Shown piece after piece: positions 1-64,000 of a stretch of DNA of 64,000 bases (position 1 is its first letter; every line of letters begins with the position of its first letter). The notes under the pieces were generated by a model, which saw only the letters and a program-made list of their open reading frames with translations, did not search any database and was not told where the DNA came from. This DNA is from Meghimatium bilineatum (taxonomy: Eukaryota; Mollusca; Gastropoda; Stylommatophora; Philomycidae). The position numbers and the translations under genes are program-made. The stretch is from the NCBI GenBank assembly GCA_034231615.1, contig CM067316.1:27456093-27520092 (forward strand), written 5' to 3'.

Positions 1-111
1 TCCATAACCTACTTAGTCGTCTCACACGATATACATAGAATGTAACGGTGTTATTATTTTTTTCTGCTTCCCTTTCGGGCCCTGGACAACACATGGGCGA
101 CAGATACCTTT
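1..111 (-). mobile_element. SINE-A copy, truncated by the window edge
   Basis: Reverse-oriented 5' half of the roughly 275-bp repeat seen about fifteen times here, including the CCCTTTCGGGCCC segment and the GTCGCC/GACGAC core. The rest lies beyond base 1. It sits in the intron downstream of eya exon E. Confidence 0.75.
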
Positions 112-231
112 CACAGTGGAAACCCGAAAGTGAACTCTGAAGAGAAGTACACATAAATTCAGCCATTGAAAGACTTGGCTCAGAACAGTGACTCAATGCA
201 CAGACGAAACACACACACATAGGAAACTCAC

Positions 232-290
232 CTTAAATCCTGTCCATTATCATCTGAGGAAACGTCGTCTATATGGACTTGATCACATTC
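232..290 (-). CDS. eya: eya exon 'E', Eya domain
   Basis: A 59-nt exon with acceptor TTTTTTTTGTCAG and donor AAG|GTGAGT. It encodes ECDQVHIDDVSSDDNGQDL plus two bases of a Ser or Arg codon (phase 2). This acidic block is one of the most conserved stretches of Eya proteins and directly follows the FFNDLE end of exon D. The following exon (expected to begin near TYNF and lead to the GGVDW region) is not present between base 1 and 231, so it lies outside the window. Confidence 0.96.
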
Positions 291-397
291 CTGACAAAAA
301 AAATACACTACAAATTACTCCAGTAAATACTATATAAGAATTCAGACACGCAAAGAATACTTGGTAAATAAGACGATCAAAGAAAGAACATATAATA

Positions 398-505
398 TGT
401 GATATGTTGAACATCTCAAACACTTTGCATCACCAGAAACATGAAGTTTGATGTGATATGTTGAACATCTCAAACACTTTGCATCACCAGAAACATGAAG
501 TTTGA
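398..505. repeat. 54-bp tandem duplication
   Basis: Two identical or near-identical 54-bp units beginning TGTGATATGTTGAAC, followed by a broken third start. Confidence 0.9.
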
Positions 506-622
506 TGTGATATCTTCATAGACAGGACACACGAACCAGACAATCACAGCAAAATTACCTGATGATGAGTGGTGCCGAGGACTCTTTAAAAAAGATTCTT
601 CACAACGTGACTAATAACAAAA

Positions 623-1084
623 CTGTAGTTTACTGAAATCATAACTACATTCTGTAGTTCACTGAAATCATAACTACATTCTGTAGTTCACTGAAATCAT
701 AACTACATTCTGTAGTTCACTGAAATCATACACACATTCTGTACTTCACTGAAATCATAACTACATTCTGTAGTTCACTGATATCATAACTACATTCTGT
801 AGTTCACTGAAATCATACCTTCATTCTGTAGTTCACTGAAATCATACACACATTCTGTAGTTCACTGATATCATAACTACATTCTGTAGTTCACTGATAT
901 CATAACTACATTCTTTCACTGAAATCATACCTTCATTCTGTAGTTCACTGAAATCATACACACATTCTGTAGTTCACTGAAATCATACACACATTCTGTA
1001 GTTCACTGATATCATAACTACATTCTGTACTTCACTGAAATCATTCACACATTCTGTAGTTCACTGATATCATACCTACATTAT
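623..1084. repeat. 29-bp minisatellite, about 16 copies
   Basis: Units of 29 bp starting CTGTAGTTCACTGAAATC. Variants (AACTAC, ACACAC, CCTTCA) are interspersed and some units are shortened. It lies in the eya intron between exon E and exon D. Confidence 0.95.
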
Positions 1085-2040
1085 AAGAGGGCAAATATCG
1101 TAGCTACGCTGTAAACTAGCAACACAACGTTCTTACGCTGTTTGGCTCCAAACAAGAATAATCGTGCTGTTTGAGAGTGAACAACGAAGACAAATGATAT
1201 AATTCTGCGTGTATATTCTAGCCAGTGTTTGATCGTTGAGGCTCCTGCAGTGCCGCGTGTATATTTTAGTCTTTATTTATTCTTTGAGGCTCCTGTGGTG
1301 TTGTGTGTACATTCTAGCCTTTATTTGGTCTTTAAGGCTCACCTGCAGTGCCGAGTGTATATTTTAACCTTCATTAGGTCTTCGAGGTCCCTTCAGTTTG
1401 TCACTAAACAATATCTCTGGCTGTGACTAACATTTTAAACAAATTACGTAATGACTCCAGGAATGTGCTGTGTAAGGTTAGAACCAAATTCTTCTCCAGA
1501 TAGTCGTTCGAGCTGATCCAAAACAATATCCTTATCTCTGCTGAATCGACGTTTTCCCTGCTTTCATAAGTTGGCGACATAAAGTATAAATTCAATCATC
1601 TGTACTCACTGCAGCAAAACTGAAGTCCAACAGAAGAAACTTACTTAAGACAGGGTAATGAAGTTTAGTTAATCACTGAAAACAGTACTATTGAAGTTTA
1701 CAAGACAGAAAATAAACATAGATGATATATATCTAGCACTGGCATTTGAACGTCAATAGTGCGGTTTTTACTTGTCGTTTTTGTGGTGAATGTATTCTTG
1801 AGAATAGGCTTTCGGTCGAAACGTCGATTTGTGTTGCTATGTGTTTCCAGTGATTAGAAAAACTTCATTTCCGTGTTTTCAAGTTTCGCTGGACAAATAT
1901 ATACACAGTAACCAATGATTACTAGCAACAGCCAATATTGTTGGGATCCTAACAGCTTTGGGATCAACGTACACCACTATTCTGACGAATGCTTTAATAG
2001 ATCTAAACAAGTGACACACGACGTAACTACAGACATATTC
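1085..2040. other. Intronic DNA without a recognised gene
   Basis: Contains four loosely similar 60-bp stretches at 1200-1400 (GCGTGTATATTCTAGCC-like, followed by GGCTCCTG-like) that look like a decayed tandem repeat. Short open frames here show no protein features. Confidence 0.5.
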
Positions 2041-2046
2041 TTCACT

Positions 2047-2425
2047 TGTCAGATATTTGCATGTTATCAGACACCTGTATGTGATCAGTCAGATATTTAC
2101 ATGTTATCAGACACCTGTATGTGATCAGTCAGATATGTGCATGTTATCAGACACATGTATGTGATCAGTCAGATATTTACATGTTATCAGACACCTGTAT
2201 GTGATCAGTCAGATATGTGCATGTTATCAGACACCTGTATGTGATCAGTCAGATATTTGCATGTTATCAGACACCTGTATGTGATCAGTCAGATATGTGC
2301 ATGTTATCAGACACCTGTATGTGATCAGTCAGATATTTGCATGTTATCAGACACCTGTATGTGATCAGTCAGATATGTGCATGTTATCAGACACCTGTAT
2401 GTGATCAGTCAAATATTTACATGTT
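2047..2425. repeat. 40-bp minisatellite, about 9 copies
   Basis: Units of 40 bp containing CAGTCAGATATTTGCATG and ATCAGACACCTGTATGTG. TTGC and GTGC versions alternate, giving an 80-bp higher-order period over the central part. Confidence 0.95.
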
Positions 2426-2554
2426 AAAAGGTATAAATATTTTCAATAATACTTGTGTAATAACTGAAATGCACGTAGAAGAAAAAAAAACAAAGGCGTG
2501 TCTATGACAAATTATGGTATTTTTTAAAATATCTTCTTAAAATCGCGCAAAAAA

Positions 2555-3215
2555 ACACAAAAATCATGTCAACAGATATAACAACACAACAACCAAAAAT
2601 CAGAATACACAATACCTAGATAGAATGTGTGGATAAATTTGAATACTTAGGAGCAAACATTCATGGTGCAGGAGACTGCATGGCAGAAATTAGGAAGAGA
2701 TTGGCAATGGCATTTTGTAAAATATCACGGTTTAAATTTAACAACAAAATGGAAACAAAATTGCTAATGATACGAACTTAAATTTTTCCGGTGGCAACAT
2801 ACGGCTGTGAAACATGGATCCTAAGTAGGACAGTGTGAAAGAAGATCAACGCCTTTGAGATGAAATGCTACAGAAAGATACTTAGAATATCATGGGGAAA
2901 AAAGAAACTCAGATATTATTAAACCATTGAAGATTCCAGATTGTTGGTTACTAAACGCAATAACATAAAGAAAACAACATCTATTTGATCATATAAAGAG
3001 ACAGCTGTTTAGAAAGACAAATAATGGAGGGCAGGGAACCTGGGAGGAGGAGGAAAGGCAGACCAAGAAGACTAGGACAGACAACATTAAAGATAACATG
3101 AATACGTCGTTGGAAAATTCAAGCAACATCGCCCTAGACAGAGAACGCTTCAGGGAGTTCATTGGTAAGACAACGCTCTGGAGAGAATACGTCACATGAC
3201 ACAACTTCTGCCGCT
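2555..3215 (+). pseudogene. Non-LTR retrotransposon 3' fragment (reverse transcriptase C-terminus)
   Basis: Conceptual translation with several stops and frameshifts gives VDKFEYLGANIHGAGDC, FPVATYGCETWILSR, INAFEMKCYRKILRISWG and a GRPRRL-type basic C-terminus. The YG.E.W and AFE..CYR..L.I.W motifs are typical of the region after the RT palm domain in RTE/CR1-like LINEs. The copy is 5'-truncated and dead. Confidence 0.85.
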
Positions 3216-3949
3216 TACAAATTGCTCAAAATACAATGAATGGGCTTGAGATTATAAAAAAACAGGAAAGCTCACACGTTGGAGATGTGAACATATGTAA
3301 GGATTTGTCTTCACCTGAGGTATTTGCTCAGGGGCGGGTAAACTATCTGACCTTTCATTGGATAGTCATGATTTTGTAAACACTTCATGTATAGAGCATA
3401 CCACAGCGTTAGACAAAAACATGTAGTGTGTTGTGGACGATTAATTATTCATTACATATTGTGGTACACATCTAGAGATCCATGTTGTGTGTACAACCAA
3501 CTCTTGCGGTCCAATATCCATGACTATATCAGTGTATCCAATATTACTCTACAAGCAACCCATGCCACACTGATGCCTCTGTGACTAGATACGTTCGCAG
3601 TGCTTGATCCTTCACAGAATATAGAGATGCATTATGGATTATGCAGAGATATGTAGAAACAAAGAGAAATCCACTATCACAGAGATATGTAGAAACAAAG
3701 AGAAATTTCATGAAAATTGTATTTAAATTAATTGTTTCAGTTTACTATGTCAGCTGGAATCTACATAAAATCTTTCGTGATACATGGGCTGTGACATAGG
3801 ATGTCAAAGTGACTGAACTGCCACGCTTAAGACATATGTGTCAAATGAAAAGGTCCCAGGTACTGATATAAGCCAAGCTGCAAATACAGCTCATAGCATC
3901 CTCGGAAGTACATCCTGGTAAAGACAAGTGTTTCAGAATGGACTTAAAA
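3216..3949. other. Intronic DNA, nothing recognised
   Basis: No conserved frame. A short direct repeat (GCAGAGATATGTAGAAACAA-like, twice) occurs at about 3640-3705. Confidence 0.4.
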
Positions 3950-4197
3950 ACATGTACGTTGCTTTTTACCTTTCATGCATGATGTAAGAGGAGAATAAAG
4001 GAGGTTTTGGGGTGGGATTGATTGCCTTATCTCATTAAGAGTCAATGTGACAGGAAGCTATGCTGAAGTCAGATGTGTCAAGCCAATATGCACAAATATC
4101 GCAGCTAAGCTGTAAACATGATACAACTCATTCCGTTCAGCGGACTACAACCTGATAATCTGCAGGAGTGTGAGAACTAAAGCAGAAGAAGAAGGAT
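3950..4197 (+). mobile_element. SINE-A copy
   Basis: Diverged copy from the ACCTTTCATGCATG segment through the hairpin (CGTTCAGCGG ... CTGCAGGAG) to the tail GCAGAAGAAGAAGG. The 5' GGGCCCGAAAGGGG head is missing. Confidence 0.85.
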
Positions 4198-5499
4198 GAG
4201 TATTTTCTACAAACAGAAACGACTGCTATAAAAAAAAATAAGGCGTGAATCATAAAACGCTTTATTTTTGCCTACAGTGTCGATGGTGAAGGAGGCGTGT
4301 ACAACCATGTTTGAACTAGGATTGGGTAAAGCGTAAAAAAAGGAGAAAGTTCTGGATAGTTCGCATCCTCTACATAAGCACTCCCATGCTGACATGAAAA
4401 TCTCATTATTAAAAAGGAATTTGCCATGGCTAAGCCGGGAACTCTGCATTCAGATTCTGCTGTTTGCTTAACGGACTTAATAAGTTGGGGGCATGGCTAG
4501 TCATGACCCAACCAGTCGCAGTGGCGCGGTTGGGTAAACACTAGGGCTCAGTGCCGAGTTGACTCACAGACGGGCATCAGCCAATGTCACACACGGAAGT
4601 TGGCGTGGGTCAATTAGATTGTATATACAGGAGTTTTAGGAATGTGTGTGTGGTTGCGAGAGAAACAGGGATCGAGGAGAAAGAGAAAAGGACGGAGAGA
4701 CGGAAGCGCGTTTAACAAGAGTGTCGAGACCTTTTATCCGAATCCATTTAAGAACATGGAGGATACATAAAGAGATATAGAAGCTAACAAGATTATAATT
4801 CATATTTGTGAGAAACAAGGACATCTATATATTAGCATAAGTAATTAAAGTATCAAGGGTCAGGCTCTGCTCGGTGGTGGAGTGGTACAGGAAGCTGTGG
4901 TATCAGTTGTGCATACTAGCCGTCCACAAAACAATGGCAACAAATTGGACGTAAATGCGGTCCTGAAAATCAATACAGCAAAAAATATTGGGTTGATGAC
5001 TAAATCCTCATGATGGTATGCTACCAATATGTTATAGTATCAAGGTTGTATATAAGGAGGGAGAAATTTAGCGTTAGAACCCCCCTCCCCTAGGAATATA
5101 GGACATTGCACTTCGTACTAAAGGTAAAGGTAGGTCCCATGGCATCTGCCGTCGGGGATGAAGATAACTCTTCATGTACTAAGCCGCAGCAACTATTAGG
5201 TGGGGTGTCCAGTTCCCTTCCTTGCTGGTTTTTTTACCTTCCCTAACTCATGCGTCAGGTACTCATTTACAGCTGAGTCGACTGGAGGAGTGGTCGTGTC
5301 AAGTGAAAAATCACAACCCGGATTTCTTTTCTTTTTTTTTTCTAACAATAGTAAAACAAAATATAATAAATTAATCCCATAAACCAATAACGACAGCAGA
5401 GTAACACTAGTTCCGCAATGAAGAAGTCACAAGTTCCGCTTCCTATTCAGGAGGTAGCCATCAATCAAGCAGTGTTTGGCTGTAGTGATTTTCTAGGCA
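4198..5499. other. Intronic DNA, weak repeats only
   Basis: A tRNA-like stretch may be present at 4510-4560 (GGCGCGGTTGGGTAAACACT), too degenerate to call. No protein motif in the open frames. Confidence 0.35.
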
Positions 5500-5630
5500 A
5501 TATAAATACGTTCAGTAGTTTATCATTACTTTCTGAACGGTCCGGATGCACAGTTGCGTGTCGCGGGTATCGAACCCAGTACCTTAGCCGACACAGACGA
5601 TCTCTACACCACTGTGTCACAGAGCCAGAT
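5500..5630 (-). mobile_element. tRNA-headed SINE fragment, family 2
   Basis: On the minus strand, an A-box-like GACACAGTGGTGTAGAG and a B box GGGTTCGATACCC about 35 bases apart give a tRNA-like head. The adjoining TTTCTGAACGGTCC segment recurs at 61927 with the same layout, which shows a dispersed family rather than a tRNA gene. Confidence 0.6.
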
Positions 5631-5835
5631 TGAAGATGGAGAATATCTTTTTTCGTTCATATAAAACAGTCCTTTCTCTAACCAAGCATATCTACGTCCC
5701 TGGTATTTAAGACATCTAGATAACTGTTTATAAAATAGACTAAATACAACATGACAGTATTCCTTCTGTATTCATAAGCACACTCTCGAGCACGAGGGTG
5801 CGGGAATAAAATTCAGTTTTAAACCAATACATAAT

Positions 5836-7023
5836 ATGTTACCGTGTGTTGGGTATGTTGTTTTTGTAGTGTGTGTCGATCGATCCATATTCAAAATGGG
5901 AAGAATGCAAACACTTGGCGAACGCAGAGACACAAAAGTACTAATTCAGGCAGAAAAGTTTCAGTGTATGCCAAGTCATCCAATGAAGGAAAGATTCCAA
6001 AATCTAGCAATGGGACGATTGAAAAGAAGCAGCTTTATTCATCAAGCTAAACGACTCCGCAGACAACTTACAGACCTACCTGAAGTTGACAGCCCCTTAA
6101 GACCTGTACCAGAACAAACCACGTGGAGTGAAAGACATGGAATGCCAATATACATTCAGACCCATGTTAAAGGAATACTAAGCGAGGACGAACAGAACAG
6201 TGTGCAGCGAAGGACAGTCACCCTCAGTTTCCTGGATGAGGAATATCCACAAGATATATGGGTCAGAGTATACACAGATGGGTCAGCACAGAATGCCGTG
6301 AGGAATGGAGGTGCAGGTGTATATATAGAATATCCACACAAGCCTAGAGATACAATCAGAACACCGACAGCAAAATTCTGCAATAATTATGATGCAGAAA
6401 TCCAGGCAATTAGTGTGGCAGCTAAAAAACTGCTGAACTCCAACTCTGACCTACAGCCTGTGGTATTCCTGACAGATGCAAGGTCTGTGCTTCAAGCTCT
6501 CCAGTCTGGAAAACTAACAGACTTGAAAAAACTACTTAGCGAATTGTCTTACCAGTATAGGGTAACCATGCAGTGGATACCCTCTCACTGTGGAATACCT
6601 GGAAATGAAAAAGCAGACCAACTGGCTAAGGAAGGTGCTGCCGAAGACCAACCAGATATACCAATCACCTACTATCTGAAAAAACAGATGATCAAGTCAA
6701 TAAGAAAGCCACAAACACCAACACAAGATGACTATCATATTATGAACAGACCAGAACAAGTTATAATTCTACGTCTCAGAACAGGACACAACCGACTCCG
6801 CAGTCACATGTATACAAAGTTCAAGATTGGCAACACAGCCATGTGTACATGTGGACAGGCAGCACAGAGTGCCAAACATATACTTCAAGAGTGTTCTGAG
6901 CATGAAACGCTGAGGCAGACATATTGGCCAGAGGAAACAACACTGGAATCAAAACTCTATGGGACACTGTATGAACTACAAAAGACAGTGAGTTTTATTA
7001 AGGAGACAGAATTACAGATATAG
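5836..7023 (+). CDS. LINE ORF2 C-terminal fragment with intact RNase H domain
   Basis: A 395-codon open frame. Recognisable element sequence starts at the internal ATG at 5896 (MGRMQTLGERRD); the first 20 codons are probably flanking sequence. RNase H motifs are complete: VYTDGS (Asp) at about residues 140-145, NNYDAEIQAI (Glu) about 183-192, FLTDARSVLQAL (Asp) about 212-223, and WIPSHCGIPGNEKADQLAKEG (His and final Asp) about 247-267. A Cys/His tail follows (RLRTGHNRLRSH, CTCGQ, KHILQEC). This arrangement is typical of I/Jockey-group LINEs that carry RNase H after the reverse transcriptase. The RT and endonuclease parts are absent, so it is a 5'-truncated copy, but the open frame suggests a young insertion. 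It is not a host gene and lies in the eya intron between exons E and D, antisense to eya. Confidence 0.9.
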   Translation: MLPCVGYVVFVVCVDRSIFKMGRMQTLGERRDTKVLIQAEKFQCMPSHPMKERFQNLAMGRLKRSSFIHQAKRLRRQLTDLPEVDSPLRPVPEQTTWSERHGMPIYIQTHVKGILSEDEQNSVQRRTVTLSFLDEEYPQDIWVRVYTDGSAQNAVRNGGAGVYIEYPHKPRDTIRTPTAKFCNNYDAEIQAISVAAKKLLNSNSDLQPVVFLTDARSVLQALQSGKLTDLKKLLSELSYQYRVTMQWIPSHCGIPGNEKADQLAKEGAAEDQPDIPITYYLKKQMIKSIRKPQTPTQDDYHIMNRPEQVIILRLRTGHNRLRSHMYTKFKIGNTAMCTCGQAAQSAKHILQECSEHETLRQTYWPEETTLESKLYGTLYELQKTVSFIKETELQI

Positions 7024-7062
7024 ACATGTTTCAAGTGAACGAAAGAAGAAGACGAAGATCCA
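5890..7062 (+). mobile_element. 5'-truncated RNase H-bearing LINE insertion
   Basis: The element body includes the reading frame above and a short 3' untranslated end, GTTTCAAGTGAACG followed by an AAGAAGACGAAG tail. That 3' end resembles the end of the SINE-A repeat (GTTTGAGAACGAACGC plus AAGAAG). Confidence 0.8.
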
Positions 7063-7334
7063 TATTCATAGTAAATTGGTGATATGCACATTGAGAGACT
7101 GAATTAAAATAGCAGCTGATTGGGCTAGTTTAAATTCCGTCAACTGCCTTCTGAGTTACGCAATGGGGGTGAACTATGGAGGTGCAGATGTAATAGCCAG
7201 GCGGGCCACAGTGGCATTTCGATGAACTGTACTGATACATCGAATATTGAGTTAGTTAACTTTTGTTTCTAGGTAGCCAGTTTCTTCTCCGTATTGTCCA
7301 TCTTCAGCCCCACTTCTTAAGATATATCTCTATT

Positions 7335-7612
7335 GATGTACCTATAGTTCATTATTAGTAATACATTAAATGAATTTTTAATAAATTTAATACTACTTTT
7401 AGTGAATTATTAATACTATCTGTAGTTAATTAACAATATTACTTTTAATTTATTGTAAAAACTAGTTTTAGTTAATTATTGGTACTACATTTAGTGAATT
7501 ATTAATACTACCTTTAAGTTAATAGTATTATTTTTAGTCAGTTTTAGTTAATTATTTAATGATACTTTTAGTTAACCATTAATACAAATTTTAATTATCT
7601 ATTAATACTTCC
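7335..7612. repeat. Degenerate AT-rich tandem repeat, about 10 copies
   Basis: Repeated variants of TTTTAGTTAATTATTAATACT with a period near 30 bp, heavily diverged. Confidence 0.7.
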
Positions 7613-7699
7613 TTCATTCGCTAATGATGTTTATATCTGTAATGTTGTTTCTTGTATAAATTGTTCGCTATTAATGTCTATATCTGCAGTTTTGTTTCT

Positions 7700-7885
7700 T
7701 GTATAAATTAGACAGTGTTTGTCATTTTTTCTTTTCTACCATAAAGTTTAACATTCACAGGTATATCATAAGGCCAGTATGTGCATATTAATGTATCATA
7801 GTTTGCAGATTCTTGAAGGATATGCTCTGAAGTTTGGTTGGCTTGTCCACATGTATACTTTGCTGATTTGCCTATTTAACATATT
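7700..7885 (-). pseudogene. Antisense fragment of the RNase H LINE 3' end
   Basis: The minus-strand sequence matches the Cys/His tail region of the copy at 5.9-7.0 kb, for example GTCCACATGTATAC in plus orientation against the complement of ACATGTGGACAGG, and GGCCAGTATGTGC. It is an older, inverted copy of the same family about 700 bp away. Confidence 0.65.
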
Positions 7886-8321
7886 GTGTATATAATGATT
7901 GTGGATGGTAGTCGTCCCGCGAAGGTAAGTTAGGCTGTAGTTATGCCTTTATCGCGGATTTACCATATATACATGCTATATATCATATTCATCTGTATAT
8001 ATTGTACTTTCCTTCTTTGTGTAAAGTCTTACAGTTAAACAGTGTGTTGTAGATTAATCATTTATGTGCTGTAAACCTTTCATAAGACCGAATATACATT
8101 TACAAAATTCTCATACAAAAAGGAGAAAAACAACAACATTATTTCCGTTATACACACACAAAATTCATTTATCTAAAAAAAACACACACACAAAATATCT
8201 TGGCATAAATTATCACCAAATAATTAACATTGAACGAGTGAATGCAAAACTATGATCATTTTCCTGAACTAGGTAAATCTTCATTTCTATTACGGTTAAC
8301 AGGTAATAACACTAACTATAG
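7886..8321. other. AT-rich intronic DNA, nothing recognised
   Basis: Short A-rich and CA-rich simple stretches (8150-8200) only. Confidence 0.4.
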
Positions 8322-8602
8322 GTTTCGCACGCGTGATGCCGGAGCCCGAGAGGGGAGCAAAGGATAGCAACACTATTATCTTTCATGCATGTCGTAAGAG
8401 ACGACTTAGGAGGTTATGAGGTGGGGTTGGCTGTCTCATCCCATATAGAGTAACAGTGATTAAATGCCACACTGAAGTCGGATGTGTCAGTCCGAAATGC
8501 GCAGATATCGCAGAAATTCGACACCATGATACAACGTATTTCGTTCTCTGGACTACATCCTGCTAATCTGCAGGAGTTTGAGAATGAACGCAGAAGAAGA
8601 CT
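8322..8602 (+). mobile_element. SINE-A copy, near full length
   Basis: Runs from TTTCGCACGCGTGATGCCGG through GAGAGGGGAGC, CATGTCGTAAGAGACGAC and GAAGTCGGATGTGTCAG to the hairpin and GCAGAAGAAGA tail. Confidence 0.92.
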
Positions 8603-8827
8603 TACTATAGAAACTGATATTCCTCAGCCACATCACTTTACCATTTACTATTTCCCTCATGACTTATTCAAAGACTTCTCATTCTGTCATGTTCTGTAGA
8701 AATACATTTCTATGTACAATTATTATTCCATATGATCTTCTTGGTTTCATAACATGACTTTTCATGAATTGATAAAATAATGTGTTGTCCAATTACTAAT
8801 CCATATTAGCTAAACTGGAAACACGTT

Positions 8828-9272
8828 TCATGACCATATCATAAACCAATGTAAACCATGACCATATCATAAACCAATGTAAACCATGACCATATCATAA
8901 ACTAACTTAAACCATAACCATATCGTGGACTAACTTAAACCATGACCATATCATAAACCAATGTAAACCATGACCATATCATAAACCAATGTAAACCATG
9001 ACCATATCATAAACTAACTTAAACCATAACCATATCGTGGACTAACTTAAACCATGACCATATCATAAACCAATGTAAACCATGACCATATCATAAACCA
9101 ATGTAAACCATGACCATATCATAAACTAACTTAAACCATAACCATATCGTGGACTAACTTAAACCATGACCATATCATAAACCAATGTAAACCATGACCA
9201 TATCATAAACCAATGTAAACCATGACCATATCATAAACTAACTTACACCATAACCATATCAAAGACTAACTT
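8828..9272. repeat. 28-bp minisatellite with 112-bp higher-order unit
   Basis: Sixteen or so 28-bp units of the form AAACCATGACCATATCATAA. Three variants (ending CAATGT, TAACTT, and the CGTGGAC type) are ordered A-A-B-C and this block of four repeats about four times, so recent amplification copied whole blocks. Confidence 0.95.
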
Positions 9273-9589
9273 AAACTTTGAACTCTTATACTCCGCTTAC
9301 CAAGTTCAACATCAAAATTATACTGTACTAATAATTTGCCGTATTTTCTGAAATCAGTGTGATGTCAGGTTACAGGTCAATTCAAGATGGTAGAAGTTAA
9401 CACAAAGAAAGTCATGCTTGGAATAGTATGCGTTAAATGTTCTAATAGCTGAAATATTAATATTTTAAAAGTTGGAATCATAAAGTTGACCATTTGTAAC
9501 TGAATTGTTTCCAATAGAATATGATGAACAATAGTGATGTTCTATGACATAAAAAAATGGGATGGGAGTCATCGATCACAGGTGATAGA

Positions 9590-9795
9590 ATATCATGAAT
9601 CACTAAAGTGAATTCTATCAAGGGAAATATACTTTCTAGAACGTTGTCTTATCGAGGATGCTCTGAAGGGCAAGTAGGCCTGCAGTGACCACAGACATGT
9701 GCATACATTATTCGATGTCGCTGGTCCATCGCCATCTTGGTTTTCCTCTTCTTCTCTCGGATGGCACTCTACCTTCCAGAACCAGCCTTTCGATA
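9590..9795 (-). pseudogene. Non-LTR retrotransposon C-terminal remnant
   Basis: The minus-strand frame reads ERLVLEGRVPSERRRGKPR, then WRWTSDIE and a degraded end. The LEGR...RRRGRPR.RW motif is the usual basic C-terminus of RTE/CR1-like LINE proteins. It lies only 75 bases downstream of the eya exon D donor, inside the intron. Confidence 0.75.
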
Positions 9796-9869
9796 CTACC
9801 ATGTCACTTTAAGTTTTAATTAAAAATAAAAGTTAATACTACTTGAAGCTAATTATTAGCAATACTAAC

Positions 9870-9959
9870 CTCTAAATCGTTGAAAAATAGATGTGTGTCT
9901 GCCAAGTTAAAGATGATCTCCTCCATTCTCAGACCCATTGACATGGAACCTTGCGGATC
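9870..9959 (-). CDS. eya: eya exon 'D', Eya domain
   Basis: A 90-nt exon, exactly 30 codons, phase 0 at both ends, with acceptor ATATTCCTAG and donor GTTAGT. It encodes [19 protein letters not shown] followed by [11 protein letters not shown], a near-perfect match to the conserved Eya-domain block that follows GSYA.RY in all Eya proteins. Joined to exon C it gives an uninterrupted Eya domain start. It is separated from exon C by an intron of about 21 kb filled with minisatellites and LINE/SINE remains. Confidence 0.97.
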
Positions 9960-10159
9960 CTAGGAATATCAGAAACATTAAGTTATGTCATGTGGCATGA
10001 AGAATTGTAGAGTCGATCAGTGAGTGTTTACAGTAGAGGATGTTAATGTTAGCATATAACGGAATAAACATACATTGAGCATTGACATAGCAATAATAAA
10101 TGTGACCGAGAGATGGTAATATAATTTAGAAGTATCGGTAGTGGAATGAGTAGTGGTAG

Positions 10160-10196
10160 CAGTTGCGGTAGTAGTAGTAGTAGTAGCAATAGTTGT
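10160..10196. repeat. (AGT)n microsatellite
   Basis: Interrupted GTAGTAGTAGTAGTAG run. Confidence 0.8.
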
Positions 10197-10249
10197 CGCA
10201 ATCATTTTAGAAGTAGCATTAGCCTGGCTGATGGTGTTAGCCCGAGTGA

Positions 10250-10356
10250 TGGTCTAGTGTACACGCAGTGACAATGTTATTCCCCATGATGTTTTCATGT
10301 ACACAGAAGTCGTGACAATGCTATTCGTCTGGTCTCACGTACACACAGTACAGCTT
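10250..10356. repeat. About 45-bp tandem repeat, left part, split by a SINE
   Basis: Units share GTACACA, GTGACAATG and TATTC/TCTGGTCTCAC. The array resumes at 10629-10685 after the tRNA-headed SINE. Confidence 0.65.
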
Positions 10357-10628
10357 GGGAGCCGCGTAGCGCAGTGGTTAGCGCACTGACTTTGCATACG
10401 AGTGGTCCTGGGTTCATTCCCCAGTTGATGCGGAAATGTTGTTTAACGTGGATCGCAACGGCTCCAGGGTAGACCCAGCCTTAAATAGGTACCGGATTAA
10501 TCCGGGAAGTAAAGACTGCGAGGCAGAGAAGATGGCTACCACCCTCATTTGCAGTGCTACTGAAATGTGAGATCGCTAATATCTCACATGCCCACGGCAT
10601 TTATAAATGCTATGGGTTACTTTACTTA
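10357..10628 (+). mobile_element. tRNA-headed SINE, family 1, copy 1
   Basis: A box TAGCGCAGTGGTTAGCGC and B box GGGTTCATTCCCC at tRNA spacing, then a long body with TTAATCCGGGAAGTAAAGAC and TGAGATCGCTAATATCTCAC, ending at CTATGGGTTACT. It is over 85% similar by eye to the copy at 62389. The internal promoter would be read by RNA polymerase III. The right flank resumes the repeat that the left flank ends in. Confidence 0.93.
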
Positions 10629-11048
10629 CATACACACAAGTAATGACACTATTATTTGCTCTGATTGTCTCACGAACACATATGTTGTTATCCGGTCTGA
10701 AGTCACAATTCTACCAAATGTCACCGTCAACAAAAGTGAGAACTAAGTCAGCACCGTGTAAAATATGTCATGTCCTTTGAAGACAGAATTGTATGAATTT
10801 TCTGTCATTTACAGATGATTTAAAGCAGAACAAAAATATATCTGGTTGTAGCGAGCGGACTTTGCATGACAGTTTGAAATATCGCACACCGATATTTTGT
10901 AAATAAATTTAGTTGGACAGAGAACAAATCAGATAACAAATGAGACATTGGAGAGTGGAGTATCCGAATGTACGCTTATAAGAGTGGAGCGCCTGTGTTC
11001 TTAGAAAATGTATTTGAACGAGCATGTTCTAAGGGCTAAGTTACTTAA
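10629..11048. other. End of the split tandem repeat, then unassigned DNA
   Basis: 10629-10685 continues the repeat at 10250. From about 10950 on, isolated diverged units of the following large array appear (TTATAAGAGTGGAG). Confidence 0.5.
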
Positions 11049-13024
11049 TAGTGTGTTCTTTTATAAGAGTGAAGTGACCGAGTGTGTTCTTTTATAAGAG
11101 TGAAGTGACTGAGTGTGTTCTTTTATAAGAGTGAAGTGATCTAGTGTGTTCTTTTATAAGAGTGAAGTGACCGAGTGTGTTCTTTTATAAGAGTGAAGTG
11201 ACCGAGTGTTTTATTTTATAAGAGTGAAGTGACCGAGTGTGTTCTGTTATAAGAGTGAAGTGACCGAGTGTGTTCTTTTACGAGTTAAGTTTATAAGAGT
11301 GAAGTGCCCGAGTGTGTTCTTTTACGAGTTAAGTTTATAAGAGTGAAGTGCCCGAGTGTGTTCTTTTACGAGTTAAGTTTATAAGAGTGAAGTGACCGAG
11401 TGTGTTCTTTTATAAGAGTGAAGTGACCGAGTGTGTTCTTTTATAAGAGTGAAGTGACCGAGTGTGTTCTTTTATAAGAGTGAAATGACCGAGTGTGTTC
11501 TTTTACGAGTTAAGTTTATAAGAGTGAAGTGACCGAGTGTGTTCTTTTATAAGAGTGAAGTGACCGAGTGTGTTCTTTTATAAGAGTGAAGTGACCGAGT
11601 GTGTTCTTTTATAAGAGTGAAGTGACCGAGTGTGTTCTTTTACGAGTTAAGTTTATAAGAGTGAAGTGCCCGAGTGTGTTCTTTTACGAGTTAAGTTTAT
11701 AAGAGTGAAGTGCCCGAGTGTGTTCTTTTACGAGTTAAGTTTATAAGAGTGAAGTGACCGAGTGTGTTCTTTTATAAGAGTGAAGTGACCGAGTGTGTTC
11801 TTTTATAAGAGTGAAATGACCGAGTGTGTTCTTTTACGAGTTAAGTTTATAAGAGTGAAGTGACCGAGTGTGTTCTTTTATAAGAGTGAAGTGACCGAGT
11901 GTGTTCTTTTATAAGAGTGAAGTGACCGAGTGTGTTCTTTTATAAGAGTGAAGTGACCGAGTGTGTTCTTTTATAAGAGTGAAGTAACCGAGTGTGTTCT
12001 TTTATAAGAGTGAAGTGACTGAGTGTGTTCTTTTATAAGAGTGAAGTGATCTAGTGTGTTCTTTTATAAGAGTGAAGTGATCTAGTGTGTTCTTTTATAA
12101 GAGTGAAGTGACCGAGTGTGTTCTTTTACGAGTTAAGTTTATAAGAGTGAAGTGACCGAGTGTGTTCTTTTATAAGAGTGAAGTGATCGAGTGTGTTCTT
12201 TTATAAGAGTGAAGTGACCGAGTGTGTTCTTTTATAAGAGTGAAGTGACCGAGTGTGTTCTTTTACGAGTTAAGTTTATAAGAGTGAAGTGACCGAGTGT
12301 GTTCTTTTATAAGAGTGAAGTGACCGAGTGTGTTCTTTTATAAGAGTGAAGTAACCGAGTGTGTTCTTTTATAAGAATGAAGTGACTGAGTGTGTTCTTT
12401 TATAAGAGTGAAGTGACCGAGTGTGTTCTTTTATAAGAGTGAAGTGACCGAGTGTGTTCTTTTATAAGAGTGAAGTGACCGAGTGTGTTCTTTTATAATA
12501 GTGAAGTGACCGAGTGTGTTCTTTTATAAGAGTGAAGTAACCGAGTGTGTTCTTTTATAAGAGTGAAGTGATCGAGTGTGTTCTTTTATAAGATTGAAGT
12601 AACCGAGTGTGTTCTTTTATAAGAGTGAAGTGACTGAGTGTGTTCCTTTATAAGAGTGAAGTGATCTAGCGTGTTCTTATACGAGTTAAGTTTATAAGAG
12701 TGAAGTGACCGAGTGTGTTCTTTTATAAGAGTGAAGTGACCGAGTGTGTTCTTTTATAAGAGTGAAGTGACCGAGTGTGTTCTTTTATAAGAGTGAAGTG
12801 ACCGAGTGTGTTCTTTTATAAGAGTGAAGTGACCGAGTGTGTTCTTTTATAAGAGTGAAGTGATCGAGTGTGTTCTTTTATAAGAGTGAAGTGACCGAGT
12901 GTTTTCTTTTATAAGAGTGAAGTGACCGAGTGTGTTCTTTTATAAGAGTGAAGTGATCGAGTGTGTTCTGTTATAAGAGTGAAGTGATCTAGTGTGTTCT
13001 TATACGAGTTAAGTTTATAAGAGT
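11049..13024. repeat. 31-bp minisatellite, about 60 copies, nearly 2 kb
   Basis: Basic unit of 31 bp built from GTGTGTTCTTTTATAAGAG and TGAAGTGACCGA. A longer 44-bp variant carries an extra CGAGTTAAGTTTA and tends to occur in runs, giving higher-order blocks (11265-11395 and 11640-11755 are near copies). On the eya sense strand each basic unit contains TATAAAAG. Lies in the 21-kb intron between eya exons D and C. Confidence 0.97.
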
Positions 13025-13045
13025 GGATACCTTTTCTTCTTGTGC

Positions 13046-13200
13046 GTTCTCTAACACCCGGTTGTTAGAATTCTATAGTTCTGAGAAAAGAGTACGTTCT
13101 CTCTTCTAAGACCCGGTGGTTAGAATTCTATAGTTCTGAGAAAAGAGTACGTTCTCTCTTCTAAGACCCGGTTGTTAGAATTCTATAGTTCTGAGAAAAG
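13046..13200. repeat. 55-bp tandem repeat, three copies
   Basis: Units carry ACCCGGTTGTTAGAATTCTA and TCTGAGAAAAGAGTACG, spaced 55 bp. Confidence 0.92.
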
Positions 13201-13206
13201 TGGACG

Positions 13207-13420
13207 TTGTGCCACAGAATATACATCGTGACTACGATATCTGCACTTTAGGCATGACACATCAGACTTTAGCATGATTTCTTAGTGTCATGAACCTACG
13301 GGAATGAGCAGTTAACATTACTCCCAAAAATCGGCAGTCAACATGCATTGCTCATTGCATCACACTGATACTGTTCTTTGATCCCCTCTCAAAGTCTCGG
13401 AAACACATAGGTATGAGAGG
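13207..13420 (-). mobile_element. SINE-A copy, degraded
   Basis: Keeps ACGATATCTGCAC, GGCATGACACATCAGACTT and the head-side CCCCTCTCAAAGTC...AAACACA in reverse orientation. The 3' hairpin part has been replaced by the preceding array. Confidence 0.65.
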
Positions 13421-14039
13421 CGTAATTGAGTCTCTTAAGTAAATGAAATATATCTTATAGGTGAGGTACGCTTGTATCTACCCGGACGTTAGTACAATTT
13501 GGCTACAACAGAGCTTACAATAAAATAATGTGCATGTCGCGGCTTTAGTAATATAGTCCCCACAACTTCCAGTGTTTTCTTTTCGGGATGTACGCGCGCA
13601 TGTTTGTAAGTAGTGTTACATCTCAATCTCTTTCGCACAACCTGTCTTAGAAAAATTATCTTCCTCTTCATCGTTATTCAGTCAATAATCAGCGCCAACA
13701 GTTTCAATGAGCTGTGTAATACGCTTCGGGTGATCCATGGAACCCGCCAGGTCTCGAAATATTGCCGTCTCAGTAGGCCATATTTTATCTATCTTTTCTT
13801 GATATTGCGTTGAATAGCATGAAGAATGTGTTCTGTTGTCTCTGGGCTTAGTCTACAGTCTATATAGGAGACATATGTCCTAATTTCTGGTAAGCTGTAT
13901 TTCATCTATGTTGATGTCTCTTGTGTTTGTCCCATTTGATGATATAATGTTCCAAGATAGTGAATACTTTGACCTGAGTCAGGTATTGGTTATCGATGAA
14001 AATAGTATTTCTTTCTGGTTTTTTTCTCTCCCAGGGTCA
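13421..14039. other. Intronic DNA, nothing recognised
   Basis: Short overlapping open frames on both strands without conserved motifs. Confidence 0.35.
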
Positions 14040-14165
14040 GATAAACCGACCACATATTATGGAACAAAACATCAGCTCACAAACTCATGCATATATCACA
14101 AAATGGCATTGGATCAAAGGCCATGAGCCAATGTACCGCTGGATCAGCAACCTTTCTGTTTTTGC
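14040..14165 (+). repeat. Dispersed repeat, copy 1 (second copy near 46.5 kb)
   Basis: Shares CATTGGATCAAAGG(CC) and flanking sequence with the inverse of 46495-46600. Both copies can be read as a short HWIKG-containing peptide, so an old element with a coding past is likely. Confidence 0.5.
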
Positions 14166-15310
14166 AATTGCCACTACCTCGGTTGTTTTTAATGGATATC
14201 TTCATGATAAAGTCCGTACATGTTGTGTGGAGTCTATTTATATATTGTAGTTGTTTTCTGATGTTGATTTTATACTGGATTGTTTGCAAAAAGAAGTTCG
14301 CTCAGAGGGTTGTTTAAGTTGTCTTCTTCACTGGTGTTCGCAAATTTACAGATGCAAACCCTATGTCCCACAAGAAAGAGATTAATTCAGAGGTGGGAAA
14401 GCTATGTTGATCTGATGGATTGACTATTTTTGTAAGCGATTATGGTCAATAAATTGTGTTCATATACTAGCTCTTGCGTCAGTTCATATAGTACTTTGTA
14501 ATCAGTCTGGTCGGCCAATAAAATTATCTTGGCGGGCCAATAAAATTTACTAGTCCGGTTAGACAAATTACCTTGGTTGACCGAAATTGGCCCACATTTT
14601 GATTAATCAATGTAGTTGTGCTAAAACGAACTGAACACAGAAAAAGATTAAGTATGAAAGCAGTACAATATTGGTATTAAATAAAAGTATTTCGTATCAA
14701 CGTGAAAACGATCAAACAGTTTCTGTTCTAGCCTTCAAGTGGGGTAACAGGTCGATGAATGGGTAGCAAGTCCTTCGATACCACAACAAAGGGTCGATGC
14801 GATGGCCAGGCAGTGAGGCGGAGTTCCGCGTACAAGCACAATTAATAGATATTGATTTGGATTCAGCAAACAACCAGCTTCTCACAGACAATCGTGGTGA
14901 TTCCTAGGCATTCAGTTAGAAAATCAAAAAGAGGGATTTAGACAATGCTATTCGTGTGCTCAAAACGTTTACTCAGAGAATGGATTATGCTTAGAGTTTG
15001 TTTTCTCTCCCCCACTTATCGCTAACCTCGCAGTCCACTTTAGTTTCGTCTATTCGTCACGCTAGTGGATGTTTGAATCATTTGCTCGTGCCCGAGTGGG
15101 CTTTCAAAAACTAACATAGAGTACAAGTGGCAGAACAATATCCCGTTCCTCGGTTATATCTTCGTTCGCTGATAATCCCGGTTACCTAGGTTCTCTAAAA
15201 ACAAACATGAAATCACACAGCACGCTCTAGGGAATAGAGAAGGTTCAATGCGGTAAATAACTGTATATACCTGAAATCCTGTACACATTCTGACTTCTGA
15301 TGTCATCTCT
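14166..15310. other. Intronic DNA, nothing firmly recognised
   Basis: Contains a short direct repeat (GGCCAATAAAATT, twice, about 14510-14550). No gene. Confidence 0.35.
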
Positions 15311-15575
15311 TTGATATCATGTGCTCCTACAGAAGACATTTCTTTCATTTAATATCATGCGCTCATAGAGAATCCATTTCTTCCATTTCTGTTTAATATC
15401 ATGTGCTCATAGAGAATCCATTTCTTCCATTTCTGTTTAATATCATGTGCTCATAGAGAATCCATTTCTTCCATTTCTGTTTAATATCATGTGCTCATAG
15501 AGAATCCATTTCTCTTTAATATCATGTGCTCATAGAGAATTCATTTCTTCCAATTTGTTTAACATTATGTTTGTT
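15311..15575. repeat. 44-bp minisatellite, about 5-6 copies
   Basis: Units contain AATATCATGTGCTCATAGAG and CCATTTCTTCCATTTCTG. Confidence 0.93.
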
Positions 15576-15579
15576 CTCA

Positions 15580-15760
15580 AAGCTGAGCTGGATCGCAGGA
15601 TGTGACCCGGAGTACGTAATCCAGTGTCATGTTTAACATACTGGTTGCAATTTGTATGTCGTTCGACCAACATGACACATCTGACTCTAGCATTACTGTT
15701 GGATCACTTTCTGGAACAACTCAATCTAAAATTTCATTTAGTCGCCTCTTGCTGCTTGAA
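15580..15760 (-). mobile_element. SINE-A copy, degraded
   Basis: Reverse orientation: CGCAGGATGTGACCCGGAG, ACATGACACATCTGACT, TTTAGTCGCCTCTTG are recognisable in order. Confidence 0.7.
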
Positions 15761-15851
15761 TGGTTGTGATAGTAGACGTACAAAAATGTAATGTACATAC
15801 ACAAATTTGATGTACGTATACATAATGGGACATATGTATCATAAATATAGT

Positions 15852-15982
<131 letters not shown>

Positions 15983-16139
15983 CAATCTTGCAGTAAAAAA
16001 ACACTGTCAAATACAGCATATTCCCTGTTAGGCAGCTACAGGGAAGAATTTTGTAGATGTTATTAAAGCCGTATGCTCTTTATGAGAGCCACGCCATGTA
16101 CTGGGTGAGTTTTTTAATTTATCCTCCGACCAGAAAAAC

Positions 16140-16215
16140 CCAATCCTGATAGGGGATTGAACCCTGGACCCCAAGGATGTGGGACAAACCTCTAACTTCT
16201 CGCGCATACGTCACA
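16140..16215 (-). mobile_element. tRNA-like SINE head, degenerate
   Basis: The minus strand has a B box GGGTTCAATCCCC and a weak upstream A-box-like stretch. Acceptor-stem pairing is not evident, so this is not a tRNA gene. Confidence 0.4.
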
Positions 16216-16998
16216 CTGCCCTGCAAGAAACGTGGAAATAACACCTTCCTTTCTGTGGATCAGAAGAGTAAGAGTGGTTGAAAGAGAAAGATGACTGACT
16301 TCATTGTACACGTGCTTTTCCCATGTTGTTTTTTTCTTTCTTAAATATTCAATGTACAATTTCATACATGCTTTAGTGAGGTATTTGGAATAGTATATGT
16401 GCATTTCCCCATACTATCACCTTTGTCTGTGTGCAACCATTTTCTATTCTCCCCAGATATTGGTTTGAGATGTTTAAATCTGCGTTTGTTCGGTTTTCGT
16501 GTTGTGTTCAATGGGAACGCCACAGGATGTTTGATTTAGGTTTCCCCAAGTTTGATGAGCCCAAATTTGAATTAAAGCTGAACAAGTCCCAACACTAATC
16601 TTCTCTGGCACGATCCAGCACGCAATTTCTCCAACATGACGCTCACCCCGCGTCCTGCTCAGTGACCTTTGACTTAACAAAGCCTGTCGTGATGTTAACC
16701 ATAAATTTGGTGATGAGGGACCACGAACCCATCTTCGATGTTCAGGTAGTCATTCTTCAGTTAAGTTTCGCACAAACCAATCCACCCACTCATTGAAAAC
16801 TGTCACGCATTCAACAAAAGCAGACAAACCTCCAGTCCGTGCTGTTGTTTGTATAATGGCCGTCGGGCTCCACTACAGTCTTTTTCATCTCCCCGCAAAT
16901 TAAGTGTCCTAGTCCGCTCCAGCTGTCAATGTGTCTGGGCAACTTCAAGGACCACTAAACATTGTTGCTATCATAGAAACTGATCAAAAATGTGGTGT
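16216..16998. other. Intronic DNA, nothing recognised
   Basis: No conserved frame or repeat identified. Confidence 0.35.
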
Positions 16999-17002
16999 TA
17001 CG

Positions 17003-17150
17003 GCCTATCTCCGGAGTTTTATTTAGTTCAGTCCATTGTGTCCCTTGGACTCGCGGTTTAGGGCGGGAAGAGCCTTGTTTCCCCCAACAAAAGTCCAGCA
17101 GCACAATGAACGACAATGGACTGGACTAAGCAAAACTCCTGAGATAGGTC
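17003..17150. repeat. Inverted repeat, 38-bp arms, 72-bp loop
   Basis: Arms at 17003-17040 and 17113-17150 pair with about four mismatches (GCCTATCTCCGGAGTTTT against AAAACTCCTGAGATAGGTC). It sits at the 3' end of the antisense LINE fragment that follows. Confidence 0.9.
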
Positions 17151-18190
17151 ATAAACCATATCTTTACTATCCCCAAGTGGTGTTGTCATAGACTCCTCTC
17201 TTGCCGTTGAACGAATGGTTTTGTGAAAGAGATATAGTCTGCGTTCCAGAGCCAGTTGTGTTGCTCTGGTTGAGGTGAAGTCATGTTTGTTCAAGATGGT
17301 CTTGATGTCTTTCCATCGTTTAGGTCATAACTTGGCTCTGTATCCTGATTCCATCTTGTTATAAGCTCTTATGGGAAGTTGATCATTCATTCTCATAAAA
17401 TGTCCAAACCATTTTATCTGTTGTTTCTCTATATATTTGATGCATGGAGTTATTTATACCTATTATCTTTATGATGTTCTCACTGAGCATTTTGTCGAGT
17501 CTGGTGACTCCACTAGCATTCATTAGACATTTCATTTCGCAAGTTTCGATCTTTCTCTGATGTGTCGATGTCATTTGCCAAGTCTGGCATTGGTAACACA
17601 GTGTTTGTATAAAGATGCTCTTACTAATTTGTTTCTTTACTTCCATGTTGATTTTTTGGCTGCAATAGCAATGGTGACAGCTGATATGTCACAGAATTTG
17701 TCTTTTGACATCTTGTTTCTATCTTTCTATCGAGTGGTCCGTCTTCTATGAAGATGCTTCCTAGGTAATTGAACTCTTTGATTTATTTTATTTTTGTGTT
17801 CTGTATTTGGATGTTTAAATGATCTTGATTCTTAAATGTTTAAAATGATCTGATGATGGTCTGTTATTAGTATAGTTTCTATCTTTTGTGTGGTAATCTG
17901 CATGTTGTATTTATTCCAAACTCTTGATAGTGATTTGATGTAAATTTGCAGTTTTTCTTCTTCGTCATTTATGATGCTTTTATCGTCAGCGAAAAGCACT
18001 TTATTGAGTTCGTGGTTAAGTTGTTCATTCTCTGTTGTTTCGTTATATTCATTTTGTGTTTCTTTTATAATTCTATCTCTGTGGACGTTGAATAGAATAG
18101 GCGACAGCTCCCATTGACTGACTGCTGTATTTGTTGTGAATGGTTCTGATAAAGCTGAACAATCTGTTGTTGATCAAACCTTGCTTTGAT
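17151..18190 (-). pseudogene. Non-LTR retrotransposon RT fragment with LSPILFNV and FADD motifs
   Basis: Reading from 18190 downwards: SVSQWELSPILFNVHRDRI (RT motif B region), LNHELNKVLFADDKSIIND (catalytic FADD, the usual YADD), ETCEMKCLMNASGVTRLDKM, then RWKDIKTILNKHDFTS and a QLALERRLYLFHK C-terminus. Frames shift several times. The same family is present at 42490-42830. Confidence 0.85.
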
Positions 18191-19084
18191 CAGACATAAT
18201 TAGTAACCCTGTTTAAAACAACAAAACAAAAACTGTCAATACTGAATTTGTACCGTTAAGGAATTGAAGGGAGGAGATTGAATAGCCCAGTTTTACACCA
18301 ATACACAAATGATAATTCACCTTTCCTGAACATTTACCAATGACACCTTTCATTTCTCTCTTTCCCTTAACATACCAATAGCCTAGCCAATGTGACGATA
18401 TACCTTCCACGTGTCACTTTCATTTTCCGTAATGATAAATATTTCTGTTAAACACGTCTTTTCTTGCACCAAATTATATCAGTTGTAGATCCTCTAATAT
18501 CCACACAGCATTAATGCAACATGTTAATAGTTTCATATTTTGGAGGCTTGCTGACACCGCTTTAGGAGTCAAATAATGACGTTGACTATCATGTCACGCC
18601 AGAATATTTGCATTTGCATTGCTCTGTATTTCCATTGGATGAATTATCTTCAATATTTGCTAGGAGATACTGATCATATACGGGTCTGCTCGAGGTTCAA
18701 TGATGTCGGTTTATGAACTCTATTTGGGGTCGCCGTAGCTCAGCAGTTTCCTGGCTTCCTGGTCAAGTGGTCTCAAGATCAATTTCCAGTTTAATAGGAA
18801 ATATTTTTTAAAATAATAAACGAATCCTAGGTCAATCCCACTTATCGAAATTGTACCAAATCTCATAGGAAAGAAATGCAGCTATTGAGAAATTGACCAC
18901 AGCATCCCTTGGTCACGGGTGAATAAACTACAAGTCTAACAAAAATTGACATCATTCAACTCGTGTTACCAGATTGTAATACTCCGTCTCTCTCAAAACG
19001 GCTCTTGCCGAGACTACCACTCATAGCACGTACTCCGCAGCTTTAAGCGATAATATCCGGAAAATTCCGAAACAAATCCACATT
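18191..19084. other. Intronic DNA with one weak tRNA-like stretch
   Basis: 18725-18800 on the plus strand (CGCCGTAGCTCAGCAGT ... CAAGATCAATTTCC) resembles a degenerate tRNA-derived head. Otherwise nothing recognised. Confidence 0.35.
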
Positions 19085-19165
19085 TTAAAGAAGACGATCC
19101 ACGCTGGATTCAAACCCACGACCGCTTCTTCAGCACAAAATAAACCGCTTGACCAATACGACAGG
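19085..19165 (-). mobile_element. tRNA-like SINE head, degenerate
   Basis: Minus strand: A-box-like TTGGTCAAGCGGTTT and B-box-like GGGTTTGAATCC at tRNA spacing, without a convincing acceptor stem. Confidence 0.45.
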
Positions 19166-19228
19166 GAAATCCTCAAAAATCTTCTATTCTTTACTTTTCA
19201 AAAACCGCTATAACGTCTTTATAAATTC

Positions 19229-19470
19229 TTCTTCTGGGTTCGATCTCAAACTCTTGCAGATTAACACGATGTAGTCCGGAGAACGGAAGAGTTTCATGGT
19301 TTACAGCGTAGCTACGATATTTTCACCTTTCATCCTGATACATCCGACTTGAGAATGGTTTCAGATCCACTTTCACTCTGTAGGATGGGACGACAGAAAA
19401 CCTCACGACGTGCATGAAAGTTAACAGTGTCGTTATCCTTTTCTCTACTTTCGGGACAGGTAATCCACAA
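19229..19470 (-). mobile_element. SINE-A copy
   Basis: Reverse orientation, from CTTCTTCTGGGTTCGATCTC through GATGTAGTCCGGAGAACGG to CTACTTTCGGGACAGG. Confidence 0.88.
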
Positions 19471-19602
19471 GTCATCAACATTTGTAAGTAATAATCGCAT
19501 CTTACCGTCCATATAATACATCAAGTCCTGGATTATGATTGCTTAACAGGATTATCAAGAACGAACTCACTGGAAAACATTAAAAAGCAGCAGCGAAAGT
19601 AA

Positions 19603-19805
19603 AAATTACAGAGCACTAGTCAAAATGTGATTACAGAGCAAAAGTCAAAAAGTGATTACTGAGCACAAGTCAAAATGTGATTACAGAACAAACGTCAAAA
19701 TGTGATTACAGAGTAAAAGTCAAAATGTGATTACATAACAAAAGTCAAAAAGTGATTACAGAGCACAAGTCAAAATGTGATTACAGAGCACAAGTCAAAA
19801 TGATG
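19603..19805. repeat. 25-bp minisatellite, about 8 copies
   Basis: Units of the form GATTACAGAGCACAAGTC plus AAAATGT. Confidence 0.92.
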
Positions 19806-20389
19806 TACAATGCAATAGGTAAACAATAAACTGATGACCCGTTTGAAAATGTTAAGAAAACACAACAGAGACAGGCCTACAATCCCGCCATCTGGTCTCG
19901 TCAAGATCTAGAATATTCCAGTGATTGCCCAAACGGGGCATGGTACAATAGGGACTAAAGGTTAATGCTGGAACGGACGCGCGAAATGGGAGTTGAGTTT
20001 TCATACATTCTGTTTTCTTATCATCATCATCCATGACCAGGCAATGCAATTAGGCTCGCTTAATAAAATTCATACCAAAGAACCGACTCGCTGGCTCATT
20101 CTATTTCAGGGATCCTTATTCAGAAATGGCAGCCTATTCAATAATGTAGATCAGAGGTTGGCAACACGACACTGTTTAAATATGTATTATACCATTCCCT
20201 GAAGTACAAATATATGGCCATTGTGGTTATTTAAAAAAAAGGATAGATCGCATAATAATGTGAGAACTTAAAGTAGATCGCCTCATAATGCGTGAACTTA
20301 CAGTAGACAGCCAATGCTTCCAGGTTGCCGGTCACTTCTGTAGATGTTCCATTAAGTGCTGCTGACATTCACAAGTAACAACAGGTGTT
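19806..20389. other. Intronic DNA, nothing recognised
   Basis: A short duplicated stretch (TAGATCGC...ATAATG...TGAACTTA) at about 20240-20310. Confidence 0.35.
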
Positions 20390-21160
20390 GTGTTAATGAT
20401 TGATAGCGCAGAGTTTAATTTGTGCATTGTGATGATGATTGTTAGCACAGAGTTCATGTTGATAGTTGTGTTGATTGATAGCGCAGAGTTTAGGTTGCTG
20501 TTAGTTGTGTTGATGATTGATAGCGCAGAGTTTAGGTTGCTGTTAGTTGTGCTGATGATTGATAGCGCAGAGTTTAGGTTGCTGTTAGTTGTGCTGATGA
20601 TTGATAGCGCAGAGTTTAGGTTGCTGTTAGTTGTGCTGATGATTGATAGCGCAGAGTTTAGGTTGCTGTTAGTTGTGCTGATGATTGATAGCGCAGAGTT
20701 TAGGTTGCTGTTAGTTGTGCTGATGATTGATAGCGCAGAGTTTAGGTTGCTGTTAGTTGTGCTGATGATTGATAGCGCAGAGTTTAGGTTGCTGTTAGTT
20801 GTGCTGATGATTGATAGCGCAGAGTTTAGGTTGCTGTTAGTTGTGCTGATGATTGATAGCGCAGAGTTTAGGTTGCTGTTAGTTGTGTTGATGATTGATA
20901 GCGCAGAGTTTAGGTTGCTGTTAGTTGTGTTGATGATTGATAGCGCAGAGTTTAGGTTGCTGTTAGTTGTGCTGATGATTGATAGAGAAGATTTATGAGT
21001 TGTTAGTTATTTTGATCATTGATAGCATAGAATTTATGTTGCTGTTAGTTGTGTTGATGATTGATAGCGCAGAGTTTAATTTGTTGTTAGTTGTATTGAT
21101 GATTGATAGCGCAGAGTATATTTTGTTGTTAGTTATATTGATGACTGACAGAGAAGAGTA
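20390..21160. repeat. 42-bp minisatellite, about 18 copies
   Basis: Units contain GATGATTGATAGCGCAGAG and TTTAGGTTGCTGTTAGTTGT. The central dozen are almost identical, the edges diverged; the array resumes for two diverged units at 21588-21660. Because 42 is divisible by three and the unit lacks stops in one frame, a 202-codon open frame results (14-residue repeat LMIDSAEFRLLLVV). I regard that as an artefact of the period. Confidence 0.95.
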
Positions 21161-21254
21161 GATGTGTTTGCGCATGTGTTTGCGCATGCGGTTACGTCTG
21201 TGTGTCTCAGCAATGGCTCACTAGATAAACCAACGATGCAACTGAAAACCTTGG

Positions 21255-21315
21255 TAGATGACATGCCTTTATATTGAGGTTATCTTCTTATAGAAGCTTC
21301 ATGGCATGTCATCTA
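21255..21315. repeat. Perfect 13-bp inverted repeat
   Basis: TAGATGACATGCC at 21255-21267 and its exact complement at 21303-21315, loop 35 bp, directly at the edge of the dispersed repeat that follows. Confidence 0.85.
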
Positions 21316-21580
21316 TACAATCCCGTAGTCGTGACCTTCGATAACAGTTACCATGTTGTTCCGACAGGCCGACGTTGTGCTTGAACTAGTTACGTGTACG
21401 GCGTGGGTGGGCAGAACAACAAAGAAACCTGTCGCAAGGGCCAGAGTTGTGCTCTGATGTCGACGTCTGTTGCGACGACATTAGACTCGAAACACCATTG
21501 GGTCGGATGTCTGCTGGAACAGAGGGCGGAGCACTCATGAGAATGCCCTACGCGCTGTGAGGCCAGTTTCTAATCAGGAA
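21316..21580 (+). mobile_element. Roughly 265-bp dispersed repeat (RPT-280), copy 1
   Basis: Matches the complement of 52809-53067 over its whole length, from CCCGTAGTCGTGACCTTCGA to GTGAGGCCAGTTTCTAATCA, with about 15% differences by eye. It interrupts the 42-bp array (units occur on both sides). One frame is conserved between copies (RRGWAEQ...LSQ.PELC.DVDVC), so a coding origin is possible. Confidence 0.85.
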
Positions 21581-21587
21581 GTAGATG

Positions 21588-21660
21588 CTGTTATTTGTGT
21601 TGATGATTGATAGCGTAGATTTTATGTTGTTGCCAGTTGTGTTGATCATTGATGATCGAC
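21588..21660. repeat. Detached units of the 42-bp array
   Basis: Two diverged units (TTGATGATTGATAGCG) beyond the inserted repeat. Confidence 0.75.
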
Positions 21661-22639
21661 TTAGGAAATCTCAATTATCTTAGCGCTGTTAGATATGAAA
21701 TATTTGCTTCCAGTGTGCTACGCGAAAAGATACTGAAGATCGAGGTTCTTTGCATCCCAAGAATTTCAATATTAGTCCAAGAAGTCCAATATTATTTGCA
21801 TGTTGTTTGTATGTCAAGCATACACACGTATTACGTATGTACTCAGATTCATGTTGTTTGTACGTCAAGCAAACACACGGTGTAAACCGGTACTCAGATA
21901 CATGCTGGAACAATATATTACATAGTACACAATGTCAATGACGCTGGAAATTCTTACCAATATCATATTTTATGTTAAAATGTGGTCGCTACAGTTATCT
22001 AGCGACAAGATACCTAAACTGGCAATAGTCTGTTGTGCTTAGTACATATATTGCATGCCTGATCAGATTCTAACAATATAACAGCGAAACAGGGAGTCAG
22101 GAAATTCTACAATTAAAGCCACAATTAGCTTAATGAAATCTGACGCCCAGAAAATGCATGTCAATGAAAAACGGCTCTATCATCTTAACACCAACCATAT
22201 CAATGACAGATTTCAGTGGTCATTTCTGGCCATCAGTCACGTGTATTCAGACGGTGTCCAGTCCATTAAAAACCCATTACTAAAAACGTCGCCGTTAATT
22301 AGCAAATCGTTTCCCGTCGCTGAGTGGCCATCGCTCAGCAGACAATCTAAATTTTCTTCGAAAGTTATGCCCTTTCTATCCAGAGATTACTGTCAATTTA
22401 TCGAAGCAGAAAAATAAACAGACAAAAGCAACCAACAGATGTCTAAACTGCAAAATGTTACTCTTAATTATCAGATGCCGACTGGCGCAGGCGACCATGA
22501 ACATTTACACAACTCATTGTTATAATATGTATCAGTTGGGATGTTCACATTTTACTTTCTCATGAAGTAATCTTCCATGTACGCTCTCAAAGATATCACG
22601 GTTAACAGGACGCGACACATTATATCTTGTGTTCATTGA
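21661..22639. other. Intronic DNA with a 53-bp duplication
   Basis: 21799-21905 holds two diverged copies of a unit with CATGTTGTTTGTATGTCAAG and ACTCAGAT. The rest is unassigned. Confidence 0.5.
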
Positions 22640-22710
22640 TTGTGTGGCGCATGGTTGAGAGGTTAGGGCGTTGGTCTCATACTAGTAAGGTCTAGAGTTA
22701 CAATGAAACA
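22640..22710 (+). mobile_element. tRNA-like sequence, degenerate
   Basis: GTGGCGCATGGTTGAGAGG and TCTCATACTAGTAAGG resemble a tRNA 5' half; the B-box region (CTAGAGTTACAATG) is decayed. Confidence 0.4.
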
Positions 22711-22714
22711 CATA

Positions 22715-23672
22715 CATGTGTGAACTGTAAGTGGTGTCACATATAAAGATACATAAGCGTATGTGAACAATTGTAGTGACGCCAAGTACAACGATATACT
22801 AGCGAGTGTGAAATGACATACACGCGTATGTGAACTGCGGTAATGTCAAGTACATTAATATACAGCCATGTCTGAACTGTGGGACTGATTTAAAATACAT
22901 TTATATACACGCGTGTGTGAACTGACATCAAGTACACTGATATACAAGCGTTTGTGATCTGTCGTCACGTAGTGATATATACACGTGTGTAAAATGCGAG
23001 CGTGAAGGAAAGTACAACGACATACAAGCGTGTATGAACTGACACCAAGAACAATGATATATACCCATGTGTGAACTATGAGAGCGATATAAATTATAAA
23101 GATATACAAGCGTGTCTGAACTGTTGTAGTGACGTCAAGTACACTGATATATACAAGAGTGTTTGAACTGTTGTAGTGACGTCAAGTACACTGATATATA
23201 CAAGAGTGTTTGAACTGTTGTAGTGACGTCAAGTACACTGATATATACAAGAGTGTTTGAACTGACGTCAAATACAATGATATACAAGCGTGTCATGAAC
23301 TGATGATATATAAGCGTATGTGAACTGACATCAAGTACAATGATATATAAACGTGTGTGAACTGATGTCAAGTACAATGATATATAAGCTTGTGTGAACT
23401 GATGTCAAGTACAATGATATACATGCTTGTGTGAACTGATGTCAAGTACTATGATATAGAAGCTTGTGTGAACTGACGTCAAGTACAATGATATACAAGC
23501 TTGTGTGAACTAATGGCAAGTACTATGATATACAAGCTTGTGTGAACTGACGTCAAGTACAATGATATACAAGCTTGTGTGAACTGATGTCAAGTACAAT
23601 GATATATAAGCGTGTGTGAACTGACGTGAAGTACAATGATATACAAGCTTGTCTGAACTGACGTCAAGTACA
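22715..23672. repeat. 37-bp minisatellite with CRE-type sites, about 25 copies
   Basis: Units contain GTGTGAACTGACGTCAAG and TACAATGATATACAAGC. Seven units carry a perfect TGACGTCA palindrome (CREB/ATF consensus); most others differ by one base (TGATGTCA). Units at the left end are the most diverged. Confidence 0.93.
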
Positions 23673-23687
23673 AATGAATGGTGTATC

Positions 23688-23850
23688 TTCTTCATCGTAC
23701 ATTCTCAAACACCCGCTGGATCTCTCTTGTAACAGGACCATGGTTCTATTAGATTTTCAGCAGGATGCAGCCCATAAAAATGAAATGCACTGTGTCGCCA
23801 TTTTATTTGCGCCAATGGCCCGAAACATCCGCCTTCGGCGGGAAATGGTG
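23688..23850 (-). mobile_element. SINE-B copy
   Basis: Related to SINE-A (shares the terminal GTTTGAGAATG...GAAGAAG region) but carries an extra segment between the two hairpin arms (TAGTAGGAC...GGTCCTGCTAC type) and a CATTGGCGCAAATAAA segment. Reverse orientation, immediately after the 37-bp array. Confidence 0.85.
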
Positions 23851-24179
23851 TATAAATACTAGGGTGTGTAAACTATTTACATCACCGCGCATGCTTTTCA
23901 CAAACATTATCACAAGTCCGTCCGGTTTGGTTATGAAGCGTCTTGTCTATCACCATGGAAACACGTAATCGTTTGCCGCAGCTGGGACATTGATGAATCA
24001 CCAATGTCGTGATCAGTTGTCCTCCTTGTGTCCCGTTACGGATGACATGATTAATGTAGCATTAAGGTAAAAAAAAAGTATTAGTATTAATTGATACCAG
24101 GAATTGATAACAATCTGGAACTAACACACGATGACAATAACGTTTAATAAGAACTTCTAACAAGCTATGAATAGTGTTC

Positions 24180-24340
24180 CCCGCCGAAGACGGATGTGTC
24201 GGGCCATTGGCACAAATAAACCTGCGACACAACGCATTTCCATTCTCTGGACTACATCTTGCTAGAAATCTAGTAGGACAATGGTCTTGCTACATGGAAG
24301 ATCCAGTAGGAGTTTGAGAATGAACGACGAAGAAGAAAAG
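24180..24340 (+). mobile_element. SINE-B copy
   Basis: GCCGAAGACGGATGTGTCGG through TCTAGTAGGACAATGG to GTTTGAGAATGAACG and an AAGAAGAAAAG tail. It is inverted relative to the copy 330 bp to the left. Confidence 0.87.
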
Positions 24341-24659
24341 TGTTCCTTAACTGAATGTGTAAATTTGCTATCAGAGTGAACTAGAGAGGTGTTGAATTAT
24401 GAAAGGGTAACTGATACGCAGGATGTCAAGATAAAGACCAAATCTGTAGATAGGGGGTGTTGGGATGTTCAAACCACCACACCCTTAGGAAATCAATACA
24501 GCAGATAGTGGGTGTTCAAATCACCACCATCCTCAGGAAATCAAATGAGAACATAATGTTTAGCACTAAGGATTTAGCCAAAAGGTAGGTATCCCCCCCC
24601 CCCCATCTGCGATTCACAAAATATAATTTTTCAGTGAATTAGGTAAATTACCTCTATTC

Positions 24660-25060
24660 TAAGTGGGTATACCCCTCTTTCTAAAGACCTATCTTCGATT
24701 CTTAAAAGGCACACAAAGCAGGATGGAAACTGGATTTCATTCACAAATATATGCAAATAAAAATAAATTAAATCTAATTAAAAAACTAAGAAAATTTAAT
24801 TCAAATGTTCAATCACCGCTGCAGTATGGCTCAGAAACATGGACATTAAACCAGACAATTATACACTTTAACAATAAAATCCTGCATAGAACAGAATGAA
24901 ACAATATAAGGTGACAAATGAGGATCTCATGACAATAACTATTGTGTATATACAAATAGAGGGAACTCGAAAAGCGTATCCTGGAGATAGGTAGGACATA
25001 CTCCCAGATGACTACCAGAAATGACTGTCGCACAAGCAGAGTAGTCCTACAATTATGTTT
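24660..25060 (+). pseudogene. Non-LTR retrotransposon RT C-terminal fragment
   Basis: Translation gives LIKKLRKFNSNVQSPLQYG then SETWTLNQTI, matching the FNSNVKSVLLYG.E.W stretch of LINE reverse transcriptases, then RKSVLEIGRTYSQM-like sequence after frameshifts. Confidence 0.7.
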
Positions 25061-26201
25061 GTTTAAAACCTGTCATATCACAGGTATACTTGGCAGACAT
25101 CCTTTCAGTAACAGGTTCTCTAATACATCGGTCACGTTCACGAATTATCAGCGGTTATTCTTATACATGAGACAAAAAGTCCTTTGAAAAACCTACACAG
25201 TCACTGCTATTGACCTCTTGATTCTGTGCACACTGTCTTGCTTTATCTAGTGTTATGGTATGAAGGGTAAAAAAAAAACCCCCACTAACATTCGGCAAAT
25301 TGTAAACAGACACACAAAATAAGTACTCTTTTTACACAGAGCGAGGCTGCTTCGTGTGCCAAACCATCAAATGCACCCAAAATGCAAAAACTACAGTAAA
25401 AAAAATGTAAACGAATTTGAAGAGAATCAACTCCTGCCACATATAAAATTCCACACACAAAAATTAAATGGAAATGCTTTTTGGTTTTGAGGATACAATT
25501 TACACTTTAAAAAAATGTAATTTAGTGAGTGTATGGATCAATAAGTCACTGTATGAATCACAAACTCAGTGTATGTATCACTAACTCACGTTATGAATCG
25601 CTGAAATGAATCACTGTATGTATCACTAAGACAAATTAAGAACAGAAATATTTGATCAAGAATAACATTGAGCTGCGAAGAGTAGAAGTACTCAGCAGCA
25701 AATGGATATTGACAACCACCACCACCAACCTGTACAGGTTAAGTGTGAAGGGTGATCAGCAGGAAGTTATATACCTAAGCATGCTAAACTAGATATTCAG
25801 TGGATCAGCTAGTAGAACTTCTGTCAGTCGATAAGAAACAAGAACTTCAGGACCTCTGCTGAAAGAAAGTCGGGCTTTCATAATTGTATAGCAGCTGAGA
25901 GAGAAATAGGCGTGAAACGTGAGCACCTGACAGGGCCAGGCCAGGCGACATATTCATTTCCGGTTTCATTTCCTGGCATCTATTCTGGGCCTTCCCTGCT
26001 ACGTTCAAACAGGACAGGTCTTTGTGAACAAAAAGAAGGGGAAGAACTCGACCCGGGGCAAAAGATAATTCGGGTCATTACAAAAATTACTAACAAGCCA
26101 GTGAGGGAGAAAATATGGGGCGGGGAAAAAGCGAGTGAAGAAAAAAAATAGGGGGATGGGGATAAGGACCAGGTTGAAAACTAAGATGAAAATTGTAAAA
26201 T
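25061..26201. other. Intronic DNA with a degenerate repeat
   Basis: 25520-25632 has about four diverged 25-bp units (GTGTATGTATCACTAACTCA). The purine-rich open frame at 25912-26151 has no recognisable domain. Confidence 0.4.
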
Positions 26202-26528
26202 GTGCTTGCAGACAAGAAGTAGGGGTCTGTTGTGCACAGCTAGGTTGCTGATAATCAAATCAATCAATAAACCCATAACCCTTCAGGGTCGTTGCAGTAC
26301 CACATTGTATGCTTCAGCACACAGAGTCCTCCAGCGAATTCTATCCCAAGCGATGCGGATGAGAGCTGATATACCAAAGAGACAAACCACCGAGAATGAA
26401 ACTTGATGGAATATATGTCTATCCTTGCTGAACACGGAAAGACATAAAAAATCCATCATATTTCGTTGTCAATGATTTGTCTCTTTGGCATATCAGCACC
26501 CTAGTTGTACACCACAGACCGCAAGCAC
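26202..26528. repeat. Nested inverted repeat
   Basis: Inner arms 26365-26386 and 26476-26497 (GCTGATATACCAAAGAGAC and its complement, one mismatch in 22). An outer pair is 26202-26258 against 26489-26528 (GTGCTTGC ... GGTCTGTTGTG). Much of the right half is therefore an inverted partial copy of the left. Confidence 0.8.
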
Positions 26529-26569
26529 ATTTATTTTATCTATCCTAGCTGAGCGATACTTTTTAGCTC

Positions 26570-27010
26570 ATACATTTTTCCAGTTGCAACATACAGCTGG
26601 GAGACTTGGACAATAAACAGAACAACGGCAAAAAGCATATCGGCTTTCGAACTCACGTGTTATAGGGCAATATTACGAATTTCCAGGACATAAAATATAA
26701 GGAACAGTGAGATTTTGAACATGCTGAATATAGAAGAAGGATGGTTGGTGGATACATCTTTACATAGCAAACTAAAATATTTCGGTCATATAAAAAGACA
26801 CAATGGCAGGGAAAGACGCATTTTAGAGGGCAGAATTCCGGGAAGTAGAAGAGGTAGTCCTAGAAGGAGATGGGCAGATGCCAGCAAGGACATACGAAGC
26901 TATCGTTGGAGGAGGCGGCAGATTGGCGGCAGGATACAGTCGGCTTCAGGACATCAATTGCAAAGACAACGTTCTGGAAAGAATATGTCACGTGATAATT
27001 ATCCTAGGGG
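26570..27010 (+). pseudogene. Non-LTR retrotransposon 3' fragment
   Basis: PVATYSWETWTINRTTAK, ISAFELTCYRAILRIS, LKYFGHIKRHNGRERRILEG and RRGSPRRRWAD are read in near-continuous frame, the standard LINE RT C-terminal region. The start codon and RT core are absent. Confidence 0.87.
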
Positions 27011-27019
27011 AACATAAAA

Positions 27020-27665
27020 CATATTTCTGAATGGAAACAATACCAAGATTATGAAAAGCGACAAAACCACTAGCAAGTTCTCAATTAGTATAAAGAATTA
27101 AAAAGTTTAAATACCTTGGTACTCTTATCAACAGTAATGGTGACTTTATGAAGAAATCAGGAGGCTGGCTAACGTGTCATAGAAGCAGATACAAATGACA
27201 AGCAGGGATGAGCTGCTGCAAAACACAAAACTAACATTTCTAAGAGCTTGCATATTCCCAGTGGAAATATATGGGTGTGAGTCATGGACAATCACCAACA
27301 AAGTGAAAAATGAAAAAAGCAGCATTTGAAACAAAATGTTACAGAAAAATCCTCAGAATATCATAGACCAAACAAGATTACAAGCCATCCAGACAGAAAT
27401 GCATGAAAAAGGAAACTGGTTAAACAGGAAGGGTTTCCAGAAAACTAAAATATGTGGGCCATATCAAACGCCATGCCAGCTTAGAGGAGACCGTACTGGA
27501 GGGAATGATGTCAGAGGGACGAACAAGAGCCAGACCAAAAAGAAGATTGACGCATGACATCAAAGACCACCTGAACATGACAGTAACAAGCAGGCATACT
27601 GGCTCCAGTTGACAGAAGTTTCCAAAAGCTGTGATGACTGTTCAGGATATGCTACCTGATGATGA
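27020..27665 (+). pseudogene. Non-LTR retrotransposon 3' fragment (same family as 35.1 kb)
   Basis: LNGNNTKIMKSDK, KFKYLGTLINSNGDF, FETKCYRKILRIS, LKYVGHIKRHASLEE and EGRTRARPKRR appear across frameshifts, in the same order as at 35080-35790. It lies head-to-tail behind a different LINE fragment. Confidence 0.87.
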
Positions 27666-28160
27666 TTAGCTGAACATATCAGCGACAGAGCACTTAACCA
27701 AGTTCCAGCTACGGCGCATCATAAAACAAATTGTATGAACAATTTTTATTGATGAGCAGGTGTATAGCAGTGACCACCATCATCAAATAGCAACACAACA
27801 TAATACAATAAAACATGCTGAGAAAACCAATAGTTAGGAGGAAAAAAAAAATAGAACGCAGGAGACGCACATAAAGTATCATTTACAGTTGTGTAACGAC
27901 GAACGAATTTCCGGTATGCAAATAATCACAGAATGGCCCTAACCCGCGTTTCAAATATGAACCGGTCCGTGTTTTAATTTCCGAAAATGTCCAGCATTCG
28001 TAGAAAACATGGCAGACGGGAGACTTGTGGGTCACGTGACCGCTACATATTGCACCCCCTACCCTTTTCAATACAACGTCCATATTTTTTATGACCAGAA
28101 CACACCGTCAATCAGAATTATGACAGGAAATAAAATCAATGGTACTGGGAATTAACAAAT
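27666..28160. other. Intronic DNA, nothing recognised
   Basis: No conserved frame; ends with A-rich sequence around 27840. Confidence 0.35.
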
Positions 28161-28164
28161 ACTC

Positions 28165-28257
28165 AAATATCTTTACCAATGGTAGAGACGGTATTCGAAT
28201 ATCTTTACCGATGGTAGAGACGGTATTCGAATATCTTTACCGATGGTAGAGCAGATA
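28165..28257. repeat. 32-bp tandem repeat, three copies
   Basis: ATATCTTTACCGATGGTAGA plus GACGGTATTCGA. Confidence 0.92.
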
Positions 28258-28332
28258 TTAGTGGTTTTTTCATATACTGCAACCTTATGTCTGTAAGATT
28301 GTTTTCCTTTCAAATAAAAAAGCAGATTACTG

Positions 28333-28480
28333 ATGTAGACCAAATGTTGTCGAGACTATTTATGTAGACCTGTTGTTGTCGAGACTAGTAATGTAGTCCA
28401 ACTGTTAACGAGATAATGATGTAGAACATATGTAGAACAAATGTAGAACATATGTCAAGACTACTGTCGTAGACCAGTTG
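28333..28480. repeat. Degenerate tandem repeat of GTAGACC...GTTGTCGAGACTA
   Basis: About five units of varying length, 25-37 bp. Confidence 0.7.
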
Positions 28481-28619
28481 ACGTTTGTTGCCAGTGTCTA
28501 AAAGATTAATAAAGAATAGCAACACTATAACTTGCCATTGATGTTGTAAAATGCCACTGAGGAGACTAGGGGGATGAACTTGGTATTTCATGGAAGGTCT
28601 AGGCAGCAATATTGATCTA

Positions 28620-28785
28620 GGATGCCACCATCATCAGGTAGCATATCCTGAACAGGATGTAGAATTCATTACAACCTTTCAAAGCTCCCCCCCCCATTTT
28701 GAGCAAGTCTTCCTAATTCTGTAACTGTCATGTTCAGATGGTCTTTGATGTCTTGCGTCCATCGTCTTCTTAGTTCATCTTGATA
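28620..28785 (-). pseudogene. LINE 3' end, same family as 27.0 and 35.1 kb
   Basis: The minus strand encodes ELRRRWTQDIKDHLNMTVTE and ends with a CCTGATGATG 3' terminus like that at 27650. Confidence 0.75.
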
Positions 28786-28787
28786 TA

Positions 28788-28905
28788 GGATGTATCAGGC
28801 AGACATAAGATATCACTGCTAAGATGTAAACTATGGCACAGCTATGACAATCTCCAGACTAAATCATGTCAAGCAGCAGACCTTTTAGAACGAACGCAGA
28901 AGAAA
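28788..28905 (+). mobile_element. SINE-A copy, partial and degraded
   Basis: GATGTATCAGGC, AGATATCACTGC and the tail GAACGAACGCAGAAGAAAA remain. Confidence 0.65.
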
Positions 28906-28924
28906 AATTAGTAGCCCACTATCA

Positions 28925-29340
28925 TCATCATCAGGTGCCATGCCGGCTGACGTAGGCAATCCTGGCTCTCCATAGCTCTCTTTCTACAGTATTATGTATC
29001 AAGATCGTTGTTGTTTCCCTGTTGTGCCAGGTTGTCAAACTGTCTACTATTTTCTCACGTTGTCGCCCTCTGTCTCTGGTACCGTCAATTTTGCCTGTTG
29101 TGACTATGTTTTCCAAACCTGTCTGTCTCATGAAGTGGCCAAAAATGAAGATTGTCTTTTTCTTATATTATTGATTAAAAACCGCTTGGCATTTGACTCT
29201 TTCAACACTTTCACATTAGTTTTTCTGGCAGTCCAAGGTATTTTCAGCATTCTTCTATAGAACTACATCTCTGTTGCTTCTAATTTCACACTTTATTTAT
29301 TGTCTAAGACTAGCGTTTGTTAGTATAGAAGTTATAAAGC
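28925..29340 (-). pseudogene. Non-LTR retrotransposon C-terminal fragment, another family
   Basis: The minus strand reads RRMLKIPWTARKTNVKVLKE, then FLINNIRKRQ, MRQTGLENIVTTGKIDGTR, DRGRQREKIVDSLTTWH. This is the L.I.WT..RTN..VL and GRQR block at the end of many LINE RT proteins. The last 66 codons are open. Confidence 0.87.
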
Positions 29341-29719
29341 TCTGCCGAACTCTTTCAGCTATAATAAAAAAAGAATGAGAACAGGCAAGCAAGATGTCGT
29401 TTTACTGTTTGAAATGTTTTTCTTCCTTAACTTAAGGTCACTAACGGGCACACACACACACACATAAAAGAGCAACAATTAATTAACTAAAGATACTATA
29501 TGAAACACATTTTCATTGAAAGAATGAGTTCAGCTTTGTGGATAGGAGGCATAGAGTACGTCTTCAATGGAGAAAATATCAGGTTAAATTTCTGAACGAA
29601 TTTATGTTGCAACGAGAATAGCTTCAGACAAAAACATAATGAGTTGATCACAAAGTCCAAAATATGATCAGCTACCACCTTTGACAGATTGGGTTTCCCA
29701 CCGGCCACAGCCAATCATT
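29341..29719. other. Intronic DNA, (CA)n and unassigned sequence
   Basis: A short (CA)n run at 29450-29464. Confidence 0.4.
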
Positions 29720-30045
29720 TAAGACAATCATTGTCACATAGTAGACAGGTGGATGAAGACAATCATTGTCACATAGTAGACAGTTGGACGAAGACAATCA
29801 TTGTCACATAGTAGACAGTTGGATGAAGACAATCATTGTCACATAGTAGACAGTTGGATGAAGACAATCATTGTCACATAGTAGACAGTTGGACGAAGAC
29901 AATCATTGTCACATAGTAGACAGTTGGATGAAGACAATCATTATCACATAGTAGACAGTTGGATGAAGACAATCATTATCACATAGTAGACAGTTGGATG
30001 AAGACAATCATTATCACATAGACAGTTGGATGAAGACAATGACAA
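29720..30045. repeat. 35-bp minisatellite with a palindrome in each unit, about 9 copies
   Basis: Units: GAAGACAATCATTGTCACAT plus AGTAGACAGTTGGAT. GACAATCATTGTC is a perfect inverted repeat about its central C. A related array is at 31965-32335. Confidence 0.95.
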
Positions 30046-30289
30046 CAATTAACATTAGTTATATTTACATCTTTATTTTATGATTTAAACAAAAAAAAAT
30101 TGGTGTTTCTGATGGAAACTAACTGCATAGTTCACAGTTACACAGTTGCACACCAATTATCAACTAACTGCACAATTCATGGCTGAAGAGCTTCACACTA
30201 ATCATCAAAAATGAAGAAAAATATTTATGAAGTGTTCAAAAACTAATAGGACAATAAAAATGACAAGCACAAACATAGTATTCTAAATA

Positions 30290-30970
30290 TCTTTGTGTGT
30301 CTTTTATCATAATACCCTAATTGCATTAGTGTATTTTTGATTATAGTACCCTAAATACCTTAGTCTTGGTGCACTATTGATTATAGTATCCTATTTATCT
30401 TAGTATAACTTTCATTTATAGTGCCATATTCAACTAGTCTATCTCTGATTATAGTGTCCTAAATATCTTAGTGTATCTTTGATTATAGTGTCCTACTTAC
30501 CTTAGTGTATCTTTGATTATAGTGTCCTATGTACTTACATTAGTGTATCTTTGAATATAGTGTCCTATGTACTTACATTAGTGTATCTTTGAATATAGTG
30601 TCCTATGTACTTACATTAGTGTATCTTTGAATATAGTGCCCTATGTACTTACATTAGTGTATCTTTGAATATAGTGTCCTATGTACTTACATTAGTGTAT
30701 CTTTGAATATAGTGTCCTATGTACTTACATTAGTGTATCTTTGAATATAGTGTCCTATGTACTTACATTAGTGTATCTTTGAATATAGTGTCCTACTTAC
30801 ATTAGTGTATCTTTGATTATAGTGTCCTACTTACATTAGTGTATTTTTGATTATAGTGTCCTACTTACCTTAGTGTATCTTTGATTATAGTGTCCTACTT
30901 ACCTTAGTGTATCTTTGATTATAGTGTCCTACTTACCTTAGTGTATCTTTGATTATAGTGTCCTACTTAC
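30290..30970 (-). repeat. Minisatellite made of the eya exon C 5' splice site, about 20 units
   Basis: On the eya sense strand each unit is CAAAGATACACTAAGGTAAG plus TAGGACACTATAAT (34 bp) or a 38-bp version with ACTAATGTAAGTACATAGG. The first unit overlaps the last 16 bases of exon C and its true donor. Four further units near the exon have the identical CTAAG|GTAAGT; about nine have AAT|GTAAGT. Units farthest from the exon (30290-30470) are the most diverged. Confidence 0.95.
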
Positions 30971-31125
30971 CTTAGTGTATCTTTGAGCATATGATCCAGT
31001 GAGCAGTGAGTGGAAAATAATAATTGTTTCATCCAAATCCCAGACAAACACACGCTCAAGGTCTGACTCAGGTCCAGGGGAAGGTTGTGTTCTACTTCTA
31101 CCTCTGGGACGGGGCACTCGTTGCC
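30971..31125 (-). CDS. eya: eya exon 'C', linker and catalytic motif of the Eya phosphatase domain
   Basis: A 155-nt exon with acceptor CCCACTTGTAG and donor CTAAG|GTAAGT. Two bases complete a Gly codon from the previous exon, then 51 codons follow: an Arg/Gly/Pro-rich linker ([18 protein letters not shown]), then [19 protein letters not shown] and [14 protein letters not shown]. The DLDET motif holds the nucleophile Asp and the general acid/base Asp of the HAD phosphatase site; both are present, so this segment looks functional. The exon ends in phase 0. It is bordered on its intron side by an array of about 20 tandem units derived from its own last 16 or so bases plus the donor site (30290-30970). 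Confidence 0.97.
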
Positions 31126-31209
31126 CTACAAGTGGGGGAGAATAGAAAAACGTGAATAATTATCAGTGTAAACATAAATGATAAGATATTTCATTTATGA
31201 CAGGATAAT

Positions 31210-31450
31210 AAATTGTTTAATCATATTAATAGTCTCATAAATATAAATTGTTTAACCAATAAGTTGTTTAACCAATAAGTTGTTTAACCATATAATATGT
31301 TGTTGCTTTACTGTATGATATGTTAAGTTGTTTAACCGTATGATATGTTAAGTTGTTTAACTGTATGATATGCTAAACTGTTTAACTGTATGACATAGTA
31401 GTTGTTTAATTGTATGGTATGATCAGTTGTGTAACTGCGTGATATAATAT
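31210..31450. repeat. Degenerate AT-rich tandem repeat
   Basis: About nine units of 22-26 bp, AAGTTGTTTAACCGTATGATAT and variants. It lies just upstream of the eya exon C acceptor. Confidence 0.85.
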
Positions 31451-31530
31451 TTAGTAAGTTAACTTGTGTGAATTATAATGTGTTGTTGAACTGACACATT
31501 CGGTCCATGATACATAACTTGACCAAATGT

Positions 31531-31600
31531 AGCAGTGTTTCCCAATGTGGGGTCCACGACCCACAAGGGGGCACTTCGATTGTTGGAAGGGGGGAAGACT
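31531..31600 (+). mobile_element. Possible DNA-transposon end (hAT-like)
   Basis: CAGTGTTTCCCAATGTGGGG resembles terminal inverted repeats of hAT-type elements. I could not find a matching opposite end, so this is tentative. Confidence 0.35.
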
Positions 31601-31801
31601 GATCTATACTCTACGGATGAATAAAGGTAGCAAATGTAACACTAAGCAGATGAAGGCAACCATGCATCGACATACGAGAATATGTTTGCAGGTAAATAAT
31701 CACACTATTAGACTCCTTACCGTTTTCTTTAAGAGGAGGTGACGGGCTGGCCAAGTGATTGTAACTCACGTCAAGAGCTGTTGAGAAAGATAACAGAAAA
31801 T

Positions 31802-31895
31802 GTATGAACTTTTACCAAGTATTATTCTATCTTGTGAACTTATACTAGTTATTATTTTATCTTGTGAACTTATACTAGTTATTATTCTATCTTGC
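31802..31895. repeat. 30-bp tandem repeat, three copies
   Basis: CTTGTGAACTTATACTAG plus TTATTATTCTAT. Confidence 0.88.
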
Positions 31896-31959
31896 CATCG
31901 TCTTTGTTCCATTTAAAACTACTGTTATTTAGAAAGAATGCATATTTTTAGCTGGGTAT

Positions 31960-32335
31960 ATAGCTGGATGACGACAATCATTGTCACATAGGTGACAGTT
32001 GGATGATGACAATCGTTGTCACATAGGTGACAGTTGGATGAAGACAATCGTTGTCACATATCTGATGGATGAAGACAATCGTTGTCACACAGTTGACAGC
32101 TGAATGAAAACAATCTGTCACATATCTGATGGATGAAGACAATCGTTGTCACACAGTTGACAGCTGAATGAAAACAATCTGTCACATATCTGATGGATGA
32201 AGACAATCGTTGTCACACAGTTGACAGCTGAATGAAAACAATCTGTCACATATCTGATGGATGAAGACAATCGTTGTCACATAGCTGAGAGTTGGATGAA
32301 GAGAACCGTTGCCATATAGTTGACAGCTATGTTTC
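31960..32335. repeat. Minisatellite related to the 29.7-kb array, with 65-bp higher-order unit
   Basis: Begins with 34-36-bp units (GATGACAATCGTTGTCACAT), then alternates with a shortened unit (TGAATGAAAACAATCTGTCA) in a 65-bp block repeated three times. Confidence 0.93.
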
Positions 32336-33894
32336 AATATCTGCTTTCTGCAGCTTCGTAAGTTCTTGATCTCTTCAACATGTTTTGTCTGTTGCTTGAC
32401 TTTCTGCAGAATAAGGTTACCAAGACCAAAACAAACCCGCGCCGTTTACGACATGCAAAGCTGATCATCAAGTTCCATCACCCCATTGAAACTCAGCTCA
32501 ATATCCTCTCGCTAGCCTTGTTGGTCCACTCAGATACACTTTATAATGTCTAATTTAATGTTTTCCCCCAACTTGTATTTGCTTATTTTCTGCACACCTC
32601 TCTCACCTCTACCTTCAAGTAAGGTCAATAAGGTGCTATGTCGTTTAATATTTCCCAAATTATGTTCTTGTTTTGTAATTTATTTAATAGTACATCTTCC
32701 AACAACATGCTAGACCCTCTTTATTCCCTTATTTTTGCACACAATGATCCATATTCTTCTATACATTCACATGACAAATATAGTTTTCCCTTCCAGTGTT
32801 ATACTGTGTTTCCACTTCAGACCCGGAGACTACTTACAAGAACATGGCTGCATTTGTTTTACTTTTACGTCGGATATTTGCAACTGAAACTATCATTATT
32901 TTTACATTTATAATGTATATATACTCGGGTTTTACAATGAGAAATCCGGAGAAAAAGTCAAGTACTTTTAAACTGTGAGAAATGTCTATGTTAACATCAG
33001 AACATTCACAATATAAACTTTCTGCAAAAGAATAGATAGCTAGAGTCATCCATTGTGTTGCCGAACTTCTATCATTCACAACCTACTAGAATGTGTGATT
33101 TTTTTTTTAAACTAAGAGAATACCATAACAAAATAATTAGAAATATGAGTTCTATTCTAGCCACAGGCATTCCACCCTTCACACTTAGGTAGTCTGGGAC
33201 CTACGACCTCTCATTATGCCAGGACAACCGAGTGTCCGACTGCCAGCGGCCTTGTAAATGAGAACATTCTTCCTATTCTCTGTGGACCCGAAATCTTCAA
33301 TAAACAACTGTCAAAAAAATTAATAACAAAAAATACAAGATTGTCAAATAAATTTCTACCTTCAAAATTTCCCACATATAATTTCTGTGATATTTCCATC
33401 CTAGTAAAGCGTCCGTTCTAGGCTATTCTAAAATACGGTGTTAGGTCCATATCCTTCATTGACCAACTACATACTTAGGGATAATGTGGTCAACGCCACA
33501 CCCTCCGTCTTTACCTTCCCGGAAGATATCGTAACTATTTCCTTAGACTGGGTAGACCAAATGGGCTGGTGATATTTCAAAATATTTCCAATTAAACTGG
33601 GAGTTGAACCTCGGATCATCGTACAAGATCCAGTGCACTAATAGAAAATGCTGCATAGTGTTAAATCGTTTGTTTGATATTTGCTCAGGGGGTCGCCTGT
33701 TCGAATTCTGCTCACAGCGTCCTGTCTACATTTTGGAACTTTTCAGAGATTCCTGAGAACTATCATTCGCAGTTACTGGGTTACGTGGTATTAGTGGTGC
33801 TTCTGAAGGGCGTCCTGACTCTTCGTTGAGAGGGTCGGGGTGCATATAATGTTACCGGAGTACAATCAAATGCTTTTCACATTTCCAACCCTTC
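32336..33894. other. Intron B-C interior, nothing firmly recognised
   Basis: I looked here for an extra eya exon between B and C and saw none with both splice sites and an open frame. 33600-33720 has tRNA-like B-box sequence (CTGTTCGAATTCTG). Confidence 0.4.
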
Positions 33895-33955
33895 ACTGAA
33901 CTTCGGATTACCGAACCAGTCAGTGAATTAACCACTAAGCCACCTCGATCCAATT
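33895..33955 (-). mobile_element. tRNA-like SINE head, degenerate
   Basis: The minus strand reads GAGGTGGCTTAGTGGTTAAT and GGTTCGGTAATCC, A- and B-box-like, near 33910-33952. Confidence 0.45.
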
Positions 33956-33985
33956 TTTATAGTTGTCATGTATATATTCTCAATG

Positions 33986-34140
33986 TTCTTCTTCTGCGTT
34001 CATTCTCAAACTTCTGCATATTAACAGGATGTGATCCAGAGAACGAAATGTATTGTCATGGTTTACAGATTTGCTGCGACAACTGCACCTTTTGATTATG
34101 ACACATTCGGCATCAGCACGGCTTCTGTGTCATCCTTTCA
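33986..34140 (-). mobile_element. SINE-A copy, 3' half
   Basis: TTCTTCTTCTGCGTTCATTC to GACACATTCGGCATCAGCA in reverse orientation. It ends 42 bases from eya exon B's 3' edge. Confidence 0.85.
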
Positions 34141-34181
34141 TCCTAAACGGATGTTGTGTAAATCCTAAGACAGTTGTTTAC

Positions 34182-34338
34182 CTGAAACATTTGTTGCTGT
34201 TGTTGGTGTTTCCAGAAGTTGGTAGGTCTGTGTTGAAGGCACAGTGGTGGTGGGTGTCGCTGCTGAGGTGGTAGACAGATACGGGTACTGGGAATAGTAG
34301 TCAGTACTTGCAGCACCGTAATTGTAAAAACTGTTATC
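34182..34338 (-). CDS. eya: eya exon 'B', Ser/Thr/Tyr-rich region before the Eya domain
   Basis: A 157-nt exon with acceptor TTATTACAG and donor GTAAAC. It encodes 52 residues plus one base. The segments DYYSQYPYLSTTSAATPTT and STQTYQLLETPT align well with the vertebrate Eya stretch that runs through QYYNSSPY, TTPSTNATYQLQEPP (family knowledge). This is the part of the transactivation domain closest to the phosphatase domain. Phase 0 at entry and phase 1 at exit match the next exon at 31125. A long (AT)n tract at 34349-34436 lies about 10 bases upstream of the acceptor, where the polypyrimidine tract and branch point would normally be. One or more phase-1 exons could still lie between this exon and the next, because vertebrate Eya has extra sequence here. 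Confidence 0.9.
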
Positions 34339-34347
34339 CTGTAATAA

Positions 34348-34348
<1 letters not shown>

Positions 34349-34436
<88 letters not shown>
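34349..34436. repeat. (AT)n microsatellite next to the eya exon B acceptor
   Basis: About 44 dinucleotides. On the eya strand it ends about 10 bases before ATTATTACAG. Confidence 0.97.
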
Positions 34437-34439
<3 letters not shown>

Positions 34440-34980
34440 GCACATAATTAGGCAGAAATATTACAACAGACGGCAAGAGTAGCAAAGAAATACACAATAG
34501 ATGTAGTAAAATATTATACGCCCAACGGCAAATGACACCAATCTTCAGAAACAAAAATGTAGATTTAAACACCAAAATAACACTATACAAAAACGATTAT
34601 TATGCTAACTAAGACCAAACATGGACAACGGCAGCACAAGATAGACCAAAACGTGCGACAGCTGAAGTGGCATGCTAAAGCAGAATCCTAGGAATATTGC
34701 TAAGAGAAAGTGAGGAATGCGGACATTAGACAGAGAATCGGCACCACACCAATGTTGAAATATACTGAGACAACAGATCACATGGTTCGCACACATCAGC
34801 AGACTACCATAAGACAGCACACCACAACAAGCTATGCTACACAGATAAAGTGTGGCAGAATTAGACGCCGACCACGACAACGATGGAACACCGAAATAAA
34901 AGAGGGGACAAATTCGACAAGATACTTAGTACACACAAGGGCAATCTCCAGAAAACTTTTCTACCCATGACGTTGAAAGG
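34440..34980 (+). pseudogene. Non-LTR retrotransposon 3' fragment, third family
   Basis: NITTDGKSSKEI, MTPIFRNKNVDLNTKITLYK, TWTTAAQDRPKRATAE, then a basic end (RRRPRQRW) are read with stops. The ITLYK..Y...TW layout is the LINE RT C-terminal region. Confidence 0.8.
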
Positions 34981-34997
34981 CAACAAAAGGTTTAGCG

Positions 34998-34999
<2 letters not shown>

Positions 35000-35031
<32 letters not shown>

Positions 35032-35060
35032 TACCTATACAGACACACACACACACACAA
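35000..35060. repeat. (AT)n and (CA)n microsatellites
   Basis: AT run at 35001-35028 and CA run at 35043-35059. Confidence 0.9.
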
Positions 35061-35079
35061 AGTCATAGAGTCAAACAGA

Positions 35080-35790
35080 TCTCGAACACCTAATAAAGTC
35101 AATTAAAGAGCACAGCAAAAGACAAAACCTAATTCTGAATGGAAACGAAACCAAGGTTATGACAAGCGACAAAATCTCAATCACCATCAGCGAAGTAGAA
35201 AGAGTCACCAGTTGTGTATACCTTGGTTCTCTTATCAACAGTAAGGGCGATTGCTATGAAGAAGTCAGAAGGAGGATGATATTGGTCACAGAAGCTGATA
35301 CAAATGAAAAACATATGGCTGAGCTGTTGCAAAACAATAAAAATAATATTCCTAATAGTTTGCATAGTCCCAGTGACAATATATGGAGGTGAATCATGGA
35401 CAATCACCAACAAAGCTAAAAATAAAATAGCAGCATTTGAAACAAAATGTTCCAGAAAGAATACCATGGACCAAAATGATCACCAATGTAGCCGTACTGC
35501 AAGAAATGGATGTAATAGAGATCTGGCTACACGGCATGGTTATTTCTAGAAAACTACAATATTTTGGCCATATTAAATAATGCTATGACAGCCAAGAGGA
35601 GGCCATAATGGAGGGAATGATGAATGAGGGACGAACAAGATGCAGACCAAGAAGAGGATGGACGTATGGTATCAAAGACCACCTGAACCGGTAACTGAAG
35701 CAGGAACACTACCTCAAGATCGATAGAAGTTTCGAAAAGCTTCAATGACTGCTACATCCTGCTCAGTATATGCTACGTGATGATGATAAA
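35080..35790 (+). pseudogene. Non-LTR retrotransposon 3' fragment (same family as 27.0 kb)
   Basis: LILNGNETKVMTSDKISITI, VTSCVYLGSLINSKGDCYEE, VTIYGGESWTITNKAKNKIA, AFETKCSRK and a decayed GRTRCRPRRGW end, across frameshifts. Better preserved at its 5' part than the copy at 27.0 kb. Confidence 0.9.
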
Positions 35791-36019
35791 CTATTATTAT
35801 TAGTCCAATTCTTGATACGGCATTAGAAGTGCTGAATCGACATGACCCTCTTTCAGTACTAATTGGCCCTCTTTAGAATAAATGACAATAGACTGTCACT
35901 TCAGGTACTAAAATAGGAACCAGATGACGAAAGGGATGAATACAAAGAAAAACTATTCACAGTGCAAACATCAACGAAATGTTAATAATATTTAACTGCT
36001 AGTCCCCTTTCGGGCCACG

Positions 36020-36230
36020 TCGAGACACCTGTGACAATCATTCTTAACACCTTGTCAACACACCTGTGACAATCACACCGAACACCTAGTTAACACACAT
36101 GTGACAATCACACCGAGTACCTCGTCAACACACCTGTGACAATAACACCTAGAAACTCGTCAACACACTTGTGACAATCATACTTAACACCTAGTTAACA
36201 CACCTGTGACAATGACCATGAACACCTCCA
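36020..36230. repeat. 35-bp minisatellite, six copies
   Basis: CGTCAACACACCTGTGACAA plus TCACACCGAACACCT. Confidence 0.93.
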
Positions 36231-36397
36231 AATTGGTACGTCTGCAAATATATAAGATTTAGCTTAATGCCCACATTGGCTAGTTGTTTTTTTTTTATAA
36301 ACCAATTGGAAAAAAACTATTCAGCTTGTAGATCACGAACTTAGCTTGTCCATCTGTGTTGGGGTCTGAAAGGGAAAACACGAACTGAGCTAGTCCG

Positions 36398-36725
36398 TGC
36401 GGTGCTGGGACCTGATAGGGAACCAAACGATAGTAACATTATTATTTATTACGCATGTTGTATGTGACGACTAAGGAGATTTAAGAGTGGAGTTCATTGT
36501 CACATCCCATAGAAGGTTAAAGTGACACAAGGCATACTGAAGTCGGATCTGTCAGGCCTAGAGATGCAGATATCAAAGATAATTTGCAATCATGGTACAA
36601 ATTATTCAATTATCATGATTACACCCTTTAAATCTGCAAGAGTTTGAGGTTGAACGCCCTGTAAATCTGCAAGAGTTTGAGGTTGAACGCCCTGTTTATC
36701 TGCAAGAGTTTGAGGTTGAACGCAG
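36398..36725 (+). mobile_element. SINE-A copy with triplicated 3' hairpin region
   Basis: The body is recognisable from GTGCTGGGACCTGATAGGG; the 3' region (CTGCAAGAGTTTGAGGTTGA) is repeated three times at a 33-bp spacing at 36629-36725 before the GCAGAATAGG tail. Confidence 0.85.
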
Positions 36726-37169
36726 AATAGGATAAAAAGAACAAAGCTTCATACATGTTTTCCCACCTTCGTATCAATGAGTTCACTGGAAGATGACAAG
36801 AACAAGCATGTTCTCGACCTGTGTTTTCTAATCCAGACCGTACTATTATTTGCAATGACGGTCGCCCTCTAGCGTTGTGATATTTACTATATATACTTTA
36901 TTTGTACCAAATACAGGTTCTGTGAACCTTTAACTAACCTATGTCTGTTTAGAAACACGATGTTGCGACAGGGATTAACAAATAACGACTATATTGTTTA
37001 TTTGAGAGTAATACATTCTCATTGCATAACTCCATAAATATATATCTTCAAGCGGTAGGTTTCATCGGTTCCAATCAATCTAACCATTATGCAAATGTAA
37101 ACCCCCAGACTTGCATCATGTTTGATGATTTTCTCTGAAAGCACTGCAAGCCATTGAGAGTTGGAGAAT
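36726..37169. other. Intronic DNA, nothing recognised
   Basis: Searched on the minus strand for the missing eya exon; none seen. Confidence 0.35.
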
Positions 37170-37330
37170 TCTCAGTTTGGAATAAAGCTCTGGACAAGTA
37201 TTCATATTGAATAAAGCTCTGGACAAGTATTCATATTGAATAAAGCTCTGGACAAGTATCCATATTGAATAAAGCTCTGGACAAGTATCCATATTGAATA
37301 AAGCTCTGGACAAGTATTCATATTGCATAA
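37170..37330. repeat. 30-bp minisatellite, five to six copies
   Basis: GAATAAAGCTCTGGACAAGT plus ATTCATATT. Confidence 0.94.
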
Positions 37331-37728
37331 AAGGAAACAATAGCAGATTTCCGTTGATAGTAATTCCTAAAGATGCAAACAGACAAACATATTTATATAT
37401 TGTTGCTCGTGATTTTATAAAAGTTATCCTTCTAGTATGTATATCTCATAGCTTAAAATGTAAGAATGCACAAGTTCTTGGTAATGTGGTGCCTGCTTCA
37501 TTTATTTAAAATCACAAAGCAGGCGGTAAATAAATAAAACATAGCGATGTGTCAAAGCAAGAGATGATAGTTACCGAGTTTGCTTTTCTATTTAAAAAAA
37601 AAAACCTTGTAGATTTGAAACCTATCAGTCTGGCTAGACAAGCAATCATCGATCATGGAAGTACAAGGCAACATAAGAAAGCCCGCATCCGTGATCTCAC
37701 GGAGTTAATGTCAAACTGTGATCGGGCT
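37331..37728. other. DNA left of the assembly gap
   Basis: An open plus-strand frame from the ATG at 37564 runs into the gap (includes PISLARQAIIDHGSTRQHKK). I do not recognise it; it may be part of a gene or element cut by the gap. Confidence 0.3.
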
Positions 37729-37828
37729 NNNNNNNNNNNNNNNNNNNNNNNNNNNNNNNNNNNNNNNNNNNNNNNNNNNNNNNNNNNNNNNNNNNNNNNN
37801 NNNNNNNNNNNNNNNNNNNNNNNNNNNN
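37729..37828. other. Assembly gap of 100 N
   Basis: Exactly 100 undetermined bases, the usual placeholder for a gap of unknown size. It lies in the eya intron that should contain the unseen exon. Confidence 0.99.
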
Positions 37829-37839
37829 TTATTTTCTTC

Positions 37840-38010
37840 TTCTATAAACATTCTTTTATAGAACAACACCTATATCTAGTATAATGTTCTCAACTTTCTT
37901 TTATAGAACAACACCTCTATCTAGTGTAGTGTTCTGAACGTTCCTTTATAGAACAACACTTCTATCTAGTATTGTGTTCTCAACATTCTTTAATAGGACA
38001 ACACTTCTAC
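37840..38010. repeat. 44-bp minisatellite, about four copies, adjoining the gap
   Basis: TTTATAGAACAACACCTATA plus TCTAGTATAATGTTCTCAA; probably continues into the gap and caused it. Confidence 0.88.
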
Positions 38011-38340
38011 TGCCTCAACTTCCTTTTTAAAATTATTCTGTTGATAACTTCTAAAAAATCTCTCAGCTTAATTGATAAAGATATATAACATAGAAGGTTC
38101 TTCACCTGGTGAAATGTTGCCTTTGCCTTGACAATTTTGCGTTTGACTTCTTTAGCACATCTTCATCTTATGAAGGTACCAACATATTGACATATGTAGA
38201 TTTGTTTCAAACTTATGCCATTTACTCTGAACTTGCAATATGGATGATCGTTTTTCTATGTTACTACCATTATTTGAGTTTTAATTTCTGTTTAAGCTAA
38301 GCAATGCAATTATAAAACTGGTTTGGAATGAATGCCGATC

Positions 38341-38900
38341 AGTGGCGTAGCGCGACTTTTTAGATTGGGGACGCCAAGAGACATTTTTATTTTACTAGGT
38401 AGATAGCTCTCCTTCCCTTCCCCACTCTTTTTGAGACCAGAAGTACATTTTTACTTCTATGTCCACGAAATGCTAGCTCCTGTTTACTTAAGAATATGTA
38501 TTAACCACTGATAAGAGTCGCTGCAAGTATTTTCTGTTTGAAGACACAATCTCATTATGTTTTATTGCTTGTAGTAGTGCAGATTTCGATAGCACATGTT
38601 TGATTCGTGTCTTGCCTAACGTATGAAATGCCTCGTGTAATAAATGCTGTTTTGAAGACGTGTGTGTTTCATTGCTTAAATCACAAATCCCTCCTTTGCA
38701 CAATTCATTGGCCACAAACAATTGAAATACACAGCAACACATTTTTTGTTTATTAGCGCAGCCAGTTATCCAAGAGAATCTGTCACACCAGGATGTTTGA
38801 ACATTTCGATTTCTATTATTACGATATTCTTTAATTGACAAACGCGGAATTGATCTTTGCAATTTCAACCCACATCGTTGTTCATATGGTACATTTACAC
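38341..38900 (-). pseudogene. hAT transposase fragment (ZMYM1/TTF-type N-terminus) with element end
   Basis: The minus-strand frame at 38868-38488 reads VQTSWCDRFSWITGCANKQK, MCCCVFQLFV, ICDLSNETHTSSKQH, LGKTRIKHVLSK, IKHNEIVSSNRKYLQRLL. The spacing of SW..RF.WL.GC, C..C, DL, KH, G..RI and HNE..NR..L.RL is that of the TTF-type zinc finger region of hAT transposases and ZMYM1-like proteins. A shifted frame continues with QELAFRGH, the next conserved motif, and then the sequence runs straight into CAGTGGCGTAGCGCGAC at 38341, a hAT-type terminus. The catalytic part is thus deleted. Confidence 0.85.
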
Positions 38901-39290
38901 ACGGGAATTGTCAAAAGAAAGTTAACAATATGTCAGACTGGTAGACTTACTTTTTTCATATTTCAACATTTATACACAACACAATTAATTACACACACAG
39001 AGAAATAACAGTTTATTGCTTATGCACAGATGTAACCAGATAGTTTTTCAGTTTACAATTCTCAGAAAATTCATCATACATATATCTAAACGTATGATTG
39101 GTCTGAAGCCAGCGTTTGACACCAGTGCGGTAGATATTTAAAGACCAACGGGATTTCCAACTTGTGCTTCCCCCAAGCAGTAAGCGACATCCTATGTCAT
39201 ATACTTTATTTTGGACGACAAAGATTGCTGGCATCAAATTTTCAGTGTAGTTTTTCCAGATAGTTTTTTTTATGGACGCCAAATGTATTT
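38901..39290 (-). other. Possible 5' part of the hAT element
   Basis: A TTG-started open frame (39282-39013, 89 codons, KRWLQTNHTFRYMYDEFSEN) precedes the hAT fragment on the same strand. Not recognised; it could be an upstream exon of the element or chance. Confidence 0.3.
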
Positions 39291-39929
39291 GGCTTCAAAC
39301 TTCAAGGTGGATACTTAGTGAGTTCCACAAGGGCAGATACGTTGTGTGATTCTAAATGGCGGGTTAAATAACGGAAAAAACCAGCATTTATCTTTTTGTA
39401 ATGTTTATAGTAAAATATAATGAGTAATGTATGTGGGCTATTCACATTGTATAAAGGGGTCGTCGAGTGTTTCGTCGTCTATTGACATTAAGCCACTGTT
39501 GTCTACGTATTTGATTATTTTCCTTGGCTATGTTTATCATTTATTAATATAAATAGACTGTTCAAAAACAAATACTTCACTTTATAGATGATTGTGTAAG
39601 ATTCGCATTCCTAAAGTGCAACTGTGAGTGTGCAGATTCTAAGGAAAGTTAGTGTTGTATTTTGCTGCAGCCCTGGCATATGTTCTTCATTTGTATTAGT
39701 TTATTTGGTGAAATTAAACCATTCTCTAACTTATTCATAGCGATCCCAGTTGTTGTTTATGCCGCTTATACTAATGTACTAAAAACTGGTAAATTGCTCT
39801 AGTTTTCTGTTATTTATTGAGATTAACAACTGATTAGTTGATTTATCAATTATCGATTAATTGATTTGTCAATGATCATTTCTGTGGTCGTATGTTGGTT
39901 CAGAGAGAGATTCTGTTTTTCATTGTCAT
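39291..39929. other. AT-rich intronic DNA, nothing recognised
   Basis: No match to the CAGTGGCGTAGC end was found here. Confidence 0.35.
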
Positions 39930-40350
39930 TGAATGGGATATATGAGTTGTTCATGTCCTTTATGCGTGATGGGCAGCCCTAATGTATCATCAGCATATCC
40001 TAGTTCTGGTAGCTCGTAACCTCAGATATTGAGTAGGCTAAAGTTGTTTCTATTTTGGTCTAAGTTATACTCCACGAGATGTTCTCTTAATAAAAACTGA
40101 AGAGATATGGTGATAGAATTTGATTGTGATAGGACACTTCCATGTCTGACTACTTTATACGCACTGAACCAATCATATGTTTCACCATCTTCTCTTGCGA
40201 TTGCTTGTTGGGTCTTGGTAAAACGTTTTAATGAGGAGAATTAAGTGTAGAGCTAAACCAATGTCTCTCGTGATGTTCCAAAGTTGCTGATGTTGTACAC
40301 AATCGAATGCCCTACTATAATCAATAAAATATGTTTAGAAGTCAATGTTA
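39930..40350 (-). pseudogene. Non-LTR retrotransposon RT core fragment
   Basis: The minus strand reads FIDYSRAFDCVQHQQLWNIT (RT motif A, catalytic Asp), RDIGLALHLILLIKTFYQ, then after frameshifts LREHLVEYNLDQNRNNF and ELPELGYADDTLGLPITHKG (motif C YADD). The LW.IL...G...HL wording is typical of RTE/BovB-like RTs. It is the only RT core besides 17.2-18.2 kb. Confidence 0.87.
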
Positions 40351-41764
40351 AATAAACAACAAGTTATCTGATTTTTCTCTTGTTCAAATGTTATCAATGG
40401 TGCATATGACCTGTCAACCTGCATCTGATATGTTTACATCTTCTATCATAATCAGTTTTCCACCGGTATATATTTACATTACATTATGTTACGTTGTATC
40501 GTATATATTTCTCCAGAATCTTTTCTTCACTGACTATGATGATCTCTTGGCACACAGAAAACCACTCTGAATTCCTAAATTGACAGCATGGCTGGCTAAG
40601 CCATATGACGTGTTCTATATAATAATAAGCATCACTCAAGATTAATTATGTGCCAAGAATCTGCAGTACCAATACGCATCACGTTAAACGGCAAGCATCT
40701 AAAACAAATGGGCAATTTTTTTCTACATAGACTACATAATTACACCCATCCTTTCTTTAGATAATGAAATAAACTCACGCACACGAAATGCGGCTACCCA
40801 ATTTGGGGAAACTATACGACTGTGACCAGGAAAACAAAGACATATATATATATATATATATCAGGCGTGCGTGTTGTGCGCACTATATTATGTCTCTGCA
40901 ACGAAATACCTACTCCAAACATAAGATGTGACATTTCTCATCTAATGTCTCCGTAAAATCATGAACATTTAACCGCAAGAAAATGTCATGATTCCTGAGG
41001 TCCTACATCGTGCTCATTTCACCATTTAAAATAGAAACAATACAAATAGACTGCAATGGCTGAGTCACTTGCACAGAATGTCAAACTGTCGCTTGCACAA
41101 ACACGTACTATTTGGTAAACTTTCTGAAACTCAAGGGTTCAGTTGTCAGATGACTTCTGAGGTACATCGATAACGGTAAATCCTCAATGAATGATTTCTA
41201 TATGAACCCTGAAACTGATAAAGCGTTGATCGATTACAAGAATATAAGGAATATTCTACACTCAGGTGCAGGGACGTTTAAACTTATTGAAACGTATAAG
41301 AACAATCTGCAATATAATACATGTTTTAATAAGGTAACATTAAAAATTTGGTTCATTATGGTGAATTAGTGGCCACATTTTAAACGGAACAAAATTTACA
41401 TTGTATAACGAAACGAAATTTCAACAAGACGCATACAAAATCCAACGATCTACGCGCTGAGTGCCCCCGATTCAACGATCTGCTCGATATGCACTTAGTG
41501 CGGGGAGGGTGGGATCTCAGTACGTTGCCCGCAGCTCGATTGGTTCGGCAGCAGACGTTTCGACGTTTTAATCTCCGAGTTACGGACGCTGTATGCAATT
41601 ACGTATAATATTTTTTTTTTAAAGTTGGAGACTGTGGTCACGTGGCCACTGATTTCCGCAATAACGCAAACATTTTCTAGAACAGTGCTTCAGTATATAG
41701 ACTAATCCCATAGGTGACATGGATAAATATTTTTTTGATATGGGTGATACAAGAAATGACCGCT
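40351..41764. other. Intronic DNA, short AT microsatellite only
   Basis: (AT)n at 40843-40861. Open frames near 41380-41820 carry no known motif. Confidence 0.4.
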
Positions 41765-41940
41765 TGAAAGATAAACAAGAACTATAGCGATAAACAAGAA
41801 TAAGTATGGAGATAAACATAAATATTTATAGAGAAAAACAACAAGAATTAGTGTAATAAACAACAAGAATTATAGCTATAAACTGCAAGAAATACAGAGA
41901 TAAACAACAAGAAATATAGATATAAACAACAATATATATC
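41765..41940. repeat. Degenerate 24-bp tandem repeat, split by SINE-B
   Basis: Variants of GATAAACAACAAGAAATATA; the same repeat resumes at 42295-42345, beyond the SINE-B copy. Confidence 0.8.
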
Positions 41941-42000
41941 ATGACACACAGACATAACGGATATAAAGCCAGAGACAAACCACGTAATAGAGAAATCACA

Positions 42001-42168
42001 GAAATCCCTGCCGAAAACGGTTGTGTCAGGCCATTGGCGCAAATAAAACGGGGACACAACGCATGTCCATTCTCTGGACTACATCCTGCTGGATATCTAG
42101 TAGGAACATTGTCCTGCTACAAGAGAGATCGAGTGGGAGTTTGAGAATGAACGCTGAAGAAGAAGAAG
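42001..42168 (+). mobile_element. SINE-B copy
   Basis: CCTGCCGAAAACGGTTGTGT, GGCCATTGGCGCAAATAAA, then TATCTAGTAGGAACATTGTC and GTTTGAGAATGAACGC with an AAGAAGAAGAAG tail. Confidence 0.9.
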
Positions 42169-42489
42169 ATAACAGAAATCAAGTAAGCCGCAGGAACAAG
42201 CTTACAAACATAACTCTTTCACCCCTGACGCCGCAAGGTAAACAAGGGCTACAGCGTATAGACAGATAGATAGATATATACTCGTAGATAGATAGAACAA
42301 TATATATAGCAATAAACAACAAGAATATAAAACGATAAACACAAAAAAACGTTGGAAGCTTTTAAATAAAGCCACAGGCACTGTTTTAGTTTGGGTTGGG
42401 GTGGTACGGAAAGAAGAAATGTGTCCAAAAAGGGGTGGGGGCACGGGTAGAAGAAATATTGAGATCAACTGTTCTAGACAATACTGAAT

Positions 42490-42830
42490 ATATCTATTGT
42501 CTATTGTCGTTCCCCAGGCGGTTTGTCATCCACTCTTGCCGTTAAGCGCCAGGGTGATTAGAGCTCGAGCTTGCGTTCTAAAGCCAGATGTGTGGCCTCG
42601 GCTGTGCTATAACTGTTCAGGATGTCCCTGACGTTTTCTATCCATCTTTTCCGTGGCCTTCCTCTGGCTTTGTACCCTGATCTCTTTTGGTTATATGCCT
42701 GTACGGACAACTTTTCGTGATGCATTCTCATAATGTGGCCAAACCACGTGATCTGTTCTCTCTCTATGTAATCTGTACAAGGTTTTATACCTATTCTTTC
42801 CTATCTATTACTAATAATTTAGTAGGTGTG
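42490..42830 (-). pseudogene. LINE C-terminal fragment (same family as 17.2 kb)
   Basis: The minus strand reads REQITWFGHIMRMHHEKLSV, QAYNQKRSGYKARGRPRKRW, IENVRDILNSYSTAEATHLA, LERKLEL, in one open stretch. The C-terminal RPRKRW..D+K..L and LALER match the 17-kb copy. Confidence 0.9.
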
Positions 42831-43065
42831 TTTTCTCTCGTTCTGATGTTTTTGTTTCACACGGATCTCTACATAGAGGGATATGTTATGAAATGTGAGA
42901 CTTCACCTCCAGGATTTAAAAAAAAATTAAAAAATTAGTGAGTTCAATTTACAGTCCTGAGGTTACTTGTATATTATTTTTGTAGCTGTACCGGTGAGAA
43001 CTGGTTATAACATCCTAATGATAATTTTCTCCATCGCTATAAAATGTATAGTATTATACTGCGCT

Positions 43066-43342
43066 GTTTCGCACGTGTGTTGCCGGGCCCAAAAGGGGAG
43101 CCAAGAATAGCAACACTTTATCTTCCAGGCATGCCGTAATAGGCGACTAAGGAGGTTATGAGATGGAGCTGGCTGTCCCATTCCATATAGGGACAGTGAC
43201 CCAAAGCTATGCTGAAGTCGGATGTGTCAGGCCGAAAGGCGCAGATATCGCAGCAATACTGTAAACCATGACACAACGCATTCCGTTCTCCGGACTACAT
43301 CCAGCTATCTGCAGGAGTTTGAGAACGAACGCAGAAGAAGAA
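43066..43342 (+). mobile_element. SINE-A copy, full length
   Basis: TTTCGCACGTGTGTTGCCGG, AAAAGGGGAGCC, CATGCCGTAATAGGCGACTA, CTGAAGTCGGATGTGTCAGG, CCGTTCTCCGGACTACATCC, CTGCAGGAGTTTGAGAACG and a GAAGAAGAAGA tail. It is the best copy for defining the consensus, with 58858 and 63825. Confidence 0.95.
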
Positions 43343-43745
43343 GATACTGAGCTGTTTATAAGTGAATTTGCACAATGTTTGTGCTTACAACAACCTTTGA
43401 CTGTGATATCACAAATCTCCTTGATTATCCTCATAACTAGAATCCTGGTTGATTTCAGTATAATCTCGTAACTTATCCTTATGACTTATCCTTATTCTGG
43501 TTCATGTCAGTATAATCCAAACATTTATCCATGTGTAGGTCATGCGGCCTGGTTACACCAATTGGCTGCAGACCGTGTCAAAACAGCAGATCACATCAGC
43601 CACATAGAGTTACATAATCGACTTAAACTATATCTGAATAATTAGCAATCCAGTATATTTCTTTGTATGGTTTACTCTCTTTAAAAATATCACTTAAGTC
43701 AAAAAATGCTTTGTTGATGGCTACGTCACCAATAATAAATTGTTG
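43343..43745. other. Intronic DNA between SINE-A and eya exon A
   Basis: Nothing recognised. Confidence 0.35.
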
Positions 43746-43751
43746 ACTCAC

Positions 43752-43850
43752 CTGGATAATATCCTTGAGCTGTGGGTGTGATCTGACCGTAACCTGTCAT
43801 GTAGGCAGGACTTACAACTTGGTTACTGGGATTCTTGATTTTTGTGGCTA
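43752..43850 (-). CDS. eya: eya exon 'A', N-terminal Tyr/Pro/Gln-rich region (probable)
   Basis: A 99-nt exon read on the minus strand, with acceptor ATTTTGCAG just above 43850 and donor GTGAGT at 43751-43746. Only one frame is open: it starts two bases into a codon and ends with one base left over. It encodes 32 residues, including SPAYMTGYGQITPTAQGYYP. The composition fits the poorly conserved N-terminal transactivation region of Eya, upstream of the Ser/Thr-rich block. Assignment to eya rests on strand, order, strong splice sites and composition, not on a conserved motif. Its end phase (1) does not fit the phase-0 start of the exon at 34338: direct joining would create a stop, so an intervening exon of length 3n+2, or several exons with that total, is expected. 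Confidence 0.65.
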
Positions 43851-43989
43851 CTGCAAAATAAATAAATACAACAACATACGAATTAATATCTAGAAATTGG
43901 TACGTTCAGATTGTGACAAAGTGTGAACAGTTGGGTACTCGCACGATGTGACATTGTGAGATTTCAGTACTTTCAGAACAAGTTAATAA

Positions 43990-44071
43990 ATCATGTCACA
44001 GCGCATTCCTTTGTTTGGAACATATTCTAATCATATGCAGGAATTTGAGAACAAACGATGAAGAAGTAGAC
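43990..44071 (+). mobile_element. SINE-A 3' end fragment
   Basis: ATGTCACAGCGCATTCC to GAGAACAAACGATGAAGAAG. Confidence 0.75.
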
Positions 44072-44149
44072 AAAGGTCAGCCCAGATCAACAATGCACGC
44101 AAGGTAAGTAACACCCACTTGTAAGACCAGCACAACGAATAAACAACAA

Positions 44150-45315
44150 GATTGTGTGGCTAACATCGCTAGGAACATTTGCAGCTAACATCGCTAGGAA
44201 CATTTGCAGCTAACATCGCTAAGAACATTTGCAGCTAACATCGCTAAGAACATTTGCAGCTAACATCGCTAAGAACATTTGCAGCTAACATCGCTAGGAA
44301 CATTTGCAGCTAACATCGCTAGGAACATTTGCAGCTAACATCGCTAGGAACATTTGCAGCTAACATCGCTAAGAACATTTGCAGCTAACATCGCTAAGAA
44401 CATTTGCATCTAACATCGCTAAGAACATTTGCAGCTAACATCGCTAAGAACATTTGCAGCTAACATCGCTAAGAACATTTGCAGCTAACATCGCTAGGAA
44501 CATTTGCAGCTAACATCGCTAGGAACATTTGAAGCTAACATCGCTAAGAACATTTGCAGCTAACATCGCTAAGAACATTTGCAGCTAACATCGCTAAGAA
44601 CATTTGCAGCTAACATCGCTAAGAACATTTGCAGCTAACATCGCTAAGAACATTTGAAGCTAACATCACTAAGAACATTTGAAGCTAACATAGCTAAGAA
44701 CATTTGAAGCTAACATAGCTAAGAACATTTGAAGCTAACATCGCTAAGAACATTTGCAGCTAACATCGCTAAGAACATTTGAAGCTAACAGCACTAGAAA
44801 CATTTGCAGCTAACATCGCTAAGAACATTTGCAGCTAACATCGCTAAGAACCATTTGCAGCTAACAGCACTAGAAACATTTGCAGCTAACAACACTAGAA
44901 ACATTTGCAGCTAACAGCATTAGGAACATTTGCAGCTAACAGCATTAGGAACATTTGCAGCTAACAGCATTAGGAACATTTGCAGCTAACAGCACTAGGA
45001 ACATTTGAAGCTAAAAGAACTAAGAACATTTACAGCTAACATCGCTAAGAACATTTGCAGCTAACAGCACTAGAAACATTTGCAGCTAACATCACTAGAA
45101 ACATTTGCAGCTAACAGCACTATGAACATTTGCAGCTAACAGCATTAGGAACATTTGCAGCTAACAGCACTAGAAACATTTGCAGCTAACAGCACTAGGA
45201 ACATTTGCAGCTAACAGCACTAGGAACATTTGCAGCTAACAGCATTAGGAACATTTGCAGCTAACATCACTAGGAACATTTGAAGCTAACAGAACTAAGA
45301 ACATTTACAGCTAAC
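44150..45315. repeat. 25-bp minisatellite, about 46 copies
   Basis: Units CAGCTAACATCGCTAAGAAC plus ATTTG. The left half is dominated by ATCGCTAAGAAC units, the right half by AGCACTAGAAAC and AGCATTAGGAAC variants. Begins about 300 bp upstream of the eya exon A acceptor. Confidence 0.97.
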
Positions 45316-45467
45316 ATCACACGCAATGCGGCCTTCGTTAAACAAGTATAAGTGCAACGTCATCGCATAAGATGAATCCGACTTCTCCCATGATTTGTAT
45401 TGGTCATTTAATTATACTTAAACCCTGTGTTACATATCATGAAGGGGGTGGGGCAAAATATTGCCAA

Positions 45468-45752
45468 ACGGATTATCTTCCATGTATATCATAAGAAGCG
45501 ACTAAAGGGGCTATAGGGTGAAGTTGGCTGCATCGTTCCATACATGACCAAAGTGACAGAGAAGTCATGCTGAAGTCGTATGTGTGATAGGACAATAGAC
45601 GTAGATATCACAGCAAAGCTATAGACTATGTCACAACGCATTCCGTTCTCCGTTATATTACTCTGTCAGAGTGTAGAGAACAAACTCTCTTCAACTCTTT
45701 AAGAGTGTGGAGAAGAAACGCTCTACTACTCTGTAAGAGTGTGGAGAACAAA
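45468..45752 (+). mobile_element. SINE-A copy with tandemly expanded 3' end
   Basis: The body is clear (ATATCATAAGAAGCGACTAA, CACAACGCATTCCGTTCTCC). From 45658 the 3' part is replaced by three units of about 40 bp (CTGTAAGAGTGTGGAGAACA) ending GTAGAAGAT. Confidence 0.85.
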
Positions 45753-45835
45753 CGTAGAAGATTATACTTGGTATCGTCAGCCAATGAAAAGCACGGGGAA
45801 AAGTCGGAATGGCCATTAGTAGTGATGTAAGATAA

Positions 45836-45990
45836 GGTTATCACTCCAGTTTGTATCACGAAGATGATTATCACTCCAGTTTGTATCACAAAGATGATTA
45901 TCACTCCAGTTTGTATCACAAAGATGATTATCACTCCAGTGTGTATCCCAAAGATGATTATCACTCCAGTTTATATCAGGAAGACGATGA
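45836..45990. repeat. 30-bp minisatellite, five copies
   Basis: TATCACTCCAGTTTGTATCA plus CAAAGATGAT. Confidence 0.95.
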
Positions 45991-46027
45991 TATGCAGCCC
46001 ACATCTGAATTTCCCGACTCGAGTCTG

Positions 46028-46186
46028 TAGCCAACGTGCGTAGACTATCACCAACGTGCGTAGACTATCACCAACGTGCGTAGACTATCACCAACGTGCG
46101 TAAACTATCACCAACGTGCGTAGACTATCACCAACGTGCGTAGACTATCACCAACGTGCGTAGACTATCACCAACGTGCGTAGACA
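46028..46186. repeat. 20-bp minisatellite, eight copies
   Basis: CCAACGTGCGTAGACTATCA, nearly perfect. Confidence 0.97.
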
Positions 46187-46480
46187 CATTGTCTCGTGTC
46201 TATCTTCTCAATGTCCTGTTATGATGTATGCACATGTTTGTTAAGTTAATGCACTCTTCCATATATTGTATTCAATATACTACGTGTTTCATACGTATGA
46301 TTTCTGATGAAGACTTCTGACATAAAATAGTGTTCGGTGACTGTATAGATAGTGGTCAACAGCTGTGGTTTGATGGTGCTTACTTGAACTAACACTCTAG
46401 ACTGTGCCGAGGTTGGGTTCATGTGAGCATTTAAATGTTATGCACAAAGTTTATGACTAACTCTTCTCTTTCAAAGCAAA
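46187..46480. other. Unassigned DNA
   Basis: Nothing recognised. Confidence 0.35.
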
Positions 46481-46690
46481 TTTATAAAGCCCCATTTTCT
46501 TCTTCAGTCATCCAGTGGCTCATCGTCGTTTGCCCTTTGATCCAATGATATGTGGTGATACCTGAATGTTGCATATGATGTGAAAATAGTATTTTTATAT
46601 GTCCTTGCAAGATGGTTAATGTTATTATTTGGTTTAGTTTAGTGATTTTCTGAATATCGACGGAACACTCCCAGAATCCCATAAGAGTCC
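46481..46690 (-). repeat. Dispersed repeat, copy 2 (see 14.0 kb)
   Basis: A minus-strand open frame with TTYHWIKGQTTMSHWM parallels the plus-strand copy at 14.1 kb. Confidence 0.5.
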
Positions 46691-47449
46691 GTCTAATTTA
46701 GCAGACGATATGTGCGACGAGTTCCGTAGTCCGTTGATTGTATATTTTCCTTATCCTACACTTTAATATACCTTTTATATTATCTCTTCCCGTAATTACA
46801 AATTCCTAAAAATATTAATATCAGTTTCGCCCCACTAAACATAACCATTCATTAAGATGCACTCTTCTAAAGAGACATACATGGGGGGGGGGGGGGGTGT
46901 CGTGAAATTCATGATGTTCACCAAGTGAATTTGCCATATATTCTGACACATGTGCTCTTGAAGAAACCGTCAGTTTTTTCATTACCTATTCAAGCATGAT
47001 CAAGACAAAATAGTAATTTCCTGAAGGGGTGAATCTCTCATATATTCCATCCACGCATGGTTCAGCCATTCATTCTGAATCTTACACGGACCAAGAATTG
47101 AGAGTTTTGTATACAATAACAACCCTGGCTGCCACTGTTTGAGATGCTCATTTTTGGCAGTTGTAAATGCCTCGATCTCCAATATCATGGTAGAGATTGT
47201 CGTACTCACTCCACAACTTTCGGCAATGTGTACTGATTAATCTTGGTTTATTATGGTATCTTTAAAAACAGTATATTTAATTTCTTCGAATATTGTCATA
47301 TTAATATAACACACAATAATATTATAGGAGAAAGGCAGCAGTTATGCCTCTAAATACGTGGCACTATAGGACTGGACACCGACTAAATCAAGTGTATGTA
47401 GCAAGCATGTTCTGTCAATGAACTTATTCATTCAGACAAATCTGGTGTA
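46691..47449. other. Unassigned DNA with a G homopolymer
   Basis: A run of about 14 G at 46884-46898; otherwise nothing recognised. Confidence 0.4.
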
Positions 47450-49080
47450 CCATCTACCTTTCAATTAAAAAAATCAACAGCTTTGTAAAGATGCTGAACA
47501 AAGTACCGCACAAATTACTAGTATTCATGAACAGAAAGTTAAAAATGTTTGGTTGTCTTTAGATGTTATTAAAGATTTTTCAGACCTATAGTCACAGATA
47601 TTAGATACGGCCTAAATTGAAAGAATAGTTAGGAAACAATTGAGCTATACTGCTTTTGATGGAACATAAGCTTGCTTAGTGTTGTATATAATTGATGCAA
47701 AACTAGACTTTGCACCTTCCATCGTAGTGAGTGTACAAGTAAACCTGATATGACTCCTCAGAATGAAAAAAATAATTGAAGATTAACATCTTAACATGAT
47801 TATAAATAAGGAACTAGAGAGATGGTCACAGCTTGAGAGTATTTTAATTTACTAAATTGATTATGAGTGTTTTCACAATAAATACGGGAATACCTTCAAG
47901 GTTTCTTTGAAAAAGCTAAAAGTAATTTACAAAGTTCTGACAAAGAACTAATGTTTCATAATTAGATGCGGAAGTAACTGAGACGCAAAGCAGATTTTTT
48001 GAAGACAATTGAATTTGTTAATCACTGCAAAATCCAGAAGGCGCTATAGCAGTAACAGACTTTGTTTTGCTGTTTATTACATCTCCATCTTGCTACAGAT
48101 TTATTAGAAAATCACAAATGTTATGTCTACTCCACAGAAGCGTATTACGAAATTTAACTTCTCAAATATCAACGTCTGTTAATAATGGTAGTGTATCTCA
48201 GCACCTGAAATTGAAGCAAAGCCACCTGACTGGACTAGAAAAGCTTGTAGCTGTTCAAATGGATGAGATTCACGTTAAATCCTCAATAACCTACTCAGGG
48301 GACAAACTAATGGGCACTGCAGATAATTCAAAAGAAGCTGTAATCAATGTAGCCACATGTAGATATAGGAAGATGAGCCCATAAGATGTTTACCACAACC
48401 AAGTTCAAGAATTAACAAGACAAAACGTTAATCTCTGTAATAGCAACACCGGCTATGCTGTAAATCTTCGAACTCTTGTCGACCACCATGCCAAAAGCCG
48501 CGCACATCAACATTTTTATACGACATTGCTATCACGACTTATAAACATCTTCAGTTTGTGTTACATTTTACTAATTTATTTGAAATAATGGAATCTAGGT
48601 CTCCTCGGCGTTTGGTAGCTAGTCATGCTTTGGAAATGTTTCAAAATACGCTAAGCAATAATTCCGACATTAGCTTTGATGACAGACAGTGATGACTACC
48701 AGCAGTACCAAGTCTAGTACTGTTAATGAATCGAAATCTCAACATTGGATATGGAATTAGGTGGACCCATCACCAGACACAAAAGCTATAAATATTTCAA
48801 ATTTGATCCAACATGCACATCAGGATTGAAGGCACCTTTAGATGAGACATCTTCAGCATTAGATGTTCTCAGTCAGCTATAAACAGCAGATATCATTGAT
48901 AATTTAGATAATAACAGCAATGCTGCAAGTGCTATGCATTTGATCAAGTATGTTGATAAGGACAGCAACTGTATGTATTACAGCACACCAGCAATAATCC
49001 GCGTTAAATACATATGCAATACATGTAGCGACCAGACTTAACTACATCCAAAAACATGCTTTTTGGAATATCACATACGG
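47450..49080 (+). pseudogene. P-element/THAP9-like transposase pseudogene
   Basis: Across several stops and frameshifts the plus strand reads FVLLFITSPSCYRFIRKSQM, LLHRSVLRNLTS, KLVAVQMDEIHVKSSITYSG, DKLMGTADN, RYRKMSP, LVDHHAKSRAHQHFYTTLL and KYFKFDPTCTSGLK-like segments. The order (SP..YRF.RK, LPHP..LR.L, then ....MDEI.V...+.Y.GG...G, then VD.HA.NR.F) is that of P-type transposases and THAP9. The Asp of MDEI corresponds to a likely catalytic residue. A THAP zinc finger at the N-terminus was not recognised. The frame at 48067-48384 (TTG start) is the best preserved part. It is non-functional. Confidence 0.72.
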
Positions 49081-49109
49081 ATGTAAATATTCAGACATTT
49101 ATATAAAAA

Positions 49110-49170
49110 TAGAATAACTTATATATATATGTGTATATATATATATATACACCATATATATATATATATG
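49110..49170. repeat. (AT)n microsatellite
   Basis: Interrupted AT/GT runs. Confidence 0.9.
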
Positions 49171-49318
49171 TAACAAGCTCTGCACTTGGTGTGACAGAAA
49201 CAACTTGTTGCCGAAAACATATAGTTGACTGTCTGTTCTGGACAGACTAGTGTGACAGAAAGAAGATCTGCAGCGTCACAATAATTTGCGACGGAAGAAA
49301 ATGCCTTTTAGGACTTAC

Positions 49319-49425
49319 TGGAATACCGGTGCTGTGACCAGGTCTAAATCTGTGTAATACTGTTCGACATCTGGAATACTGGTGCTGTGACCAGGTCTAA
49401 ATCTGTGTAATACTGCTCGACATCA
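49319..49425. repeat. 53-bp tandem duplication
   Basis: TGGAATACCGGTGCTGTGAC plus CAGGTCTAAATCTGTGTAAT, twice. Confidence 0.93.
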
Positions 49426-50300
49426 ATCAGTTAACCAAAGCACCCCTTCACAAGAATATGAGGTTTATTTACACAAGTTGATATACATCAATTAATAGCA
49501 TCATACTCATAAGAGAGGCAAATAAACACTAGTCACAAGTCCCAATCTAGTCTTATTCGAGTCCGTCCTCAACTCTGTAGACCAATCCTAAATTGTCTGC
49601 AACTGGGCAATAATATAATAATCGCTGATTACAAATTACGCTAGCACATCCAGGAATTGTTTCACTCGGGTTATAAGCTAACTCTTAGAGATTATACAAC
49701 GACTGACTATCTGGCTCTGACTCTTCGTCTCTCCTGGGAGACCGAATACTGACTGTCTCAGCTGCGAGACTAAACTAGGACGTGTCTCTCCTGGGAGACA
49801 AGCACTGACTGTCCGAGACAAGCCTGATAGAGACTGGCCGTGCGGAACCTGACTCCGGGGACTACTCTCCCTCCAAGCTAAGTCTTTCTAACTTATCTCT
49901 CTCATCCTAGAAGACTTCCGCCAATCAGAACTTTTGGTTTTCTGTCTCCGCCTATCCTCTTCCGTTTCCCATGGAGGAAAACCTCTAACCAATGAGGACT
50001 TGATCCCTCTGGTCATACAACAACACACGTTGTCCATTCTCTGAGTGGAGAATACGCCCCCATTTCTGTCGTATACAAACTCCGCCTTCCTACCCATTAC
50101 TTGCGCCTCTATGCTAAACATATTTCGTTCCCACGGTAAAACAGAGTGTCAACAAATCATTTCATCACTTCATTCCGTCTGACCACTCGGTACTGCGTAA
50201 TCGACATGTCAATAACACATGCGGGCCTGGATGTATTCATCGGTGGCGACCAATACTCTTTTGACTGCTTCGTCAATGTAGACTTGTGATACTAATATTT
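49426..50300. other. Unassigned DNA, less repetitive and higher in GC
   Basis: 49690-50100 has several copies of CTCTCCTGGGAGAC-like palindromic sequence and CCAATCAG/CCAATGAGG motifs (CCAAT-box-like). No coding sequence identified; a mobile-element end or a regulatory stretch are both possible. Confidence 0.35.
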
Positions 50301-52329
50301 GCCTTACCTAAAGTGTACTAGCTTGTGTCAGATCTTTATGTGCAAACAATACTTCTTTGCTTGTAGCAATATCGTCTGGTGTTATTACAAACAATCCGTC
50401 TGCCACGCTAGTATTAGTACAACAAACCGCTGCCATCCAGTATTAGTACAAAAAGAAACCGTCTGCCACCCCCGATACTATTATACACACACACACATAT
50501 ATACATATATATATCCAAGGATATGTATATAAGTCCTGGATATTAACATGTAAATGTGTAGATAAAATGAAATTTTATGAAAATTGCATATTTTGTATTC
50601 AATTTATTTTGCTGATGTCAAGACATGGTGACATTTATACAAAATTATGTTTATATCAATACTTATGTGTATTTCAAAATGGTGTAGGAAGTACGTGGAT
50701 GTGTATTATTTCAAAATAAATGGATTATGAGTCAGCTTTCTGGGATACACGCATTTTATTTCAGTTTTAATTATTTTTCTCTTTTTTTTCGAAATTAAAT
50801 TTTCCACAACTTACGCAATATTGTATGTACCGTAAACTACCTCAGCTGATTTTATTACATATCCATTTCTGAACATTTTTATGTCAGAATTGTTCATGTG
50901 GACAGAATAGTGAGGGAGAAAATGGAATGGTCTTCTTACACGAGGAATAGATTGCCGGCTGAGATGCGCCTCTTCGGAGGAAAGATGAATATTGGATAAT
51001 CCAAGTAAAAGATCACCTTGCCTCATAGTACAAGGCTCCATCATTAATAATTATACTACGCCGAAAGCTGAAACCTCCTGGGTACGAAAAAAAAAGCTCA
51101 GAAAATCCACCCCCGAAAACATACCATGTGCAAAGGTCTTCTATAGTCAACGGTCACGAGTATATTTTATTATATTTTGTTTTCCTTTCGAGCCACGTAT
51201 CAGACGGCGAATAGACGACCAGGCAATTATGCAATTAATGGTGGCACACGGTATATAAGACATGGCTGTCTTCTTGAATTGCTTTAAACTGTGCCGTCTA
51301 CAATGGCAAAATAAAAAAAAATAAACGAATGGCTACTTTAGTTGGGTGTCTTTCAACACGTTTCCAGTCGCAGCGGAACAATGCATTCATTTCTTTGAAT
51401 TCGGAGATCTAGGAAAGATTGACACGATGGACCAGTTTATTTTGACAAAACGACATGTGGCGCCATGGCTGGTAGCATAAATGTGTTAAGGACATGACTG
51501 TCCTACTGTGATGTCTAAAATCTCGGCAAAGAAGAGGTAAAGAGGACCTGGTGTTGAAACAGCGGGGATCATAATGTGGTGAACCGGAACTGATGTAGTG
51601 GAAACAATGAAGCTGCGGAGAGTGAAGATTCTATGCTAGATATAATAGATGTTCACGGCTATCAACTGCTGGATGATGGATGCGAATTAAGAATGAAGCG
51701 ACTGCTAGCGTGAAAGTTACGGCATGAGAGCGACAACCGTAATGGCAGACGTAGCTTTCGTCTTGCACATAATCTCAAGTGTGACGGTGATAACACTTGT
51801 TATCTTTCTATCATTGGCTTCAAATACCGATCTAGTTTCACAAACACCTTGAAGCAATGAATAGTCGAGAAAAAACACCACATCTCTGAAAAATGTATAC
51901 ATATATTGAAATGAAAAATGTCTGGTTCATAGTAGATTTAAATCTATTTAAGCACTGCCTTATAGTAGATGTTCATTAATGAAACACTGGCTCATAGTAT
52001 TTGTTCATTAACAAAGCAATGATTCATAGTAGATGTTTAGTAATAGCTGTGGCTTGGAGAGCGGAATCTGATTATTAATTTGATGTTTGCTAATTGATAT
52101 TTAACAATTATACTGTCCAACATTGAAATCGTTACTGGCTTAAAAAGGACCTAATCTGTAGTATCTTGGTGTCCTAAAAACGAATATAATCATACAATTT
52201 TTATTATCTCTCTTTTTTGAAGATATTCCATGTAGTTTAATTTCTATGTTTCAATGTGTACATTTAGCCAGATGACTGCAACAAAATCATTAATTCATTG
52301 CTATAATTTTCTGATGCAATGCAATACTA
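50301..52329. other. Unassigned DNA with one degenerate repeat
   Basis: 51928-52045 has three diverged copies of CTTATAGTAGATGTTCATTA. The minus-strand frame at 51044-50811 (SIPRVRRPFHFLPHYSVHMN) is not recognised. Confidence 0.4.
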
Positions 52330-52808
52330 CTGCAAGTCGGCTGCTGAAATATGGACCAGACTTCGCCAGCTTTCTGGTACCTGCATGAAAAATTCCCTCG
52401 ACTCAGTGAAGCAAAGATAAAGTTTGTGTGGGTTCTCAGATTAGAGAGCTCTTAAAATCGGCTCAACAACTTGCTGCAGGGTGATATGAAACAAACATGG
52501 AATGCTTTTCGCCTAGTGACCACCAACTTTCTCGGTAATGTTAGGGCATAAAGTACAAGGAGTTAGTAGAAGATATGCTGATCAGATACGGGGCTGCAAT
52601 ATGTCTCTAATGATCCACTTCCTTCATTCCTATCTGGATTTTTTTCTTCAGAACTATGGCATTGTTAGTGATTAATGTTTTCATCAAGTTATTGCAACAA
52701 TGGAACAAAGATAACAGGGTAAACGGTCAACTGCATACTAGCTGACAATTGCTGGACACTCTCCAGAGATGCTTCCAAACAGTTGTACAAGAGACAGGCG
52801 AAGATTCT
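52330..52808 (+). pseudogene. C-terminal remnant of a transposon-associated ORF
   Basis: Translation over frameshifts gives QTWNAFRLVTTNFLGNVRA, GCNMSLMIHFLHSYLDFF, QNYGIVSD and FHQVIATMEQR, then a decayed Y.WTL....EQLYKR end. This matches a protein type repeated many times in arthropod and mollusc genomes (wording like NFLGN.KA.NY.ELVE, CNMSLK.HFLHSHLDFFP, E.GERFHQDI). I know it only as a mobile-element-associated ORF and do not assign a superfamily. Confidence 0.8.
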
Positions 52809-53067
52809 TGATTAGAAAACTGGCCTCACAGCACGTGGGGCATTCTCATTAGTGCTCCGCCCCTTTGTTCCAGCAGACATTCGACTCGATGGTGTTTCGA
52901 GTCCAATGCCGCCGAAACAGACGTCGACATCAGGGCACAACTCTGGCCATTGCGACAGTTTTCTGTGTTGTTCCGCCCACCCACGCCGTGCCCGCAACTA
53001 GTTCAAGCACAACGTTGGCCTGTCGGAACAGCATGGTAACTGTTATCGAAGGTAACGACTACGGGAA
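52809..53067 (-). mobile_element. RPT-280 dispersed repeat, copy 2
   Basis: Inverse of the repeat at 21316-21580. It starts exactly where the ORF remnant at 52330-52808 ends, so it may be the 3' untranslated part of that element. Confidence 0.85.
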
Positions 53068-53707
53068 GGCAAAGATTTCTAAGAAGTAGTCTATGCCTTG
53101 ATTTTTTTACAGGTATTAAATTGCATTATTACTATTGGCGTGCATTTCGTAATGTAAACTTTCATTTGTGCATATTACAACAAAAACTAGAGTCAATTTT
53201 GAAATTTGACTGTCATATTCGTGCTCAGCGCTTCAAAATTGATCAGAAATGACATCATTTCGCTAACATAACTTTTGTAAAAATCTGTTGACCAGTGTTT
53301 AAATTTAACTATTATTTTTTTCAGGGTTAGGTTTAGGGGAGGTTTTGTTTTACATAACTAACACTAACGAAATGTATATATTGCCAATTAATAAAAGATA
53401 AAACATAAACTGACAATCATATCCAAGGGAAATAATTACATGGGGGGGGAATTCCAAACAAGAACCGTTCTATCATTACCTCGAAGTCCAGCACGATCAC
53501 AACAGACTCGTAATCCCCCTGCAAACGCCAAACCCAAATATATCACAACTTCTGAACCTTAGGGATCAGTGATACAATAACTTTTTTAGTGTCACTGTTT
53601 CAGAGATCCACTTTTAGGTAGTTGTAAATGCCCCGATAAGCAATCTCATTGATGAGATTGCCGTACACTCCACAGTAGACGTTAATATATTCATAAAATA
53701 ATTGTAC
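53068..53707. other. AT-rich unassigned DNA
   Basis: Nothing recognised. Confidence 0.35.
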
Positions 53708-53998
53708 ATCATCGATGTTCTTCTTCTGCGTTCGCTCTATCTCAAACTCCTGCAGATTAGCAGGATGTAGTCCGGAGAACGGAATGCGCTGTGTCATGAT
53801 TTACAGCACTGCTGCGATATCTGCACCTTTCGGCATGACGCATCCGACTTCAGTACGGCTTTGGATCCTTGACCATATATGGAATATGACAGCTAACTCA
53901 TCTCAACCACCTTAGTCGTCTCTTACAGCATGCGTGGAAGTTAAACAGTGTTGCTATTCTTTGCTTCCCTCTCAAACCCGTGAAACACACGGGCGATC
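53708..53998 (-). mobile_element. SINE-A copy, full length
   Basis: Reverse orientation, TTCTTCTTCTGCGTTCGC to GAAACACACGGGCGA, all blocks present. Confidence 0.93.
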
Positions 53999-54383
53999 AT
54001 GGATGTTAACCATAAGAAAGTTTACCATCACGAGAAAACAAAGTGGAACCGGGAGCAAATGGGAACATACCTAGTAAAGTTTGTCATCATGAGTGGTACC
54101 ATACAGGGAACAAATGGGAAAATATCTAATAAAGTTTACCAGCAGGGCATACCACCACACCTGCGTTGTGGGTTATTTATTATACACCGTTATCGATCGT
54201 TAAATAAGACCTAACAGAAGAATCGGATTTTTTACGTTAACATTTCGATTATTGTCGTGTTTTTCTTTGGTCACTATTAATATACACTGTGTCGCCCGGG
54301 TATCACCTGCAAACGCCAACCGACGTAATACTAACAAAAAAACAAGATATAATAAGACTGATTCTGCTGTTTTGATTCTGCAT
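53999..54383. other. Unassigned DNA with a short duplication
   Basis: Two diverged copies of GTGGAACCGGGAGCAAATGG / TAGTAAAGTTT at 54000-54150. Confidence 0.45.
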
Positions 54384-54640
54384 GGTGTCACAACCGCATG
54401 GTGTCCAGCAATAAGACAACTGCATGGTGTCCAGCAATAGGACACAACTGCATGGTGTTCAGCAATAAGACACAACTGCATGGTGTCCAGCAATAAGACA
54501 CAACTGCATGGTGTCCAGCTATAAGACACAACTGCATGGTGTCCAGCTATAAGACACAACTGCATGGTGTCCAGCTATAAGACACAACTGCATGGTGTTC
54601 AGCTATAAGACACAACTGCATGGTGTCCAGCAATACATGA
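54384..54640. repeat. 30-bp minisatellite, nine copies
   Basis: CAACTGCATGGTGTCCAGCA plus ATAAGACACA. Confidence 0.96.
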
Positions 54641-55374
54641 GCTAAATAAATTGCAAAACAAGGCACCTTGAATCATTACGGAAGGGATGTGGAGGGGTAA
54701 TGAACACCCATAGACATGGAGAAAATAAGGAAGCTTCAATTACTGAGTGAACTCAAAGATACAAATATCCACAAGACATTTTCGATGGTATGCCAAGGCA
54801 TCCATTTAAATACAGATTTCACAACTTAGCAATGGAGGCGGCTGAAAAGAAGCAGCTTTATCTCTCAGACCAAACGGTTCCGTAGAGAAACCTCAAATTT
54901 GCTTGAAGTTGACTTCACCACTACAGTTTGTATCAGAACAAATTCAATGGAAATAATAGTGGGTTCTCTATTCATATGCAGATGGCGTGATAACGATTTT
55001 CAGTGAGAACAAACAGAACAATGTACAAAGTAAGACAGTTACCTCCATTTTGTTGATGACGAATATCCATATGACAGATCAGATTACATACAGATGGGTC
55101 CGTAGAGAATGCAGTGAAAAATGGAAGAGCAGGAATAAACATAGTGCCCAAACAATGTTATGGATACAATTAAAAGTACCAACGGGGAAATTCTGTTATA
55201 ATTACGATGCAGAAATCCAGGTGGCAACAGAAAAACTGCGCCAATATGGTCCACAGCCTGTAATATTTCTGACAGATGTAAGATCAGAAAACGAAGTGTT
55301 CCAGTCCAGAAAACTACCAGACCTGCAAATACTGCTGACCGAACTAAGCAATATAAGTAAAGTAGCCATGCTAA

Positions 55375-55803
55375 TGTCATACATGGTCCTTAACAATAAA
55401 ACATAAATGACAGCTGGTTACAACAGAAATGAGATGTCTAAATTAGATGTCTGAGAAAAGCCATAGGAGTGACCAGAAGACACATAATTAGAAACGAGGT
55501 CATAAGAGAAAGACTGGGGGTCATATCAATTCTACAATACATACAAAACCAACAGATACAAAGGTTTGGTCATCTGGAAAGAATGTCGTGTGATTCATTA
55601 GTTTATAAATCATTTATATGAAGAGAGGAGAAGTAGAAAGAAGAGCCAGTGGTAGACCTAGAGTACGCTGGATCGACAACATCAACGAGACATCACACGA
55701 ACACCAAATAACATTATCTGAAGTTGCCAGAAAAGTGATAACAAGAACATTGTATCTCCCTCGACACCCGTAAAGGGTAAAAGAGGAAGGAAAGATAGAT
55801 ATA
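55375..55803 (+). mobile_element. Nested LINE 3' fragment with 12-bp target-site duplication
   Basis: 429 bp bounded by TAGCCATGCTAA at 55363-55374 and 55804-55815. The insert encodes TTEMRC, RKAIGVTRRHIIRNEVIRER-like, QRFGHLERMSCDSLVYKSF and GRPRVRWIDN segments of a LINE RT C-terminus and ends in a GGAAAGATAGATA tail. Direction is the same as the host LINE. Confidence 0.92.
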
Positions 55804-56197
55804 TAGCCATGCTAAAGAAAACGTATTGTGGAATACCTGAAAATGAGAAAACATATCGTCTGACTAAGAAGGGATATGCTGGTGATCAATCTGATGTACC
55901 AATAATACACCATTAAAAGAAACAGATGATCAAATCAACTAGAAAGCCAACTCCAACACAAGATGACTAGCAAATTATGAACAGACCAGAACTAGTTGTC
56001 ATTTTGCGTCTTAGAACAGTACATAATTGTTTCCTCAGACACATATGTATACAAAGTTCAAGATTGGTAATACAGCAATGTGGACGGGCATCTCAGATAG
56101 CAGGGCATATTCTTTAAGGATGCCGAGAATATGAAATTATGAGGTAAATACACCGACCCAGAGAAACAACATACAGGAAGAAGAAAGCACTCTACAT

Positions 56198-56218
56198 ACC
56201 CCCCCCCCCCCCCCCCCA
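56198..56218. repeat. Poly-C run
   Basis: About 20 C residues in the LINE remnant. Confidence 0.95.
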
Positions 56219-56407
56219 CTGCCGCCGCCTGTTAAAAAAGTTCAAGTTTATAGAAGAGACAAAATATCAAATATCAGCACATTCCAAGTAGACGAAAAAC
56301 TAATCATAATCGATACTGTATTCGAATGATTAGATATGATATCACATGTTGGTAAGATCAATTATTGTATAGATAACACTAAGCTCGAACTAAGACAAGT
56401 TCAATGG

Positions 56408-56568
56408 AGACTAAATCCTGATTTTGTATCACTGTAGACAAGATCAAATATTGATCACATCCTGTTATTGGTATCACTGTAGACAAGATCAAATATAAAT
56501 CAAATCCTGCTATTGTATCACTGTAGACAAGATCAAATATTGATCAAATCCTGCTATGGGGTCACTCT
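56408..56568. repeat. About 53-bp tandem repeat, three to four copies
   Basis: TATCACTGTAGACAAGATCA plus AATATTGATCAAATCCTG. Confidence 0.88.
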
Positions 56569-57066
56569 AAATGAGGTCACATGAAATCTAAGTAAGACTA
56601 GAAGAAAAAGATAAGATATATATTATGAGGAGATGATAATGTAATAAAAACATGTAGAAAGTACACACATAATTATGTAACGACAGGAACACAACTAGAT
56701 TGACAATACAACACAATAGTAAAAATATATACTGATATTGTGCTAGCAGAACGTTTGAAATATACAAGATTATACAGATAAAAGACGATAGACGTTTTAA
56801 AATTAATACAGTTAGCTGCCATCTTAACAGACCTGCTTCAATTCTGTTCTACTGACTTCAGATCTGTTTAAAAGATCGGGCTTTTCCAGCACCAACCACG
56901 GGAGGTAGATCGGAACAATCAGCTGTATGTACCTTCAAAGACTGCAACCATCCCACTCCCATGTGATTCTTTCTACTTGAATCCTGCTTACCTTTCTCCA
57001 GGATAAACATTGTCGGGTAGGAAATCAAGTGTGGCAGTTTACGCTTCTTTCTACTGACCGTTGCCA
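56569..57066. other. Unassigned DNA with a possible minus-strand first exon
   Basis: On the minus strand an ATG at 57067 opens a frame (MATVSRKKRKLPHLISYPTM) that meets a strong donor GAAAG|GTAAGC at 56991-56986. The product is not recognised and no acceptor partner was found. Confidence 0.25.
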
Positions 57067-57067
57067 T

Positions 57068-58857
57068 CAGATAGTTGACTAAACCTAATCAGACTCCCGT
57101 TCAATGGTAGAGATAGCCGGCGACACTGGGTTCGTCAGTGTGACTACCCCCGGCTGCGAGGCTTTCATTTCCATTGAGATGCTTAGATATGTTCCTTCCA
57201 TCCCAGTTCCTCACTTCACCTTGTGGGCGTACACGAGATACAATCTATAGTGCGAGGTGCGGAATTAATGTGTCATATGGGCGACTGATTAAAACCGCGA
57301 TACGCCGCAGCAAAGTTTCCCGCCTGGGTTGTTTCCCTCATCGTCATGTGATGTCAAACTTGATGTTTACAATCACTTATATTTACCCCTCTCAGGCATT
57401 CTGGCACACCAGTGACTGTTTTATGAGCAACCAGTACATCAAGTAATTTATGAGCAACTAATCAAGTACTGTTCTCTTACCAATGAACATCATAGATATA
57501 TACTTGGAGAAATCATGGAGAAATCATGTAAATCTCTCAAAGAAGGTTCTAACATTAACAAAATAGACATTACTTGTTATAATATGAAGTAGACCAACGC
57601 ACAAATTAATAACAATGGAGACGTCGAATGTCACAACATAGACAAAGTAAATAAACAGGTTAATCCATCATTGCAACCAATGCCTTTGCCTTCCCATTTT
57701 TTTTTCAACATGCCTTGTTTTTTTAATGTTGTCTTGATAGATCTGGCTGTATTTGAAGGTTCTTCAAGACAGCTTTCTGCTAATGGTTGCTTATGTAGAC
57801 CAGTGCTCCTCCCGCCATTGGTTTAATATGCTTCAGTCTTGCAGAATGTGTTACGAATTGTGTGCTGCCTCTTAATCTGAGCACAAAGTTTATGGAACAT
57901 GTTGTAATTCATATAAGTGGCTGTTTAGACTTTATCCTTGGTGCAGAAGTTATAACTTGTTCAGCTCTGTCCAGATAATGATAGTTGTCTTTTGGGAGAA
58001 CAACATTTCTAGTTTATATGCGGGTTCTCTTTTCCAGGTAAGTAATGTCTTAATCTTGTTGTTCATATGTTGCGCTATAGTCATCGTGAGAGAAATGTAC
58101 CCAAAAAATCGATGTGTAATCAGCGTTCATCAATCGATGTGTAAATTCACATCCTTGTATTGGCAGATACGACTGCCCATTGGACACTTTGCTTATACTT
58201 TAGGTCACCAGTCAATTACAATTACAAAATAGACAGACAAGCGATAAGACAGTTTGAAATCAGCGAGTAGGAAATATGCTAGTGAAGGCGTGTCAAAATG
58301 TGCAAAAAATGTGTCTAAGCTAAAATGGTCCAATTTTCCAATGTCCATCAAGCTATCACTGGACTAAACTCAGTTGTGATGCGACTAACTGGATCACGCA
58401 GGACTGTTTTCAAAGCCGTGCACAATACACATATTCAGTGTTCAATTTTCGTAAAGTGAAATTATGTACTGCTTGTATTTATATTTATTGTGAAAAGTTC
58501 CGCACCTTTCCACTATAGAAAAACTAAGAACTAGCCATAAGGAAGCTTCATTGAGGAAAGAGTTGAGGCAATACACCCAGTCGGGTAGATGTAAAGATGC
58601 CAACTACTGCAGTGCATAGGCCCTGTCACAACTGGCGCTGCAATACATAACGCTCAGATTCCACTGATTGGCCCCCGCTGTCTATTCTTGCCTTTTGATC
58701 TTAGCGTGTGCCAGGCATTATCATCCCATGAACTGAAATTTGTTCCAGGATGGGAGATTCTTTATAATACGTGGGAGTACAACACCTGAATGAAGGTTCT
58801 GCTAAAAGCGATGGGTCATGTTCGCTAAAATATGAAATTATTATGTGTGATATGGAG
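57068..58857. other. Unassigned DNA
   Basis: No recognised repeat or conserved frame. One of the least repetitive stretches of the window. Confidence 0.4.
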
Positions 58858-59128
58858 ATCTTCTTCTTCTTCTGCGTTCGTTCTCAAACTCCTGCGGATT
58901 AGCAGGATGTAGTCCGGAGAACGGAATGCGCTATGTCATGGTTTACAGCATTGCTGCGATATCTGCGCTATTCGGCCTGACACATCCGACTTCAGCATGG
59001 CTTTAGGTCACTAAACCTGACAGCCAACTCCATCCCATAACCTCCTTAGTCGCCTTTTACGACATGCGTGGAAGGTAAACAGTGTTGCTATTATCTTCTC
59101 CCCTTTCGGGCCCCGGCAACACACGGGC
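58858..59128 (-). mobile_element. SINE-A copy, full length
   Basis: TTCTTCTTCTTCTGCGTTCG to GGCAACACACGGGCGG. All blocks, including CCCTTTCGGGCCCCGG, are well preserved. Confidence 0.96.
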
Positions 59129-59179
59129 GGTGATATGGAGATAACATCGCTGACGTTGTCGCTTTTCAAATATGTATGA

Positions 59180-59337
59180 AATAAAATGGCGACACAGCGC
59201 ATCTTCATTCTCATTACTACATCAAGCATGGAAATCACGAAAGATCATTGCTAGAAAACCAGAAACATTCAACGAGAAATCTAGTAGGACCATTCTTCGG
59301 CTACAGGAGAAATTTTGTGGGAGTTTGAGAATGAATA
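59180..59337 (+). mobile_element. SINE-B copy
   Basis: AAATGGCGACACAGCGCATC, AAATCTAGTAGGACCATTC, GGGAGTTTGAGAATGAATAC. Head missing; inverted relative to the SINE-A copy 50 bp to the left. Confidence 0.8.
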
Positions 59338-59649
59338 CTTATAACGAAGTTTATGACGGCCAAGTAAGCAAATGTGATGCATGTAGTGTGGACAGTGTCA
59401 TCCGCCGCCGCTTTATATTTCAGATGATACAACCCAGACAGTAAAGAAATCAGCCACAGGTAAGTAGATGTGCAGTTTGGTAACTGAAAAATGGTAACTA
59501 TGTAAAACGGAGCCGAAGTTTGACTTTATTGTACTAGCATTTACTCGTTTGTTCCACATCTTGTCAGAACAACAGCAATCTGTCGATAGTATCACACAGA
59601 ACGTAAATCAGTGTTCAAGCAATAATTTCAACAAACATTCGACAACATT

Positions 59650-60275
59650 GCACATGTCAAGCAGAAGTTCTGGATAAGCAACCAACCAACTGGGTCAAGC
59701 AGAAGTTCTGGATCAGCAACCAAACAACTGGGTCAAGCAGACGTTCTGGATCAGCAACCAACCAACTGGGTCAAGCAGAAGTTCTGGATCAGCAATCAAC
59801 CAACTGGGTCAAGCAGAAGTTCTGGATCAGCAACCAACCAACTGGGTCAAGCAGAAGTTCTGGATCAGCAACCAACCAACTGGGTCAAGCAGAAGTTCTG
59901 GATCAGCAACCAACCAACTGGGTCAAGCAGAAGTTCTGGATCAGCAACCAACCAACTGGGTCAAGCAGAAGTTCTGGATCAGCAACCAACCAACTGGGTC
60001 AAGCAGAAGTTCTGGATCAGCAACCAACCAACTGGGTCAAGCAGAAATTCTTGATCAGCAACCAACCAACTGGGTCTAGCAGATGTTCTGGATCAGCAAC
60101 CAACCAATTGGGTCAAGCAGAAGTTCTGGATCAGCAACCAACCAACTGGGTCAAGCAGAAGTTCTGGATCAGCAACCAACCAACTGGGTCAAGGAGAAGT
60201 TCTTGATCAGCAACTAACCAACTGGGTCAAGCAGAAATTCTTGATCAGCAACCAACCAACTGGGTCAAGCAGAAG
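59650..60275. repeat. 38-bp minisatellite, about 16 copies
   Basis: GGTCAAGCAGAAGTTCTGGA plus TCAGCAACCAACCAACTG, highly uniform. Confidence 0.97.
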
Positions 60276-61904
60276 TTGTGTTTCGACTTAGAACATGTAA
60301 CATTCTGAACATAAGACACATGACGTCAGAACCACGGAGACTCGCAATTTATTTTCAACAATTTAACAACATACCAACTTAGCATATGTCATATTACTCC
60401 ACACAATGGCCATCTGACACAATATACTGCCATGTCACAAAATTTGCTCTATGTTGCTATTACTAGTTGATCCACATATAAATTCAGGTCCGATGCGTTC
60501 ACAAGAAGAGAAAAAAAGCTAAGCTCTTCTGTGCAAAATGGAGGGATTATCATACACGCACATCGACTCCATCTTGCAGCAGTTCAATCGAGATGGATGC
60601 GGAGAATAGTGTGTGTTCGCCCATCACAAGTGATGATGACCATGTTTACATCCACTTTTGAAAATTCAGCTAGAATTATGACTATGTGCAATAGTTCGTA
60701 GATGGTTAATGAGCCCTATTCCTGTTAATTAGCCAGAGCTACCACAAATACATCGTACTCAAAGCCATACACACAGTGCCACGTCCTCACACTAACAAAT
60801 CCCACAACGACGGCACACTCACACTCCAAGTCCCACAATATGCAGCTTCCTCCCACTCCATGTCCCAGTATCGCGGCGGCGTCAGTCCTTCTACTACCGT
60901 CGCTCCCCCACCCCATCTCGACAAAGCAACGGGCAATATTTAACATATTATCTTGTACATAAGTTTCTTCCCAGAAAACTTTCATTTCTACCACCATTTT
61001 ATGTTGCTTTCTAATGAACACAATTTTCTGTCCAATTTTTCCACTTGGATTTATTTATTGCGCTGACCAAGTCATGCTGTTTCTTTCTTGTTCTTCTTTC
61101 ACATATATATCATTTTCTCTGTTACATGTTGTCTTCAGTTGCCCAGCTTCATTTTAACACAGCATTTGCCATCATCTGAAGCTATTAATGAACACATTCT
61201 CATCTCTATTCTAGGGATAAGGAACGGTCAACATCAGAAAATACTAGGGCTCAAACTGTAAGGCGAATTGTTATCAGCGGAACTGGCTTAGTTCAAAACT
61301 CACCTATTACTTTCTGATCTCCCAGAACACATCCTACTCCCCCCCCCCCACTTTTCTTACTTTCCAGAGTCTTATCGTTGCTGCGATGTGAAAGATTGAT
61401 TGTTCACCTCATCATCATCAACTGCCGTCTCCGTATCGAAGGTTGACTCCAACATCCCCTGTCTCTTGTTCACCTGCTCTCTCTTAATTGACATTTCTCT
61501 CGGGTCATGTGTGAGACACACAAAGGGATGCCTAGTTTTCCGTGTCCTCCTTTGCAATGTGTGTTCTCAACCGGAAGCCGGAATACAAAGACTAAGGGGC
61601 GTCACGGCAACTGTCAGAGTGAAACCCGGGTACTATAATTGGGAACTTCCTTTCCAAATAAGTGTTTTCTATTGAGGTTTTTCTGTGTAGATACCTGTCC
61701 CCTTGAATAAAGATACTTTTCTAGAATTGGTAGTTCAATCTGAAGTTACGCTGTGCTCCAAAAGTGTAGCTTATTTATTGGTTGACACTTGGTCACATAC
61801 ATAATTGGTTAAACATCAATTAAAATCGATCATAAAAAATGAATATATTCTATTCAGGATTTAGCGATCAACTCAGAATGTTTGTTGCATAAATGATTTT
61901 CTTA
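60276..61904. other. Unassigned DNA
   Basis: Open frames on both strands at 60725-61021 and 61400-61675 lack recognisable domains and are probably chance. A C run is at 61341-61349. Confidence 0.35.
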
Positions 61905-62010
61905 GTTCAGTAGTTTACCATTGATTTCTGAACGGTCCAGGTGCACAAATACCTACGGTGGAATTTGAACCCGGTACCTTGGTCGTCTCACACACGCCAT
62001 GTAATACATC
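61905..62010 (-). mobile_element. tRNA-headed SINE fragment, family 2
   Basis: Same TTTCTGAACGGTCC segment and B-box-like GGGTTCAAATTCC (minus strand) as at 5500-5630. Confidence 0.55.
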
Positions 62011-62280
62011 GAAATTCACTTCCTGTCTTCTCCCTTCGTCTTGCCACTGGTTTCAAATGAATTCGACAAGAGAGTGAGGTCGACACTTTGCACAACTCCT
62101 CCTCACCGAAATCAAAATTCCAAGGGCAAATCATTCTCAAATACACGAACATTCTCTACATGGAGCTCTACAGTCAAAAAAGGGCGGATCATCTTGTGAA
62201 AAGAAGATATAAGCAGCAACTCAACATCGGAGAGTAGCAAGAAAGTCACGAATATAACAAAATTCTTCTACAGGGTAATT

Positions 62281-62388
62281 CCAGCGTACCTGACTAGTAT
62301 ATCCTTCAGCATGTGGTACCTGACTAGTATATCCTTCAGCATGTGGTACCTGACTAGTATATCATTCAGCGTGTAGTACCTGACTAGT
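62281..62388. repeat. 30-bp minisatellite, left part
   Basis: TACCTGACTAGTATATCCTT plus CAGCATGTGG; about 3.5 copies before the SINE insertion. Confidence 0.95.
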
Positions 62389-62650
62389 CGCGGAGCCGCG
62401 TTAGCGCAGTGGTTAGCGCACTGACTTCGCATATGAGTGGTCCTAGGTTCATTCCCCAGTTGAGGCGGAAATGTTTTCAGATCGCAACGGCTCCCAGGTC
62501 GACCCAGCCTTAAATGGGTACCGGATTAATCCGGGAAGTAAAGACTGCGAGGGAGAGGAGATGGCTACCGCCCTCATTTGCAGAGCCTGTGAAATGTGAG
62601 ATCGCTAACATCTCACACCCCTACGGCATTAATAAATGCTATGGGTTACT
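62389..62650 (+). mobile_element. tRNA-headed SINE, family 1, copy 2
   Basis: A box TTAGCGCAGTGGTTAGCGC, B box GGTTCATTCCCC, body and CTATGGGTTACT end as at 10357. TACCTGACTAGT occurs on both sides (62377-62388 and 62651-62662), consistent with a target-site duplication but also with the array unit. Confidence 0.95.
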
Positions 62651-62935
62651 TACCTGACTAGTATATCCTTCAGCATGTGGTACCTGACTAGTATGTCCTA
62701 CATCATCTGGTACCTGACTAGTATATCCATCAGCATGTGGTACCTGACTAGTATATCCATCAGCATGTGGTACCTGACTAGTATATCCTTCAGCATGTGG
62801 TACCTGACTAGCATGTCCTTCAGTGTTTAGTACCTGACTAGTATGTACCTATATCATCTGGTACCTGACTAGTATGTCCTACAGCATGTGGTACCTGGCT
62901 AGTATGTACTACAGCATGTGGTACCTGACTTTGAC
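62651..62935. repeat. 30-bp minisatellite, right part
   Basis: About nine and a half further units of the array at 62281, more diverged to the right. On the minus strand each unit contains CAG|GTA. Confidence 0.95.
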
Positions 62936-63824
62936 GGTTCTATATTGACTAGTAACTATTTTATCCCACATTCATGATCATATGTGCAGTTTATTTCATG
63001 CATCACCGCGCATCACTTCATATCCTGCATTCTAGCAATAGATATGGAAGAGATACACACAATATCACCAAACTTTTCTGACACCTTCATTGTATAATAA
63101 ATATCAGCAAAATTCATTGAACTACCACTAGTCACTGAGGGCCACACTTGGAAGTCTGGCTGCTGTTTTATTTCCTATAATACCCACCTGTCCAAGTACA
63201 AAACATTCAAGTAACACTCTTTAGTACAGGCTTCACAACTGAAGCGAACCACTGACGGCGTAGATAGCTCGACAGAATCTTTTCGAAGCATACTCATAGA
63301 ATCATTCAGAAAACAGACAACTGCAGCACTCAGTGTGGATATTTCTTCCGTATATTTCCGGGTCCCAGTTTTGACGGCGTAAAGGTCTGTTTACGATTGT
63401 AACGCGTTTACTTTCCTGTAATGGTTGTGGAAATTTCCCCTATTATGAACACGTTCAAAACGCTGGCATAATGACTTTGAGAATGTTGGTATATCTATAC
63501 CTCTATATCTAGACCTCTGGTTCGTGTACCGACTTCCCATGTATCATGTCACACACTTTCAGAATGTAGCACTTGGGCACCATGAGAAGCGCGCCCTTTT
63601 GCATCTCACCATAGAACAATATATGTGTTGATATGTGATGAATTGGGATATGCATATGAACTAAATGATCTGCACATTTATCTGTGACTGCATCAGAATG
63701 GTAACATTACTAGAAATATTACAATGTCTAATGTAGTTAGAAATACGATATTGTGATTCCTGCAAGTAATCTCACGGTGTGCCGTGTTTAACACGCAATC
63801 TCACTGCGTGCCGTGTTTAATAAG
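62936..63824. other. Unassigned DNA
   Basis: A short duplication (CTCACGGTGTGCCGTGTTTAA, twice) just before the final SINE copy at about 63770-63820. Confidence 0.4.
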
Positions 63825-64000
63825 TACCGCCCATGTGTTGCCGGGGCCCGAAAGGGGAGCAAAGAATAGCAACACTGTTTACATTCCACGCATGTCGTAA
63901 AAGGCGACTAAGGAGGTTATGGGATGGAGTTGGCTGTCCCATCCCATATAGGGGTGAGTGACCCAAAGTCATGCTGAAGTAGGATGTGTCAGGCCGAAAG
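63825..64000 (+). mobile_element. SINE-A copy, cut by the window edge
   Basis: CGCCCATGTGTTGCCGGGGC, CCGAAAGGGGAGC, CATGTCGTAAAAGGCGACTA and GGATGTGTCAGGCCGAAAG, very close to the consensus. Confidence 0.95.

Follow-up and report, generated by a model that had tools for sequence, protein, structure and literature searches.

The minisatellite of the human gene IFI6 (6-16) has a 12-nt unit that keeps the reading frame, and its extra donors add amino acids. It is described as supplying multiple splice donors (PMC4526556, PMC3618361), and the use of two downstream repeat units gives three mRNA species (PMC4526556). In human ABCA7, a VNTR of intron 18 spans the donor of exon 18, with a C-rich unit of 25 bp present in about 12 to 427 copies (PMC5954066). 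As far as that account goes, one unit is kept through a second donor at 2 ± 1%, independent of array length, and this donor shifts the frame and leads to a premature stop. Array length is associated positively with skipping of exon 19 and negatively with expression; for one brain region, the alternative forms jointly exceed the normal form in the majority of samples (PMC5954066). A model by Rogers proposes intron gain through tandem duplication of AGGT-containing sequence (PMC4974935). A literature search for eya together with a minisatellite found no report.

The stretch of DNA analyzed here (the window) spans 64,000 nt of contig C19 of Meghimatium bilineatum (C19:27456093-27520092), in a genome of 1.61 Gb and 32 contigs. 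Three eya exons lie on its minus strand (31125-30971, 9959-9870, and about 290-232), and a tandem array is contiguous with the 3' end of the first of them. The features are listed below, a slash marking the splice junction.

30971..31125, minus strand: eya exon encoding DLDET, 155 nt; acceptor ..CCCACTTGTAG/GG, donor AAG/GTAAGT
9870..9959, minus strand: next eya exon, 90 nt
232..290 (approximate), minus strand: third eya exon, encoding ECDQVHIDDVSSDDNGQDL..
30953..30986, minus strand: unit 1 of the array; the final 16 bases of the exon (TCAAAGATACACTAAG), then GTAAGT as the real donor, then 12 bases of intron
30851..30952, minus strand: units 2-4, each equal to unit 1 across 34 bp; donors at 30936, 30902, and 30868
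30517..30850, minus strand: units 5-13 with AAT/GTAAGT; two of 34 bp and seven of 38 bp carrying a 4-bp insertion
30483..30516, minus strand: unit 14, identical to unit 1; donor at 30500
30273..30482, minus strand: units 15-20, diverged; GTAAGT in 0/6, +5 G altered in 6/6

The first of these is a real eya exon. In a phmmer search of PDB it matched EYA3 (E 7.7e-15) and EYA2 (E 1.5e-14); the short exon alone had no match in Pfam. DLDET is the catalytic motif, and the exon terminates with QRYTK in phase 0. It ends at 30971, the GT of the donor starts from 30970, and AAG joins /GATCCG in phase 0. The intron leading to the exon at 9959 is about 21.0 kb long. Elsewhere in the window, a 422-residue open frame with an RNase H domain (5755-7020, plus strand; PF00075, E 1.8e-16) is probably part of a non-LTR element, the element type being a guess, and a run of 100 N at about 37730-37830 represents an assembly gap.

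The original prediction regarded the real donor as the first of about 20 units on the same strand, four more of them with AAG/GTAAGT and about nine with AAT/GTAAGT. Our own unit cutting gave 20 tandem units of 34 or 38 bp between 30986 and 30273, beginning with the real donor, and the counts of four and nine were confirmed. TRF called the same array at 30324-30986, with 18.5 copies of 34 bp. GTAAGT occurs 14 times on the array strand, the real donor included: five AAGGTAAGT donors (the real one at 30970, and 30936, 30902, 30868, and 30500) and nine AATGTAAGT donors between 30834 and 30538. The remaining 20.3 kb of the intron contain two GTAAGT. With 14 such sequences in the first 0.7 kb, the array might be seen as a set of U1 sites shielding the 21-kb intron from premature polyadenylation, and AATAAA is indeed rarer in the intron in sense than in antisense orientation (12 vs 26). 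However, the sites cluster at the intron start instead of being spread along it, and ATTAAA is alike on both strands (13 and 12), which makes such a protective role very improbable.

Given the high minisatellite coverage of this region, it is unremarkable that an array should touch an exon edge. In the window, 50 merged arrays with a period of at least 10 cover 19.4% of the sequence. In 20,000 random rotations (the ends of the third exon being entered one base off), one or more of the six known splice sites fell inside an array in 56% of cases, and in 21% one or more came to lie 20 bp or less from an array edge. The special feature of the eya array is its donor content, rather than its contact with the exon edge: AGGTRAG occurs at least twice on one strand in only one of the 50 merged arrays, namely this one. 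The arrays at 29721-30040 and 31965-32326 belong to one unit family (GGATGAAGACAATC.TTGTCACATAG) and flank the eya exon. At 62651-62930 (minus strand), a 30-bp array has CTAGTCAG/GTACC in most units and CTAGTCAG/GTAAGT in the last one (62653); no exon was recognized at this array, and its unit family is shared with 62286-62388.

Use of the next C19 donor is predicted to add 34 nt and to bring in an in-frame TAA following V S R T L, reproducing the stop after five codons that had been proposed earlier. Since this stop sits in the first added unit, all 13 extra GTAAGT (13/13), as well as a weaker GTATTT at 30358, predict one identical truncated end. Computed U1 pairing amounts to -10.3 kcal/mol for AAG donors and -5.1 kcal/mol for AAT donors, and four extra donors equal the real one in this respect. 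Masking of the donors by RNA structure was considered and rejected: a 296-nt piece reaching from the exon through the fifth donor had a z of +1.8 relative to shuffles, 197 of 200 shuffles being at least as stable. Likewise, a recursive splice site with a zero-length exon was dismissed, the pyrimidine fraction being 0.375 to 0.44 in the 16 bases before the three donors inspected.

A protein search of the genome located another eya gene, on contig C18. Its exon encodes QRYTK and ends CACCAAG/GTATGT, and an array begins its intron. Exon matches place one intron after identical residues in both eya genes. The commonest C18 unit (GTATGTGGGCTTCTATATCAAAGATACACTAAG, 33 bp) belongs to an array with at least eight copies of the junction, the real one counted. 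The resemblance between array and exon end was checked in this paralogue and is present there too. In the 16 exon-derived bases, the commonest C18 unit and the C19 unit are identical (16/16). The 17 to 18 intron-derived positions differ by five mismatches and a 1-base gap, and past the donor hexamer their similarity was equaled in 65 of 5000 shuffles. The C18 units that were read are open in frame, and the first three extra donors predict VCGLLYHRYTK, followed by VCGLLYQRYTK repeats. A dispersed mobile element or introner was rejected as the source of the units: with up to three mismatches, the C19 unit core (a 31-mer) was found at eight or more places in the 1.61 Gb and the C18 core likewise at eight or more, all within their home arrays; these counts are lower bounds, the best candidates having been scored.

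The derivation of the C19 array from the 5' splice site of its own exon, as first proposed, is supported by several observations. QRYxK, which is conserved, is encoded in the repeated segment, and the array of the second eya gene is likewise built on that exon end. The reverse order, in which an intronic array came first and its sequence was then copied onto the exon end, is very unlikely. Differences between the eya genes in the final 17 codons are all silent; they affect 8 of the 12 upstream codons and one of the last five, those of the repeated stretch. Conversion between array and exon could produce such a pattern, although the difference is weak (Fisher 0.13). QRYxK, however, fits the Eya of other animals (EYA3 QKYGK), so the exon sequence is very likely older, and the C18 exon differs today from its own array.

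The mode of growth only partly follows the original prediction, which described a divergence gradient, worst far from the exon, and repeated growth from the exon edge. Distance does rise along the C19 array (Spearman 0.78, 20 units), but not monotonically: unit 14 (30516-30483) stands at zero, being identical to units 1-4 despite nine variant units between. Growth from the exon edge accounts for units 2-4 at most, and we infer that the block with AAT and 38-bp units must have multiplied within the array. In C18, the exon ends CACCAAG whereas most units read CACTAAG, and with ACC in the exon and ACT in the array, the exon is no longer the template of that array. In units 15-20, the donor hexamer is changed at 15 of 36 positions, compared to 27 of 168 in the rest (Fisher 0.0013, the units not being independent). 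As these units share ancestry, the excess may be taken as a hint only, and an ancestral donor with T at +5 would give the same pattern.

Repeated donors were also searched for in the rest of the genome. Triple AGGTAAGT repeats were found at 3622 places, compared to 3869 for the reversed pattern, and the AAGGTAAGTA version at 169 places, compared to 307. These numbers are places and not arrays, one long array yielding many places, and by genome-wide place counts there is no excess of donor-motif over reversed-motif repeats. Such a lack of excess is expected if no process specially makes donors repeat, and special amplification of donors was rejected on these counts. Among the matches listed (C1 and the start of C2), 25 of 26 distinct arrays were read. 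The array L046 adjoins a dynamitin-like exon, with three donors and 23 repeated exon bases (Pfam E 8.4e-5, 22.5 bits against a curated cut-off of 31.8; PDB dynactin subunit 2, E 0.051). L048 adjoins an acetylcholine-receptor-like exon (DEKNQILMLSVWLRQ) with 12 donors; its homology is weak (tblastn E 0.012; second match in PDB, E 1.1; no match in Pfam). L039 is exon-like with seven donors and had no match in Pfam or PDB. Exon status is ambiguous for L011, L012, L021, and L040, as is the first unit of the long arrays L013 and L028, and no exon evidence was seen for the other 16 of the 25. A test for an acceptor and an open frame was passed by 6 of the 25 donor arrays and by 959 of 8470 random AG (11%); against this background, the test alone proves nothing. 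L021 (C1:21347317) deserves a separate mention: its 49-bp repeat has both CTCTTGCAG and AAAG/GTAAGT in the unit, like a tiny exon repeated with its own splice sites.

Kinase genes served as a further sample, with 135 domain matches, the downstream junction being read in 27 and one more inspected. None of the 23 short-exon matches had its donor inside an array (0/23, by TRF and by eye); at L091, an array starts about 17 bases past the donor. Among the four longer exons (L056-L059), one has a donor array. This exon, L057, has at least 45 copies of CTATGTTGATGAG/GTAAAC, starting at its edge and extending almost to the limit of the sequence analyzed there; use of the second donor is predicted to preserve an open frame, and use of the third to lead to a stop. 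The paralogue of L057 is L056 (95.5% protein identity across 200 residues). Its exon ends similarly (CTATGTCGGCGAG), and its intron opens with the shared GTAAACATTT, which is not repeated there. L056 thus presents a matching junction free of any array, a contrast that favors the junction as the source of the L057 array and speaks for the same kind of origin in eya. L082 has, where its match ends, a 21-bp array of donor-free units; it was left out of the counts, the exon end being ambiguous. For the other 25 of 30 kinase loci, the scan was by TRF only. By this kinase sample, exon-edge donor arrays are not common. Many of the kinase matches are paired on different contigs, C11/C13, C16/C25, C6/C20, C14/C22, C18/C19, and C23/C24, and the eya pair lies on C18/C19; this pairing suggests an old genome duplication.

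The presence of an array in both eya genes argues for an old array or for a repeat-prone junction. The array, or a proneness to form one, may predate the eya duplication, each copy having been homogenized separately. Alternatively, the two arrays could have arisen independently after the duplication from one conserved exon end, an origin that we consider possible though tentative and that concerns the source of the arrays only, being compatible with their tolerance by the gene. The C18 unit is 33 bp long with the donor GTATGT and the C19 unit 34 bp with GTAAGT; the intron-derived parts differ, and identity of the exon end suffices for the shared exon part. Besides, the kinase pair, with an array in L057 and none in L056, indicates that arrays can arise after duplication, or vanish. 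Two chance strikes on one exon are nevertheless unlikely given the frequencies among kinases, unless the junction is prone to repeat, and the intron-derived parts are alike to the degree given by the shuffles, though homologous introns would match too.

With roughly even confidence, these sequences can be regarded as minisatellites born from real exon/intron junctions, mostly tolerated and not a dedicated switch, the length of the array possibly affecting nearby splicing. The eya junction would have been tandemly duplicated and have grown into an intronic minisatellite, every unit thereby copying the last 16 exon bases, with a GTAAGT donor still present in 14 of 20 units. Most transcripts would use the exon-proximal donor, presumably because exon definition pairs it with the upstream acceptor; the extra donors would leak at a low level. 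Leakage in C19 would meet the stop five codons on, giving decay or a truncated Eya, and leakage in C18 would give in-frame inserts of 11 residues. Some points weigh against tolerance. A neutral array would not readily be expected to persist in both eya genes with its donors intact. Moreover, an intron-proximal donor could be favored, four extra C19 donors matching the real one in U1 pairing.

The same persistence would suit a maintained regulatory element, in which competing donors tune Eya dose or activity through forms with a stop (C19) or an insert (C18). The single stop predicted by every extra C19 GTAAGT would suit such a role as well, and the nine AAT units, weak with U1, would form a graded set beside the strong donors. 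The correlation of ABCA7 array length with next-exon skipping and expression, as that report gives it, points in the same direction. We nevertheless find this role improbable: the outcomes differ between the paralogues, stop in C19 and open frame in C18, a like architecture is present in other genes, and the six most diverged C19 units have no donor, with the hexamer changes given above for non-independent units. More doubtful still is that both eya arrays are an old, retained device for splice choice, with graded donors metering truncated Eya in C19 and inserting VCGLLYQRYTK-type repeats in C18. If this were true, the fast-mutating array length would act as a dial on the dose and form of Eya, and other genes of this genome would use the same device.

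Work on how the spliceosome selects one 5' splice site from several identical ones usually relies on built constructs. The genome analyzed here supplies natural examples, in which 3 to at least 45 near-identical donors follow one another at nearly regular spacing. It also offers two contrasts between paralogues, the array being present in both eya genes but in one kinase only, and the frame outcomes differ. In addition, a coding exon can seed a minisatellite, which is a route for repeat growth to alter a developmental gene.

Minisatellites of this kind are already known from ABCA7 and IFI6. As in the published description of ABCA7, the C19 array lies at the 3' end of the exon and includes the real donor, and its second donor is predicted to lead to a frame shift and a stop. 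If eya is mostly tolerant of its array, donor choice would be expected to behave as in ABCA7, where the association of longer arrays with more skipping and lower expression means that such arrays need not be harmless. In contrast, the ABCA7 unit as reported is 25 bp long and begins at the GT, whereas the eya units of 34 or 38 bp carry 16 coding bases; eya further differs from that account in the exact donor nonamer, present in five C19 units, and in the occurrence of an array in each of the two genes identified. Compared with the IFI6 reports, the C18 gene, with its in-frame unit of 33 nt, is the closest in resemblance, while extra donors of the C19 gene would run into a stop. In eya, as in the Rogers model as outlined, splice sites are multiplied by a tandem duplication that crosses an exon/intron boundary, but the extra eya donors lie within an existing intron and no new intron was seen. 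What is added here to these known systems is a paralogue with an array of like build, a kinase gene, probably other genes, and a genome in which repeated donors show no excess over reversed motifs.
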